Below are positions 1 through 64,000 of a stretch of 64,000 bases of DNA, one piece after another. A program made the position numbers and the translations under genes. Every line of letters begins with the position of its first letter. Position 1 is the stretch's first letter. Under the pieces are notes generated by a model. That model was not told the origin of the DNA. It saw nothing but the letters and a program-made list of their open reading frames with translations, and did no database searches. The DNA is from Massilia litorea (lineage in GTDB: Bacteria > Pseudomonadota > Gammaproteobacteria > Burkholderiales > Burkholderiaceae_D). Location of the stretch: positions 4,278,001 through 4,342,000 of the forward strand of contig NZ_CP062941.1 of the NCBI RefSeq assembly GCF_015101885.1, in the 5' to 3' direction.

Positions 1-93
1 GCTGGTGTCGAGCAGCTTGGCCACCTCGGCCTTGGACAGGACTTCGAGCCGGCCTTCGGGGGAAATAAGGGTGTCGACGACTTCGTAGTTCAT
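1..93 (-). CDS. ppnN: N-terminus of a PpnN-like (YgdH/LOG family) nucleotide 5'-monophosphate nucleosidase, partial
   Basis: Only the first 31 codons lie in the window; the gene runs off the left edge. The start is ATG at 91-93 (complement), with an AAGGAAG ribosome-binding site upstream. The visible residues include ISPEG, EVLSKAEV and KLLDTS. They align with the start of E. coli PpnN (an ISPLG motif followed by a LSQLEV motif). PpnN cleaves nucleoside monophosphates to a base and ribose 5-phosphate and responds to (p)ppGpp. The match rests on about 25 residues remembered from the family, so the identity is moderate at best. The gene is divergent from the peptide transporter at 376. Confidence 0.5.
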   Translation of the reverse strand, partial: MNYEVVDTLISPEGRLEVLSKAEVAKLLDTS

Positions 94-264
94 GCAGGTC
101 TTCCTTTCAAATGCGCCGGAAATAAATGCTTCCGGAAATAGTGCTGGCTGTTTCACCAATATACGACAAAGGCGCCGCGCATGCCTGCGCTTGTGTGCGC
201 CAATGGTGCAAGCTGGCAACGCCTTGCACCGCCCGCGCGCGTGTTTACCACAAGGCCAAATATT

Positions 265-281
265 TTTCTTATGGTAAGAAA
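265..281. promoter_or_regulatory. 17-bp perfect dyad upstream of the POT transporter gene (candidate operator)
   Basis: TTTCTTA and TAAGAAA are separated by TGG, giving 7-bp perfect arms in an A/T-rich patch about 95 bp upstream of the transporter start. The rest of the 282-bp divergent gap (94-375) shows no gene. The dyad could be an operator for either flanking gene; the binding protein is unknown. Confidence 0.35.
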
Positions 282-375
282 TTTCCACTAAAATGCGTCC
301 CAACTGGAAAGTCCGGCTGATCCCGGATTCCAACAAAACGGACATTCTCAAAACACTATTTTCGGGAGAACCCGC

Positions 376-1881
376 ATGAGCGGTGCAGCAGTTTCACCAG
401 GCAAAGAGGTTGCCATTCCAGAATTCAAACAGATCATGGGCCATCCGGCGCCGCTGTGGATGCTGTTCATGACCGAGTTCTGGGAGCGTTTCGCTTTCTA
501 CGGCATCCGTTGGGCGCTCGTGCTCTACATCGTCGCCCAGTTCTACGGCGGCGCAGCGGTCGGCCAGGCCGACGCCAACCTCACCTACGGTTCCTACCTC
601 GCCCTGGTGTATGCCGGCGCCGTCTTCGGCGGCCTGATCGCCGACCGCGTCATCGGCTACCAGCGCTCGATCCTGATCGGTGCCGTCTTCATGGCGGCCG
701 GCCTGTTCATGATCACGCTCCCGAACCCGGACATCTTCAAGCTCGGCCTGGCGACCATCATCGTCGGCAACGGCATGTTCAAGCCGAACATCTCGACCAT
801 GGTCGGTAAACTCTACGCGCTGAACGATACCCGCCGCGATTCCGGCTTCACGATCTTCTACATGGGTATCAATGCGGGCGCCTTCATCGCCCCGATCCTG
901 ACCCAGATCCTGGCGCAGAAACTCGGCGACGGCACGACCCCGGCCTACAAGGTCGTGTTCTTCGCAGCCGGCGTCGGCATGCTGGTCAGCCTCGTGTGGT
1001 TCTACATCGGCCGCAAGACGCTGCAGGGCATCGGCGCACCGGACGCCAACGCACGGGGCACCGGCCGTCCGATCGCCGTCATCATCGGCAGCGTCATTGC
1101 GATTCCCGGCGTGTACTTCCTGCTGAAACTCGGCGCCAACACCCTGCAGGTCATCCTGACCGTGCTCTTCGTCGCGCTGGCGCTGATGCTGATGATCGAA
1201 GGTATCCGCAACGGTAAGGTTGCGCGCGACAAGACCATCGCCATGATGATCATCTTCGCCTTCAATATCCTGTTCTGGATGTTCTTCGAACAGGCCGGCA
1301 GCTCCTTCACCTTCCTGGCCGACCAGATCGTCGACCGCAACCTGGGCGGTTTCATCTTCCCTGTGGCCTGGTTCCAGAGCGTGAACTCGATCGCCATCAT
1401 CGCCTTCGCCCCGATCATCGCCGCCATCTGGGTCATGCTGGGCCGCCGCAACGCGAACCCGTCGATCCCGCGCAAGTTCGGCCTCGGCCTGATCTTCAAC
1501 GGCCTCGCTTTCGGCCTGCTGATGTACGCGCTGTCGACCCTGGTCGACATGAACGGCAAGATCCCGTTCTGGACCCTGTTCACGGTCTACTTCATCCAGT
1601 CGGTCGGTGAGCTGTGCCTGTCGCCGATCGGCCTGTCGATGGTCACCAAGCTGGCGCCGGTGCGCCTGGTCGGCCTCGGGATGGGCGGCTGGTTCCTGTC
1701 GACCGGTATCGGCAACAACCTGTCCGGCATCTTCGCCTCGCACGTCTCGGGCGAATCGGGCATGTCGGTCGCTTCGGCGCTGGGAGGCTACACCTTCGGC
1801 TTCTGGTCGCTGGTGGGCGGCGGCGTGCTGCTGTTCCTGATCGCACCGCTGATCCAGAAGCTGATGCACGGCGTGAAGTAA
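376..1881 (+). CDS. POT/PTR2 family proton-dependent oligopeptide transporter
   Basis: This is a 501-residue integral membrane protein of the usual length for bacterial POT (DtpT-like) di/tripeptide:proton symporters. The family signature ExxERFxFYG is present near residue 35 (EFWERFAFYG). It is followed by a GGLIADR loop and a GNGMFKPN segment typical of the PTR2 fold, with 12 to 14 predicted hydrophobic helices along the length. The start codon ATG at 376 has a GGGAGAA ribosome-binding site 6-8 bases upstream. The gene stands alone and ends at a strong hairpin terminator at 1904. An OPT-type peptide transporter lies 2 kb away on the other strand, so this region carries two unrelated peptide-uptake systems. 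Substrate specificity within the family cannot be read from sequence. Confidence 0.9.
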   Translation: MSGAAVSPGKEVAIPEFKQIMGHPAPLWMLFMTEFWERFAFYGIRWALVLYIVAQFYGGAAVGQADANLTYGSYLALVYAGAVFGGLIADRVIGYQRSILIGAVFMAAGLFMITLPNPDIFKLGLATIIVGNGMFKPNISTMVGKLYALNDTRRDSGFTIFYMGINAGAFIAPILTQILAQKLGDGTTPAYKVVFFAAGVGMLVSLVWFYIGRKTLQGIGAPDANARGTGRPIAVIIGSVIAIPGVYFLLKLGANTLQVILTVLFVALALMLMIEGIRNGKVARDKTIAMMIIFAFNILFWMFFEQAGSSFTFLADQIVDRNLGGFIFPVAWFQSVNSIAIIAFAPIIAAIWVMLGRRNANPSIPRKFGLGLIFNGLAFGLLMYALSTLVDMNGKIPFWTLFTVYFIQSVGELCLSPIGLSMVTKLAPVRLVGLGMGGWFLSTGIGNNLSGIFASHVSGESGMSVASALGGYTFGFWSLVGGGVLLFLIAPLIQKLMHGVK

Positions 1882-1903
1882 GCGCTTTCGCTCGACACAA
1901 ATA

Positions 1904-1929
1904 ACGGCAGCTTCGGCTGCCGTTTTTTA
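1904..1929 (+). terminator. Rho-independent terminator after the POT transporter gene
   Basis: ACGGCAGC and GCTGCCGT form an 8-bp perfect stem around a TTCG tetraloop, followed by TTTTTAT. It lies 23 bp after the transporter stop and 9 bp before the end of the convergent LysR gene. On the minus strand the downstream side is less T-rich, so it probably serves the plus strand best. Confidence 0.85.
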
Positions 1930-1937
1930 TTGTGCGT

Positions 1938-2849
1938 TCACGAGGACCTGGGCTTCCTGTCCAGTGCCAGCTCCATCTGCGCCATCTCCTCCTCGATCCA
2001 GGCGCGGAAGCGCTGCACCTTCCCCATGTTCTCCTTGTGCGGGTTCGCCAGGAAGCGGTAGCCGCTCTCGAAGCGCGCGCTGCGGCAGGCGATCTGGCGC
2101 AGCGCGCCCGAGGCGATGTCCTGGCAGGCGATCCCGTAGGGCACCAGCGCCACGCCCTGCCCCGCCACCGCCGCCTGCACCAGCACGCCCCAGTGGCTGT
2201 AGGCGCGCGAGAAATCGTAATTCCCCTTCAGCGCGCGATTCTCGTTGAGCAGCTGCAGCCAGCGCTCGGGCGACTTCTCGTACAGCAGCGGCCAGTCCTT
2301 GATGTCGGCCAGCGTCAGCTCGGCCTGGCCCGGCGCCAGCAGCTCCGGACTGTAGACCGGCACCAGCCGCTCGCGGAACAGGGTAGCCGGGTCGCCATCG
2401 CGCACCGGGCCGTAGCGGATCGCGACGTCGGTGCTGTCGGCCTCCATGTCGACCGGCGCGTCGTTGGAATCGATGCGGATGTCGAGTTCCGGATACAGCT
2501 TGGTAAAGCGGTGCATGCGCGGCACCAGCCACTTGATCGCGAACGAGTGCGTGGTCGAGATGCGCAGCACCGATTCCTCGTCGCCGCGCTGCAGCGCCGC
2601 CACCTTGCCGCGCAGGTCGGCCAGCATGCGGCCCACCGCGATCGCCAGTTCCTGGCCTTTCTCGGTGAGCGCGATATGGCGCGGGTGGCGCACAAAGAGC
2701 GCGAAGCCGATCGCCTCTTCCAGCTGCTTGACCTGCAGGCTGACCGCCGCCGGTGTCTTGTGCAGCTCGCGCGCGGCCAGCTTGAAGCTGCCCCAGCGCG
2801 CCGCACAGTCGAAGTCGATCAGGCCGGACAGGCTGCGCAGCGGCTTCAT
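1938..2849 (-). CDS. LysR-family transcriptional regulator (GcvA-like)
   Basis: A 303-residue LysR regulator with an N-terminal winged helix-turn-helix (about residues 5-65, with the pattern SFKLAARELHKTPAAVSLQVKQ). The C-terminal effector-binding domain resembles the GcvA subgroup, with motifs such as DVAIRYG and WLVPRM. I chose ATG at 2849 because GGGGG lies just upstream. A start five codons further out (2864) lacks any ribosome-binding site. The gene is divergent from the epimerase-like gene at 2955, across a 105-bp gap. That is the classic arrangement for a LysR protein regulating its neighbour, but no effector can be named. Confidence 0.85.
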   Translation of the reverse strand: MKPLRSLSGLIDFDCAARWGSFKLAARELHKTPAAVSLQVKQLEEAIGFALFVRHPRHIALTEKGQELAIAVGRMLADLRGKVAALQRGDEESVLRISTTHSFAIKWLVPRMHRFTKLYPELDIRIDSNDAPVDMEADSTDVAIRYGPVRDGDPATLFRERLVPVYSPELLAPGQAELTLADIKDWPLLYEKSPERWLQLLNENRALKGNYDFSRAYSHWGVLVQAAVAGQGVALVPYGIACQDIASGALRQIACRSARFESGYRFLANPHKENMGKVQRFRAWIEEEMAQMELALDRKPRSS

Positions 2850-2954
2850 GCGGCCCCCATGCATAAATTTATCTTATTCATAGCGCTCGGTTTTTCTCGG
2901 TTGTGCGTTTCCACTGCTGAGCAGAAAATATACTCGATTCGTCAAGGAGAAGCC

Positions 2955-3875
2955 ATGCACAAGGATATATTAGTGATCGGCGGGACCCGCTATTTCGGCA
3001 AGCTGCTCGTGCAGCGCCTGGTACGCGCCGGCCACCGGGTGACGATCGCCACCCGCGGCTACGCCCCCGACCCGTTTGGGGCGCGCATCGAACGCATCCG
3101 CATCGACCGCCGCAATGAGACCGCCATGCGCGGCGCCTTCGCCAATAAACGCTACGACCTCGTGTTCGACCAGATGTGCTACAGCCCCCTGGACGCGGCG
3201 ATCGCCGTACGCACCTTCGCCGGCAAGGTCGGGCGCTATGTCATGACTTCCACGATCGACGTCTACCGCGGTATCCAGCCGTCCGGCGGCGCCCTCCTCG
3301 AAACCGACCTGCCTGTGCTGGCGCAGCCGATCGACACCGGCTATCCCTGGCACGATCCGAAGCGCGCCGTCGAAAGCTATGTGGCCGGCAAGGTGCAGGC
3401 CGAGGCCTACCTGTACCGCGACGGCTCGCTGCCGCTGGTGACGGCGCGCCTGGCGCACGTGCTGGGCGGGCCGGAGGAGTTCACGGGGCGGCTGTCGTGG
3501 TATGTCGACGCGTTGCGCTCGGGGGTGGCGCTGCGCTATACGGATGCGCAGGCGAAGCTGTCGTTCCTGGGCACGCAGGAGGCCGCGGCTTTCCTCGACT
3601 GGGCCGGCGCCCAGTCGTTCACCGGGCCGGTGAATGCGGCGTCGCACGGGGCCTTGTCGGCGCACGATCTGTTCGGGCGGGTGGCCGACGTGCTCGACGC
3701 GCGCGCACGCACGCAACAGGTTGGCGGTGCGGCTCCTGGGGTGTTGTCGCCGTTCGATGCGGGACAGGCGACGGTGCTCGATACGGCACGCGCGTCGTCA
3801 TTGGGATTCAAGTTCAGCCAGACGGACGAGTGGCTGGATAACGTGATTCGCCAGCACGACCTGGCGTTTGTGTAG
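2955..3875 (+). CDS. NAD-dependent epimerase/dehydratase-like protein (extended SDR)
   Basis: A 306-residue protein with an N-terminal Rossmann nucleotide-binding motif (VIGGTRYFGKLL, residues 6-17), as in the atypical/extended SDR epimerase family. The usual YxxxK catalytic pair is not obvious: the region holds SYVAGKVQAEAYL instead. It may therefore be an atypical, nucleotide-binding member, like those related to plastid RNA-binding CSP41 proteins, rather than a sugar epimerase. ATG at 2955 follows AAGGAGA. The reading frame stays open for about 1 kb upstream, but that part is the antisense of the LysR gene and lacks coding features. Substrate unknown; possibly controlled by the divergent LysR regulator. 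Confidence 0.75.
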   Translation: MHKDILVIGGTRYFGKLLVQRLVRAGHRVTIATRGYAPDPFGARIERIRIDRRNETAMRGAFANKRYDLVFDQMCYSPLDAAIAVRTFAGKVGRYVMTSTIDVYRGIQPSGGALLETDLPVLAQPIDTGYPWHDPKRAVESYVAGKVQAEAYLYRDGSLPLVTARLAHVLGGPEEFTGRLSWYVDALRSGVALRYTDAQAKLSFLGTQEAAAFLDWAGAQSFTGPVNAASHGALSAHDLFGRVADVLDARARTQQVGGAAPGVLSPFDAGQATVLDTARASSLGFKFSQTDEWLDNVIRQHDLAFV

Positions 3876-3910
3876 GCCGCGTATGCTCGAACGGTGAACC
3901 ACATAAAAGA

Positions 3911-3931
3911 ACGGGCGCCTCGAGCGCCCGT
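3911..3931. terminator. Bidirectional hairpin terminator between the epimerase-like and OPT genes
   Basis: ACGGGCGC and GCGCCCGT form an 8-bp perfect stem with a 5-base loop in the convergent gap. The minus-strand side is followed by TTCTTTTAT and lies 6 bp after the OPT stop. The plus-strand tail is weak (TTCA). Confidence 0.75.
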
Positions 3932-3936
3932 TTCAC

Positions 3937-6207
3937 TTACTGCTGCGGCTTCTCGCGCGCCACCCAGTACAGCAGCAGCACGATCGCCGCATACGGTATC
4001 AGGGACAGCAGATCCGCATGCGCCCCCGCGAAGAACGGGTTCGACGACTCGGCCCACTTCGCCATCATGCTGTCGAAATTCGTCATCACCCCCGCCGTGA
4101 TCGCGATGATGATGCCCGCCAGCGCACCGCCGGCGATATAGCCGGAAGCCAGCAAGGTGCCCGAGCTGCGGTCCCCGGCAGCGGTGCGCTCTTCGTCGTT
4201 CAAGGCCGCGTACTGCGGCAGCTTGTTGTTGCGGCGGTCGGCCGCCCAGCGCACCGCGCCGCCGACCGCGATCGGCAGCGTCGACACCAGCGGCAGATAC
4301 ACGCCCACCGAAAACGCCAGCGCCTGGATGCCGGCCATTTCCAGCACCACCGAGATCATCACGCCGAACAGCACCAGGGTCCACGGCAGCTGCTGGTCGA
4401 GGATGCCCTTGATGATGTAGGACATCAGCACGGCCTTCGGCGCGTCGTATTTCTTCACTTCGGTGCCGTCCGGACGCGTGTGGTGGTGGCCGTTGATGCC
4501 CGGGTCGACCAGGTAGGCCAGTTTGCCGTCTTCGCCCACCAGGTATTTGCCTTCCGGTCCGCCGGCGGTGCCGACCTTGCGCCAGACTTTATAGGTCTTA
4601 TTGTCGCTCTCGGCCTGCGGGCCTTGCAGCTGCGCCGTCTCGGTCAGCTTCGACGCGTCGACCGTGATGCCTGGCGCAACCTGGGCGGCCGGCACGTAGA
4701 CGGTGCCGGCGTCGTTCAGCTTCAGCAGGATCGGCCCCAGGATCAGCGCCGAGGCAAAGGCGCCGCACAGGATGGCGTACTGCTGCAGGCGCGGCGTCGA
4801 GCCGACCAGGAAGCCGGTCTTCAAATCCTGCGAAGTCGTGCCGGCGTTGCTGGCCGCGATGCAGACGATGGCGCCGACCGACAGGGCGGTGACGTAATAG
4901 CGTCCGCCGGTCCAGCCCATGACCAGGAAGATCAGGCAGGTGAACAGCAGCGTGGCCACGGCCATGCCGGAAATCGGGTTCGACGAGGAGCCGACTTCGC
5001 CGGTCAGGCGCGAAGAGACGGTCGCGAACAGGAAGCCGAACACGAGGATCAGGAGTGCGCCCAGCAGGTTCATGTGCAGCGGCGTGGCGAAGGTGATGAT
5101 GGCGATGATGGCCAGGCAGCCGATCGCGACCCATTTGAACGGAATGTCCTGGTCGGTACGCAGCGAAGGATCAGCTCCGGCTGCAGCCGTCGTCTTCTTT
5201 GCGCCCATGCCCGCCAGGCCGCCCTTCAGGCCATTCCAGATCGACGGCAGCGAGCGCACCAGCGAAATCAGGCCGCCCGCAGCCACGGCGCCGGCGCCGA
5301 TGTACAGCACATAGGCGTCGCGGATGTCGTCGGGCGACATGTCCTTGATCAGCATCGTCCCGGGCGACAGCGGCACCGTCAGCAGCTCGCCGAAGAACTT
5401 GATCATCGGGATCAGCAAGAGATAGGACAGCACGCCGCCGGCCGCCATGGTAAAGGCGATGCGCGGACCGATGATGTAGCCGACGCCCACCAGCTCGGGC
5501 GAGATCTCGGCACCGGCCGAACCGGCCTTCAGCGGCGCGCCGAATTCGAAATTGGCGACATCCTTCCAGCCCTTGAACGAGACGTTGGCCACCTTGTACA
5601 GCAGGCCGAGGCCGAAGCCGCCGAAGATGATGGCAGCGCGGCGCCGGGCGTCGCGCGCGGCGTCGGACCCCGCTTCGCGCACCTCGCCCGCCGCTTCGCG
5701 CGAGGTTTCGGTGGCGGCCGCCTTCAGCACTTCGGCGCAGGCAGTGCCTTCCGGGTATTTCAGTTCACGGTGGGCGTCGACGATCATCGTGCGCCGCATC
5801 GGGATCATCATCAGGATGCCGAGAAGGCCGCCTAGCACGCCGACCAGCATGACGCGCGAGATCTCGAGGTCGAAGCCGAGGATCATAATCGCCGGCATGG
5901 TAACGCCCAGGCCGAAGGCGAGCGACTCGCCGGCCGAGCCGGCCGTCTGCGTGATGCTGTTCTCTAAAATGGTCGACTCGCGCCCGCCCATCTTCTTGAA
6001 CATGCCGAACAGGGTGATGGCGATCACCGCCACCGGAATCGAGGCGCTGACCGTCAGGCCGACTTTCAGGACCAGGTAGAGCGAGGAAGCACCGAAGATC
6101 ATGCCCAGCACGACGCCCATGACGAGGGCGCGGATGGTGAATTCGGGGAGGTTCGAGTTGGCCGGTATGTACGGCTTGACGGCGGCGGGAGCGGGATCGT
6201 AGGGCAT
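3937..6207 (-). CDS. OPT family oligopeptide transporter
   Basis: A 756-residue polytopic membrane protein of the OPT (oligopeptide transporter, YSL-related) family. It has the expected first helix block (FTIRALVMGVVLG), a GGRESTILEN loop, a QTAGSAGESLAFG segment and the family-typical KYPEGTACAEVL motif near residue 150. A soluble insertion lies around residues 525-600, and the protein ends with further helices. Length and motif order fit prokaryotic OPT proteins, which carry peptides or metal chelates by proton symport. ATG at 6207 starts MPYDP. It is transcribed alone, divergent from mrcA, and ends at the hairpin at 3911. Substrate not determinable. Confidence 0.9.
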   Translation of the reverse strand: MPYDPAPAAVKPYIPANSNLPEFTIRALVMGVVLGMIFGASSLYLVLKVGLTVSASIPVAVIAITLFGMFKKMGGRESTILENSITQTAGSAGESLAFGLGVTMPAIMILGFDLEISRVMLVGVLGGLLGILMMIPMRRTMIVDAHRELKYPEGTACAEVLKAAATETSREAAGEVREAGSDAARDARRRAAIIFGGFGLGLLYKVANVSFKGWKDVANFEFGAPLKAGSAGAEISPELVGVGYIIGPRIAFTMAAGGVLSYLLLIPMIKFFGELLTVPLSPGTMLIKDMSPDDIRDAYVLYIGAGAVAAGGLISLVRSLPSIWNGLKGGLAGMGAKKTTAAAGADPSLRTDQDIPFKWVAIGCLAIIAIITFATPLHMNLLGALLILVFGFLFATVSSRLTGEVGSSSNPISGMAVATLLFTCLIFLVMGWTGGRYYVTALSVGAIVCIAASNAGTTSQDLKTGFLVGSTPRLQQYAILCGAFASALILGPILLKLNDAGTVYVPAAQVAPGITVDASKLTETAQLQGPQAESDNKTYKVWRKVGTAGGPEGKYLVGEDGKLAYLVDPGINGHHHTRPDGTEVKKYDAPKAVLMSYIIKGILDQQLPWTLVLFGVMISVVLEMAGIQALAFSVGVYLPLVSTLPIAVGGAVRWAADRRNNKLPQYAALNDEERTAAGDRSSGTLLASGYIAGGALAGIIIAITAGVMTNFDSMMAKWAESSNPFFAGAHADLLSLIPYAAIVLLLYWVAREKPQQ

Positions 6208-6305
6208 CGTATTCCTGGGTTCTTGGGGCGCCGGGCAGTCGCAGCAGACTTAAGGCAGCCTGAAGGCGTGACTATGGCATAGCCGGAGGGCGAAAGAAAG
6301 CGGAT

Positions 6306-6311
6306 TATAAT
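6306..6311 (+). promoter_or_regulatory. Candidate -10 element for mrcA
   Basis: A perfect TATAAT lies about 50 bp upstream of the mrcA start in the 154-bp OPT/mrcA divergent gap. No good -35 hexamer is seen at 16-18 bp spacing, so this is a partial match only. Confidence 0.35.
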
Positions 6312-6361
6312 GCGCGGCCGGGCCTGCCTTTTGCGCAGGCCCACAGCAGGAGAACACTGTC

Positions 6362-8767
6362 TTGACCAAGTCCCCACGCGCACCGCGCCAGCTCCGCCGT
6401 TTTAACAAGCAAGGCGGTTTCATCTTCTTCATCCTCGCCGCCATCGTCCTCGCCGTTGCCTGCGCCGCAGTCTGGTTCCTCATGACGATCGTGCCGAACG
6501 TGCCTTCGATCGACGCCGTCACCGACTACAAGCCGAAGATCCCGCTGCGCATCTACACCGCCGACAACCAGCTGATCGGCGAATTCGGCGAGGAGCACCG
6601 CGACTTCGTCCCGATCGACCAGATCCCGCCGATGATGAAAAAGGCCGTGCTGGCCATCGAGGATGCGCGCTTTTATGAGCACAAGGGCATCGACTGGGTG
6701 GGCGCCGCGCGCGCCGTGAAGGCCAACGTGACGGGCGGCTTCGGCTCCGGCGGCGCCTCGACCATTACCATGCAGGTGGCCCGCAACTTCTTCCTGACGA
6801 AGGAAAAAGTCCTGTCGCGCAAGCTCAACGAAATCGTGCTGGCTTATAAAATCGAGGATGCGCTGACCAAGGACCAGATCCTCGAGCTGTACATGAACCA
6901 GATCTATCTCGGCCAGCGTTCCTACGGCTTCGCCAGCGCCGCGCGCAGCTATTTCGGCAAGAAGCTCGACCAGCTGACGATCGCCGAGACCGCGATGCTG
7001 GCCGGCCTGCCGCAAAACCCAGCCCGCCACAACCCGGCCGTGAACCCGAAGCGCGCCAAGCTGCGCCAGGAACAGGTGCTGCGCCGCCTGCGCGACCTCG
7101 GCGACATCGACGAGGCCCAGTACGCAAAGGCCGTCGCCGAGCCGCTGCGCGTGCATTCGAAGCCGCAGGAATTCGGCACCCATGCGCAGTACGTGGCCGA
7201 GCTGGCGCGCCAGGCCGTGTTCGCCCAGTACGCCGAAGAGTCGTACACGCGCGGCATCAAGGTGATCACGACGATCGATTCGAAAGCCCAGGAAGCGGCC
7301 TACGATTCGGTGCGGCGCAATGTGATCGCCTATGACAGCCGCCATGGCTACCGCGGCCCGGAAGCGCGCATCGAGCTGCCGGCGGATGCCGAAGAACGCG
7401 AAGACGCCATCGTCGAGGCGCTGCAGAAGCGCCCGTCCAGCGACGGCCTGGAGCCGGCCGTGGTGGTTGCCGCTTCCACGAAATCGGTGAAGGTCGAGAC
7501 CATCGACGGCGACGCCATCACGATCACGGGCGCCGGCCTGAAGTTTGCGGCAAGCGGCCTGTCCGAGAAAGCCAAAGAGGCGCAACGCATTGCGCCCGGC
7601 GCCGTGGTGCGCATCACGAAGGCCGGCAAGGCCGAATGGGGCATCACCCAGGTGCCGCTGGTGGCGGCCGCCTTCGTCGCGCTCGACGCCGACACCGGCG
7701 CCTACCAGGCCCTGGTCGGCGGCTTCGACTACAACCTGCAGAAGTTCAACCACGTGACGCAGGCCTGGCGCCAGCCGGGTTCCGCGATCAAGCCCTTCGT
7801 GTATTCGGCAGCGGTCGAAAAGGGTTATTCGCCAGGCACCCTGATCCTCGACGAGGCACTGACCATGCCTGGCGAGAACGCCGGCGCCGACTGGTCGCCG
7901 GGGAACGACGACGGCGTCTTCAGCGGTCCGATCACGATGCGCTATTCGCTGGCGCACTCCAAGAACGTGCCGACCATACGCCTGCTGCGCGCACTGGAGG
8001 TGCCCTACACCCACGACTTCCTCGGCAAGTTCGGTTTCGACCTGGCGCGCCATCCGAAGAACATGACGCTGGCGCTCGGCACCGGCGCCGTGACGCCGCT
8101 GCAGATGGCGGGTGCGTATGCGGTCTTCGCCAACGGCGGCTATGGCGTCAAGCCCTACCTGATCGCGCGCATCGAGGACGGCGACGGCAAGGTCCTGGTC
8201 GAGAACAAGCCGCCGGCCGCGCGCCAGGAAGCCGCGCGCGTGCTCGACCCACGCAATGCCTTCGTCACCGATTCCATGCTGCGCGACGTCACGCGCTACG
8301 GCACCGGCGCCGCCGCCACCAAGCGACTCGGCCGCAGCGACATCGCCGGCAAGACCGGCACCACGAGCGACGCCATCGACGGCTGGTTCGCCGGCTATGG
8401 CGGCAATATCGTGGCCGTGGCCTGGATGGGCTATGACGAACCGCGTTCGCTGGGCGGCCGCGAATTCGGCGCCACCCTGGCCCTGCCGATCTGGATCGAC
8501 TACATGCAGGTGGCGCTCGCCAAGCGGCCGGAGGCGGAGCGTCCGCAACCGGAAGGCATCATGCGCGAGAACGACGACTGGGTCTATGCGGAGTTTGCGG
8601 AGCGGCCGGAGCTGCACACGATCGACATCGATCCGGCGACCCTGAATGCACCGCAGCCCTACCTGACGGACGACGAAGAAACCGGCAGCGAGCATCCGCG
8701 CGCGGACGGTTTCGCGAAGCCGCCCGAGCCACCGGCGGCGCCGGTATTCGTGCCGGCGCAGCAGTGA
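6362..8767 (+). CDS. mrcA: Penicillin-binding protein 1A (bifunctional transglycosylase/transpeptidase)
   Basis: An 801-residue class A PBP that polymerises and cross-links peptidoglycan at the inner membrane. It has one N-terminal transmembrane anchor (residues about 20-42). The GT51 glycosyltransferase domain carries EDARFYEHKGID (catalytic Glu) and the STITMQVARN and KLNEI motifs. An OB-like insert precedes the transpeptidase domain, which has SAIK (catalytic Ser in SxxK), SKN and KTGTT. The C-terminus is Pro/Glu-rich, as in other 1A proteins. The start is a TTG at 6362 with CAGGAGAA 9 bases upstream; no better ATG exists before the transmembrane segment. The gene is monocistronic, divergent from the OPT transporter and convergent with an MFS gene. 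Confidence 0.95.
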   Translation: MTKSPRAPRQLRRFNKQGGFIFFILAAIVLAVACAAVWFLMTIVPNVPSIDAVTDYKPKIPLRIYTADNQLIGEFGEEHRDFVPIDQIPPMMKKAVLAIEDARFYEHKGIDWVGAARAVKANVTGGFGSGGASTITMQVARNFFLTKEKVLSRKLNEIVLAYKIEDALTKDQILELYMNQIYLGQRSYGFASAARSYFGKKLDQLTIAETAMLAGLPQNPARHNPAVNPKRAKLRQEQVLRRLRDLGDIDEAQYAKAVAEPLRVHSKPQEFGTHAQYVAELARQAVFAQYAEESYTRGIKVITTIDSKAQEAAYDSVRRNVIAYDSRHGYRGPEARIELPADAEEREDAIVEALQKRPSSDGLEPAVVVAASTKSVKVETIDGDAITITGAGLKFAASGLSEKAKEAQRIAPGAVVRITKAGKAEWGITQVPLVAAAFVALDADTGAYQALVGGFDYNLQKFNHVTQAWRQPGSAIKPFVYSAAVEKGYSPGTLILDEALTMPGENAGADWSPGNDDGVFSGPITMRYSLAHSKNVPTIRLLRALEVPYTHDFLGKFGFDLARHPKNMTLALGTGAVTPLQMAGAYAVFANGGYGVKPYLIARIEDGDGKVLVENKPPAARQEAARVLDPRNAFVTDSMLRDVTRYGTGAAATKRLGRSDIAGKTGTTSDAIDGWFAGYGGNIVAVAWMGYDEPRSLGGREFGATLALPIWIDYMQVALAKRPEAERPQPEGIMRENDDWVYAEFAERPELHTIDIDPATLNAPQPYLTDDEETGSEHPRADGFAKPPEPPAAPVFVPAQQ

Positions 8768-8795
8768 CAGGGCGAGCGATGCGACCGGCACTCCC

Positions 8796-8832
8796 GGCGG
8801 CCGGTCCGGGATGATCCCGGAACCGGCCGCCT
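8796..8832. terminator. Long GC-rich hairpin between convergent mrcA and MFS genes
   Basis: A 16-bp stem (GGCGGCCGGT/CCGGGA on the left arm) with one bulged A and a TGA loop sits in the 72-bp convergent gap. No T run follows on either strand, so it may slow polymerase or protect mRNA ends rather than act as a classical intrinsic terminator. Confidence 0.5.
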
Positions 8833-8839
8833 GCCGCCT

Positions 8840-10153
8840 TCATCGATTGACCAGGCTAGGCGGCTGCAACAAGGCAAGCACCGAGCCCAGCAACAACGCA
8901 GCGGACACGACGTACATGCCTGCATCCGTGCTGTTGGTCACGTCCTTCATCCAGCCGATGATCGATGGGCTGACGAAGCCGGCAAGGTTGCCGATGGAAT
9001 TGATCATGGCGATGCCGGCAGCGGCGGCCGTGCCGCCGAGAATGGCGCTCGGATAGGTCCAGAAGACCGGCATGGTGGCCAGCAGGCCGGCCGTACCGAG
9101 CGAGAGCGCGGCCATGGCCAGCGTGACGTTATTGCCGTAGATGGTGGCCAGCAGCAGGCCCAGGCCGCCCAGGGCGCTGGCGATGGTGAAGTGCCAGCGG
9201 CGCTCACGGGTGCGGTCCGCGCTTTTCGCGACCGCCAGCATCGCGACCACGGCGCAGCCGTAAGGAATGGCGGTCAGCAGGCCGACGTTGAGCGCATCCT
9301 TGACCCCGGCCGCCTTGATCAGCGTCGGCAGGTAGAAACCGACGCCATACAGGCCCATCATGCAGCAGAAATAGATCGCCGCCATCAGCCAGACACGGGG
9401 GTTGCCGAAGACGCCGGACAGCGCGTGATCCTCTTTCCCGGCGTTCTCCTTCGCGATATTGTCTTCCAGCAGCCGTTTCTCGTCGTTGCTCAGCCATGAA
9501 GCAGCGCGAATGCTGTCGGGCAGGTAGAAGAGCGTGACCACGCCGAGCAGCAGCGAGGGCACGGCTTCGACCAGGAACAGCCATTGCCAGCCCGGCATCC
9601 CGTGGAAGCCGTTCATGGAATTCAGGATCCAGCCCGACAGCGGCCCGCCCACCACGCCGGCCACCGGGATGCCGATCATGAACAGCGCATTCATGCGGCT
9701 GCGCCGCTGCGCCGGGAACCAGTAGGTCAGGTACAGCACGATGCCGGGGAAGAAGCCGGCTTCGGCCACACCCAGGAAGAAGCGCAGCACGTAGAACACG
9801 GTCGGGCTGCTCACGAAGATCATGGCGCCGGACAGGATGGCCCAGGTGATCATGATGCGGGCAATCCAGACGCGCGCCCCGACCTTGTGCATGATGATGT
9901 TGCTCGGAACTTCGAACAGGAAGTAGCCGATGAAGAAAATCCCGGCGCCAAGTCCGTACACGGTTTCACTGAACTGCAGGTCGCTCAGCATCTGCAACTT
10001 GGCGAAACCGACGTTGACGCGGTCGAGGTAAGCCGCGACGTAGGAGACGAACAGGAAGGGCAGCAGGCGCGCAGTCACCTTGGCATAGGTGGTGGTTTCC
10101 AGCTGCTCCCGCTGCGCGATGCCGGCCTCCTGCGAGAGGGTGGGTGAATCCAT
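8840..10153 (-). CDS. MFS transporter, anion:cation symporter (ACS)-like
   Basis: A 437-residue major facilitator with about 12 hydrophobic helices. It has the ACS-subfamily look: YLDRVNVGFAKL after the first helix, GYFLFEVPSN in helix 2, a GVAEAGFFPG motif in helix 4 and YWFPAQRRSRMNA after it. Relatives carry organic anions such as phthalate, 4-hydroxyphenylacetate, tartrate or glucarate. I chose ATG at 10153 (MDSPTLSQ), which has an AGCGAGG site upstream. The reading frame is open far beyond, but that part overlaps the next MFS gene in another frame. The gene lies 164 bp downstream of the pcl-linked MFS gene on the same strand, so it may be transcribed with it. An aromatic acid substrate is plausible but unproven. 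Confidence 0.85.
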   Translation of the reverse strand: MDSPTLSQEAGIAQREQLETTTYAKVTARLLPFLFVSYVAAYLDRVNVGFAKLQMLSDLQFSETVYGLGAGIFFIGYFLFEVPSNIIMHKVGARVWIARIMITWAILSGAMIFVSSPTVFYVLRFFLGVAEAGFFPGIVLYLTYWFPAQRRSRMNALFMIGIPVAGVVGGPLSGWILNSMNGFHGMPGWQWLFLVEAVPSLLLGVVTLFYLPDSIRAASWLSNDEKRLLEDNIAKENAGKEDHALSGVFGNPRVWLMAAIYFCCMMGLYGVGFYLPTLIKAAGVKDALNVGLLTAIPYGCAVVAMLAVAKSADRTRERRWHFTIASALGGLGLLLATIYGNNVTLAMAALSLGTAGLLATMPVFWTYPSAILGGTAAAAGIAMINSIGNLAGFVSPSIIGWMKDVTNSTDAGMYVVSAALLLGSVLALLQPPSLVNR

Positions 10154-10212
10154 TTTATTGACCTCGCTTGATCGGATGAACAAAGCGCCGGCGGCCAATG
10201 CGGTCGCGGCGA

Positions 10213-10230
10213 CTACACAACGCAGTGTAG
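10213..10230. promoter_or_regulatory. Inverted repeat in the gap between the two MFS genes
   Basis: CTACAC and GTGTAG are separated by 6 bases (perfect 6-bp arms), about 60 bp upstream of the MFS start at 10153. This could be an operator site. The rest of the 164-bp gap (10154-10317) shows no gene. Confidence 0.3.
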
Positions 10231-10317
10231 AACGCCTGTTGCCATCCCAGCAAGCGGCGCACCGCAGGAAGCGCCCGGTCCCGGGCCTGTCGTTCCCCGG
10301 GCTTGCGCAGTGTGCCC

Positions 10318-11592
10318 TCACGGTGTCGCGGGCGGCATCTTCGCAGTACTGCGCTTCCGGATTTCCCGGTTGACCTGGTTCACCAGGAAGGCGCCGGCAA
10401 TCGTCGTCGCCACCAGCACCCACCCTACCCTGTTGAATCCGTGCAGCCTGCCATCCGCCCCGATACTGACGAGATGCCCGGCAATCACGGCCGCGACGCC
10501 ACCCGACAACTGCTGGATGGACGCGCTGATCGCATTGAAGGAACCGCGCATCCGCGGTTCGGGCACCGAGGCGGACATCGCCTGGTAGGGAATCATGCGT
10601 GCGAAAATTCCGAGGAACATCGTGACGTTGACCAGGACCAGTACCGGCAGGGACACGCGCCCCAGGTTCGTGTACACCAGCACCATCGCGATGCTTAACC
10701 CGCTGCCGGCCAGGAAGACCGGCATCCGTCCGACCGCATCGACCATTTTCCCGACCAGGGGCGCGGTCAGGATGGTGCACAGGCCGGTCAGCAGGTAAAT
10801 GGTCGGCAAGTCCGTGCTGGCCAGGCCGACATTGTTGACGATGAATACGCTGCTGAAGGGCATGATCATGAAGCCGCCCGTCGTCAGCAGGACGGTGGTG
10901 GCAAACGCAGGCAGATGACGCCGCGACACGATCGTGTCGACCAGATGCCGGACCGGATGGACCTCGTGCGCACCGTCCAGATGGGCCGTGACCGGCTTCA
11001 GGCGCCACCCGACGAGCAGTCCTCCCAGCGCGCCCAGTCCGACCAGCAGAAAGAACGGCGCATGCCAGTCCCAGCGGGTGGACGCCAGCAGCGCCAGCGG
11101 CAGGCCCAGCACCTGGCTGGCGGAGAACGCCGTCTGGATGATCCCCATGACCCGCCCGCGCAGCGCAGGCGCGAACAGGTCGGTTGCGATGGCCAGCACC
11201 ACCGAGCCGATCACGCCGCCGAACAATCCCGTCACGATACGCGCCAGCAGCAGGGACGGAAAGGTTTGGGCCAGGCCGCACCACAGGGTCCCTGCGAGAA
11301 AGCCGACATAAAAGAACAACAGCAATTTTTTGCGATCGAAGCGGTCGGCGAATCCGGCCGCCAGCAAGCCGCTCAGGCCGGCGCTGAACGCATAGGCCGA
11401 GACGATCATGCCGAAGCGCGCCGGCGTGATAGCGAGTGCGGGAATGATCAGCGCGCCAAGCGGCGCCATGACCATGAAGTCGAGGATCACCGCGAATTGC
11501 AGGAAGGCGAGCAGGCCCGCCACCAGCTTCTGGTAGCCGCTGAACTTGCCGGCGGTGGCCGGCTCGATTGTCGTTTTCGGTGCGTCGGGCAT
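10318..11592 (-). CDS. MFS transporter (DHA1-like) in an operon with the pcl-type ligase
   Basis: A 424-residue 12-helix major facilitator. The motif-A loop after helix 2 reads GFADRFDRKK and helix 4 has RIVTGLFGG, as in the DHA1 drug:proton antiporter group. Members of this group export, and some import, small organic molecules. It starts at ATG 11592 with a GAAAGGAAT site, only 10 bp after the stop of the upstream ligase gene, so the two are almost certainly co-transcribed. Its placement directly behind the p-coumarate ligase gene of a PYP locus suggests a role with p-coumarate or a related phenolic (inference). The direction of transport cannot be decided. Confidence 0.85.
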   Translation of the reverse strand: MPDAPKTTIEPATAGKFSGYQKLVAGLLAFLQFAVILDFMVMAPLGALIIPALAITPARFGMIVSAYAFSAGLSGLLAAGFADRFDRKKLLLFFYVGFLAGTLWCGLAQTFPSLLLARIVTGLFGGVIGSVVLAIATDLFAPALRGRVMGIIQTAFSASQVLGLPLALLASTRWDWHAPFFLLVGLGALGGLLVGWRLKPVTAHLDGAHEVHPVRHLVDTIVSRRHLPAFATTVLLTTGGFMIMPFSSVFIVNNVGLASTDLPTIYLLTGLCTILTAPLVGKMVDAVGRMPVFLAGSGLSIAMVLVYTNLGRVSLPVLVLVNVTMFLGIFARMIPYQAMSASVPEPRMRGSFNAISASIQQLSGGVAAVIAGHLVSIGADGRLHGFNRVGWVLVATTIAGAFLVNQVNREIRKRSTAKMPPATP

Positions 11593-11602
11593 GGTATTCC
11601 TT

Positions 11603-12814
11603 TCAGTTCCAGGCGTCGATGATCCAGTCCGCCGCCTTGCCGCCCGGTCCGCGCGGCAAGGCGGGGCCGAAGGAAAACGCGGCCGGCCGCTCGGGCGGGC
11701 TCAAGCGTTCGGCGATCCAGCCGTCCAGTTCCTGGCGCAGTGCCGCCGTCGCGACGCCCTCGCCCGCCACCACGAAGGCTTTCAGGCGGGCGCCCTCGTC
11801 CGGACGCATCGGGCGCACGACGCATTCGCGCACGTCCGGATGCAGCGCCAGCACCTCGGCCACATAGGCTGGATACACGTTCGTGCCCCCGACCTGCACC
11901 GCCTGGTCGATGCGCCCGTCCGGCACGAAGCGCTCGGCGTCGATCCACTCGAGCCGGTCCTGCAGCGGAAAACCCTGGTCCCCGCGTTCGATCGTATTCT
12001 CCTGCGCACCCCGGCGCCAGTACGGGAGCAAGCGATACGGCGCACCGGCCTCCTCCCTCCACCCGACGCCCGCCGTCTCCGAACTGCCGTAGACCTGCAG
12101 CAGGCGCATCCCGGTTGCGGCAAGCGTGCGTGCCGTCGCATCCGCACACGGCGCGCCGGAACTGACGCCGGCCACGTCGCCGGGAAAGCCCGGCGCCAGC
12201 GCCGCCACCTGGTGCCAGAAGTCGGGATGCGCCACCACCAGGTCCCCCGGCGCCAGCTGCGCGGCCAGGGCCGCCGGCGAGGAAGCGCGCAGGTCGAGCA
12301 CCGGCAGCGGCGCCGCCCCATCCTGCGGCAGCAACACGGTGAACAGGAAACCGTAGATATGATGGGCCGGCACGGCCGCCAGCACGCGGCGCCGGCCGGG
12401 CAGCAGGCGCGCCAGTTCGTCGACTTCGCGCCACAAGTCCGCGAGCGTATGCGCACAGCGCTTCGGCGCGCCCGAGCTGCCCGAGGTGCGGAAGGTCAGC
12501 ACGCCGTCCTCGCGCGCCAGGCTGGCCCGGGCACAGGCGATCCAGTCGGCCAGCCCGGTCTGCGCCAGCAAGGCGTCCTCCATGCCGGCGCGCGCAAATC
12601 CCAGCAGGTCGGCCAGGCTGGTCGCGGCGCCCATCAGGTCGAGCGAATCGGCGCCGAGATCGGCCACCAGGTCGAGGCCGGGAGGCCAGGAGGACGGGAC
12701 AGGAAGCGGCCGTCCGGGCCGCGCGGCCGCCAGTTCCGCCGCGACGAGGTCGCGCACGAGGCGGGCGAGTGCGGGTTCGTGCCGCCACCAGCGTGTCTTT
12801 ACAGGCGCTTGCAT
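11603..12814 (-). CDS. pcl: p-Coumarate:CoA ligase of the PYP-activation type (AMP-forming, ANL superfamily)
   Basis: A 403-residue adenylate-forming ligase, shorter than plant-type 4CL (about 540). This is the compact size of the 4-coumarate:CoA ligases that make the p-coumaryl thioester used to load photoactive yellow protein. Visible motifs are the P-loop TSGSSGAPK (about residue 132), PAHHIYGFLFTVLLP, YGSSETAGVG and the C-terminal GRIDQAVQVGGTNVYP. The first 90 residues contain ADLGADSLDLM, which resembles an acyl-carrier phosphopantetheine site. ATG at 12814 was chosen over an upstream in-frame start at 12922 because the extension has no conserved look. The gene is divergent from pyp across 182 bp and is followed at 10 bp by an MFS gene. 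Context and length make the assignment strong; substrate specificity is inferred. Confidence 0.82.
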   Translation of the reverse strand: MQAPVKTRWWRHEPALARLVRDLVAAELAAARPGRPLPVPSSWPPGLDLVADLGADSLDLMGAATSLADLLGFARAGMEDALLAQTGLADWIACARASLAREDGVLTFRTSGSSGAPKRCAHTLADLWREVDELARLLPGRRRVLAAVPAHHIYGFLFTVLLPQDGAAPLPVLDLRASSPAALAAQLAPGDLVVAHPDFWHQVAALAPGFPGDVAGVSSGAPCADATARTLAATGMRLLQVYGSSETAGVGWREEAGAPYRLLPYWRRGAQENTIERGDQGFPLQDRLEWIDAERFVPDGRIDQAVQVGGTNVYPAYVAEVLALHPDVRECVVRPMRPDEGARLKAFVVAGEGVATAALRQELDGWIAERLSPPERPAAFSFGPALPRGPGGKAADWIIDAWN

Positions 12815-12845
12815 TTGCTTCTTTCGCGACAGTTCGGGGCTGGCG

Positions 12846-12874
12846 ATGGTGCAGCGGGCCGCCTTTTCTGTCAA
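12846..12874 (-). promoter_or_regulatory. Candidate sigma-70 promoter for the pcl operon
   Basis: On the minus strand a perfect TTGACA is followed after 17 bases by CACCAT. The predicted start of transcription is about 25 bases before the pcl ATG. The -10 is poor, with only three matches to consensus, so an activator may be needed. It mirrors the pyp promoter at 12902. Confidence 0.45.
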
Positions 12875-12901
12875 CATCGTGACCGCAAGCGCCCTGCACG
12901 A

Positions 12902-12930
12902 TTGACACCCGCGCTCGTGCATGCCAACAT
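12902..12930 (+). promoter_or_regulatory. Candidate sigma-70 promoter for the pyp operon
   Basis: A perfect TTGACA (12902-12907) is followed after exactly 17 bases by CAACAT (12925-12930). The predicted transcript would start near 12937 and have a leader of about 60 bases before the pyp ATG. The -10 shares the CAnCAT form with the divergent pcl promoter. Confidence 0.5.
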
Positions 12931-12945
12931 TTGTTTCTCAAAATC

Positions 12946-12977
12946 AATTCGCAAATTCGTCAATTCACCAATTCGGC
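12946..12977 (+). repeat. Four 8-bp direct repeats (AATTCNNN) in the pyp leader
   Basis: AATTC recurs at 12946, 12954, 12962 and 12970, an exact 8-bp period, in an otherwise GC-rich context. The array lies between the predicted pyp promoter and its GGAG ribosome-binding site (12985-12988), so most of it would be in the mRNA leader. Function unknown. Confidence 0.6.
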
Positions 12978-12996
12978 CATCCGGCGGAGATCCAAC

Positions 12997-13383
12997 ATGA
13001 CCAGTGCACCCCCCACCTTCGACACGCGCGGCCTGGCCGACATCCTCGACGCCAGCAGCCAGGAACAGCTCGACACGCTCGACTTCGGCGTGATCGGCTT
13101 CGACGCCGACGCCAGGGTCCAGCGCTACAACGCCTTCGAATCGCAGGCCGCCGGGCTGTCGCCGCAGCGCGTGATCGGCGAGCCGCTGTTCACCAACGTC
13201 GCGCCCTGCCTGAACAACTTCATGGTGGCCCAGCGTTTCGAAGACGCCGCCTTCGACGCGGCCGAACTCGACGACACGATCGACTACGTGCTGACCCTGC
13301 GCATGCGTCCGATCAAGGTCAAGCTGCGCCTGCTGGCCAGCGCCGCCAGCGGCACCCGCTACGTGCTGGTCCAGCGCCGGTGA
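12997..13383 (+). CDS. pyp: Photoactive yellow protein (PAS-fold blue-light photoreceptor)
   Basis: A 128-residue protein that aligns end to end with Halorhodospira halophila PYP (125 residues), recalled from memory. It shares FGVI, RYNAFE, VIGEPLF, NVAPC and RPIKVK. The residue that binds p-coumaric acid through a thioester (Cys69 in H. halophila) is Cys71 here, within VAPC. Tyr42, Glu46 and Met100 correspond to Tyr44, Glu48 and Met103, so the chromophore hydrogen-bond pair and the re-isomerisation methionine are kept. Thr50 and Arg52 are replaced by Ala52 and Leu54, which should alter the pocket lid and perhaps colour or kinetics. ATG at 12997 follows GGAG at 8 bp. The stop overlaps the start of a GGDEF gene, and pcl is divergent, which supports a functional photoreceptor. 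The protein is cytoplasmic. Confidence 0.92.
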   Translation: MTSAPPTFDTRGLADILDASSQEQLDTLDFGVIGFDADARVQRYNAFESQAAGLSPQRVIGEPLFTNVAPCLNNFMVAQRFEDAAFDAAELDDTIDYVLTLRMRPIKVKLRLLASAASGTRYVLVQRR

Positions 13384-14747
13384 TCGACTTCTCCAACGAC
13401 GTGGACGCGAACGCGGAAAGCCTGCGCGCCGAGCACGAAGCCCTGATGCAGTTCCTGTACCTGGCCCCGGTCGGCCTGGTACAAGCCGGCATCGACGGCG
13501 AGATCGTGATGATCAACCCGATCTCGGCCCAGCTCCTGATGCCGCTGTCGCCGGACGGCAGCCTGACGAACCTGTTCACCGCGCTGGAAAGCGTGGCGCC
13601 CGACCTGCGCCTCCAGTGCGCCCAATACCCGAAAGCCAACGGCATGGTCTTCGAAGGCGAGCACATCCACCTGCGCGCCGACGACAGCATCCGCGGCACG
13701 CCGCAGATCCTGTCGCTGACCCTGCTGAAACTGGACGCCGCGCGCGTCATGGCCGTGATCCAGGACGTGACGGCCGAAGTGCGGCGCGAACGCCAGCTGC
13801 GCCAGAGCGACGCCTGGCTCAACGCCATCCTGACCCGCATCAGCGACTACGCCCTGGCCGCGGTCGATCGCGCGGGCCGCCTGTGCGACTGGAACGAGAG
13901 CATCGCGCGCGTCACCGGTTTCGGCGAGCACATCGTCGGCTCGCCCTATTCCATCTTCTATCCGCCCGACGCGATGACCGGCGAGCACCTGCTCGACCGC
14001 CTGCGCGAGGCCGACACCAACGGCTGGAGCATGGACGAAGGCCTGCGCCTGCGCGCCGACGGCAGCCAGTTCTGGTGCAGCGCGCTGATCGCGCCCTTGC
14101 CGGACCGCGAAGCCTTCGGCGACGATCCGGCCGCACCGCGCTACTGCCTGATCCTGCGCGACATCAGCGACAAGCGCGCCGCCACCGAGAAGCGGCGCCA
14201 GGCCGCCTTCTGCGACCATCTGACCTCGCTGGCGAACCGGCGCGCCTTTTTCGAAGCCGCCGAGCTCGAACTCGACCGCGCGGCCCACACCCCGCGTTCG
14301 CTGGCCCTGATCGTGTTCGACGCCGACCACTTCAAGCACATCAACGACCGCTACGGCCACCCGGCCGGCGACCGCGTGCTGTGCGACCTGGCCAACGTCC
14401 TGCGCGACACCTTCCGCGCGGTCGACACGGTGGCGCGCCTGGGCGGCGAGGAATTCGCCGTGCTGCTGCCCTCGACCGGCATCGAGCAGGCGCTGGCCGG
14501 CGCCGAGCGCCTGCGCGCGCTGGTGGCGACCCGCCTGGTCGCGGCCGACGGCGCCGAGATCGCCTACACCGTCAGCGCGGGCGTGGCGATCCTGGACGGC
14601 ACGGCTGGCGGCATCGACCTCCTGATCAAGCGCGCCGACGAGGCGCTTTACCAGGCCAAGGCGCAGGGACGCAACCGCGTCGCGCCCTGGACTCCCGAAC
14701 TGACTCTTCATGAAAACACTCCACAGCGAAGCCGCAATGCGGATTGA
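13380..14747 (+). CDS. PAS-PAS-GGDEF diguanylate cyclase, translationally coupled to pyp
   Basis: A 455-residue predicted soluble cyclase that makes c-di-GMP from two GTP. PAS 1 spans about residues 20-135, PAS 2 about 145-270 (ending in a LRDISDKR linker) and GGDEF about 280-435. The active site is GGEEF (355-359), the metal-binding FDAD motif is intact, and an RxxD product-inhibition site (RAVD, 346-349) stands five residues before it. The start is GTG at 13380; its last two bases are the first two of the pyp TGA stop, the classic overlap for coupled translation. No better start exists downstream in the PAS domain. The first PAS resembles the N-terminal PAS of the next gene closely, so both may take the same partner or signal, plausibly PYP (inference). 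Confidence 0.9.
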   Translation: MIDFSNDVDANAESLRAEHEALMQFLYLAPVGLVQAGIDGEIVMINPISAQLLMPLSPDGSLTNLFTALESVAPDLRLQCAQYPKANGMVFEGEHIHLRADDSIRGTPQILSLTLLKLDAARVMAVIQDVTAEVRRERQLRQSDAWLNAILTRISDYALAAVDRAGRLCDWNESIARVTGFGEHIVGSPYSIFYPPDAMTGEHLLDRLREADTNGWSMDEGLRLRADGSQFWCSALIAPLPDREAFGDDPAAPRYCLILRDISDKRAATEKRRQAAFCDHLTSLANRRAFFEAAELELDRAAHTPRSLALIVFDADHFKHINDRYGHPAGDRVLCDLANVLRDTFRAVDTVARLGGEEFAVLLPSTGIEQALAGAERLRALVATRLVAADGAEIAYTVSAGVAILDGTAGGIDLLIKRADEALYQAKAQGRNRVAPWTPELTLHENTPQRSRNAD

Positions 14748-16521
14748 GCAGATCGACGCCTACGAGGCCCTGGTGCAGTTCCTGTACCGGGCCCCGATCG
14801 GCCTCGTGCAGACGGGGCTCGATGGCGCTGTCGAGATGCTCAATCCGATGGCCTCGAACCTGCTGATGCCGCTCGCCCGCGACGGCGGACTGGATAACCT
14901 GTTCGCGACCCTGGAAGCGGTTGCACCTCAGCTGAAACAGCTGGCGGACGCCTTCGACCAGCCTTCGGGCGTGGTCTGCGAGGCGCTGCGCGTGCCGCTC
15001 GGCGACGACCACAGCGCGCCCGGCGCGCCGCAGGTGCTGTCGATCAGCCTGTTGAAACTCGATCCGGAACGCCTGATGGCGGCGCTCACCGACGCCACCC
15101 TGGAGATGCAGCGCGAGCAGGAAAACCTGCGCCGGCGCCTGCGCAGCGCGGCGCGCACCGACGCCCTGACCCGGCTGCCGAACCGCGCCGCGGCGCGCGA
15201 GCAGCTGCAAGGCCTGCTCGACCGCGGGGCGAGCGCGGACCGCTTTGCGCTGCTGTTCCTCAATTGCGACCGCTTCCGCCAGATCAACGACACCCTCGGC
15301 CAGAGCGCGGGCGACCGCCTGCTCACCTCCATTGGCGACCGCCTGCTGGCGGCGCTGGCCGACCGCATGCGTGCCGGCGGCCTGCCCGCGAACGGCCGGG
15401 TCGACCCGGCCGCGGGCGGGACCGGCCTGGTGGCGCGCGTCGGCGGCGACGAATTCGTGGTGCTGCTGGACGGCCTGCGCCATCCGGACGAAGCCGAGCG
15501 CCTGGCCCTGCGCCTGCTCGACACGCTGGCGCGGCCGCACCAGGTCGACGGCCATGAAGTGGCCTGCCGGGCGAGCATCGGTTTGTTCTGGGGCGGTGAG
15601 CCTGGCAAGGACGGCGAGATCGCCGGCGACGCCGACGCGGCGATCGGCGACGCCAGCATCGCCATGATCGAGGCCAAGCGCGCCGGCGGTGCGCGCCACG
15701 TGATGTTCGAGGCGGCCATGCGCGAGCGCGCCGCGCGCCGCGCCGACATCGAGGCGCAGCTGCGCACGGCGCTGGCGGAAGAACAGCTGTTCGTCATGTA
15801 CCAGCCGGTGGTCGGCCTGAATCCCGACGGCTCGACCGACCACTCGGCCGGCGTCGAGGCCCTGGTGCGCTGGCAGCATCCGACGCGCGGTCTGGTGCCG
15901 CCCTTCGATTTCATCGGCGTGGCCGAGGAATGCGGGCTGATCGACCAGATCGGCGACTTCGTGCTGGAACGCTCCTGCGTCGACTTCATGCGCTGGCGCG
16001 CGCAGCTGGGCGGGGCCGCGCCGCGCCTGATGGCCGTGAACCTGTCGCGCGCCCAGCTGGCCCAGCCCGACTGGACGGCGAAAGTGGCGAACGTGCTGGC
16101 CCGCACCGGCATGCCGCCCGAGAGCCTGCAGCTCGAAGTCACCGAAAGCCTGGCCGCCCAGGACGAGCAGATCCAGGTGCGCCTGCACGAACTGAAAAGC
16201 CTCGGCATCAAGCTGGCGCTGGACGATTTTGGCACCGGCTATTCCTCGCTGTCGAGCCTGCACCTGTTGCCGGTCGACACCGTCAAGATCGACCGCTCCT
16301 TCGTCTGCAAGGCCGATACCAGCCATCACCACCGGGTGCTGATCGAAGCCACGGTCAAGGTCGCGCAGAGCCTGGGCATGAACACGGTGGCCGAAGGCAT
16401 CGAAACGGCCGCCCAGCTCGACGCCGTGCGCGCCCAGCTCTGCGCCAAGGGCCAGGGCTATCTGTTCAGCCGGCCGCTGGTGTCGAATGCGCTGGTGGAG
16501 TGGATCGGCGCAAATCGCTGA
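14710..16521 (+). CDS. PAS-GGDEF-EAL protein of the pyp operon, probably c-di-GMP phosphodiesterase
   Basis: A 603-residue protein with an N-terminal PAS (about 15-135) paralogous to PAS 1 of the preceding gene, a GGDEF domain (145-335) and an EAL domain (345-600). GGDEF is canonical (245-249), but the first Asp of the metal-binding DxD is Asn (LNCDRF, Asn185), and there is no RxxD inhibition site. The EAL domain keeps its catalytic set: EAL (383-385), an Asn in VNLSR, Glu in LEVTE, DDFGTGYSS, VKID and AEGIE. Net hydrolysis of c-di-GMP is therefore more likely than synthesis. It overlaps the upstream gene by 38 bp if ATG 14710 is used; ATG 14737 (11-bp overlap) is an alternative, and neither has a strong ribosome-binding site. 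It is the last gene of the pyp operon. Confidence 0.9.
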   Translation: MKTLHSEAAMRIEQIDAYEALVQFLYRAPIGLVQTGLDGAVEMLNPMASNLLMPLARDGGLDNLFATLEAVAPQLKQLADAFDQPSGVVCEALRVPLGDDHSAPGAPQVLSISLLKLDPERLMAALTDATLEMQREQENLRRRLRSAARTDALTRLPNRAAAREQLQGLLDRGASADRFALLFLNCDRFRQINDTLGQSAGDRLLTSIGDRLLAALADRMRAGGLPANGRVDPAAGGTGLVARVGGDEFVVLLDGLRHPDEAERLALRLLDTLARPHQVDGHEVACRASIGLFWGGEPGKDGEIAGDADAAIGDASIAMIEAKRAGGARHVMFEAAMRERAARRADIEAQLRTALAEEQLFVMYQPVVGLNPDGSTDHSAGVEALVRWQHPTRGLVPPFDFIGVAEECGLIDQIGDFVLERSCVDFMRWRAQLGGAAPRLMAVNLSRAQLAQPDWTAKVANVLARTGMPPESLQLEVTESLAAQDEQIQVRLHELKSLGIKLALDDFGTGYSSLSSLHLLPVDTVKIDRSFVCKADTSHHHRVLIEATVKVAQSLGMNTVAEGIETAAQLDAVRAQLCAKGQGYLFSRPLVSNALVEWIGANR

Positions 16522-16547
16522 CACCGAGGGCGGCACCGGGGCTGACG

Positions 16548-16592
16548 CTGTCCGGCCCGTCCTACACGGCGGGCCTCCCCCTTCCTATGGCG
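16548..16592 (+). repeat. 45-bp direct repeat, copy 1
   Basis: This copy aligns without gaps to 16693-16737. The identical blocks are CTGTCCGG, TCCTACACG and CCCTTCCTATGGCG, at the same spacing. It lies downstream of the pyp operon, in the 273-bp gap before the lipoprotein gene. That gap holds no convincing gene. Confidence 0.6.
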
Positions 16593-16692
16593 CCCCTTTG
16601 CGCGCCGTCGCATCATGGCAAGCGCCATCCACCGGGGGCGCGGCCATGAATCAGGCGCGCCGCGCTGACATGCGGTCACCGCTGCACATTAA

Positions 16693-16737
16693 CTGTCCGG
16701 TATCTCCTACACGTATTAACGTTCCCTTCCTATGGCG
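16693..16737 (+). repeat. 45-bp direct repeat, copy 2 (upstream of the lipoprotein gene)
   Basis: The second copy begins 145 bp after copy 1. It lies 58 bp upstream of the lipoprotein start, where a promoter or operator would be expected. Its left part also resembles 43178-43198, upstream of the PEP-CTERM gene. Confidence 0.6.
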
Positions 16738-16794
16738 GCGGCAAACGGGTGCTCGCATGATAAAGACCTCAAACCAATCTGGAGGGAAAAGAAT

Positions 16795-17145
16795 ATGAAA
16801 CGAACCACACTGAGCATCATCCTCGCCGCCTCGATGGGCCTGGGCCTGGCCGCCTGCAAGTCGACCGACACGATGGACAGCTCGTCGGGCAGCAGCACGA
16901 TGGGTTCGACGAAGAGCGGCAGCGGCGCCATGACCGAACGCGGCAACCCGACCACCGGCGCTACCGGCAGCACGCCGACCACCAGCTCGACCGGCACCAC
17001 CACGGGCTCCGGCGCCTGGGGCAGCGGCACGGCGGGCGCAGCCGGCACGACGGGCACCAGCGACACCAGCGGCACCAGCGGTACGACGGGGACGACCGGC
17101 ACCACCAGCACCCCGCCCACGACGGGCACGGGCACCGGCCGATAG
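16795..17145 (+). CDS. Small Ser/Thr/Gly-rich lipoprotein of unknown function
   Basis: A 116-residue protein with a lipoprotein signal peptide: KR at the start, a hydrophobic stretch, then a LAAC lipobox with Cys at about residue 19. The mature part is almost entirely Gly, Ser, Thr and Ala in short runs such as GTTGT and low-complexity GTS units, with no recognisable domain. It should sit at a membrane facing the periplasm or outside. ATG at 16795 is preceded by a strong GGAGGG. An in-frame start 63 bp upstream has no such site. It is monocistronic. Such low-complexity lipoproteins are common in Oxalobacteraceae and have no known role. Confidence 0.75.
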   Translation: MKRTTLSIILAASMGLGLAACKSTDTMDSSSGSSTMGSTKSGSGAMTERGNPTTGATGSTPTTSSTGTTTGSGAWGSGTAGAAGTTGTSDTSGTSGTTGTTGTTSTPPTTGTGTGR

Positions 17146-17234
17146 TTCGGCTTCACCCGCGGCTTGACCGGCACGCCTCCCCTGCGAGGAGAAGTGCCGG
17201 CAGAGCGCCGGTCGCCGGCATGGCGACCGGTGCC
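17146..17234. terminator. Two hairpins in the convergent gap after the lipoprotein gene
   Basis: One stem-loop spans 17168-17200 (CCGGCAC with GTGCCGG, plus an inner CCTC/GAGG). The other spans 17208-17230 (CCGGTCGCC with GGCGACCGG around a 5-base loop). Neither is followed by a T run. They separate the lipoprotein gene from the convergent NarL-type regulator gene. Confidence 0.45.
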
Positions 17235-17876
17235 CTACCCCAGCAAGCCATGCTCGATCGCATAGCGGGTCAGCTCGGCGTTACTTTTCATTCCCATTTT
17301 GTCGAGCACCCGCGCACGGTAGGTGGTCACCGTACTCGGGCTCAGGTGCAGCTGCCCGGCGATCCTGACCAGGCTCTCGCCTTCCGCGAGCCGCTTCAGC
17401 ACCTCGAGTTCGCGGTCGGACAGCAGCGCGTGTGATCCCAGCCGGTCGCCGCCGAGCATGCCGGCAAACCGTTCCATCGTCTCCGGCGTCAGGTATCTGC
17501 CGCCGGCAGCTGCTTTGCGGACCGCGGCAACGATGACGTCGGTGCTGCTGTTCTTGTTCAGGTATCCGGCCGCGCCCTGCCTGAAGGCGCGCAGCGCGTA
17601 GGTTTCCTCGGGATAGGCCGTCAGCACGACGGCCGCGGTTTCCGGCTTCAGCGTCCGCAAGCGCTTGATGAGATCCAGTCCGCTTTTGTCGGGCAAGTTG
17701 ATGTCCACGAGAACGACATCGACGTCGTGCTCGTTCGCGAACTGCAACGCGTCCTGTGCCGTCTCCGCTTCGCCGACCACTTCGATGTCGTCGGCCGTTC
17801 CCAACATCAGGCGTATGCCGTTACGCACGACGCGATGATCGTCCACCAACAAAATGCTGATCCTGTCAGTGCTCAT
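17235..17876 (-). CDS. NarL/FixJ-family response regulator
   Basis: A 213-residue regulator. The receiver domain (about 7-120) has the acidic pair in LLVDDH, the phosphoacceptor Asp in VLVDINLPDKSG, a Thr in VLTAY and Lys in YLNKNSS. The C-terminal LuxR-type helix-turn-helix (about 148-205) reads LSDRELEVLKRLAEG followed by SPSTVTTYRARVLDKMG. ATG at 17876 has GGGAGGGG upstream. A GTG six codons earlier overlaps that site and is less likely. It is the last gene of an operon with a REC-GGDEF protein (50-bp gap) and a large hybrid kinase, so it is probably a transcriptional output of that phosphorelay. Targets unknown. Confidence 0.9.
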   Translation of the reverse strand: MSTDRISILLVDDHRVVRNGIRLMLGTADDIEVVGEAETAQDALQFANEHDVDVVLVDINLPDKSGLDLIKRLRTLKPETAAVVLTAYPEETYALRAFRQGAAGYLNKNSSTDVIVAAVRKAAAGGRYLTPETMERFAGMLGGDRLGSHALLSDRELEVLKRLAEGESLVRIAGQLHLSPSTVTTYRARVLDKMGMKSNAELTRYAIEHGLLG

Positions 17877-17926
17877 CCGTTTCACCCCTCCCACACCCAG
17901 CTGCTCCCCGCATCATTCCGCCCACA

Positions 17927-18813
17927 TCACTCCCCGGCCAGCTCGATCCGGTTGCGCCCGCCCGCCTTGGCGCGATACAGCGCCGCGTCGGCCAGCTGCA
18001 GCAGGCCGCTGCAGGACATGCCCTGGCCGGGGCCGGCGGCGGCGACGCCGATGCTGAGCGAACTCGGAATCGCGCCGAACCCGGTCTGTACCGGTTGCGC
18101 GGCCACCGCCGAGCGTACCCGTTCGGCGACCTCCATCGCACCGGCGGCATCGCAGGCCGGCAGCACGATCAGCAGCTCCTCGCCGCCATAGCGCCCAAGG
18201 GAATCATAGGGCCGCAGGACGCCGCCCACGCGCCGGGTCACTTCGCGCAGCACCGCGTCGCCGGCCAGGTGGCCATACACGTCGTTGGTGCGCTTGAAAT
18301 GGTCGAGGTCGCCGAAAATGACCGCCACCGGCTGGTGCTCACGGCCCAGGCGCACCAGCTCCTTTTCGAGGATATCGATGACCGCGCCGCGATTGTAGAT
18401 GCCGGTCAGCGCATCATGGCTCGCCTTGAGCCGTAATTGCTGTTCCAGTTCGCTGATCCGGCGCCCGGCCCGTATCCGCACCTGCAACTCCTCGACGTTG
18501 AAGGGCTTGCCGATGAAATCGTCGGCGCCGGCGTTCATTGCCTCCACCACGAACTCGGTTTCGCTGCGCGAGGTCAGCATGATCAGGTAGACATAGCGGT
18601 CCTTCACGCGGCTGCGGATCAGCCGGCACACGTCGATGCCGTCCATGCCCGGCATCATCCAGTCGATGATGGCCAACATCGGCGCGTCCGGCTCCTGCAG
18701 CCGGTCGCAGGCGCTCTGGCCGTCGGCGACGGTCTCGACCTCGTAGCCCCAGTCTTCCAGCGTGTCCTGCAAATACAGCAGCGAGAGCCGGTCGTCGTCT
18801 GCGATTAATACTT

Positions 18814-18817
<4 letters not shown>
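17927..18817 (-). CDS. Response regulator with GGDEF output (WspR/PleD-like diguanylate cyclase)
   Basis: A 296-residue protein. The receiver domain (2-120) has ADDDR, the phosphoacceptor Asp in IIDWMMPGMDG and Lys in GKPFN. A short coiled linker (EQQLRLKA) leads to a GGDEF domain (about 130-293). The active site is GGEEL, a tolerated variant of GGEEF. The metal motif GDLDHF is intact, and an RxxD inhibition site (RPYD) lies five residues upstream. It should make c-di-GMP when phosphorylated. Its start overlaps the stop of the hybrid kinase gene by four bases (ATGA), so the two are translationally coupled and very likely a cognate pair. Confidence 0.92.
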
Positions 18818-23910
<5,093 letters not shown>

Positions 23911-24271
23911 GGAGTGTACGTTTGAAATCAGGTTGGCGTGACCGACCACCGGCGCCCATCCTGAAAGGCGTGCACAGGCAGTCGGTCCACAGCGCGGAAA
24001 ACACTTGCCGCGGATGATGAAGAAGGGACAGCCGTCGGTAAAGACGTCCCGCATTTTGCCCCAGCGGCCAACAAAAAGATAGCCGCAGGGCAATTTTGTA
24101 ATATTTTATTCGCAGGCTTTGTAACCATTGGTGGAATGCCGGCACCGGCCCCGCACCGGCTGTCACCCCCGACCCGGCAGCATGTGCTGCGGAACAGGGA
24201 CCGAAAGTAGCACCCGTTTGTTGCGGTGCAACAACGGCTGCGTCCCGCCCGATGCAATGCGGTGCGCGCCG
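23911..24271. other. 361-bp intergenic region upstream of the hybrid kinase operon
   Basis: No gene is seen. It holds an A/T-rich patch around 24090-24125, the likely promoter area for the kinase operon. A hairpin lies at 24214-24237 (10-bp stem with one bulge, GGT loop), about 55 bp before the end of kinase-proximal non-coding DNA and just past the GAF-EAL stop. No T run follows, so termination is uncertain. Confidence 0.5.
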
Positions 24272-25771
24272 CTAGCGCGTCCGCGCCCCCATGAAGGCGT
24301 CGATCAGGTCCGCTGCAAGTGGCCGGCTGAACAGGTAGCCCTGGAACGCGTCGCACTGGTGCTGCGCCAGGAAATCGCGCTGCGCTTCGGTCTCCACGCC
24401 TTCCGCGATCACCGCCAGCCCCAGGCTCTTTCCCAGCGTGATGATGGTGCGGGCAATCGTGGCGTCGTTGCCGCCGGCCAGCACGTCCCTGACGAAGGAC
24501 TGGTCGATCTTCAGCTGGTCCAGCGGCAGCCGCTTGAGGTAGGCGAGCGAGGAATAGCCGGTGCCGAAATCGTCGAGCGAGAAGCCGACGCCCTGCGCTT
24601 TGAGCGCGATCATCCTGGCGACCGTCTCTTCGACGTTGTCGATCAACAGGCCTTCGGTCAGCTCCAGCTTGAGGCGGCGCGGGTCGGCGCCGGTCCGTTC
24701 GAGCACCGCCAGCACCTGGCGCACGAAATCCGGATGGCGGAACTGGCGCGCGCTGACATTGACGGCCATGGTCAGGCCCGCAGTCCCGGGGCGCGCGCCC
24801 CAGCTTGCCAAGTGGGTACAGGCCGATTCGAGCACCCACTGCCCCAGCGGCAGGATCAGTCCGGTTTCTTCGGCCAGCGGGATGAACTCCGCCGGCGAAA
24901 CCAGGCCGCGCCGCGGGTGCCGCCAGCGCACCAGCGCCTCGGCGCCGGTGGGATCGCCCCGGGCATCCACCTGCGGCTGGTAGTGAAGCAGGAACTCGCC
25001 GCGCTCCAGGCCAAGGCGCATGTCCGCCTCCAGCGCGGCACGCGTGGCGATCGCGGTCTGCATGTCAAGGTCGACAAAGCGCAAGCTATTCTGCCCGGCC
25101 GCCCTGGCCTGGTACAGCGCGAGGTAGTGGACCGGGAGCACGCTTCCATTCTTGCTCCAGGAAACATCAGCGTCGCACCGGCCGCGACGGCCGGTGTGCG
25201 AAGCCTGGTCGCTGGGGCAGGCATGGACCGGATACGGGTCGCCATGCGCGTGCTGGTAATCCGTCACCGCGCTGTCGAACAGGCGGGCCAGGCGGCGATA
25301 CTCGAGCGCCACCATCACTTGCCGTGCGAGTGTGGACAGGGCCGCGGTTTGTGCTTCGGTGAGGGTGCGCGGCACGCGGTCGATGACGGCGATGGTGCCG
25401 AGCGCGAACCCGTCGGGCGACACCAGGGGCATGCCGGCATAAAACCGGATGCCGGTCGTGCCGGTGACGAGCGGGTTGTGCGCAAACCTCGGGTCCTCAT
25501 ATGCGTCAGGCACCTCGAACAGTCCGGTGCCGGCAATGGCATGGGCGCAGAATGCGATCGCGCGATCGGTTCCTGCCATATCGAGTCCCGTCACGGCCTT
25601 GAACCATTGGCGCCGTTCGTCGACAAAGGTGATCGCGGCAACCGGCGCCTCGCAGATCTGGGCGGCCAGGCGCACCAGCTGGTCGAAGTCGGTCTCCCGC
25701 GGCGTATCGAGGATAGCGTATGACTTGAGTACATTCAGGCGACCTTGCTCGTCGCGTACGGCTTGGATCAT
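24272..25771 (-). CDS. GAF-EAL protein with a deleted GGDEF domain (c-di-GMP phosphodiesterase)
   Basis: A 499-residue protein. A GAF sensor domain (about 25-155) is followed by a 50-residue stretch without family character (166-217). Then come about 23 residues that match only the end of a GGDEF domain (ALYQARAAGQNSLRF). The EAL domain (251-490) is complete: EALVRWRHP, VNVSARQF, LELTE, DDFGTGYSSL, LKIDQSF, AEGVET. The family architecture is GAF-GGDEF-EAL, so about 130 residues of GGDEF have been lost. The frame stays open, so the phosphodiesterase is probably still made and active. An inverted repeat sits at the scar (25176-25196). It is divergent from the HDOD gene. Confidence 0.88.
   Translation of the reverse strand: MIQAVRDEQGRLNVLKSYAILDTPRETDFDQLVRLAAQICEAPVAAITFVDERRQWFKAVTGLDMAGTDRAIAFCAHAIAGTGLFEVPDAYEDPRFAHNPLVTGTTGIRFYAGMPLVSPDGFALGTIAVIDRVPRTLTEAQTAALSTLARQVMVALEYRRLARLFDSAVTDYQHAHGDPYPVHACPSDQASHTGRRGRCDADVSWSKNGSVLPVHYLALYQARAAGQNSLRFVDLDMQTAIATRAALEADMRLGLERGEFLLHYQPQVDARGDPTGAEALVRWRHPRRGLVSPAEFIPLAEETGLILPLGQWVLESACTHLASWGARPGTAGLTMAVNVSARQFRHPDFVRQVLAVLERTGADPRRLKLELTEGLLIDNVEETVARMIALKAQGVGFSLDDFGTGYSSLAYLKRLPLDQLKIDQSFVRDVLAGGNDATIARTIITLGKSLGLAVIAEGVETEAQRDFLAQHQCDAFQGYLFSRPLAADLIDAFMGARTR
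25176..25196. repeat. Inverted repeat inside the GGDEF deletion scar
   Basis: CACCGGCCG and CGGCCGGTG form perfect 9-bp arms around CGA. It lies in codons of the GAF-EAL gene that no longer look like any domain. It may be a relic of the event that removed the GGDEF domain, or simply a chance GC-rich palindrome. Confidence 0.45.
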
Positions 25772-25905
25772 GGGTCGATGCTCGCTTCAGGTTGGGCCTT
25801 GCTGCAGGCAACTCGAGCCAGGCCCGGCTCCGGCCCGGCGGCGTAGCGATTGGCGGCAGTATGCGCGCACCGGCCAGGGACCGGTATCGGCGATCCAACG
25901 ACGTT

Positions 25906-25925
25906 TTGTAGTGGTTCAGCTACAA
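25906..25925. promoter_or_regulatory. Inverted repeat in the GAF-EAL/HDOD divergent gap
   Basis: TTGTAG and CTACAA are separated by 8 bases, 73 bp upstream of the HDOD start. The 226-bp gap (25772-25997) has no gene. The repeat is a candidate operator shared by the two divergent genes. Confidence 0.3.
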
Positions 25926-25997
25926 GCGATCTCGCCGCTGCGATCGCGCTCCTGTCGGGTAGAATCGGGGTTTGCTGGCGCCGACGGATAGCTGACG

Positions 25998-26984
25998 ATG
26001 AAAAAATGGCTTGCACAATGGTTCGGCGGGACGCACTCCGTCCCGGTGCCTGCGGCCGTCCCCGCACCCGCGCCCCGGGCGGCGGCGCTGCGCGGCGCCG
26101 GCGCCGAGGTCGGCATCGCCTTCCTGAAGTGGCTGGCCGGCCCTGCGGCCAACGAGGCCCAGGCGCCCGCCGCGCGCCTGGTTCTCGACGAGCTCGCGCG
26201 CCTCGCGCACACGCCATCCGCCGCGGCCGGCCTGGTGCCGCGCGTCCCGGCCGTCATTCCCCAGCTCCTGCGCAGCCTGCGCGACGACAGCGTCTCGGCA
26301 GCCGACCTGTCGCGCCAGCTCTCGCAGGACGTGGTGCTGGTGGCCGAAGTGATCCGCGAAGCCAACAGTCCGTACTACCGTTCGTCGACCCCGGTGCGCA
26401 CCATCGAAGGCGCCGTCGTGATGCTGGGGCAGAACGGGATGCGGATGCTGCTCGCGCGCGTTGCCTTCCGCCCGATCATCAGCATGCAGACGGGCCGCCT
26501 GGCGCGCCAGGTCGCACCGCAGGTCTGGAGCCAGTCCGAGAAATGTGCGCTGGCCGCCAGCCTGCTGGCACCCGCGCTCGGCGCCAATCCCTTCGAGGCT
26601 TACCTGGCAGGCTTGATGAAGAACGTCGGCCTGATCGTCGCCTTCCGCGTCATCGACCAGGCCGGTCCCGGCGACAGCTTGCCGCAGTCGGACGGGTTCC
26701 TGGGCGCGCTGCTGGTGTCGGCGCGCGCGCTGTCGGCTGCGATCGCGCGCGAGTGGGAATTTCCGCCCGGGGTGGTGCAGGCGATCGGGCAGGCCTGGGA
26801 TGCGGAGGCGCCGCCGCTGGCGCAGGCACTCGCGCAAGGCGATCGGCTGGCCACCCTGCGCGTGCTGGCCGATGGCGGCGTGCTCGGCGACGACGACCCG
26901 CAGCTGGTGGACGGTATGGACGCCGTCCAGCGCAGCTGTTTCGACAAGCTCCATGACAAGGAAAACGATGCCGTTCCCGATTGA
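25998..26984 (+). CDS. HDOD-domain protein
   Basis: A 328-residue cytoplasmic protein. After a Pro/Ala-rich N-terminal segment (18-35), it carries an HDOD domain (about 70-270) with the family's VPAVIPQLLRSLRDD opening, a segment like DVVLVAEVIREANSPYY and IEGAVVMLGQNGMRMLL. HDOD proteins are HD-fold relatives without the catalytic HD pair. They act as regulators or scaffolds in c-di-GMP, motility and stress pathways. Here no HD metal-binding pair is seen, as expected. The 3' end overlaps the 5'-nucleotidase gene by 17 bp, so the two form an operon. Specific function unknown. Confidence 0.85.
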   Translation: MKKWLAQWFGGTHSVPVPAAVPAPAPRAAALRGAGAEVGIAFLKWLAGPAANEAQAPAARLVLDELARLAHTPSAAAGLVPRVPAVIPQLLRSLRDDSVSAADLSRQLSQDVVLVAEVIREANSPYYRSSTPVRTIEGAVVMLGQNGMRMLLARVAFRPIISMQTGRLARQVAPQVWSQSEKCALAASLLAPALGANPFEAYLAGLMKNVGLIVAFRVIDQAGPGDSLPQSDGFLGALLVSARALSAAIAREWEFPPGVVQAIGQAWDAEAPPLAQALAQGDRLATLRVLADGGVLGDDDPQLVDGMDAVQRSCFDKLHDKENDAVPD

Positions 26985-27927
26985 GCACAAGCTGGTCATT
27001 GGCGTCGCCTCCAGCGCCCTGTTCGACCTCTCCGAATCGCACCAGGTCTATCTCGACAAGGGCCCCGAAGAATACCGGCTCTACCAGGAAGCGCACCTCG
27101 ACGCCATCCTCGGCAAGGGCGTGGCCTTTCCCTTCATCCGGCGCTTCCTGAACATCAATGCCTGCTTCCCGGACGAGTCCCCGGTCGAGGTGGTGCTGTT
27201 CTCGCGCAATTCGCCGGAAACGGGACTGCGCGTGATGCGCTCGATCGCCCATTACGGGCTCGACATCTCGCGCGCCGCCTTCATGGCCGGCAAGTCGCCG
27301 TACAGTTACCTGCCCGCCTTCAACGCCTCGCTGTTCCTGAGCGCGAACGAGGAAGACGTCAGGAGCGCGATCGCCGTGAATTATCCGGCCGGCCTGGTCC
27401 TGCCTTCGCAGATCGACGACGGCGAGGAGGACCTGGAACTGCGCGTGGCCTTCGACTTCGACGGCGTGCTGGCCGACGACGAATCGGAAGCCGTCTTCAA
27501 GCGCGACGGCCTCGACCGGTTCCACGCCCACGAGACCCTGCACATGGAGCGCCCGCACAGTCCGGGGCCGCTGGCGAACATGTTCCAGAAACTCGCGATG
27601 ATGCAGCGCCTGGAAGAGCGCGCGCAGCGCCGGGACGCGGGCTACCGCCGCATCGTCCGCATCGCCATCATCACCGCGCGCAGCGCGCCCTCGCACGAGC
27701 GCGTCGTGACGACCCTGAAGAGCTGGGGCGTGTCGGCCGACGAAACGTTTTTCCTGGGCGGGATGGACAAGGCGCGCGTGCTCGAGGTGTTCCGGCCGCA
27801 TATCTTCTTCGACGACCAGCTGACCCATTTGCGCGCGACGCCGGGCGGGACGATCCCGATGGTGCATGTGCCCTTCGGGGTGGCGAACCGCGCCGCGGCG
27901 CCCGGGCCGGAATCCTCAGTCGCCTGA
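26968..27927 (+). CDS. Cytosolic 5'-nucleotidase-like protein (NT5C1/5_nucleotid family)
   Basis: A 319-residue protein of the family that includes animal cytosolic 5'-nucleotidase 1 and many uncharacterised bacterial homologues. Recognisable features are the N-terminal KLVIGVASSALFDL, a FSRNSPETGLRV motif, a DFDGVLADDESE phosphatase-like acidic motif (about residue 158) and IITARSAP. It would dephosphorylate nucleoside monophosphates, probably AMP or IMP. ATG at 26968 has AAGGAAAA upstream and lies inside the end of the HDOD gene. The frame is open further upstream, but only as the antisense-free shadow of HDOD. Its 3' end overlaps the convergent cyclase gene by 12 bp. Confidence 0.85.
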   Translation: MPFPIEHKLVIGVASSALFDLSESHQVYLDKGPEEYRLYQEAHLDAILGKGVAFPFIRRFLNINACFPDESPVEVVLFSRNSPETGLRVMRSIAHYGLDISRAAFMAGKSPYSYLPAFNASLFLSANEEDVRSAIAVNYPAGLVLPSQIDDGEEDLELRVAFDFDGVLADDESEAVFKRDGLDRFHAHETLHMERPHSPGPLANMFQKLAMMQRLEERAQRRDAGYRRIVRIAIITARSAPSHERVVTTLKSWGVSADETFFLGGMDKARVLEVFRPHIFFDDQLTHLRATPGGTIPMVHVPFGVANRAAAPGPESSVA

Positions 27928-28854
27928 GGCGACGATGCGCTTGCGGCCCTCGCCCTTGGCGCGGTACAGGCGGCGGTCGACCAGCTCGATGAAGGCCTCG
28001 GGCGCATCCTGCCCGCCAGGCACGATCGTCCCCACGCCGATGCTCACCGTCAGCACGTCGTCCACGCGCGAATTACGGTGCGGGATGGCCGCACGCGCAA
28101 GCAGGCGCGCGAAACGTGCCGCGATGGCATGCGCCGCCTCCGCATTGGTGGCCGGCAGCAGCATGACGAATTCCTCGCCGCCGAGGCGCGCGCACAGGTC
28201 GCGCGTCCGGGAAGCCGTGTCGTCGAGCAGGCCGGCGACCTGCTGCAGGCACAGGTCGCCCTGCGGATGGCCGAAGCTGTCGTTGTACTGCTTGAAGAAA
28301 TCGATGTCGAGCATGACCAGCGACAGCGGCTCGCCGCAGGCGCGCGCCTTGCTCCACTCGACGTCGAGAATCCTGTCGAACATGCGGCGGTTGGCGATGC
28401 CGGTCAATGCATCGCGGTAGGACATCGTCTCGAGCTCTTTCTGCAGCTGCAGGATCTTGTCCTCGGCCGCTTTTCTCTCGGTGATGTCGAACATGAAGCC
28501 GACCAGGCAGTCGACGCTGCCGTCCGGATGGCGCTTGACGTGCACCACGTCGCGGATCCACACCAGATCGCCGTCGCGGGTCAATGCCTGGTAGTCGGCC
28601 TCGTGGTCGACGCCCTGCATCGACTGCGCCACGCAGAAGTCCACCGTCTTCTGGCGGTCGCTTTCATGGATACGGTCGGCCCAGTCGTTCACCGTCTGCC
28701 AGCTGTCCTGGCGCCAGCCGAGCAGCGTCTCGATCTGCGGCCCGATATAGGTGAAGCGCATGCTGGCCCAGTCGATCTTCCAGGGAATGGCCTTGGTCGA
28801 TTCGAGCAGCGTGCGGTAGACGCCGGGGTCGTCGTAGGTGGGGCTGGAGTTCAT
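27916..28854 (-). CDS. PAS-GGDEF diguanylate cyclase
   Basis: A 312-residue soluble cyclase: a PAS_3-type domain (about 10-135, with HESDRQKT and a FMFDITERK end) and a GGDEF domain (about 145-305). The active site is GGEEF, the metal motif LDIDFFK is intact, and an RxxD inhibitory site (RTRD) is present five residues upstream. It should be an active, feedback-inhibited cyclase. ATG at 28854 (MNSSPTY) follows GAGG. The longer upstream reading frame is Arg-rich and not convincing. It is convergent with the nucleotidase gene, the 3' ends overlapping by 12 bp, so antisense transcription could affect both. Confidence 0.9.
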   Translation of the reverse strand: MNSSPTYDDPGVYRTLLESTKAIPWKIDWASMRFTYIGPQIETLLGWRQDSWQTVNDWADRIHESDRQKTVDFCVAQSMQGVDHEADYQALTRDGDLVWIRDVVHVKRHPDGSVDCLVGFMFDITERKAAEDKILQLQKELETMSYRDALTGIANRRMFDRILDVEWSKARACGEPLSLVMLDIDFFKQYNDSFGHPQGDLCLQQVAGLLDDTASRTRDLCARLGGEEFVMLLPATNAEAAHAIAARFARLLARAAIPHRNSRVDDVLTVSIGVGTIVPGGQDAPEAFIELVDRRLYRAKGEGRKRIVASGD

Positions 28855-29134
28855 GCGGCCTCGTGGCAAGCGGTTGGCTGGAAGCTGCCGTCGGCGAGCA
28901 GGACACGGGCAACATCGAGGAGTGCGGCGGGAGCGTCCATGCGATAGAGTCCGTGAGAATCCATGCATGTTACATCATGATAATGACAAATTCTTACAGT
29001 GAGGCAATCACGCCACACTCGGGCGCCGGAGGCGGCGCGCAAGGCCTGCCAGGACTGGTTACGACGCCGGTGCACCCGGCGCTCGCGTATGATACCCATC
29101 TTTATACGGCCCACCTTCCATTTCTTTTCGCTCC
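28855..29134. other. 280-bp divergent intergenic region
   Basis: No gene is supported here. It must hold the promoters for the PAS-GGDEF gene (left) and the KfrA-like gene (right). A TATGAT that could be a -10 lies at 29088-29093, 42 bp upstream of the KfrA-like start, without a clear -35. Confidence 0.4.
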
Positions 29135-29884
29135 ATGACCACCGATTCATCCAGCCAGGACCTCAGTTTCGACGAGATCGCCTCCGCCGCTTCCGCCCTG
29201 CAGGGCGCCGGCACGCCGGTCACCCTCGACGCCCTCGTCGACGCCCTCGGCGCCGCGCCGAGCGCCATCGGCCGCCACCTGCGCGCCTGGCGCCTCGAAC
29301 ACGAGCAGCCGCCCGCGCCGGCCCCGGCCGAACTGCCGCCCGCCCTCCTCGCCGACCTGGCGAAATGGGCGCAGCAGCACGCCGTCGACGCCGGCGCCGG
29401 AGCGCGCGCAATGCAGGCGCGCCTCGAAGCCGACATGGACGACCTGATCGCCGCCGGCGAGCGCCTCGAAGCCGAGCGCGCCGACCTGTCCGCGCAGGTC
29501 GAGAGCGCCAGCGACGCGCGCGACGCGGCGCAGGCGGTCGCCGATGAACGCAACGAAGAAATCGAGCGCCTGAACGCCGAACTGCGCAACGCGCGCCAGG
29601 TCGCGATGGACGCCCTGGTCAGCAAGGCCAAGGACCAGCTGGCGATCGACGGCAAGGATGCCCAGCTGGCCGACCTGCGCGGGCAGCTCGAGCGCAGCGT
29701 CGCCGCTTCGTCGGCGCAATCGGATGCGCGCCTGGCAGCCGAGATGGAACTGGTCGGCGCGACCACTGCGCGCGACAGCCTGGCGCTTGAAGTCAAGGAC
29801 TTGCAGGCGCAGCTGGCGGCGGCGAAAAGCGACCGCGGCGCGCTGCGCATGGAGCTGGACGCGCTGCGCAAGAAGGCGAAATAA
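29135..29884 (+). CDS. KfrA-like DNA-binding coiled-coil protein
   Basis: A 249-residue protein. The N-terminal about 60 residues match the KfrA N-terminal DNA-binding fold (a helix-turn-helix of the form VTLDALVDALG...AIGRHLRAWR). The remainder (about 85-249) is a long Ala/Glu/Arg-rich coiled coil. KfrA is known from broad-host-range plasmids, where it binds DNA and forms filaments that help partitioning; chromosomal homologues are less understood. No partition or replication genes lie nearby, so this is a stand-alone chromosomal member. Role unknown; nucleoid or transcription functions are possible. Confidence 0.75.
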   Translation: MTTDSSSQDLSFDEIASAASALQGAGTPVTLDALVDALGAAPSAIGRHLRAWRLEHEQPPAPAPAELPPALLADLAKWAQQHAVDAGAGARAMQARLEADMDDLIAAGERLEAERADLSAQVESASDARDAAQAVADERNEEIERLNAELRNARQVAMDALVSKAKDQLAIDGKDAQLADLRGQLERSVAASSAQSDARLAAEMELVGATTARDSLALEVKDLQAQLAAAKSDRGALRMELDALRKKAK

Positions 29885-29891
29885 GCCAGGC

Positions 29892-29912
29892 AGGGTGGGC
29901 TCCGCCCACCCT
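29892..29912. repeat. GGGTGGGC palindromic hairpin between convergent genes
   Basis: AGGGTGGGC and GCCCACCCT form perfect 9-bp arms around TCC, between the KfrA-like stop and the Lrp stop. No T tail. A similar element follows serB at 35932. Both could work as weak terminators or belong to a dispersed intergenic repeat family. Confidence 0.5.
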
Positions 29913-30378
29913 ACGGCGTCACCGACACCGTCCGCTTCAGGCAGCGCAAGGTGAACGTCGAGCGCGTGTGCTTCACGCCCGGCAGTTTATATAGCTTCTG
30001 GCGCAGGAAGCGTTCGTACCCCTCCGTCCCCGACACGGCTACCTTGATCAGGTAGTCGTATTCCCCCGACAGCAAATACGCTTCCATCACTTCCGGCAGC
30101 TCGGCCAGCGCGTCCGAAAAAGCCTGCAGGATCTCATCGTCATGACGGTCGACCGTCACCTCGATGATCACCGTGTCCGGCACGCCGAGTGCGCGCTGGT
30201 CGAGCACCGCGACGTAGCCGCTGATGTGCCCCGCTTCCTCCAGCGCCCGCACCCGGTGCCAGCAAGGCGTCGGCGAGAGGTTCACCGTCTCGGCCAGCTT
30301 CTGGTTGCTGATGCGCCCGTCGCGGCTGAGCGTACGCAGGATCTTCCTGTCGATCTCGTCGAGTATTCCTTCCTTCAT
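29911..30378 (-). CDS. Lrp/AsnC-family transcriptional regulator
   Basis: A 155-residue Lrp-type regulator: an N-terminal helix-turn-helix (DEIDRKILRTLSRDGRIS, then LAETVNLSPTPCWHRV) and a C-terminal RAM effector domain (about 75-145, with GEYDYLIKVAV). ATG at 30378 has GGAGG 9 bases upstream. It is divergent from an EamA-family exporter gene across about 200 bp. Lrp proteins often control the neighbouring amino-acid exporter in response to an amino acid, so regulation of that exporter is likely (inference). Confidence 0.92.
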   Translation of the reverse strand: MKEGILDEIDRKILRTLSRDGRISNQKLAETVNLSPTPCWHRVRALEEAGHISGYVAVLDQRALGVPDTVIIEVTVDRHDDEILQAFSDALAELPEVMEAYLLSGEYDYLIKVAVSGTEGYERFLRQKLYKLPGVKHTRSTFTLRCLKRTVSVTP

Positions 30379-30580
30379 CGGCAGCGCCTCCTGTCTATAC
30401 GAGCATAAATGGACAATCCTCCTGCATTTTATCCGATTCGAAGAAGGACCATCCACATCGGCCCGCTTTTGGCCGGGTGAACGAAAGAATATTTTTTGTG
30501 CGCTGCAGTAAAATTCTTGTTCGCCATCCCAGCAGGATGAAGCCCCGCAATCCGACGCCAAAAGCATCGTTTTGCCCGCA

Positions 30581-31543
30581 ATGCAGCAACCAGAATTCGG
30601 AGTAGTCGTGTCGGAAGCAGTTTCACGCGCAGGTCTGGGCTACCGGGATGATTCCCTCGGTGCCGAACTGCCGCTCATGTTGGTCACCCCCGCCCTCTTC
30701 GCCGCCAACCTCGTCGTCGCCCGCTGGGCCGAGAGCGCGGCGCTGCCGCCCTTGTTCCTGGCCTTCGGGCGCTGGGCGCTGGCCTTTGCGATCCTCCTGC
30801 CGAGCGTCGGCCCGCGCCTGTGGGCGTTGCGCGCCACGATCATGGCGAACTTCCCGCGCCTGATGCTGCTGGCCGGCCTCGGCATGGGAATGGCCGTCGG
30901 CCCCCAGTACATCGGGGCGCGCCACACCAGTGCCGCCAACATCGCCATCATCTTCGCGGCATGTCCGGCGCTCGTCATGCTGCTCGAAACCCTGGTCTGG
31001 AAGGCGCCGCTCGCGCGCAGGCAGGCCGGCGGCATGCTGCTCGCCGTGTCCGGCGTGCTGGTCGTGCTCTCGAAAGGCGACATTGCCGCGCTGGGCGGCC
31101 TGGCCTTCGGCACCGGAGATTTGTGGGTCGTGCTGGCCGCCTGCGGCTGGGCGCTCTACACGGTGCTCGGCAAGCGCCTGCCCTTGCCGGCGCTGCCGAG
31201 CACCGTCAAGCTGGCGGCCCTGATCGGCGGCGGCGCGTTGGTACTGGCTCCGTTCGCGGTGCTGGAAGCCTCGCTCGGCGACGTCGCCAACTTCCACGAT
31301 CCGCGCCTGTACATCGCGCTCGGCTTTTTGGCGGTGGTGCCGAGCCTGGGCGCCTATTTCTGCTTCGACCGCCTTGTTTCGATCGCCGGTCCGGCACGGG
31401 CCAGCTTGTCCGTGTACCTGATCCCGCTGTTCGCGACGCTGGCCGCCTGGCCGCTGCTGGGCGAAGCGCCGCGGCTCTACCACGCGGCGGGCTTCGCCAT
31501 CATCCTCGGCGGCGTCGCCTTCGCGGCGGGACGGCGCCGCTGA
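30581..31543 (+). CDS. EamA/RhaT-family (DMT) exporter, divergent from lrp-type gene
   Basis: A ten-helix drug/metabolite transporter with two EamA repeats. Sequence cues are the first helix TPALFAANLVVARW, the GARHTSAANIAIIFA loop and the end of the second repeat, AGFAIILGGVAF. Starts are uncertain: ATG 30581 gives 320 residues but lacks a ribosome-binding site. GTG 30608 (311 residues) follows GGAG at 5 bases and may be the true one. The gap to the Lrp gene contains the promoters of both. The substrate is probably an amino acid or related metabolite, judged from the Lrp neighbour only. Confidence 0.85.
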   Translation: MQQPEFGVVVSEAVSRAGLGYRDDSLGAELPLMLVTPALFAANLVVARWAESAALPPLFLAFGRWALAFAILLPSVGPRLWALRATIMANFPRLMLLAGLGMGMAVGPQYIGARHTSAANIAIIFAACPALVMLLETLVWKAPLARRQAGGMLLAVSGVLVVLSKGDIAALGGLAFGTGDLWVVLAACGWALYTVLGKRLPLPALPSTVKLAALIGGGALVLAPFAVLEASLGDVANFHDPRLYIALGFLAVVPSLGAYFCFDRLVSIAGPARASLSVYLIPLFATLAAWPLLGEAPRLYHAAGFAIILGGVAFAAGRRR

Positions 31544-31583
31544 AAGGCTGGCGTGCGCGGGGGCGCGGCCGTATCGGTTCGTC

Positions 31584-31589
31584 TATAAT
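31584..31589 (+). promoter_or_regulatory. Candidate -10 element for mfd
   Basis: A perfect TATAAT lies 39 bp upstream of the mfd ATG, in the 84-bp gap after the exporter gene. No convincing -35 lies upstream. Confidence 0.35.
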
Positions 31590-31627
31590 GAACGACCCAT
31601 CGGCCCGACCTCATACCGCACGCCTGC

Positions 31628-35069
<3,442 letters not shown>

Positions 35070-35073
<4 letters not shown>

Positions 35074-35920
35074 CGTATATGAATCTCGTGTTACAGGGGC
35101 CGCAGGCCACGCAGGACGGATTGAACTCCATCGCCGCGCTGGCGCGTCCGGCGCGTGCAAGCGCATTGTCGGCGCACGCGCTGCGTTGCGAAGATGTCGC
35201 CTCTTCGCCCGAGGTGGTGGAGGCGGTGCATGCGGCGGCCCTGGCTGCGCAGGTCGATGCGACCTTCATCGAGGCGGGCCGTTCGCTGTCCGACTTCGCG
35301 CTGGTGGCGATGGACATGGACTCGACCCTGATCACGATCGAGTGCATCGACGAGATCGCGGACATGCAGGGCCTGAAAGCCCAGGTCTCGGAAATTACGG
35401 AAGCGGCGATGCGCGGCGAGCTCGATTTCGCGGCCAGCCTGACGCGGCGCGTGGCGCTGCTCGAAGGGCTGGAAGCGACGGCCCTGGAGCGCGTCTACGG
35501 GGAACGCCTGCGGCTGTCGATGGGCGCCGAAAGCATGCTGGCCGCGGTGCAGGCAGCCGGCCTCAAAACCTTGCTGGTGTCGGGGGCTTCACCTTCTTCA
35601 CGGACCGCCTGAAGCCGCGCCTGGGACTGGACTACACGCATGCGAACGTGCTCGAGATCGAGAACGGCCGGCTCACGGGGCGCGTCGTTGGCGGCATCGT
35701 CGATGCCGAGGAAAAGATGCGGACCGTGCAGCGCGTGTGCGCCGAGCTGGGCGTGCCCACCTCGCGCGCGATCGTGATGGGCGATGGCGCCAACGACCTC
35801 AAGATGATGGGCGTCAGCGGGCTGTCGGTGGCGTTTCGCGCGAAACCGGTGGTACGGGCGCAGGCGGACGTGGCGCTCAATTTCAGCGGGCTCGACGGGG
35901 TGCTGGCGGTGCTGGGCTAG
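35070..35920 (+). pseudogene. serB: Phosphoserine phosphatase SerB, frameshifted in a G run (probable sequencing error)
   Basis: SerB catalyses the last step of serine synthesis (phosphoserine to serine). The N-terminal part lacks a clear ACT domain and leads into the HAD core with MDMDSTLI (nucleophile Asp) and IECIDEIAD. The frame breaks at LLVSG: the sequence has five Gs at 35582-35586, where the conserved SGGFTFF requires six. The remainder (GFTFFTDRLK, then GDGANDLKM) continues in the shifted frame to TAG at 35920. With one G restored, the protein is 283 residues. ATG at 35070 overlaps the mfd TGA (ATGA). A second ATG lies at 35079. An auxotrophic strain is possible, but an assembly error is more likely. 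Confidence 0.87.
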
Positions 35921-35931
35921 CAAGCGTCCGC

Positions 35932-35952
35932 GTGGGCGGGGGACCCGCCCAC
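35932..35952. repeat. GTGGGCGGG palindromic hairpin after serB
   Basis: GTGGGCGGG and CCCGCCCAC form perfect 9-bp arms around GGA, 11 bp after the serB stop. It resembles the element at 29892. No T run follows. The remaining gap to 36167 (about 215 bp) holds no visible gene. Confidence 0.45.
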
Positions 35953-36167
35953 CCCAGGTCTCTCCGGGCCTATTCTCATCCATTTCTGCGCCAGCGCAAA
36001 TCCCCTGCCGTGCGTCCCTTGAGTCTCCCGCCTCTCCCCCTTTAGATTGGTCACTGTGCCGGCACCCGTACGGCGCATGTATCAGTCCAACCCCAGGTGT
36101 AACAAGCTGTAATTCCGCGCCAAAATGGACACGAAAAAACTATCATGGCGACATCAGGAGGACCGCC

Positions 36168-36563
36168 ATGAAAAAACTTATTGTTGTATTTGCCTCAGTT
36201 GCCACCGTGGCCGCCCTGGCCGGCTGCGCCGTGCCGGGTCCGGGCCCGGCCAACTACGGCACCCGTGCCTATGCCCAGTCCAACGATCCGGACGGCTGGC
36301 AAACCGTGTCAGTGACGCCGGTGCCGATGGGTACCGGTGCCCGTGCGGGCGACGCCGGTGTGGTGACCAGCTCGAATGTCGTCGTCAACCCGGCCCCGGT
36401 CTACGCGGGTCAGCCGGTTTACGTGGCGCCGCCGGTCTACGTCGCCCCGCCGGTCTACGTGCAGGATCCGTTCTGGTACCCGCCGGTTTCGATCGGACTG
36501 GGCTTCAGCTTCGGGCGCAGTTGGGGCGGCCACCGTCATCACGGTGGATATCGCCACCGATAA
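36168..36563 (+). CDS. Small Pro/Val/Tyr-rich lipoprotein
   Basis: A 131-residue protein with a lipoprotein signal peptide (MKKLIVVFASV, lipobox LAGC, Cys at about residue 20). The mature part contains tandem units of PVYVAPP (about 80-100), then PFWYPPVSIG and a His/Gly/Arg-rich tail (GGHRHHGGYRHR). This resembles other small envelope lipoproteins with YXPP-like repeats and His-rich tails of unknown role. A GGAGG site lies 5 bases before the ATG at 36168, and a strong terminator follows at 36620, so it is monocistronic. The His-rich tail might bind metal (speculative). Confidence 0.75.
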   Translation: MKKLIVVFASVATVAALAGCAVPGPGPANYGTRAYAQSNDPDGWQTVSVTPVPMGTGARAGDAGVVTSSNVVVNPAPVYAGQPVYVAPPVYVAPPVYVQDPFWYPPVSIGLGFSFGRSWGGHRHHGGYRHR

Positions 36564-36619
36564 TCGGCAGCGCCGGCCGCGCGATCCATCGCGCTGCCGC
36601 AAAAATGCACCAGAACAGG

Positions 36620-36653
36620 GAGGCCGCACGGCATGTGCGGCCTCTTTTATTTT
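36620..36653 (+). terminator. Rho-independent terminator after the lipoprotein gene
   Basis: GAGGCCGCAC and GTGCGGCCTC form a perfect 10-bp stem around GGCAT, followed by TTTTATTTT. It is 57 bp past the lipoprotein stop. Confidence 0.92.
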
Positions 36654-36735
36654 GTGCGTCCATACGCTCTTTTCCTTACCGTTTTCTTACGCTGATTTAT
36701 CTGTGTTGCATGGTGCGATGCATCATAGCAATCGA

Positions 36736-36764
36736 TTGCTGTTGGCCAATTGCTAACCTACAAT
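36736..36764 (+). promoter_or_regulatory. Candidate sigma-70 promoter for the branched-chain amino-acid transporter operon
   Basis: TTGCTG (36736-36741) and TACAAT (36759-36764) are separated by exactly 17 bases. The start of transcription would be near 36771, about 78 bp before the substrate-binding protein ATG. Confidence 0.55.
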
Positions 36765-36848
36765 GGGTCGGTCGATGGCATCGCACATGGGTATTTTCCC
36801 CCGCGGTACAACGTACGGCATGACCAAAAACACACTACGGAGACGGCA

Positions 36849-38006
36849 ATGAATTTCAAGCTGAAAGCATTGGTTGCAGGGGTAGCACTGGGTTTTTCGA
36901 TGTCTGGCATGGCCGCGGAGCCGATCAAGATCGGCGTGTCCGGTCCCTTCACGGGCGGCTCGGCGCCGATGGGCGTCTCGATGCGTGACGGCGTCAAGCT
37001 GGCCGTCAACGAGATCAATGCCGCCGGCGGCGTCCTCGGCCGCAAGCTCGAAGTGGTCGAGCGCGACGACGAGGCGAAGAACGAACGCGGCGTGCAGATC
37101 GCCCAAGAGCTGATCAACAAGGAGCACGTCGTCGCCACCGTCGGCTACATCAACACCGGCGTGGCCCTGGCCTCGCAGCGCTTCTACCAGCAGGCGCAGA
37201 TCCCGGTGATGAACAACGTCGCCACCGGCTCCGTCGTTACCCAGCAGTTCGCCACCCAGCCGATGAATTTCGTCTTCCGTAATTCGGCCAGCGACGCCAT
37301 CCAGTCGCAGATGATCGTCGACGAGGCCATCGGTCGCCGCGGCTTCAAGAAGGTCGCCATCCTGGCCGATTCGACCAACTACGGCCAGCTCGGCCGCGCC
37401 GACCTCGAGAAAGCGCTGGAGAAGAAAGGCATCAAGCCGGTCGCCGTCGAAAAATACAACCTGCAGGACGTCGACATGACCTCGCAGCTGCTGAAGGCCA
37501 AGCAGGCCGGCGCCGAAGCCGTGCTGACCTACGGCATCGGCCCGGAACTGGCGCAGATCGCCAACGGCATGGAAAAGCTGGGCTGGAAAGTGCCGATGAT
37601 CGGCAGCTGGACGCTCTCGATGGCCAACTTCGTCGACAACGCCGGCAAGAACGGCGAAGGCACGCGCATGCCGCAAACCTTCATCCAGGATCCGAGCACG
37701 CCGAAGCGCAAGGCCTTCATCGACGCCTACGTCAAAGCCTACAACCCGCCGGGCGGCCGCATGCCGTCGGCCGTGTCGGCAGCCCAGGGCTACGACTCGA
37801 TCTACCTGCTGGCCGCGGCCATCAAGCAGGCCAATTCGACCGAAGGACCGAAGATCGTCGCGGCGCTCGAGAACCTGAACACCAAGGTCGATGGCGTCGT
37901 CACCACCTACGACAAGCCGTACAGCAAGACCGACCACGAAGCCATCAACTTCAACAACACCGTGTTTGGCGAAGTGCGCGGCGGCCGCGTGGTGCAGGCC
38001 AAGTAA
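36849..38006 (+). CDS. livK: Branched-chain amino-acid ABC transporter, periplasmic substrate-binding protein (LivK-like)
   Basis: A 385-residue type I periplasmic binding protein (Peripla_BP_6). The cleavable signal peptide is KLKALVAGVALGFSMSGMAA, ending at about residue 22. The mature start IKIGVSGPFTGG and segments such as AVNEINAAGGVLG and RKLEVVERDDEA are typical of the Leu/Ile/Val- or amide-binding family. ATG at 36849 follows GGAGACGG. An in-frame start at 36750 would add 33 non-signal residues and is rejected. It heads a liv operon with LivH, a LivM-LivG fusion and LivF. The intrinsic terminator after it should make it the most abundant product. The exact ligand is not known. Confidence 0.92.
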   Translation: MNFKLKALVAGVALGFSMSGMAAEPIKIGVSGPFTGGSAPMGVSMRDGVKLAVNEINAAGGVLGRKLEVVERDDEAKNERGVQIAQELINKEHVVATVGYINTGVALASQRFYQQAQIPVMNNVATGSVVTQQFATQPMNFVFRNSASDAIQSQMIVDEAIGRRGFKKVAILADSTNYGQLGRADLEKALEKKGIKPVAVEKYNLQDVDMTSQLLKAKQAGAEAVLTYGIGPELAQIANGMEKLGWKVPMIGSWTLSMANFVDNAGKNGEGTRMPQTFIQDPSTPKRKAFIDAYVKAYNPPGGRMPSAVSAAQGYDSIYLLAAAIKQANSTEGPKIVAALENLNTKVDGVVTTYDKPYSKTDHEAINFNNTVFGEVRGGRVVQAK

Positions 38007-38030
38007 GGCAGCTGCAGTAACTGCCGATCG

Positions 38031-38068
38031 TGGCCAGCCAGGACAGTCCTGACTGGCCATTTTCTTGT
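38031..38068 (+). terminator. Intrinsic terminator/attenuator between livK and livH
   Basis: TGGCCAG and CTGGCCA, with an inner CAGGAC/GTCCTG stem, form one nearly perfect hairpin (38031-38059) followed by TTTTCTTGTT. It lies 25 bp after livK and 53 bp before livH. Partial termination here would lower permease and ATPase levels relative to the binding protein. Confidence 0.8.
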
Positions 38069-38120
38069 TGACCGGAGGCGCGGGGGTGCAATTCCCGGGC
38101 GCCTTCTTCGGGTGAGAATC

Positions 38121-39011
38121 ATGGATATCCTTTTGCAGCTGGTCTTCAGCGGAATCGCGCTCGGCATGATCTATGCCGTCGTCGCATTCGGCTATCAACT
38201 TACGTTCGCCACTTCCGGCACCCTCAATTTCGGCCAGGGCGAGGCGCTGATGCTCGGCGCCCTGGTCGGCCTGTCCCTGGTCGGCGGCATCCACGGCGGC
38301 CCCTACATGAGCTACTGGCTGATGATCCCGCTGGTCATCGCCTTCGGCGCTCTGCAGGGCATGTTCGTCGAATGGATCGGCGTGCGGCCGGCAATCCGCA
38401 TCAAGTCCGAATTCGGCTGGATCATGTCGACCATCGCGCTCGCCATCATTTTTAAAAACGTCGCCGAGAACATCTGGGGCAAGGACGTGCTGCCCTTCCC
38501 GTCGCCGCTCTCTTCCACCCCATTCCAGTTCATGGGCGCGAACGTGCAGCCGATGCAGGTGGCCGTGATCATCGGCGCCCTGGCGATCATGCTCGCGGTC
38601 GAGCTCTTCAACCGCAAATCGATCTACGGCAAGGCCGTCGTCGCCACCTCGAACGACCGCGACGCGGCCGGCCTGATGGGCATTAACACGGGCCGCGTGA
38701 TCACCTTCTCGTATGCGCTGTCCTCGGCCACGGCCGCCTTTGCGGGCGCCCTGATCGCACCCCTGACGCTGACCAGCGCCACCATGGGCGCCTCGCTCGG
38801 CCTGAAGGCCTTTGCGGTGGCGATCATCGGCGGCCTGACCTCGGGCATGGGCGCGATTGTCGGCGGCCTGATCCTCGGCATCGCGGAAACCGCGACCGGC
38901 TATTACATTTCGACCGGCTACAAGGAAGTGCCGGGACTGATCCTGCTGCTGCTGGTGCTGGCGGTGAAACCGTCCGGCCTGTTCGGCAAGGCCGCGATCA
39001 AGAAGGTCTGA
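38121..39011 (+). CDS. livH: Branched-chain amino-acid ABC transporter permease LivH
   Basis: A 296-residue inner-membrane permease of the LivH type with about eight helices. The opening SGIALGMIYAVVAFG and GTLNFGQGE motifs are characteristic of the first helix pair. The cytoplasmic EAA-like region reads KAVVATSNDRDAAGLMGIN. ATG at 38121 was chosen; a GTG nine bases upstream (38112) would add three residues and would overlap the GGTGAG ribosome-binding site. The next gene begins 1 bp after the stop. It forms the membrane channel with the LivM half of the next protein. Confidence 0.93.
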   Translation: MDILLQLVFSGIALGMIYAVVAFGYQLTFATSGTLNFGQGEALMLGALVGLSLVGGIHGGPYMSYWLMIPLVIAFGALQGMFVEWIGVRPAIRIKSEFGWIMSTIALAIIFKNVAENIWGKDVLPFPSPLSSTPFQFMGANVQPMQVAVIIGALAIMLAVELFNRKSIYGKAVVATSNDRDAAGLMGINTGRVITFSYALSSATAAFAGALIAPLTLTSATMGASLGLKAFAVAIIGGLTSGMGAIVGGLILGIAETATGYYISTGYKEVPGLILLLLVLAVKPSGLFGKAAIKKV

Positions 39012-39012
39012 C

Positions 39013-40965
39013 ATGACTAAATCGAAACCCCTCCTCATCGCCAGCGTGCTCGGATTGATCGTGCTGGCCGTGTTCCCGCACGTGTTCACCAATCCGTATT
39101 ACATCCACCTAGCCGAAACCATCCTGATCTACGCGATCCTGCTGTTCGGCCTGGACATCGTGGTCGGCTACACCGGCCAGGTCTCGCTCGGACACGCCGG
39201 CCTGTTCGGCGTCGGGTCCTATGTCACGGGCGTACTGGTGATGAAGCTGGGCGCGCCCTGGTTCCTGGCGATCCCCGCCAGTATCGGCATCTCGGCCCTG
39301 TTCGGCGCGGTGCTCGCATTGCCGGCGCTGCGCGTCACCGGCCCGTACCTGGCGATGGTCACGCTGGCCTTCGGCACCATCGTCCAGATCATGATCAACG
39401 AGATGACCTTCCTCACCGAAGGCCCGCTCGGCATCATGGTCCCGAAGCCGAAAGTGCTCGGCGCGGACCTGAGCGAGACCCAGTATTTCTACATGGTCGC
39501 CGTGTTCATGGTGCTGTCGCTGGTGGTCGTGCACCGCCTGCTGAAATCGAACATCGGGCGCGCCTTTGAGGCGCTGCGCGACAGCCCGATCGCCTCGGAC
39601 TGCATGGGCGTCTCGGTGTACCGCTACAAGGTCTACGCTTTCGTGATCAGCGCCGGTTTCGCCGGCCTGGCCGGCAGCCTGTACGCGTATTCGGAGCAGT
39701 ACATCTCGCCGAATACCTATAACTTCGAGCTGACGATCCTGTTCCTGCTGGCCGTGATCATGGGTGGACGCAAGACCCGGGTCGGCGCCATCCTCGGCGC
39801 CATCATCGTCGTCATGCTGCCCAGCCTCTTGTCCGACATCGCCCTGTTCCGCCAGATCGCGGTGGCGGCCGCCGTGCTGGGCCTGATCGGCTCCGCAGTG
39901 GCGCTGGCAAAGAAACGGGCCACCCCGCGCAAGGTGCTCGTTCCTCTGGTCGCCACGATCGGCCTGGCCTTCTGGTCGTACCGGATCCAGAACATGACCG
40001 ACTGGCGCCTGACCATCTTCGGCCTGATGACGCTGTTCGTGGTCTACTACCTGCAGGACGGTATCGTCGGCTTCTTCCGCCAGCTGCTCGGACGCCGCGT
40101 TGCGCATACGAAGTCGGTCGGGCTCGACGCGACGGCCGATGCCTTCGAGGGCGTGGCGAAAGTCGAGGCGGGCGGCGACCTGCTGCGCGCCGAAAAAATC
40201 CTGATGCAGTTCGGCGGCCTGAAAGCCCTGAACCAGGTCGACCTGAACGTCGCGCGCGGCACGGTGCACGGCCTGATCGGCCCGAACGGTTCCGGCAAGA
40301 GCACGATGATGAACGTCCTGACCGGCATCTACAAGCCGACCGCGGGCGGCGTCGTGTTTGCCGGCCAGCCGATCACGGGCCGCACGCCGTCGCAGATCGC
40401 GCTCGGCGGCGTGGCGCGCACCTTCCAGAACGTGCAGCTGTTCGGCGAGATGACGGCCACCGAGAACGTGCTGGTCGGCCTGCATCACACCTTCCGTTCG
40501 ACCGTGTTCGACGCGATGGTGACCACGCCGCGCATGCGCCGCGAGGAAGCGGCGGCAAGGAAGCGCGCCGCGGCGATCCTCGACTTCGTCGGTCTCTCGG
40601 ACCTGGCCGACGAGGAGGCGCGCAACCTCCCCTACGGCAAGCAGCGCCTGCTGGAGATCGGCCGCGCGCTGGGCCTGAACCCGCACCTGCTGCTGCTGGA
40701 CGAACCGGCGGCGGGCCTGACGGCGCCGGACATCCGCGAGCTGATGGCGATCATCCGCAAGATCCGCGACCACGGCATCACCATCATCCTGATCGAGCAC
40801 CACATGGACGTCGTGATGTCGATCTCGGACACGGTCACCGTGCTCGACTTCGGCCAGAAGATCGCCGAGGGGATCCCGGCACGCGTGCAGGCCGATCCGA
40901 AAGTCATCGAGGCCTATCTCGGCGGCGCCAGCGAAGCCACCCCACCGGCCGCGGCCGCGGTATAA
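39013..40965 (+). CDS. livM: Fused branched-chain amino-acid permease/ATPase (LivM-LivG)
   Basis: A 650-residue single protein joining two usual subunits. Residues about 1-300 form LivM (GYTGQVSLGHAGLFG, an ALRDSPIASDCMGV loop, IMGGRKTRVGAILGA). About 300-365 is an extra hydrophobic linker with two or three helices. About 385-635 is the LivG ATPase, with Walker A GPNGSGKST, the signature around LPYGKQRLLEIGRAL, Walker B LLLLDEPAAGL and the switch His in IEHHMD. The reading frame is continuous with no stop or frameshift. Such fusions occur in some Burkholderiales. It is sandwiched between livH (1-bp gap) and livF (11-bp gap). Confidence 0.92.
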   Translation: MTKSKPLLIASVLGLIVLAVFPHVFTNPYYIHLAETILIYAILLFGLDIVVGYTGQVSLGHAGLFGVGSYVTGVLVMKLGAPWFLAIPASIGISALFGAVLALPALRVTGPYLAMVTLAFGTIVQIMINEMTFLTEGPLGIMVPKPKVLGADLSETQYFYMVAVFMVLSLVVVHRLLKSNIGRAFEALRDSPIASDCMGVSVYRYKVYAFVISAGFAGLAGSLYAYSEQYISPNTYNFELTILFLLAVIMGGRKTRVGAILGAIIVVMLPSLLSDIALFRQIAVAAAVLGLIGSAVALAKKRATPRKVLVPLVATIGLAFWSYRIQNMTDWRLTIFGLMTLFVVYYLQDGIVGFFRQLLGRRVAHTKSVGLDATADAFEGVAKVEAGGDLLRAEKILMQFGGLKALNQVDLNVARGTVHGLIGPNGSGKSTMMNVLTGIYKPTAGGVVFAGQPITGRTPSQIALGGVARTFQNVQLFGEMTATENVLVGLHHTFRSTVFDAMVTTPRMRREEAAARKRAAAILDFVGLSDLADEEARNLPYGKQRLLEIGRALGLNPHLLLLDEPAAGLTAPDIRELMAIIRKIRDHGITIILIEHHMDVVMSISDTVTVLDFGQKIAEGIPARVQADPKVIEAYLGGASEATPPAAAAV

Positions 40966-40976
40966 GGAGACCGATC

Positions 40977-41705
40977 ATGTTATCGATTCAAAACCTGGAA
41001 GCGGCCTACGGCAAGGTGCAGGTCCTGCACGGCATTTCGCTGGAAGTCCCGCAGGGCAAACTGGTCACGCTGATCGGTTCGAACGGCGCCGGCAAGACGA
41101 CGACCATGCGCGCCATCTCGGGCATGATCAAGCCGAAGGCCGGCAGCATCACCCTCGGCGGGAAGGACATCACGGGCCTGGACTCGCACCGCATCGCACG
41201 CGCCGGCCTGGCCCATTCGCCGGAAGGCCGGCGCGTGTTCGCCACCATGAGCGTCACCGACAACCTGCTGCTGGGCGCCTTCCCGCGCTTCACGCGGGCC
41301 CGTCCGAAAGGCGACGTGCAGCGCGACCTGGAAAAGGCGATGGAGCTGTTCCCGCGCCTGAAGGAGCGGCGGAACCAGCTGGCGGGGACGCTGTCGGGGG
41401 GCGAGCAGCAGATGCTGGCGATGGCGCGCGCCGTCATGCTCAACCCGGACGTGGTGCTGCTCGACGAGCCGTCGATGGGCCTGGCGCCGATCCTGGTCGA
41501 GGAGGTGTTCCGCATCATCACGCGCCTGAAGAGCGAAGGCGTGACGATGCTGCTGGTCGAGCAGTTCGCCGCGGCCGCGCTGAACGTGGCCGATTACGGC
41601 TATGTGCTGGAGAACGGTCGCATCTCGGTGCACGGCCCGGCGGAGAGCCTGAAAAACGACCCGAAGGTGGTGGCGGCCTACCTCGGCGGCGGACAGGCGC
41701 ACTGA
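40977..41705 (+). CDS. livF: Branched-chain amino-acid ABC transporter ATPase LivF
   Basis: A 242-residue ATPase with the LivF look: Walker A GSNGAGKTT, AHSPEGRRVFATMSV, signature LSGGEQQMLAMARA, Walker B VVLLDEPSMGLAP and a C-terminal VAAYLGGG. ATG at 40977 follows AAGGAG. It completes the importer with LivH and LivM-LivG. The EamA-type gene 12 bp downstream may be the last member of the same transcript. Confidence 0.94.
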   Translation: MLSIQNLEAAYGKVQVLHGISLEVPQGKLVTLIGSNGAGKTTTMRAISGMIKPKAGSITLGGKDITGLDSHRIARAGLAHSPEGRRVFATMSVTDNLLLGAFPRFTRARPKGDVQRDLEKAMELFPRLKERRNQLAGTLSGGEQQMLAMARAVMLNPDVVLLDEPSMGLAPILVEEVFRIITRLKSEGVTMLLVEQFAAAALNVADYGYVLENGRISVHGPAESLKNDPKVVAAYLGGGQAH

Positions 41706-41717
41706 TGAGCCGCATCG

Positions 41718-42629
41718 ATGCGTGATGCCGGGGCGCTCGAGGGCCGCGATTACGCCGCCGCCCTGTGCGTCGTGCTGGTCTGGGGCACCAACTTCGTGGC
41801 CATGAAGCTCGGCCTGCGCGAAGTCACGCCCTTCCAGCTCGGCGCCGGGCGCTACTTCTTCGCGCTGCTGCCGCTGCTGCTGTTCGTGCGTCCGCCCAAA
41901 CTGGCGCCGCGCTGGGTGGTGCTGTACGGCCTGTTCCAGGGCGTTGGCCAGTTCGGCCTGCTGTTCCTGGCGCTGCGCGCCGGCATGTCGGCCTCGCTGG
42001 CGCCGGTGATGCTGCAGATGCAGGTGTTTTTTACCGCCCTGTTTGCGTGGGTCGTATTGAAAGAGCCCGTCAGCGGGCGCCTGCAGGCGGCGATGGGCAT
42101 CGCCGCAGTCGGTCTTGGCTGCCTGTGCGTCGACGCGTTCGGGCGCGGCTCGGCGGTCACCTTGACCGGTTTCATCCTGAGCATCCTCTCGGCCGCGATG
42201 TGGGCAGCCTCGAACATCGTCGTGCGTATCGCCCAGCGCAGCACACCGCAATTCGACGTGCTGCCCTTCATGGTCTGGAGCTCGATGGTGCCGATCCTGC
42301 CCTTCGTCCTGCTCTCGCTCGCCTTCGACCCGCCGTCGACCAGCTGGAACTGGCGCGCCGTGTCGGGCACCGCCTGGGCCTCGATGGCCTACCTCGGCTG
42401 GTTCGCCACCATCCTCGGCTATGCGATGTGGACGGGCCTGCTGAAGCGCCACCCGGCCAACCGGGTCGCGCCCTTCTCGCTGGCGGTGCCGCCGGTCGGC
42501 ATCGCGGCCGGCATGCTCGGCCTCGGCGAAGCGGTCACGCCCTGGCAATGGGCCGGCATCGTGCTGGTCGTGGCCTCGCTGGCGCTGGTCATGTTCAGGC
42601 CGCGGGTCCGCGCCGCCGCCCCGCAATGA
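41718..42629 (+). CDS. EamA-family exporter (O-acetylserine/cysteine exporter EamA-like)
   Basis: A 303-residue ten-helix DMT transporter. It resembles E. coli EamA (YdeD) along its length: VWGTNFVAMKLGL at the first helix, a MSASLAPVMLQMQVFFTAL block, a WSSMVPILPF segment in the second repeat, and YLGWFATILGYAMW. EamA exports O-acetylserine and cysteine. A short out-of-frame ATG just upstream (41705) closes after six codons. The start is therefore ATG 41718, 12 bp after livF, suggesting read-through from the liv operon. The substrate is inferred only from similarity. Confidence 0.85.
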   Translation: MRDAGALEGRDYAAALCVVLVWGTNFVAMKLGLREVTPFQLGAGRYFFALLPLLLFVRPPKLAPRWVVLYGLFQGVGQFGLLFLALRAGMSASLAPVMLQMQVFFTALFAWVVLKEPVSGRLQAAMGIAAVGLGCLCVDAFGRGSAVTLTGFILSILSAAMWAASNIVVRIAQRSTPQFDVLPFMVWSSMVPILPFVLLSLAFDPPSTSWNWRAVSGTAWASMAYLGWFATILGYAMWTGLLKRHPANRVAPFSLAVPPVGIAAGMLGLGEAVTPWQWAGIVLVVASLALVMFRPRVRAAAPQ

Positions 42630-42638
42630 ATGCACCCT

Positions 42639-42644
42639 TATAAT
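42639..42644 (+). promoter_or_regulatory. Candidate -10 element for the small membrane protein gene
   Basis: A perfect TATAAT is centred 27 bp before the ATG at 42668. No clear -35 element. Confidence 0.3.
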
Positions 42645-42667
42645 GCGGTTTTGACAGCAGGCTCCCG

Positions 42668-42988
42668 ATGACGACTTCCAAATTTTCGCGTTACACGGCC
42701 TCCCGCATTTTCTGGTTCCTGTTCGGATGCGGCCTGGGCAGCATGGGGCTCTGGAGCGGGATGCGGCAGAACCTGATCGGCGAGACTTTCATCGGCGTCG
42801 GCCTGCTCCTGCTCGGCATCCAGGGCCTGCTGCGCCCGGTCGTATTGAGCCGGGCCGGCAAGATGAGCAAGGAAGAAATGACGCGTGAAGTGTCGATCGG
42901 TTCCGACGTCCTGCACGGCGCCCTGTCGCTGGCGATGGCGGCCTCGCTGCTGGTCGGCTTCGTGCTGAAATACGTGGTCAAGATCTGA
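42668..42988 (+). CDS. Small membrane protein of unknown function
   Basis: A 106-residue protein with three predicted helices: about residues 13-30, 39-56 and 82-102. A cytoplasmic or periplasmic loop rich in Lys/Glu (RAGKMSKEEMTRE) lies between helices 2 and 3. I recognise no family. ATG at 42668 lies 39 bp after the exporter stop, with its own -10-like TATAAT. The codon use matches the neighbours, supporting a real gene. Confidence 0.6.
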   Translation: MTTSKFSRYTASRIFWFLFGCGLGSMGLWSGMRQNLIGETFIGVGLLLLGIQGLLRPVVLSRAGKMSKEEMTREVSIGSDVLHGALSLAMAASLLVGFVLKYVVKI

Positions 42989-43112
42989 GACGGCACAGCG
43001 GCCGGCAAATTATGCATCCTTGCCGGTAAGGTAAAGTTTCCCCGCTCGACCTACTATTTCCAGTAGCCAATTTTTCTCGACATTCCGTCGTATTTCCCCC
43101 ACGACATATGCG

Positions 43113-43135
43113 CTCGTCAGTAAAAAACTGATGAG
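43113..43135. other. Stem-loop in the leader of the PEP-CTERM gene
   Basis: CTCGTCAGT and ACTGATGAG form a 9-bp stem with one G-T wobble around AAAAA, then TTTG. It lies in the 219-bp gap 42989-43207, which holds no gene. It could be a weak terminator for the small membrane protein gene or a leader structure. Confidence 0.4.
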
Positions 43136-43177
43136 TTTGCCGACCAGCCGTAGATAAGCCTGCCACGATGCCGTACT

Positions 43178-43198
43178 CTGTAGGACATCTCCTACCCG
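43178..43198 (+). promoter_or_regulatory. CTGT-N12-CTCCTAC element just upstream of the PEP-CTERM gene
   Basis: GTAGGA and TCCTAC form a perfect 6-bp dyad around CATC within this element, which ends 9 bp before the ATG. 16 of 21 positions match 16693-16713 upstream of the Ser/Thr-rich lipoprotein gene. It may be an operator or leader structure shared by envelope genes. Confidence 0.4.
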
Positions 43199-43207
43199 AG
43201 GCTGCGC

Positions 43208-44263
43208 ATGGACCGTTCGTATCCGTTTTCCCGTCGTATCGAGCAGCGTGTGCACTTCCGGCGTCGCGCGCTGGCGGCCACGTCCGCGGGAATAGCTGCC
43301 TGCGCGGTAGCGTACGGGATGCTGCCGGCGCAGGCGCCCTACGCGCCCTTGACGCTGGAGTCCGGTATGGCGGCCCTCCAGCCAATGACGGTCCCGGTCT
43401 CCGATCCCCTGCCGATGGCGCGCCGCGTCTACCGCTACTCGGTCGTGCCGGGCGGCGCGGCTGACCGGGCCGAGCTGGAACGCATCCTGCGCACCGACAA
43501 GGTGGTCGCAGCCCACTACGCCGGCTTCGAGGTGGCCCGCGCCCGTGCCGTGACGGTGTCCGCGCCACGGGCGGTGTACGTCTCCTATCGCAAGGGCGAC
43601 CGGATTTACTGGACCAGCAGGAAGGTCATGCTGCAAGTGGGCGAAACCCTGCTTACCGATGGCCGCAACGAGATGCGCGCGCGTTGCGCGAACCGTATCT
43701 CGGATGTGCCGCGTTTTCCGGTCGAGCCGCACGCGCCCAACCCCGACGAGCTCGATGAGCCGGTGGACGCCACCGAGGGCGAGCTCACCCTTGTCAACGC
43801 ACCCGAGCCGGATGTGGATCCGCCGGAGCTGACGGGCCAGCCCTTCAAACTGGTGTGGCCAGCCAACTCGCCCCCGACCGGCGATCCAAGGCCTGGCCGC
43901 AGGCCCTTCGGCAACGAGCCTGCGCCAGGTCTGCCATCGCCGCAGACGGGCTGGCTCGGCAGCGCGAGCATTCCGCCGCTGGCGCGTGCCACGCCAGGAG
44001 ATCGGCTGCTCGCTTCGAACACGCCGCCGCCCCTGTCGCGCGCCATCACGGTGCTCCCCGAGCCGGGTGATTCCGCGCCCGGGATGCCGCCGCCCGTTAC
44101 CGACATCGACCCCTTCGTCCCGCGGCCCGACCCGAGCCAGCCGGCTACGCCGTCGAACCCGCCGCTCGATGAGCAGCAGCCGGCCGATGTGCCCGAACCG
44201 GCCAGCACATGGCTGTTTGCAGGGGCACTGCTGGCGATGCTGGTGCGGCGCAAGAGGCGCTAG
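43208..44263 (+). CDS. PEP-CTERM sorting-domain protein
   Basis: A 351-residue exported protein. A signal or anchor helix lies near residues 20-42 after an Arg-rich start. The middle is Pro-rich and low in complexity (about 170-325), with many PEP, PPP and DPP units. The C-terminus is the tripartite PEP-CTERM signal: VPEPAST, a hydrophobic helix (WLFAGALLAMLV) and RRKRR. Such proteins are cleaved by exosortase (EpsH/XrtA) and linked to exopolysaccharide and biofilm formation. No exosortase gene is in this window. Residues 75-165 have some YxxY and charged character but match no domain I recognise. ATG at 43208 follows GAGG. Confidence 0.88.
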   Translation: MDRSYPFSRRIEQRVHFRRRALAATSAGIAACAVAYGMLPAQAPYAPLTLESGMAALQPMTVPVSDPLPMARRVYRYSVVPGGAADRAELERILRTDKVVAAHYAGFEVARARAVTVSAPRAVYVSYRKGDRIYWTSRKVMLQVGETLLTDGRNEMRARCANRISDVPRFPVEPHAPNPDELDEPVDATEGELTLVNAPEPDVDPPELTGQPFKLVWPANSPPTGDPRPGRRPFGNEPAPGLPSPQTGWLGSASIPPLARATPGDRLLASNTPPPLSRAITVLPEPGDSAPGMPPPVTDIDPFVPRPDPSQPATPSNPPLDEQQPADVPEPASTWLFAGALLAMLVRRKRR

Positions 44264-44273
44264 TTCGACCCGG

Positions 44274-44690
44274 CTAGTCCGAACCGAACAGGTTGCCCGC
44301 GTCCAGGATGGCCCAGGCGATCTCGGGCTTTTCCTGCAGGCGCTTGCGGACTGCCGCCGGTACCGATTGCCGCACCTTCTTGCACAGCCCCGGCTTTTCC
44401 TCGAGCACGATGATGATGCCGCGCATCGTGCGCACCTCGTTCGGCCCCGGCGCGATGCGCAGCTCGGCACCGATGTTCCGGCGGATGAGTTCCTGCACGT
44501 GCTGCAGGTCGGCATAGCTGTCGATGCGCTCGATGCGCTCGATCAGTTTCATTTCCTGCTTGCGGTCGAGCGCCAGCGGCCGGATGTCGGCACCCGGCTC
44601 GGCCAGCAGGCGCTCGCGCTCGCAGACGCAGGCGCCGGGCGGGCACTCGGCACGGATCGGAAACGGCAGTGGGGGCAAGGAGGCGGTCAC
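44274..44690 (-). CDS. Conserved-looking hypothetical protein, translationally coupled to Mut7-C gene
   Basis: A 138-residue protein of unknown family. Near the N-terminus is a Cys-containing segment (ECPPGACVCERERLL, a C-x5-C-x-C pattern). The rest is charged and helical, with RTMRGIIIVLEEKPG and AWAILDAGNLFGSD at the end. It starts with GTG at 44690, which shares two bases with the TGA of the preceding gene (GTGA). This is evidence that the frame is translated. Part of a three-gene operon with DUF72 and Mut7-C genes. No function can be assigned. Confidence 0.65.
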   Translation of the reverse strand: MTASLPPLPFPIRAECPPGACVCERERLLAEPGADIRPLALDRKQEMKLIERIERIDSYADLQHVQELIRRNIGAELRIAPGPNEVRTMRGIIIVLEEKPGLCKKVRQSVPAAVRKRLQEKPEIAWAILDAGNLFGSD

Positions 44691-45439
44691 GGGCGCTTGT
44701 CTGAAAATTCGCTCTTGGTGGGAGACCCTGACGATTCTAGCGCGTTCGCTGCGTCGAGCATCGCCAGCATGCGCTTGTGGTGCGAGCCTTTCCAGAATAC
44801 GCGACCACAAGCGTCGCAAGTGGTGAACTCGGTGTGCTGCTCGCGCACGGATTCCGGCAGGCGCTCCAGCACCTCCTCCCTGGCAACCGGCCGCAGCGGC
44901 AGGTTGCAGTGCAGGCACAGCGTGAACGGCCGGGCCAGGGCAGCCAGTCCAAGCCGCTCGAACAGTTCCCGCAATTGCGCCTCGGGCCGGATCGTGTGCA
45001 GGTAGCAGCCGTGTTCGACCTCGCGCCGTTTCAGGAGTTCGCGGTCGCGCGTGAGCACGGTGCGCGTCTCGCGTCCGGCAATCGCCGCGATTTCCTCGTC
45101 CTGATACCCGTTCTCGTAGAGCGTATCGAAACCGGCCATGCGCAAGAGGCGCGCCAGGCCGCCGAGGTGGGCGTCGGCGACGAAGCGGATGCCGGCCGCC
45201 GCACTATCCCGAAGCGGACAGACGAGGACATCGTCGCCGTCTTCCAGCAGCCGGTCGAAGCGGCTCGCCTCGCCATTCACGAGGATGCGCCCGACTTCGG
45301 TATGCGGCACGCCCAGCGCCTCGACCATGTGCTTGGTCGTCGCGGCCCGCGCGCAGGGCGTGGCAAAGGCGCGGTCCCTGCGCTCGCGCGGCAGGAAGTC
45401 GTTCAGTTCCCCGACAAAGCGGAAGCTCGCCTGGACCAT
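44687..45439 (-). CDS. Mut7-C RNase domain protein with ubiquitin-like N-terminus
   Basis: A 250-residue protein of two parts. Residues 1-80 resemble a ThiS/MoaD-like ubiquitin fold (ELNDFLP, then VGRILVNGEASRFDRLLEDGDDVLVCP). Residues 85-240 form the Mut7-C domain, a PIN-like RNase fold with DAHLGGLARLLRMAGFDT, an RDRELLKRRE motif and a C-terminal zinc ribbon (CLHCN and CDACG). Members are found across bacteria and are predicted RNases. ATG at 45437-45439; it follows the DUF72 gene at an 18-bp gap. The ligand of the ubiquitin-like part is unknown. Confidence 0.85.
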   Translation of the reverse strand: MVQASFRFVGELNDFLPRERRDRAFATPCARAATTKHMVEALGVPHTEVGRILVNGEASRFDRLLEDGDDVLVCPLRDSAAAGIRFVADAHLGGLARLLRMAGFDTLYENGYQDEEIAAIAGRETRTVLTRDRELLKRREVEHGCYLHTIRPEAQLRELFERLGLAALARPFTLCLHCNLPLRPVAREEVLERLPESVREQHTEFTTCDACGRVFWKGSHHKRMLAMLDAANALESSGSPTKSEFSDKRP

Positions 45440-45457
45440 GGAAGATTCACTGCGCCG

Positions 45458-46201
45458 TCAGCCGCCGCCGGTGGCGCGCAGCACGTCGAGCGCGTTCGGC
45501 ACCGCCTCGCCGGCGGCCGTGTTGTCGAAGATGCACCATACCTGGCGCCCGGCGGCGCGATGCACCTCCAGGTCGCGCACCAGGGCGTCCAGGTAGTCCT
45601 GCGAATACGAGGAATAATAGATGCGCGGCGCCCCGTGCAGGCGCACGTAGATGTCGTTCGTCGTCGGCACGTGCGGCCCCGGCTGGCCGGCCGCCGGATC
45701 GGCGATCACGCGCGTCACCTGCCGTTCGCGCAGCACCTCGGTGGCGATGTCGCTGAACCAGCTCGGATGCCGCCCCTCACAGGCGACCATGCAGCCGAAG
45801 CTGTCCTGCAGTTTCTGGAAGAACGCGCGCGCGGTCTCGTCGTGGAAACCGAGCTTGGGCGGCGTCTGCACCAGCAGGCAGCCGAGCTTGTCCTTCAGTT
45901 CCTTCACTTCGCCCGCAAAGCGCGCCAGCAGCTCGTCGATGTCGCGCATGGCCGCATCGTGCGTGATGGCGCGCGGCACCTTGACCGCAAAGCGGAAATC
46001 CGGCGGCACGCTCTCGGCCCAGCGCGCATAGGTCTTGGGCTGGTGCGGCTTGTAGAAGGACGAGTTGATTTCCACCACCGGGAATACGGCGGCGTAGCGT
46101 TCGAGGTGGCTGCCGGCCGGCGGAAAGGCGGCGGCGGCTTCCTTCGGGATGTTCCAGCCGGCGCAACCGATGAGGGGCGCGGCATCGCTCTGATTCATCA
46201 T
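45458..46201 (-). CDS. DUF72 family protein (YecE-like)
   Basis: A 247-residue protein of the DUF72 family, a TIM-barrel-like fold related to E. coli YecE. Motifs are the opening IGCAGWNIPKE, VEINSSFYKPH, KVPRAITHD, LLVQTPPKLGF, CEGRHPSWFS and the C-terminal CIFDNTAAGEAV. The reaction is not known for the family. ATG at 46201 begins MMNQ; MNQ at 46198 is an equally possible start. First gene of an operon with the Mut7-C and 44274 genes; divergent from trxC. Confidence 0.88.
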   Translation of the reverse strand: MMNQSDAAPLIGCAGWNIPKEAAAAFPPAGSHLERYAAVFPVVEINSSFYKPHQPKTYARWAESVPPDFRFAVKVPRAITHDAAMRDIDELLARFAGEVKELKDKLGCLLVQTPPKLGFHDETARAFFQKLQDSFGCMVACEGRHPSWFSDIATEVLRERQVTRVIADPAAGQPGPHVPTTNDIYVRLHGAPRIYYSSYSQDYLDALVRDLEVHRAAGRQVWCIFDNTAAGEAVPNALDVLRATGGG

Positions 46202-46352
46202 CGAGGCTCTTGCAATAATGTTACGCCGATTGTACGCCGCCCTTGCTTGCCGGGGCGCATGGTTGAGCCAGGGCGGCGGTCAGGCACGGGACGCCGCCCG
46301 CCTCCGGTCCGTCTTACAATAGCGCCAACGCGTTCTTTTCAAGGAGTACCCC

Positions 46353-46787
46353 GTGTCAGATGCCATCCACATCGTCTGCCCTGCCTGCGACGCCGTCAAC
46401 CGCCTGGCCCCGGCGCGGCTGGCCGACAATCCCGTCTGCGGCAAGTGCAGCGCGCCCCTGTTTGCCGGGCGCCCGCTCGACGTCACGTCCGAACGCTTCA
46501 ATAAACACATCGGCCGCAACGATATCCCCGTGCTGGTCGATTTCTGGGCCGAATGGTGCGGCCCCTGCAAGATGATGGCCCCGGCCTATGCCCAGGCGGC
46601 AACGCGGCTCGAGCCGCGCGTGCGCCTGCTGAAAGTCGATACCGAGCGCGCCCAGGACCTGTCGGCGCAGTTCGGCATCCGCAGCATTCCTACCCTCGCC
46701 CTGTTCCGCGGCGGCCGCGAGGTGGCGCGCCAGCCAGGAGCCATGGACGCCGGCAATATCGTGGCCTGGGTCCAGTCGAAGCTGTAG
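46353..46787 (+). CDS. trxC: Thioredoxin 2 (zinc-finger thioredoxin TrxC)
   Basis: A 144-residue cytoplasmic disulfide reductase. The N-terminal zinc-ribbon has CPAC (residues 9-12) and CGKC (29-32). It precedes a thioredoxin fold with the active site WAEWCGPCK (about residues 67-75) and the cis-Pro segment SIPTLALF. The zinc finger distinguishes TrxC from TrxA. The gene starts with GTG at 46353 after AAGGAG. A TACAAT -10-like hexamer lies at 46315. It stands alone and is probably induced by oxidative stress, as in other bacteria (family knowledge). Confidence 0.94.
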   Translation: MSDAIHIVCPACDAVNRLAPARLADNPVCGKCSAPLFAGRPLDVTSERFNKHIGRNDIPVLVDFWAEWCGPCKMMAPAYAQAATRLEPRVRLLKVDTERAQDLSAQFGIRSIPTLALFRGGREVARQPGAMDAGNIVAWVQSKL

Positions 46788-46877
46788 GCTTGCAACGTTA
46801 ACGAAAATGCCACGAATGGCTGCTACAATGGCCCACAAGCGGGGTCGTCCCGCCGGTAGCACACAAGGGAGCCATTC

Positions 46878-47240
46878 ATGTCGCAACAACTCGTTATGGA
46901 CAGCGGTACCGAGGACGCCAAGCAGATGGCGCGCATCCTCTACCTGGTCCACGCCTGCACCTTCTTCTTTTCGCTGGGCATGCTGTCCTTCCTGCCGCTG
47001 ATCGTCAACTATATCAAGCGCCCGGACACGAACGGCACCATCGTCTACAGCCACCACAGCTGGATGATCCGCTCGTTCTGGTTCTACGTGATCTGGATGG
47101 GCGTCGGCTTTGTCTTGTTTGCAACGATCATCGGCATCCCCGTCGCCTGGCTGGTCTGGGCCTTGGCGTGGTTGTGGAAGGCGTATCGTCTGATTCGTGG
47201 TTTTTTGGATCTGAACAGCAACAAACCGATGCCGGTCTGA
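46878..47240 (+). CDS. Small membrane protein (DUF4870-like)
   Basis: A 120-residue protein with three helices (about 20-45, 66-90 and 90-108), resembling DUF4870 family proteins. Between helices 1 and 2 is YIKRPDTNGTIVYSHHSWMIRSFW, with the family-like H-x-x-W-x-I pattern. It ends with a cytoplasmic-looking basic tail (KAYRLIRGFLDL). It is flanked by trxC and cheV without clear operon links. ATG at 46878 with an AGGGAG site upstream. Function unknown. Confidence 0.7.
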   Translation: MSQQLVMDSGTEDAKQMARILYLVHACTFFFSLGMLSFLPLIVNYIKRPDTNGTIVYSHHSWMIRSFWFYVIWMGVGFVLFATIIGIPVAWLVWALAWLWKAYRLIRGFLDLNSNKPMPV

Positions 47241-47316
47241 GGCTTGTTCTGCGCTTTTCGGCAATTTCACGGCTAGAATACTTTCCTGATGGCACCACCA
47301 CTATTCGGGATGAAAT

Positions 47317-48276
47317 ATGAAATCGGTTCAGCAGGAAGTCGACGAGCGCAGCAATCTGACGGGCACCAACAAATTCGAGCTCCTGCTCTTCCGCCTCGGC
47401 GGGGATGAGAACGGCGAGCGCAGCGAGCTGTTCGGCATCAACGTGTTCAAGATCCGCGAAATCGTGGCGATGCCGCAGATTACGGCCGTGGCCGGCTCGC
47501 CGGCCCACGTGCTTGGCGTTGTCAACCTGCGCGGCCAGATCATCCAGGTGCTGGACCTGCCGGCGATCGCCGGCGTCAAGCCCAAGACCGGCCTGAACAT
47601 CATGCTGGTGACCGAGTTCGCGCGCACCACCCAGGCCTTCGCGGTCGAGAGCGTCGAAGAAATCGTGCGCCTGGACTGGAGCCAGGTGATGTCGGCCGAA
47701 AAGAGCGCCGGCAGCGGCATGGTCACCAGCATTGCACGCCTCGAAGGCGAGAACGGCGAGCCGGGCCGCCTGGCCCAGGTGCTCGACGTCGAGACCATCC
47801 TGCGCAACATGAATCCGGATTCGGGTCCCGAGATCAGCCAGCAGTCGGTCGGCGCGAAAATCCAGATCAAGCCGGGCTCCGTCGTCCTGGCGGCCGACGA
47901 TTCGGTCGTCGCACGCGCCCTGATCGAACAGGGCCTGGACGCGATGGGCCTGCCCTTCATCATGACCAAGAGCGGCAAGGAGTGCTGGGACCAGCTGAAC
48001 ACGATCGCGAACGCGGCCGAAACCGAAGGCAAGAGCGTCTACGACCGCGTGGCCCTGGTGCTGACCGACCTCGAGATGCCGGAGATGGATGGTTTTACGC
48101 TGACCCGCAACATCAAGAAGAACGCGCGCCTGGCGAATTTGCCGGTGGTGATCCACTCCTCGCTGTCGGGTACGACCAACGAGGAACACGTCAAGAACAT
48201 CGGCGCCGATGCCTATGTGGCGAAGTTCTCGGCCGAAGACCTGTCGACGACGCTGCGCCGCGTACTCAAGCAGTAA
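47317..48276 (+). CDS. cheV: CheV chemotaxis coupling protein (CheW-REC)
   Basis: A 319-residue protein. The N-terminal CheW-like domain (about 15-165, with LFGINVFKIREI and VNLRGQIIQVLDL) couples chemoreceptors to CheA. The C-terminal receiver (about 185-315) has an acidic pair in LAADDS, phosphoacceptor Asp in VLTDLEMPEMDG and Lys in YVAKFSAEDL. Phosphorylation tunes adaptation. ATG at 47317. A clear terminator follows at 48303. A chemoreceptor gene lies at the right edge of the window. Confidence 0.95.
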   Translation: MKSVQQEVDERSNLTGTNKFELLLFRLGGDENGERSELFGINVFKIREIVAMPQITAVAGSPAHVLGVVNLRGQIIQVLDLPAIAGVKPKTGLNIMLVTEFARTTQAFAVESVEEIVRLDWSQVMSAEKSAGSGMVTSIARLEGENGEPGRLAQVLDVETILRNMNPDSGPEISQQSVGAKIQIKPGSVVLAADDSVVARALIEQGLDAMGLPFIMTKSGKECWDQLNTIANAAETEGKSVYDRVALVLTDLEMPEMDGFTLTRNIKKNARLANLPVVIHSSLSGTTNEEHVKNIGADAYVAKFSAEDLSTTLRRVLKQ

Positions 48277-48302
48277 GCGAACGCTCGATCAGGACAAAGG
48301 AC

Positions 48303-48337
48303 GCGTGGAGTTTTGCTCCACGCGCCCTTTTCGTTTT
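48303..48337 (+). terminator. Rho-independent terminator after cheV
   Basis: GCGTGGAG and CTCCACGC form a perfect 8-bp stem around TTTTG, followed by GCCCTTTTCGTTTT. It lies between convergent cheV and the hlyD-like gene. Confidence 0.88.
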
Positions 48338-48360
48338 GCCGCGCCGCCCGGCGCTTGTCC

Positions 48361-49731
48361 TCAACGCTCGCGGGCCGCTTCGTGCCAGGCCTTCTGCATC
48401 GGCGACAGCAGGTATTCGATCACGGTGCGGGTGCCGAGCAGGATTTCGGCGTTCGCCTGCATGCCGGCGCTGAGCGGGAAGCGCGTGCCGTCGGCTTCGA
48501 GCGCCGAGGCGTCGAGCGCGACCAGCGCCTTGTAGGTCGAACGCGGCGTGGCGCCGGGCGCGGCGGCCGGCGCCCCCTCCTGCGCGGCGTCGACCGCATC
48601 GGCGCCGATGTGCTCCACCCGCCCCTGCACCATGCCGTACTTCTGGAACGGGAAGGCGGCAAACTTCATCCTGACGGTCTGCCCTTCCTTCACGAAACCG
48701 ATGTCGTCGTTCGACAGCCAGACTTCGGCGCGCAGGCTTTCGTTACGCGGCACCAGGGTCAGCAGCACGGTGCCGGGCTGCACGACGGTGCCGATCGAAT
48801 GGGTCGCCAGGTCCTTGACCACGCTGTCCTGGGTCGCCTTCAGTTCCATCAGTTCCTTGCGGTGGGTCTGCTTGGCCAGCTCCTGCGACAGCTGGTCGAC
48901 GGCGCGCTGGGCCTCGCCGCGCTCGACGTGCAGCTGGCGCCGGTAGTCGGAGTCGATCTGGACCAGCTTCATCTCCGATTGCCGCACGCCGGCCCGTGCC
49001 GATTCGATCATGTGCGACTGGGTCGCGAGCTCCTGCTCCTTTTCGATGCGTTCGCGCCGCTTGTCGCTGACCAGCACGCCGTTCGCGAAACCGTCGCGGC
49101 CGAGCTTTTCGAAGGCTTTTTCCTGTTCGCGGTAATGCGGGAGGATGGCGCTGAACTTGTGCTCGACCTCGAGGGCGGCTGCCAGGTCCTGGCGCGCCTT
49201 GGCCAGGCGGCTGCGCTCCTCGGCCAGTGCCGCCTCGAAAGCGGCGCGGTCGGCCCGGTACTGCGCCTGCGCGGCGGCGGCGAGGTGGGCCGAATCGCCC
49301 GCCTGGCTGTGGAAAGGCGCATCGGCCAGCTCGGCATCGATACGGCGCAGCGCCAGGCGCTTGCCCTGCAGGTCGGACTGCACGGAGTTGGCGTCGGCGT
49401 CGGTCAGCAGCGTATCCATGCGCATCAACACCTGCCCGGCGCGCACGCTGTCGCCTTCGCGCACCAGGATCTCCTTGACGATGCCCGACTCGGCGGGCTG
49501 GACGATCTTCACATAGCTCTGCGGCACGAGCTTGCCCTCCGCGACCGCGACGATGTCGAGGCGGCCGACGATCGACCACACCGCCATCCCGGCCAACAGC
49601 AGCAGCAAGGCCCATAGCACCTTGCGGCCGAGCGGATTCGGCGCCTCGCCTTGCAGGCGCAGCAGCGGCGGCGAGAAATCGAGTGCGTTGGCGGGGTAAC
49701 CGGACCACGCGCTGGTTTTTTTGCTGTTCAC
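48361..49731 (-). CDS. Type I secretion membrane-fusion protein (HlyD/LapC family)
   Basis: A 456-residue periplasmic adaptor linking the ABC exporter to an outer-membrane TolC-like channel. One N-terminal helix (about 38-58, VLWALLLLLAGMAVW) is followed by a biotinyl-lipoyl-like half motif (VAEGKLVPQSYVKIVQPAESGIVKEI). A long coiled-coil hairpin spans about 110-320, and beta-barrel parts follow (VVQPGTVLLTLVP). The start is GTG at 49731. It is the last gene of the secretion operon, 61 bp after the adhesin gene. No outer-membrane TolC homologue is in the window, so it is probably elsewhere. Confidence 0.92.
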   Translation of the reverse strand: MNSKKTSAWSGYPANALDFSPPLLRLQGEAPNPLGRKVLWALLLLLAGMAVWSIVGRLDIVAVAEGKLVPQSYVKIVQPAESGIVKEILVREGDSVRAGQVLMRMDTLLTDADANSVQSDLQGKRLALRRIDAELADAPFHSQAGDSAHLAAAAQAQYRADRAAFEAALAEERSRLAKARQDLAAALEVEHKFSAILPHYREQEKAFEKLGRDGFANGVLVSDKRRERIEKEQELATQSHMIESARAGVRQSEMKLVQIDSDYRRQLHVERGEAQRAVDQLSQELAKQTHRKELMELKATQDSVVKDLATHSIGTVVQPGTVLLTLVPRNESLRAEVWLSNDDIGFVKEGQTVRMKFAAFPFQKYGMVQGRVEHIGADAVDAAQEGAPAAAPGATPRSTYKALVALDASALEADGTRFPLSAGMQANAEILLGTRTVIEYLLSPMQKAWHEAARER

Positions 49732-49792
49732 GGACGATGACTCATCTGGTTAATGTAAGGTGGCCGGGACCCGCGGTCCCGGCCTTCCGGAC

Positions 49793-52700
49793 TTACTTGA
49801 TTTTCTTCGTACCCTTGCCGAGGCCTTCGAAGCCCTTCAGCTCGACGCCGCCGATCGCGGCCAGCGAGGCCTGGCCGCCGCCGAAGGCGGTGGTCGAGCC
49901 GAGGAAGCCGCTGCTCGCCTGCGCCAGCACCGTGGTGTCGACGCCATTGCGTTCGTCGGCCCAGGTCAGCGTCTTGCTGTCCGCCTGCGCCTTCGAGACC
50001 GCGAGATCGACCGCCAGCCAGGCGCCGAAGGCCTGCGCCGAGGTCGTGTTGGCGACAACCGGGGCGGGCAGCGCGAACTCGGCGACCTTGTTGAAGTTCA
50101 GGTAGCTCGGCACCGCCGGGCCGCTGGCAGTGCCGGCAGCGGGCGCTTCGACCGCGGCGGCAACCGCGAGGGTCGCCACGCCGTTCGACGCCGTGACACC
50201 AGCCGACAGCGACAGCTTCTTGCCGCCGGCCGAACCAGGATTGCCCGGCGACGTGCCCGGGCCGTCGTTCTGGTTCGTGTCGTGGCCCGCCGGTGCGGCG
50301 TCCTCGCCATTGCCCAGGCCTTCGTTGCCGTGGCTGACCGCCAGCGTGAACACGTCCGAGGCCGACAGGCTGCCGGCCGTGCTGCCGTCGGCAGCAGCGT
50401 CGGTGGCCGTGACGCGCACGTCGATCTTGCCGACCTGCTTGGGCGAGGTGCCCGAGAAGGTGCCGGTGGCCGCGTCGAACTTCAGCCAGGTCGGCAGCGC
50501 CGTACCGTCGGCCAGGGCGGCCGTGTAGCTCAGCGTGTCGCCCTTGTCGATGTCCTTGAAGCTGCCGGCCGGGAGCGCAAACGAGAAGGCCTTGTTGAAG
50601 GTGACGTCATGGTCGGCCAGCTGCGTCACCACGATCGGTGCGTCGTTCACGCCGGCGACAGTGATGTCCAGGGTCGAGGCGGCGCCGGCGATGCCGTCGC
50701 TGGCCTTGACCACGAAGCGCTCGGTGACGCTCGCATTGCGGCCCAGCGACTGCGCAGCGGCGGTGTCGAGCTGGTAGCTGTAGCTGCCGTCCTGGGCCAG
50801 GGTCAGCTTGCCCAGGCTGCCGGTCACGGTGCCGGCGTTGGTCAGCGCCAGGCGGGTGCCGGCGTCGACATCGCGGTCGTTGGCCAGCAGGTTGCCGCTC
50901 ACGCCGGCCGCGTCTTCGGTCAGGCGCGCGCTGTCGGCGGCCAGCACCGGCACGTCGTTGGTGCCGGTGATGGTGACCGCGAACTGCGAGGCGGCATTCG
51001 CCTGGCCATCGGTGGCGAGGTAGCTGAAGCTGTCGACCACGGTCTGGCCCGCGGCGAGGGCCTGCACGACCTGCGAGCCGTTGTCCAGGCTGTAGGTGTA
51101 ACTGCCGTCCTGGGCCAGCACCAGGCTGCCGTAGATGCCGGCATAGGTGCCCGGCGCCGCCACTGCCAGCACGGAGCCGGCGTCGACGTCGTGGTCGTTG
51201 GCCAGCAGGTTGCCGCTGGCGACGAGCGTGCCGTCCTCGCCCACCTGGGCGGTATCGGCGCTGACCAGCGGCGCGTCGTTGGTGCCGGTGATGGTAATGG
51301 CCAGTTCCGATGCCGACTGCGCGCCGCCGTCGGTGGCGAGGTAGCTGAAGCGATCGACGACCGTCTGGCCGGCGGCCAGCGCCTGGACCGCCTGCAGACT
51401 GTTGTCCAGGTTGTAGCTGTAGCCGCCGTCCTGCGCCACCACCAGGCTGCCGTAGATGCCGGCATAGGTGCCCGGTGCCGCCACGGCCAGCGCGGTGCCC
51501 GCGTCCGCATCGCGGTCGTTGGCCAGCAGGCTACCGCTGACCGCCGGGGCCAGGTCTTCGCTGACCTGCGCCACGTCGGCGCTCACCGCCGGCGCGTCGT
51601 TGGTGCCGGTGATCGTAATGGCCAGTTCCGATGCCGACTGCGCGCTGCCGTCGGTAGCGAGGTAGCTGAAGCGGTCGACGACCGTCTGGCCTGCGCCCAG
51701 CGCCTGCACTGCCTGCAGGCTGTTGTCCAGGGTGTAGGTGTAGCCGCCGTCCTGCGCCACCACCAGGCTGCCGTAGATGCCGGCATAGGTGCCCGGTGCC
51801 GCCACGGCCAGCGCGGTGCCCGCGTCCGCATCGCGGTCGTTGGCCAGCAGGTTGCCGCTGACGGCCGGGGCCAGGTCTTCGCTGACCTGCGCCACGTCGG
51901 CGCTCACCACCGGCGCGTCGTTGGCGCCGGCGATCGTGATGGTCAGGTTCGCTGCGCTGCCGGCGATGCCGTCGGTCGCCACGTAGGCGAAGGTGTCGGT
52001 CACGGTTTCGCCCGCGTTCAGGGCCTGCACGTTCGCGGCCCCCGCGTTCAGGGCGTAGCTGTAGCTGCCGTCCTGGGCGATGGTGAGATTGCCGTAGACG
52101 CCGTCATACCTGCCCGGCGCGGCCACCTGCAGCACGGTGCCGCGGTCGATGTCGCTGTCGTTGGCCAGTACGTTGCCGGTCACCGCGGCGGCATTGTCTT
52201 CCGCCGTGGCGGCGCTGTCGCCGGCCGTCACCGGACCGTCGTTGACGCCGACGATGCGCACGTGGGCCGTCGCGGTCGAGGTTTCGCCCATGGCGTCGGC
52301 GATGGTGTAGGTGAAGCTGTCTTCCACAACCTCGCCCGCCGCCAGGCTCTGGTAAGCGTCGCCGATTTCGTAGCCGAGCATGCCGTCCTGCAGGCTCAGG
52401 TCCACGCCGAGCGCCGACTGGCCGACCGCGATCACGGTCACCACGTCGCCGGCGTCCGGGTCGGTGTCGTTGGCCAGCAGCCGGGTCACGGGGACGTTCA
52501 GCAGTCCGTCGTCTTCGCCCAGCGCCAGCAGGTCGTCCGCTGCGGTCGGCGCCGCGTTCAGCAGGCCGGCGATGCCGCCATGGTCGAGCGTGGTGCCGTC
52601 GTCGAACACGATCTCCGTCACGCCCTCGGACTGGACCAGCCAGTCGGCCAGCACGATGCTGTCGCCGGTGGCGACGATGGTCAGGACGAGGTCATTGCCG

Positions 52701-55700
52701 GACTGCCCGGCATGGAGGTCGGCGGCGGTGAGTCCGCCGCGGATGGCGAGCGTGCCGCTGCCTTCCGAATCGATCACGCGGTCGTTGCCGTCGCCGGCGC
52801 CGAACAGATAGGTATCCTTGCCCGCGCCGCCCAGCAGCAGGTCGTTGCCGGCGCCGCCGGCCAGGGTGTCGTTGCCGGCCATGCCGGACAGGAGGTTGTC
52901 GCCGCTGTTGCCGGTCAGGACGTTGTCCGAGGCGTTGCCGCTGCCCTGCAGGTTGGCGCCGCCGGTCAGGACCAGGTTTTCCACGTTCGCACCCAGCACG
53001 TGGCTGGCGCTGGCGTAGACCGTGTCGACGCCGTTGCCGGCCGCTTCGACGACGGTGTCGCCGGCGTTGTCGACCAGGTAGACGTCGTTGCCGGCGCCGC
53101 CCTGCAGCATGTCGGCGTCAAAACCGCCGTCCAGGCGGTCGTCGCCCGCGCCGCCCAGCAGCGTATCGCTGCCGGCGCCGCCATTCAGGATGTCGTTGCC
53201 CGCGCCGCCGTCGATCAGGTTGGCGCCGCCGTTGCCGGTGATGGTGTTGTCGAGCGCATTGCCGGTGCCGTTGATGTTGGCGCTGCCGGTCAGTACCAGG
53301 TGCTCGACGTTCGCCGACAGCAGGGTCGTCGCACTGGCCAGCACGGTGTCCACGCCCTCGCCCGCCGCTTCGATCACGACGTCGCCGGCGTTGTCGACGA
53401 TATAGGTATCGTCGCCGGCAGCGCCGGCCAGGGTATCGGCGCCGAGGCCGCCGTCAAGGACGTTGGCGCCGCTCGTGCCGAGGATGCTGTTGGCCAGCGC
53501 GTTGCCGGTGCCGTTCAGGTCGCCAGTGCCTTGCAGCACCAGGTTTTCGACGTTGGCGCCAAGGGTGTAGCTGAAGCCCGCGCGCACCGTGTCGGTACCG
53601 CCGCCCGCCGCCTCGACGACGGTGTCGGCCGTGTCCACTTCATAGATGTCGTCGCCGCTGCCGCCCTGCAGGCTGTCCGCGCCGGCGCCGCCGACGAGGG
53701 TGTCGTTGCCGGCGCCGCCGACCAGGGTGTCGTTGCCGGCGCCGCCGTCGAGAACGTTGTTGCCGCCGTTGCCCGTGATGAGGTTGTCGGCATCGTTACC
53801 GCTGCCGTCGAGGTTGGCGCTGCCGGTGAGGGTCAGGTTCTCGAGCTGTTCGCCCAGCGAAGTCGAGAAGCTGGACTGGACCGTGTCCACGCCCTCGCCC
53901 GCGTTCTCGACGATGCGGTCGGCCGCGTTGTCGATGACGTAGGTGTCGTTGCCGCTGCCGCCGATGAGGACGTCGTTGCCGACGCCGCCGTCGAGCGTGT
54001 CGTTGCCGGCGCCACCGAGGATGGTGTCGTTGCCGGCCATGCCGGAGAGAACATTGGCCGCGTCGTTGCCCGTGATCAGGTTGTCCTGCGCGTTGCCGGT
54101 GCCGTTGATCGCGGCGGCGCCGGTCAGGACCAGGTTCTCGACGTTGTTCGAGAGCGTGTAGTTCGCGCTAGCATAGACGATGTCGGTGCCGGCGTTTGCC
54201 GCTTCCGTGATGAGGTCGGCCGTGTTGTCGGCGATATAGGTGTCGTCGCCGGCGCCGCCGGCCATGGTGTCGATGCCTGCGCCGCCGTCGATCAGGTTGT
54301 TGCCGGCGTTGCCGGTGATGCTGTTGGCCAGCGCGTTGCCGCTGCCGGACAGGTTGGCGGCGCCCGTCAGCACCAGGTTCTCGACATTGGCCGTCAGGGT
54401 GTAATCGATCGAGGACTGCACGGTGTCCGTGCCGGCGCCCGCGCCCTCGACGACGGCATCCTTCGCATCCTCGACCACATAGGTGTCGTTGCCGACGCCG
54501 CCCTGCATCAGGTCGGCACCGCTGCCGCCGTCGAGGATGTCGTCGCCGCCGTTGCCGACCAGCGTGTCCATGCCCGCGCCGCCGTTCAGGGTATTGGCCG
54601 CATTGTTGCCGGTGATGACGTTGTCGAGCTCGTTACCGCTGCCGTTGATGACCGCGCCGCCGGTGAGCACCAGGTTTTCGACGCTGTCGGTCAGGGTATA
54701 GGTGATCGAGGACTGGACCGTGTCGCTGCCCTCGCCCGCGTTCTCGACAACCAGATCGCCCGCATTGTCGACGACGTAGACGTCGTCCTCCGTGCCGCCG
54801 GCCATGCTGTCGGCACCCACGCCGCCGTTGAGCAGGTCCTTGCCGGCGTCGCCCTGCAGGCGGTCGTCGCCGAGGTCGCCGTTGAGGGTATCGTCGCCGT
54901 CGCCGCCGATCAGGGTGTCGTTGCCGAGGTTGCCGTTGATGGTGTCGTTGCCGGCCTTGCCGTCGAGGACGTTCGCGCCGGTGTTGCCGTTGATGATGTT
55001 GGCCAGTTCGTTGCCGTTGCCGTCGATGTCGAGCGTGCCGGTCAGGGTCAGGTTCTCGACATTGTCGGTGAGGGTGTAGGTGATGCTCGACTGGACCAGG
55101 TCGGTGCCCTCGCCCGCCGCTTCGACGACCAGGTCGCCGTTGTCGTCGACCACGAAGGTGTCGTCGCCCAGGCCGCCCGCCATGCGGTCCGCGCCCGCGC
55201 CGCCGTTCACGATGTCGTTGCCGGCGTCGCCGAAGAGCTGGTCGTCGCCCGCCTCGCCGTAGAGAACGTCGTTGCCGTTGCCGCCGCTGATGCTGTCCTT
55301 GCCGGCACCCGCGTAGACGGTGTCGGCGCCATCGCCGGCGGCGGCGGTGTTGTTGCCGCTGTTGCCGGTAATGATGTTGTTGAGCGCGTTGCCGGCGCCG
55401 TTCAGGTCATCCGTGCCGGTCAGGGTCAGGTTCTCGACGTTGGCGGTGAGCGTGTAGTCGATGCTCGAATACACGGTGTCGGTGCCGGCGCCGGCCAGTT
55501 CTTCCACGACGTCGCCCGCATTCTCGACGATGTAGGCGTCGTCGCCGTAGCCGCCCTGCATCAGGTCGGCGCCGAGGCCGCCGTCGAGGGTGTCGTTGCC
55601 GTAGAGGCCGGCCAGCGTGTCCTTGCCTTCGAGGCCGAACAGGCTGTTGTTCGCGTTATTGCCGGTGACCGTGTTGTCAAGCTCGTTACCGGTGCCGCGC

Positions 55701-58018
55701 GTGCCGGCGCCGCCCGTCAGCACCAGGTTCTCGGTGTTGGCGGTGAGGGTGTAGTCGACGCCGGACTGCACCGTGTCGAGGCCTTCGCTTGCGTTCTCGA
55801 CCACCAGGTCCAGCACGCTGTCGACGATGAAGGTATCGTCGCCCAGGCCGCCGGCCATGCGGTCGTTACCCGTGCCGCCGTTGAGCACGTCGTTGCCGGC
55901 GTCGCCTTGCAGCTGGTCGTCCCCGCCGTCGCCGTTCAGGGCGTCGTTGCCTTCGCCGCCGATCAGGGTATCGTTGCCGAGACCGCCATTGAGGGTGTCG
56001 TTGCCTGCCAGGCCGTCGAGGACGTTGGCGCCGGCATTGCCGTTGATGATGTTGTTCAGCTCGTTGCCGGTGCCCGCGATGTCCTGGGTGCCGGTCAGGT
56101 TCAGGTTCTCGACGTTGTCGGTCAGCGTATAGCTGATGCCCGCGTTGACCAGGTCGGTGCCTGCGCCCGCGCCTTCGATGATCAGGTCGCCCGCATCGTC
56201 GAGGATGTAGGTATCGTCGCCGCTGCCGCCTTCCATGCGGTCGGCGCCGAGGCCGCCGTCGAGGAGGTCGTTGCCCGCTTCGCCCAGCAGCAGGTCATTG
56301 CCGGCGCCACCGTTGAGGGTGTCGTTGCCGGCGCCCGCCGCGAAGCTGTTGTTGCCGGCGTTGCCGGTCATGACGTTGGCCAGCGTGTTGCCGATGCCGT
56401 CCAGGTCTTCGCTGCCCAGTAGCACCAGGTTCTCGACGTTGTCGGTCAGCGTGTAGCTGATGTTCGAGCGTACCGTGTCGTTGCCGACGCCCACCGCCTC
56501 GGTGACGCGGTCGCCCGCCTGGTCGATCACATAGGTATCGTCGCCTTGCCCGCCGTCCATGGTGTCGGCGCCGAGGCCGCCGTCCAGGGTGTCGTTGCCC
56601 GCGTTACCGAAGAGGACGTCGGCGCCGTCCATGCCGAACAGCAGGTTGTTGCCATTGTTGCCGCTGATCGTGTTGTCGAGCTCGTTGCCGGCGCCGGTGC
56701 CGGCACTGCCGGTCAGCGTCAGGTTCTCGACCTCGGCGCTCAGGGTGTAGTTGACGCCCGCCAGCACCTTGTCGATGCCTTCGCCGGCCAGTTCGCTGAC
56801 CACGTCGGCGCTGTTGTCGACCACATAGGTGTCGTCGCCGCTGCCGCCTTCCATGCGGTCGACGCCGGTGCCGCCGTCCAGGGTATCGTTGCCGAGGCCG
56901 CCGACCAGGCGGTCGTCGCCGCCGTTGCCGTTCAGCGTATCGTTGCCCTCCAGGCCGTACAGGACGTTGGCGCCGCTGTTGCCGTTGATGACATTGTCGA
57001 GCGTGTTGCCGCTGCCTTCGAGCACGGCGCTGCCGGTCAGCACGAGGTTCTCGGTGTTTTCCGTCAGGGTGTAGCCGATGCTCGACTGCACGGTATCGAC
57101 GCCAGCGCCGGCCGCTTCGACCACCAGGTCGCCGCCGTTGTCGACCACATAGGTGTCGTCGCCACTGCCGCCTTCCATCGTGTCGGCACCCAGGCCGCCA
57201 TCGATCAGGTCGTTGCCCGCTTCGCCGACCAGGCTGTCGTCGCCGGCCTGGCCGTTGAGGATGTCGTTGCCGTCGCCGCCGAAGACGAAGTCGTTGCCGG
57301 CGCCGGCATTGACGGTGTCGGCACCGGCGCCGGCCTGCACCGTATTCGCGCCGCTGTTGCCCGTAATGAGGTTGTTGAGCGCATTGCCGCTGCCGGCCAG
57401 GTCGGCCGTGCCCGTGAGCGTCAGGTTCTCGACGTTGTCGCCCAGGGTGTAGTCGATGCTCGACTGGACGGTGTCGCTGCCGCCGCCCGCCGCTTCGATC
57501 ACGCTGTCGCCGGCGGCATCGACCACATAGACGTCGTCGCCGGTGCCGCCGCTCATGGTATCAATGCCGGTCCCGCCGTCGAGGGTGTCGTTGCCGGCCG
57601 CGCCAATCAGGGTGTCGTTACCGTCCAGGCCGCTCAGGATGTTGGCGCCGTTGTTGCCGGTGATGACGTTATCGAGGGCGTTACCGGTGCCGTTGACGGA
57701 ACCGGAGCCGGTCAGGGTCAGGTTCTCGACGTTGTCACCCAGGGTGTAGGTCACGCTGGACTGGACCGTATCGGTGCCTTCGCCCCCGTTCTCGACCACG
57801 CGGTCGCCGGCGTTGTCGACCACATAGGTGTCGTCGCCGGCCGCGCCGATCAGCGTGTCGGCGCCGCCGCGGCCATCGAGGACGTTGGCGCCGCTGTTGC
57901 CGGTGATCGTGTTGTTCAGCGCATTACCGGTGCCGTTGATGTCGGCACTGCCCGTCAGGATCAGGTCGTCGACGGTGGACGACAGCGTGGTGGTGACGGA
58001 CGAATTCGTGGTGGTCAT
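49793..58018 (-). CDS. Giant RTX/VCBS-repeat type I secreted protein (adhesin)
   Basis: A 2741-residue secreted repeat protein. From about residue 10 to 1740 it has seventeen RTX-type modules. Each has a D-x-y-V-x-D-N-A-G-D segment, a NVENLTLTG segment, then GNxLDNxITGN and GGxGxDxLxGG calcium-binding nonapeptides. A non-repeat hemolysin-type segment (about 1745-1815) follows. Six VCBS/cadherin-like repeats fill about 1820-2455 (LLANDxDxDAG, then FSYLATDG). A CADG-like domain lies at about 2460-2570, and the C-terminal 170 residues are unique, ending GKGTKKIK. Unusually, RTX repeats are N-terminal. The ABC exporter gene lies 36 bp upstream and HlyD 61 bp downstream. Probably a biofilm adhesin. 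Confidence 0.9.
51020..51960 (-). repeat. Tandem 321-bp near-identical repeats in the adhesin gene (VCBS units)
   Basis: Three successive units are spaced exactly 321 bp (107 codons) apart. Equivalent sequence starts near 51139, 51460 and 51781. The 51460 and 51781 units are almost identical. Such units can recombine and change the repeat number, and they can be miscounted in assembly. Confidence 0.75.
52700..57990 (-). repeat. Array of seventeen degenerate RTX modules in the adhesin gene
   Basis: Related modules of roughly 80-150 codons share the segments VENLxLTG and GxGNDTLxGG. On the plus strand they read as repeated AGGTTCTCGACGTT-like words about every 250-470 bp. These are protein-coding repeats, not a CRISPR. 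Confidence 0.85.
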
Positions 58019-58054
58019 GGGTTTCCTCTTGTTTTACGTCGGAAGGCTGGGGAA

Positions 58055-60217
58055 TCAGGCGGCGGGTGCTTGCGCGGCGGGCGGCACGACCTGCATTTTT
58101 GCTGCGGGATGGCTGCGGGTTGCGGCGGAGCGATCGAAGCTGAACACTTCGTCGACCTGCAGGCCACGCGGAATCTGGTGCGTGATGAAGACCATCGTGA
58201 CCTTGCCCTTCAGGGAGTTCACGGTACGCGCGAAGCCCTCGGCGGTCTGCTGGTCGAGGTTCGACACGGCTTCGTCGAAAATCAGGATGTTCGGGTTGCG
58301 CAGCAGTGCGCGCGCGATCGCCAGGCGCTGGCGCTGGCCGCCGGACAGGCCGGTGCCGCGCTCGCCGATCTCGGTCTGGTAGCCCTGGGGCAGCTTGTCG
58401 ATGGTGTCGTGGATCTCGGCGGCCTTGCAGGCGGCGATGACGTCGTCGAAGCTGGCATGCGGATGCGCCATCACCAGGTTGTCGTAGATCGTGCCGGAAA
58501 ACAGCACGGTCTCCTGGGGCACGACGCCGAAGCTGCGGCGCAGTTCATTCGCGGCCAGGAAGCGGATGTCGCGCCCATCGAGCAGGACCTGGCCGTCGCC
58601 CGGCTGGTAAAAGCCCAGCAGCAGCTTGGCGAGGGTGCTCTTGCCGCAGCCCGAAGCCCCCATCAGCACGGAGAGGCGCCCCGGCTTGAACGACAGGTTC
58701 AGGTTGCGGTACAGCCAGGGGTGGTGCTCGGAATAGCGGAAGGCCAGGTTGACCAGCTCGAGCGCGCCCTGCCCGCGGGCTTCGCGGCTCGGCACCATCG
58801 CGTGGGGCTCGGTCGGCATGTCCATCATGTCGCCCAGGCGCTTCACGGCGATGTTCGCCTGTTGGAACTCCTGCCACAGGCCGGACAGCCGCAGCATCGG
58901 CTGGCTCATGCGCCCGGCGAACATCTGGAAGGCGACCAGCATGCCGATGGTGAAGCCGTCGTTGCGCATGACCAGCAGCGCGCCCACCAGCAGGATGGAC
59001 AGCGTCATCACCTGCTCGACCGCATTGGCGGCGACGTTATAGGTGTTGCCTACCTGCTTGGTCGAGAAGCCGGCTGCCAGCGACTGGGCCAGCAGGTCGC
59101 CGTACTTGCGGTCGACGTCCGGTTCCATCTGCAGCGATTTCACGGTGCCCATGCCGGCCAGGTATTCGGTCAGGAAGGCCTGGTTGCGCGCGCCCAGCAT
59201 GAACTGCCTGTTCAGGCGATCGCGAAACAGCGGCGTGACCAGGATGCCCATCACGGCGATGACGCCGAGCAGGCCGAGCGCGATCAGCGAGAGCTGCCAG
59301 CTGTAGCTGAACATCACGGCCAGGAAGATCAGCAGGAAAGGCAGGTCGAGGATCAGCGTGACGGCCGCGCCCGAGATGAATTCGCGGATCGTCTCGACGC
59401 CATGCAGGCGCGCGACCAGGGTGCCGGTCGGACGCTGCTCGAAGTAAGGCAAGGGCAGGCGCAGCAGGTGGCGGAACACCTCGCTGCCGAGCACGGCGTC
59501 GATCCGGTTTCCCGTATGCAGCACCAGGTATTGGCGCAGCCAGGTCATGCCCGAGGTAAAGACCATGAACATCAGCAGGCCGACAGCCAGCACGGCAAGG
59601 GTATTCTGGGTCTGGTGCACGACCACCTTGTCGATGATCGCCTGGGTGAACAGGGGCGTCGCCAGGCCGACCAGCTGGATCGCCAGCGAGGCGAGCAGGA
59701 TGTCGCGCCAGATCGCCTTGTGTTTCACCAGCTCGGGCAGGAACCAGCGGAAGCCGAAGGGCTTTTGTTCGCTGCTAAAACCGGCGATCTCCGCGTCCGG
59801 GCCGGCTTCGATCGTCGTTTCCTTGCCGAACAGGAGCAGCTCGGGCGCGAAGCGCAGGCCGGCCTCGTCGATCGCGATCGATTCGGCGAGGTCGGAACCG
59901 GCACGAAAACAGCTCAGGGTCTGGCCATCGGTCTTCAGGATGAGCAGCAGGGAATGCACTTCGCTGCCGTCCGCCTGCGGCGTGCGCAGGAAAGCGATGG
60001 CAGGCAGGGGAAGCTGTTGCCAGTCGAGGCCGGCGACGGCGCAGCTGCCCGTGCGGATGCCGACGGCGCGCGCCATCTCGTGGAAGCTGGCAACGCAATA
60101 TGGGGGTGGAAATTGCTGGGCGACCAATCCACTGTCGAATGGGAGCCGATACAGGCCGCACAGGCTCCCCAATGCCCACAGGACTTCCTCACGCCGAACG
60201 ATGTCGGTAAGCGCCAT
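58055..60217 (-). CDS. Type I secretion ABC exporter (HlyB/LapB-like, with C39-like domain)
   Basis: A 720-residue exporter: an N-terminal C39-like domain (about 1-130), a six-helix membrane domain (about 150-420) and an ATPase domain (about 470-710). The ATPase has Walker A GASGCGKST, signature LSGGQRQRLAIARAL and Walker B LIFDEAVSNLD. The C39-like part lacks a normal Cys-His peptidase site (a VAQQFPPPY segment instead), so it probably binds rather than cleaves the substrate, as in HlyB. I chose ATG at 60217. An in-frame TTG at 60268 would add 17 residues. First gene of the operon with the adhesin and HlyD. Its promoter should lie in 60218-60412, where I see no gene. Confidence 0.93.
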   Translation of the reverse strand: MALTDIVRREEVLWALGSLCGLYRLPFDSGLVAQQFPPPYCVASFHEMARAVGIRTGSCAVAGLDWQQLPLPAIAFLRTPQADGSEVHSLLLILKTDGQTLSCFRAGSDLAESIAIDEAGLRFAPELLLFGKETTIEAGPDAEIAGFSSEQKPFGFRWFLPELVKHKAIWRDILLASLAIQLVGLATPLFTQAIIDKVVVHQTQNTLAVLAVGLLMFMVFTSGMTWLRQYLVLHTGNRIDAVLGSEVFRHLLRLPLPYFEQRPTGTLVARLHGVETIREFISGAAVTLILDLPFLLIFLAVMFSYSWQLSLIALGLLGVIAVMGILVTPLFRDRLNRQFMLGARNQAFLTEYLAGMGTVKSLQMEPDVDRKYGDLLAQSLAAGFSTKQVGNTYNVAANAVEQVMTLSILLVGALLVMRNDGFTIGMLVAFQMFAGRMSQPMLRLSGLWQEFQQANIAVKRLGDMMDMPTEPHAMVPSREARGQGALELVNLAFRYSEHHPWLYRNLNLSFKPGRLSVLMGASGCGKSTLAKLLLGFYQPGDGQVLLDGRDIRFLAANELRRSFGVVPQETVLFSGTIYDNLVMAHPHASFDDVIAACKAAEIHDTIDKLPQGYQTEIGERGTGLSGGQRQRLAIARALLRNPNILIFDEAVSNLDQQTAEGFARTVNSLKGKVTMVFITHQIPRGLQVDEVFSFDRSAATRSHPAAKMQVVPPAAQAPAA

Positions 60218-60412
60218 AAACCCCAGTTTCTCTCTGCGTTGAATGCGAAGACCATGCTGTTTCGACAAGCGGTCTTTCTAATGAGAAATATTTTATCATG
60301 GAGTTGCCGTATGGCAATGGTCTTCCTCAAGGCGCCGGGCGTGCGCGCCACCTGCCGGAGGAATGTGTTGCGCGGAGCAGACAGTGGGAAATCTAGCGAG
60401 CCGGGCCCAATG

Positions 60413-60436
60413 TAAAAAAACCACCGCATGCGGTGG
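60413..60436 (-). terminator. Rho-independent terminator after metC
   Basis: On the minus strand CCACCG and CGGTGG pair around CATG, followed by a run of seven Ts. It lies 23 bp past the metC stop and separates it from the secretion operon. Confidence 0.85.
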
Positions 60437-60459
60437 TTTCCTTGTCCAGACCAGGTTGC

Positions 60460-61629
60460 TTACTTCTGCAGTTGGCCGAGCGCCTGCTCGATGTCGGCAA
60501 TCAGGTCGTCCGTACTTTCAAGGCCGATATTAAAGCGTACCAGGGTCCCCTTGCCTTCCCAGTTGCGGCGGATCGCCGCCATCCGGTAGGGCATCACCAG
60601 GCTGTTCGCGCCGCCCCAGCTGTAGCCGAGGCCGAACAGCGCGAGCGAGTCGACGAAGCGGTCGGTCTGCTCCTCCGTGTAGCGCTCGTCGAAGATGACC
60701 GAGAACAGGCCGCCGGCGCCGCTGAAGTCGCGCTGCCAGGTGGCGTGACCCGGGCAGTCCTCGAAGGCGGGATGCAGCACGCTGGTGATTTCGGGACGCG
60801 CCTTGAGCCAGGCCGCGACCCGGCGTGCGCCGGCATCGTGGGCCTCGAAGCGCAGCTTCATGCTCGGCAGGCCGCGCATCACCAGATACGCGTCGTCCGC
60901 GCTCACGCCGAGGCCGAGGCGCATGTGGGCCATCGCCAGCTTGTCGTGAACGGCGCGGTCGCGCGTCATCACGGCGCCCATCAGGACGTCCGAGCCGCCC
61001 GACTGGTATTTGGTCAGCGCCTGCATGATGATGTCCACGCCCAGGTCGAAACCGCGCAATGCGAGGCCCGCCGACCAGGTGTTGTCGAGCGCGACCAGCA
61101 CGCCGCGCGCATGCGCCGCGGCGCAGATCGCAGGCAGATCGGGCACTTCCATCGACACTGAACCCGGCGCCTCGGTCCAGACCAGCTTCGTGTTCGGCTG
61201 GATCAGGTCGGCGATACCGGCGCCGACCAGCGGATCATAATAGCGTGCGGTGATGCCGAAATCGTTCGACAGCCAGCGCCCCAGTTCGCGATTCGGGTTG
61301 TAGACGTTATCGGGCAGCAGGACGTCGTCGCCGGTTTTGAGCAGCGCGAAGTCCACCATCGCGATCGCCGCCAGGCCCGAGGGCGCGAGCAGGCAGTGGC
61401 GCGCGTCCTCGATCTCGGCCAGGCGCGCTTCCAGGGTGAAGGTGGTCGGCGTGCCGTGCAGGCCGTAGGTATAGGCGTTCTTCTCTTTCCACTCGCCCGA
61501 GCGCATCGCCGCGACGCTCTCGAACAGCACGGTGGAGGCGTGGTGGATGGCCGGCGGGAAGGCGGCGAAGCCGCCCGGGGCCGTGTAATCCGTGTGGATG
61601 ATCTGGGTCTGGAGCGACTTCTTCGTCAT
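60460..61629 (-). CDS. metC: Cystathionine beta-lyase (PLP-dependent, MetC-like)
   Basis: A 389-residue Cys/Met-metabolism PLP enzyme. It has the family pattern YTYGLHGTPTTFTLE, a LAPSGLAAIAM phosphate-binding segment, DNTWSAGLAL and the Schiff-base lysine in ALTKYQSGGSDVLMG. The C-terminus has SLALFGLGYSWGG. It would cleave cystathionine to homocysteine in methionine synthesis; related lyases cannot be excluded. ATG at 61629 (MTKKSLQ). It starts 14 bp after the rimO stop, so the two are one transcript. A terminator follows. Confidence 0.88.
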   Translation of the reverse strand: MTKKSLQTQIIHTDYTAPGGFAAFPPAIHHASTVLFESVAAMRSGEWKEKNAYTYGLHGTPTTFTLEARLAEIEDARHCLLAPSGLAAIAMVDFALLKTGDDVLLPDNVYNPNRELGRWLSNDFGITARYYDPLVGAGIADLIQPNTKLVWTEAPGSVSMEVPDLPAICAAAHARGVLVALDNTWSAGLALRGFDLGVDIIMQALTKYQSGGSDVLMGAVMTRDRAVHDKLAMAHMRLGLGVSADDAYLVMRGLPSMKLRFEAHDAGARRVAAWLKARPEITSVLHPAFEDCPGHATWQRDFSGAGGLFSVIFDERYTEEQTDRFVDSLALFGLGYSWGGANSLVMPYRMAAIRRNWEGKGTLVRFNIGLESTDDLIADIEQALGQLQK

Positions 61630-61643
61630 GGTCGGCGCGTCCT

Positions 61644-63071
61644 TTAGGCCAGGGTGGCCCACAGGTCGTGGGCGTCCGCCTTCGTGACGACCACGTCGGC
61701 GAACTGGCCGACGGCCAGCTTCGATTTACCCGGCACCAGCGAGCGCTTGATGTGGACCACGCCGTCGATTTCCGGCGCGTCGGCGCTCGACCTGCCGATC
61801 GCTTCGCGCGGACCGACTTCGTCGACCAGCACGCGGATGGTCTTGCCGACCTTCGCCTGCAGGCGCTTGAGCGAGATCTCTTCCTGCAGCAGCATGACGC
61901 GCGCACGGCGCTCTTCGCGCACTTCCTGGGGCACCGGGTTGGCCAGTTCGTTGGCGGTCGCGCCTTCGACCGGCGAATAGGCGAAGCAGCCCAGGCGGTC
62001 GATCTGCGCTTCGCGCAGGAAGTCGAGCAGGTATTCGAACTCGGCTTCCGTCTCGCCCGGGAAGCCGGCGATGAAGGTCGAGCGGATCGTCAGGTCCGGA
62101 TTCATCTTGCGCCAGGCCAGGATGCGGTCCAGGTTCTTTTCGCCGGAAGCCGGACGCTTCATGCGCTTCAACACGTCCGGGTGCGCGTGCTGCATCGGGA
62201 TGTCGAGGTAAGGCAGCACGTGACCGTCGCCCATCAGCGGGATGACCTGGTCGACGTGCGGATACGGGTAGACGTAGTGGAGGCGCACCCAGGCGTCGTA
62301 CTGGCGCGCCAGCTGGCCCAGGGCCTCGGTCAGTTGCGTCATGTGGGTCTTGATCGGGCGGCCGTTCCAGAAGCCGGTGCGGAATTTCACATCGACGCCA
62401 TACGCGCTCGTGTCCTGCGAAATCACCAGCAGTTCCTTGACGCCGGCCTTGAACAGGTTTTCGGCTTCGATCAGCACTTCATGGATCGGGCGCGAGACCA
62501 GGTCGCCGCGCATCGACGGGATGATGCAGAAACTGCAGCGGTGGTTGCAGCCTTCGGAAATCTTCAAATACGCGTAGTGCTTCGGCGTCAGCTTGACGCC
62601 ATGGTCCGGCATCAGGTCGATGAAGGGATCGTGCGGTTTCGGCAGGTGCAGGTGCACCGACTCCATCACTTCGGCCATCGCATGCGGGCCGGTCACGGCC
62701 AGCACCTTCGGGTGCACCTTGGTGATGATGTCGTCGCCCGCGGCGTCCTTCTTCGCGCCCAGGCAGCCGGTGACGATGACTTTACCGTTTTCGGCCAGGG
62801 CCTCGCCGATCGCGTCGAGCGACTCCTGCACCGCGGCATCGATGAAGCCGCAGGTGTTGACGATCACGAGGTCGGCACCGGCATACGACTTGGCGGTCTG
62901 GTAACCCTCGGCGCGCAGCTGGGTCAGGATCTGTTCCGAGTCGACCAGCGCCTTCGGGCAGCCGAGCGAGACGAAACCGACCTTCGGTGCGGCGGCTGGG
63001 GCAGCCGAAGGTGCACCAACTGCGGTCTCAGGGTTGGCGGCGGGGACGGGATTGCGGCGGAGTTCGAGCAT
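61644..63071 (-). CDS. rimO: Ribosomal protein S12 methylthiotransferase RimO
   Basis: A 475-residue radical-SAM methylthiotransferase that modifies Asp in ribosomal protein S12. The N-terminal UPF0004 domain has [13 protein letters not shown] and [10 protein letters not shown], with Cys residues that hold the second iron-sulfur cluster. The radical-SAM motif is CNHRCSFC (CxxxCxxC). The C-terminal TRAM domain contains [18 protein letters not shown] chose ATG at 63071, giving a short Pro/Ala-rich leader; the frame is open upstream but opposite the chemoreceptor gene. No ribosome-binding site is obvious at this start. It is divergent from the chemoreceptor gene at 63267 and leads the rimO-metC unit. 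Confidence 0.93.
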
Positions 63072-63266
63072 GGGCAGGAGGCGACAAAGTAAACGGGCAA
63101 TCTGCGATTGTACCTGAACGCACACGGGGGGACCACCGGGTGGGCGTTTCGCGGCTGTGGATTTCCACAGCTGGTGCCAGGGTGTCGTTTTCTGGAAACC
63201 ACTGATACTTTCCATGTGGATATACTTTCCGGTTCCCGAACAGCCTACTCTCACCGGTTTCTCCAC

Positions 63267-64000
63267 ATGAATATCAATAAACTTGGCGTCGGCAAGCGTC
63301 TTGCCCTCGCCTTTTCCATCATGCTCGTCATCATGGTCGGCATGGCCGTCGGCAGCCTGGCCCGCATGGCCACCATCCAGGGCAAACTCGACCGCATCGT
63401 CAGCCATGACAACGTCAAGCTCGGCATGATCATGGAGATCCGCCAATCGGTCATGAACGCGATCATGAACGGCCGCAACATCGCCCTGATGCACGACCCG
63501 GCCGAGATCGAGGCCGAAAACAAGCGCCTGGCTGCGAACCGCGCAGTCTATGCCGACACCTTCAAGCGCCTCGAAGCCCTGGCCACGACGCCTGAAGAAA
63601 AAGCGGCGCTCGACAAGATCACCGCCAGCCGCGCTGCCGCGGTCGACGTGGTCACGAAGATGACCACGCTGGTCAAGGCAGGCGAGCGCGAAGCCTCGAA
63701 CCGCGTGCTGCTGCTCGAACTGCAGCCGCTGCAGGCCAAGACCATCGAGGCGATGGACGCCATGGTGAAGCACGAGGAAGGCCTGGTCGCCGAAGCCGCC
63801 CGCGAAGCCGGCGCCGCCCACGAGGCCGCGCGCGTGCAGACCGCGCTGATCACCCTCGGCGCGCTGGCCATCGGCGCCCTGCTCGCCTGGACCATTACCC
63901 GCGGCCTGCTGCGCCAGCTGGGCGGCGAGCCGCTGTATGCTGCGACGATCGCCGAACAGATCGCGCAAGGCGCCCTGAACGTGCCGATCGCGGTGCGGGA
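63267..64000 (+). CDS. Methyl-accepting chemotaxis protein, N-terminal part (runs off the right edge)
   Basis: 244 complete codons are visible. A first transmembrane helix (about 12-31, [19 protein letters not shown]) is followed by a four-helix-bundle ligand domain (about 40-185, with [16 protein letters not shown]). A second helix (about 192-212) leads to the start of a HAMP linker with LLRQLGGEP. The signalling and methylation parts lie beyond the window. ATG at 63267; a DNA-binding or promoter site upstream is not obvious, but TACTTTCC occurs twice nearby (about 63208 and 63224). It is divergent from rimO. Confidence 0.9.

Follow-up and report, generated by a model that had tools for sequence, protein, structure and literature searches.

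How does a free, single-domain photoactive yellow protein (PYP) pass on what it senses? The route of signal transfer has been described as unknown for free PYP (PMC9664959), and H. halophila PYP is said to have no identified partner (PMC13250908). The question is raised anew by a locus of Massilia litorea, a soil-type bacterium, within a 64,000-nucleotide stretch of DNA that was analysed as a whole and is referred to here as the window. There, pyp overlaps a predicted cyclase gene that in turn overlaps a predicted phosphodiesterase gene, and both enzymes start with one common, cryptic PAS-fold domain, here named nPAS (copy D in the cyclase, copy E in the GGDEF-EAL protein). The features are as follows:

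10318-11592, minus strand: MFS transporter gene
11603-12814, minus strand: p-coumarate:CoA-ligase-type gene of the PYP-activation type, oriented divergently from pyp (alternative starts at 12877 and 12922)
12997-13383, plus strand: pyp, single-domain photoactive yellow protein, 128 aa (Cys71 codon at 13207-13209)
13380-14747, plus strand: nPAS-PAS-GGDEF gene, 455 aa, with a GTG start overlapping the pyp stop and a GGEEF motif with a RAVD site of the product-inhibition type
13410-13823, plus strand: nPAS copy D, residues 11-148 of the cyclase, cryptic PAS fold (predicted)
13800-14195 (approximate bounds), plus strand: second PAS of the cyclase, Pfam-visible, within residues 158-264
14205-14678, plus strand: GGDEF domain of the cyclase (domain scan, E 1e-44)
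14710-16521, plus strand: nPAS-GGDEF-EAL gene, 603 aa, predicted phosphodiesterase with intact EAL motifs and a GGDEF motif
14731-15120, plus strand: nPAS copy E, N-terminal domain of the nPAS-GGDEF-EAL protein
15754-16476, plus strand: EAL domain (domain scan, E 3e-68)

The gene calls of the original prediction (PYP, divergent ligase, PAS-PAS-GGDEF and PAS-GGDEF-EAL) agree with these coordinates and domain matches, and its overlapping operon is borne out: the pyp stop TGA (13381-13383) overlaps the GTG start at 13380 by 4 nt, and the 14710-16521 gene shares 38 nt with the cyclase gene (11 nt should its start be the ATG at 14737). The ligase matches TIGR02372 far better than any other family; its score of 316 bits falls short of the curated cut-off, 334.7. 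The interval originally described begins at 10318 because it includes the MFS transporter gene, which its description leaves out. In the fetched stretches of relatives (about 7 kb either side, shorter at contig ends), neither this gene nor the next MFS gene has a match above 60 bits near pyp, and no MFS match outside the window exceeds a weak 43.5 bits.

The sensor itself is homologous to PYPs of known structure. Its closest PDB sequence match is the Ppr PYP domain (1mzu, E 3.7e-16), and H. halophila PYP follows at E ~1e-14 (query 10-127 on 8-124); TAL-effector rows in the same search are weak (E 7.7e-5 or worse) and include no passing stretch. Against TIGR02373 the protein scores 80.6 bits (E 9.9e-23), below the curated cut-off of 143 bits for a family whose TIGRFAM seed holds four PYPs only (PMC9664959). 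The chromophore residues had been read correctly in the 128-residue protein, with Cys71, Tyr44, Glu48 and Met103 aligning to C69, Y42, E46 and M100. By its traits, rather than by placement in the published clade tree, the protein belongs to clade C: it has lost Phe96 and Trp119, keeps Met100, comes from the Burkholderiales and has GGDEF/EAL neighbours.

What, then, is nPAS? The cyclase had been credited with two PAS domains, and it has them: one is visible to Pfam, and the first is missed by Pfam and has a predicted PAS fold. None of 42 nPAS copies matches a Pfam PAS family at E <= 0.1 or an NCBIfam PAS model, and a single copy gives a weak match (E 0.0076) to HK_VicK, a sensor kinase model. 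A descent of nPAS from PYP by degeneration was considered and finds no profile-level support: hhalign aligns the two over 41 columns with a probability of 1.9% (E 0.026), and matches PYP to the second PAS of the operon at 95%. The D and E copies are paralogues, and residues such as Phe25, Tyr27, Pro30 and Asn46 of nPAS-D recur in the E and kinase copies. This shared N-terminal PAS-fold domain following PYP is the most informative feature of the locus, and it had escaped the original prediction.

With respect to output, the module has been swapped among three types: GGDEF, GGDEF-EAL and histidine kinase, the last in four of 11 order genomes and again within a PYP locus. A GG[DE]EF motif with RxxD is carried by 51 of 58 genes in the D position (GGEEF in the window), the other seven being degenerate, lost or interrupted; the interrupted genes at L071 and L092 are not counted as GGDEF losses. 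The EAL motif is intact in 49/49 E genes, and DDFGTG, EGIE and QGY are found in 48/49 each. On these motifs, the window's cyclase is predicted to be an active diguanylate cyclase and its nPAS-GGDEF-EAL protein an EAL phosphodiesterase, the GGDEF of which yielded no RxxD site to a pattern search. The push-pull pair is not universal, 13 of 62 operons lacking an nPAS gene of the phosphodiesterase type.

The association of nPAS with PYP is close to absolute. A conserved neighbourhood, on which the original prediction had staked itself in advance, is found at every one of the 62 close-type loci (the window and 61 others): an nPAS effector lies directly downstream of pyp in all of them, with nPAS beginning at most 69 nt past the PYP domain in the 62/62 close-type family loci examined. 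A ligase lies within 4 kb of only 25 of the 62 close pyps. In the second, canonical PYP type, the ligase is adjacent in 13/13 fetched loci and nPAS is present in 0/13. Of the 78 PYP matches in the underlying family search, all were fetched except G086:C832, which is a fragment at a contig end.

Genome samples of family, order and class, which are even draws rather than complete surveys, point the same way. In the family sample nPAS occurs in 59/59 PYP-positive genomes vs 1/235 PYP-negative ones; in the order sample nPAS and close PYPs occupy the same 11 of 399 genomes; in the class sample nPAS occurs in 1/369, namely the window's own genome, where its two copies both belong to the operon even though PAS matches number 92 genome-wide. 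When nPAS alone was the query, 80/80 named loci kept (of 160 found, overlapping the family sample) had pyp directly upstream, at most 72 nt away, and a search with the cyclase nPAS region returned 943 proteins at E <= 1e-8 (the best 120 of the 943 listed). An nPAS cyclase without any trace of pyp nearby persists in one genome, G072. Spread by viruses was rejected because no nPAS was found in viral contigs.

Functional coupling of PYP and the nPAS enzymes is thus strongly supported, and nPAS makes a good candidate receptor because it is found almost only in PYP genomes. The reading we favour, at somewhat better than an even chance, is that blue light operates the locus as a c-di-GMP switch, with PYP acting in trans via nPAS on both enzymes. 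The CoA ligase would activate p-coumarate, which would then be attached to Cys71 of PYP; blue light would change the shape of PYP, which would bind transiently, in trans, to the nPAS at the start of the cyclase and of the phosphodiesterase. One sensor would thereby set c-di-GMP synthesis and breakdown together, and may influence biofilm or motility. nPAS itself would serve as a receptor module reserved for PYP and joined, in the course of evolution, to GGDEF, GGDEF-EAL and histidine-kinase outputs.

Direct PYP-nPAS binding is inferred here, and finds no support in one structure prediction made on an artificial construct of the two domains. In that model PYP and nPAS were fused by reading the stop as Ser at 15 loci; it gave a pTM of 0.48, with no confident domain orientation, and weighs little either way because the construct is artificial. 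Nor did a search for natural PYP-nPAS fusions find one covering both halves among the best 120 of 924 matches; the top four are long, carry GGDEF and EAL domains and presumably contain two nPAS domains. The lack of a fixed interface in the fused model sits well with the strongest alternative, that PYP and both enzymes share one light response, but PYP signals via another protein while nPAS responds to something else, such as a ligand or the redox state, or just serves to pair the two enzymes. The D and E copies, being paralogues, could pair with each other; at three distinct loci (L045 = L196, L053 = L150, and L146) an nPAS-PAS protein without GGDEF persists beside an intact nPAS-GGDEF-EAL gene, and three others (L063 = L148, L064 = L141, and L164) encode a fused nPAS-PAS-nPAS-GGDEF-EAL protein. 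Against this alternative stands a co-occurrence of nPAS with close PYP that is nearly absolute across genomes, that extends to the histidine-kinase output and that holds in the four genomes of one PYP-positive genus, whose nPAS-GGDEF-EAL gene is located away from the operon. We regard this alternative as fairly unlikely.

A second alternative is that the compact operon is simply inherited as a block, with no direct signalling from PYP to the enzymes. The genes are tightly linked, and distances on the domain trees correlate throughout: over 43 loci, PYP-nPAS gave 0.78 and 0.86, PYP-EAL 0.87 and PYP-GGDEF 0.67 and 0.88, so that the mirror-tree test (0.67-0.90 between all domains) is not discriminating. 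The co-occurrence could reflect such one-cassette inheritance because tree distances do not single out PYP-nPAS. Against hitch-hiking, the nPAS-linked PYPs form one clade (68/68 tips of an 88-tip tree, support 0.82) adjoined by three output types; the genus with the unlinked nPAS-GGDEF-EAL gene has retained it; and at L114 a pyp remnant (31 aa, 71% identity) precedes an otherwise orphan nPAS cyclase. Among nPAS copies, those of type E form a clade, as do the kinase copies, the sole misfit in the E clade being a piece of nPAS from a broken gene (L211) that had been given the label D though it precedes an EAL part and was counted as E when copies were compared; the PYP tree omits the fragmentary PYP at L210 (46 bits). 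Block inheritance alone seems improbable.

Least probable, and by some distance from the favoured switch, is that PYP has ceased to sense light (T50A, R52L, F96L, Y98L, W119Y in the window) and serves the enzymes as a redox or ligand sensor: these pocket positions are altered in nearly all 62 close PYPs and canonical in the 15 second-type PYPs, and the ligase is often not adjacent, but the equivalents of Tyr42, Glu46 and Cys69, residues highlighted in PMC9664959, are invariant in 62/62 (window included), that of Met100 is present in 60/62, and a PYP-type ligase adjoins pyp in the window.

How much of this is new? The original prediction held a stand-alone PYP with a cyclase/phosphodiesterase pair to be uncharacterised, which goes too far: such neighbourhoods appear in two surveys (PMC9664959, PMC12826048), both of which propose a role in c-di-GMP signalling and biofilm. 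The clade C PYPs of Burkholderiales (Xing, Gumerov and Zhulin 2022, PMC9664959) resemble the window's in being single-domain, in their GGDEF/EAL neighbours and in losing Phe96 and Trp119 while keeping Met100, and a biofilm role was proposed for them; the available part of that paper makes no mention of a shared nPAS domain, of nPAS-PYP co-occurrence or of nPAS histidine kinases. Dohmen et al. 2025 (PMC12826048) counted GGDEF genes in 29 of 113 pyp operons and EAL genes in 22, again with stand-alone pyp beside c-di-GMP genes and with blue-light control of biofilm proposed. Theirs is a census by gene class, unlike the nPAS-based reading given here, and its accessible text does not mention a companion domain of PYP. 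The PYP of Idiomarina loihiensis, through which light lowers biofilm (van der Horst et al. 2009, as cited in PMC9664959 and PMC12826048), is likewise stand-alone with an adjoining GGDEF gene, but belongs to clade A, unlike the clade C-type PYP of the window. Ppd of Thermochromatium tepidum, a PYP-phytochrome-GGDEF/EAL fusion (PMC12826048, PMC9664959), also joins PYP to c-di-GMP domains; it is one polypeptide with a phytochrome, whereas the window encodes separate proteins, and no phytochrome domain was found in the six proteins of the locus scanned. Of the coupling element common to both enzymes, no description was found in print, as far as the available portions of these sources go.

PYP is among the best-studied photoreceptors, and in nPAS, a small domain that tracks a single PYP clade with hardly an exception and is found on different output types, it gains a concrete partner candidate. 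The chances are about even that nPAS is an undescribed PAS-fold family that reads the light state of free single-domain PYP for any attached output, with one sensor driving two opposed c-di-GMP enzymes in push-pull. As such, nPAS could also serve optogenetics as a modular input through which light acts in trans.

The genome that carries the window (5.35 Mb, two contigs), with Massilia as its closest named relatives, has a single PYP match in a genome-wide search, and this is the window's own pyp. Its operon and the genes beside it are arranged as follows:

10318-11592, MFS gene, inside the interval of the original prediction (10318-16521)
11603 to about 12814, divergent from pyp, short CoA ligase gene
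12997-13383, forward strand, pyp
13380 (GTG start) to 14747, forward strand, cyclase-type gene of 455 residues, overlapping the pyp stop by 4 nt
14710-16521, forward strand, nPAS-GGDEF-EAL (phosphodiesterase-type) gene of 603 residues

Both downstream enzymes begin with a cryptic PAS-fold domain, here called nPAS (copy D in the cyclase-type gene, copy E in the phosphodiesterase-type gene). For the MFS gene, none of the relatives' fetched stretches has a match exceeding 60 bits close to pyp. Close to the operon lies a second signalling cluster (17235-24093, reverse strand). Judged by eye, its first ORF (18814-24093) encodes a hybrid sensor kinase of very large size with multiple PAS domains, the next (17927-18817) a receiver-GGDEF protein, and the last (17235-17894) a LuxR/NarL-type regulator.

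The 74 stretches fetched, together with the window, cover 77 of 78 PYP matches. The neighbourhood check suggested with the original prediction shows a conserved arrangement in all 62 loci of the close type (PYPs like the window's): an nPAS effector lies directly downstream on the same strand, and no more than 69 nt separate its nPAS from the end of the PYP domain. In 45 of these loci the cyclase type and the phosphodiesterase type are two distinct genes, and 13 have the cyclase-type gene and no phosphodiesterase-type nPAS gene (two of them, L054 and L066, possess a GGDEF-EAL gene without nPAS); of the other four, L078 and L089 have just the phosphodiesterase type, and L063 and L064 have a fusion. 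The reverse search, by nPAS alone, recovered pyp upstream in 80/80 loci (best 80 of 160 stretches), at most 72 nt away. Some of these loci recur from the family sample; the genera represented include Massilia, Duganella, Janthinobacterium, Noviherbaspirillum, Methyloversatilis and Rubrivivax. In G015, G055, G078 and G097, all from a single genus, the nPAS-GGDEF-EAL gene is located away from the pyp operon.

A PYP match was found in 59 of 294 family genomes, including 24 of 27 from the window's own genus, and nPAS in 60, namely 59/59 PYP-positive and 1/235 PYP-negative genomes (Fisher P about 1e-61, kinship ignored); each search was positive in 13 of 44 genera. In the order sample, 11 of 399 genomes have a close PYP (at least 113 bits), and exactly these 11 have nPAS; the family sample had already included six of them. 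The twelfth genome with PYP, G780, contains distant PYPs only (at most 47 bits) and lacks nPAS. In the class sample, nPAS was found in 1 of 369 genomes, the window's own, with two copies, both in the operon. One genome (G072) has an orphan nPAS cyclase with no pyp remnant found near the gene, and at locus L114 an extra nPAS cyclase without an intact pyp is preceded by a 31-residue pyp remnant. In the samples examined, nPAS is practically confined to genomes with the nPAS-linked PYP clade, which in the 88-tip PYP tree unites all 68 nPAS-linked tips (support 0.82).

Residue alignment places the chromophore Cys, Tyr, Glu and Met of the window's PYP where the original prediction had them, and Cys69, Tyr42 and Glu46 are invariant across the 62 close PYPs (the window's and 61 others). 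The window's equivalents of T50, R52, F96, Y98 and W119 are Ala, Leu, Leu, Leu and Tyr; among the 62, the T50 position is Ala in 57 and Ser in five, and the R52 and F96 positions are each Leu in 61. Fifteen family-sample genomes contain, besides the nPAS-linked type, a second PYP type with a canonical pocket (L094-L106; also L073, L075), which retains T50, R52, F96 and W119 in 15/15. Where second-type loci were fetched on their own (L094-L106), the ligase is directly downstream in 13/13 and nPAS is absent from all 13. At the G780 locus (L212, 5639-9452), a CoA ligase is surrounded by four neighbouring PYP-like genes, grouped in pairs, and nPAS is absent; two of the PYP-like genes have long C-terminal extensions, both ending in a GADI-x-IRFDD motif.

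The enzymes are less constant than the domain that begins them. At the cyclase position, GG[DE]EF and the RxxD site are retained in 51 of 58 genes, the exceptions being degenerate motifs (L040, L057, L068), absent domains (L045, L053) and interrupted genes (L071, L092). The phosphodiesterase-type gene, where present, keeps its EAL motif in 49/49; its GGDEF motif deviates from GG[DE]EF in 11/49, and RxxD was found at the usual place in 0/49 by a pattern that also requires a near-intact GGDEF motif. Fused nPAS-PAS-nPAS-GGDEF-EAL proteins at three distinct loci (L063 = L148, L064 = L141, L164) have lost the first GGDEF and retained both nPAS copies. These motif losses, missing domains and fusions indicate that each of the two enzymes can degenerate or disappear, and that the component remaining with PYP is nPAS. 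The E copies form one clade (support 0.95), as do the kinase copies (0.85), the only misfit being one fragment of a broken gene. The kinase copies belong to histidine kinases (HisKA-HATPase_c) that bear nPAS in PYP loci of four order genomes outside the family (L204, L206, L207, L208). At L045 (= L196), L053 (= L150) and L146, the cyclase-position protein is an nPAS-PAS protein without GGDEF, adjoining an intact nPAS-GGDEF-EAL gene; it is possibly a trans-acting adaptor. Position 81 of the nPAS alignment (A3; window 13650-13652) is Cys in 69 of 76 rows and Phe in the window's cyclase copy; the Cys could provide ligand binding or redox activity.

In the proposed mechanism, the ligase would make p-coumaroyl-CoA for the loading of Cys71, and blue light would isomerise the chromophore and alter the PYP fold, as two surveys (PMC9664959, PMC12826048) and general background on PYP suggest. 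We further infer that PYP, in one of its states, would bind nPAS and so tune the enzymes. Weak points against direct binding are the pTM of 0.48 for a structure model of fused PYP-nPAS, the lack of a natural PYP-nPAS fusion among the matches listed (best 120 of 924), and evolutionary distances that do not single out the pair. Of the 62 close loci, 25 have a ligase no more than 4 kb away; L073 and L075, both among the 25, adjoin a neighbouring second-type pyp. Aromatic ammonia lyases are a candidate source of p-coumarate in trans: two such genes lie elsewhere in the window's genome, one adjoining a putative urocanase gene and the other (L003) in a neighbourhood that we take to resemble an aryl-polyene synthesis cluster.

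PMC9664959 describes clade C PYPs, especially those of Burkholderiales, as adjoining GGDEF and EAL genes, as having lost Phe96 and Trp119, and as uncharacterised; PMC12826048 finds GGDEF in 29 of 113 pyp operons and EAL in 22, and proposes c-di-GMP control of biofilm. Both papers cite an Idiomarina PYP acting on biofilm. With these reports in print, a stand-alone PYP with c-di-GMP genes, originally put forward as an uncharacterised arrangement, is already known as a kind. No description of the shared nPAS domain was found among the PYP papers listed from open-access PubMed Central, and an earlier mention elsewhere is possible. The locus is a real, conserved and probably functional blue-light/c-di-GMP operon of the published kind, and its new, testable element is nPAS, the PAS-fold domain that begins the candidate effectors of the nPAS-linked PYP clade.
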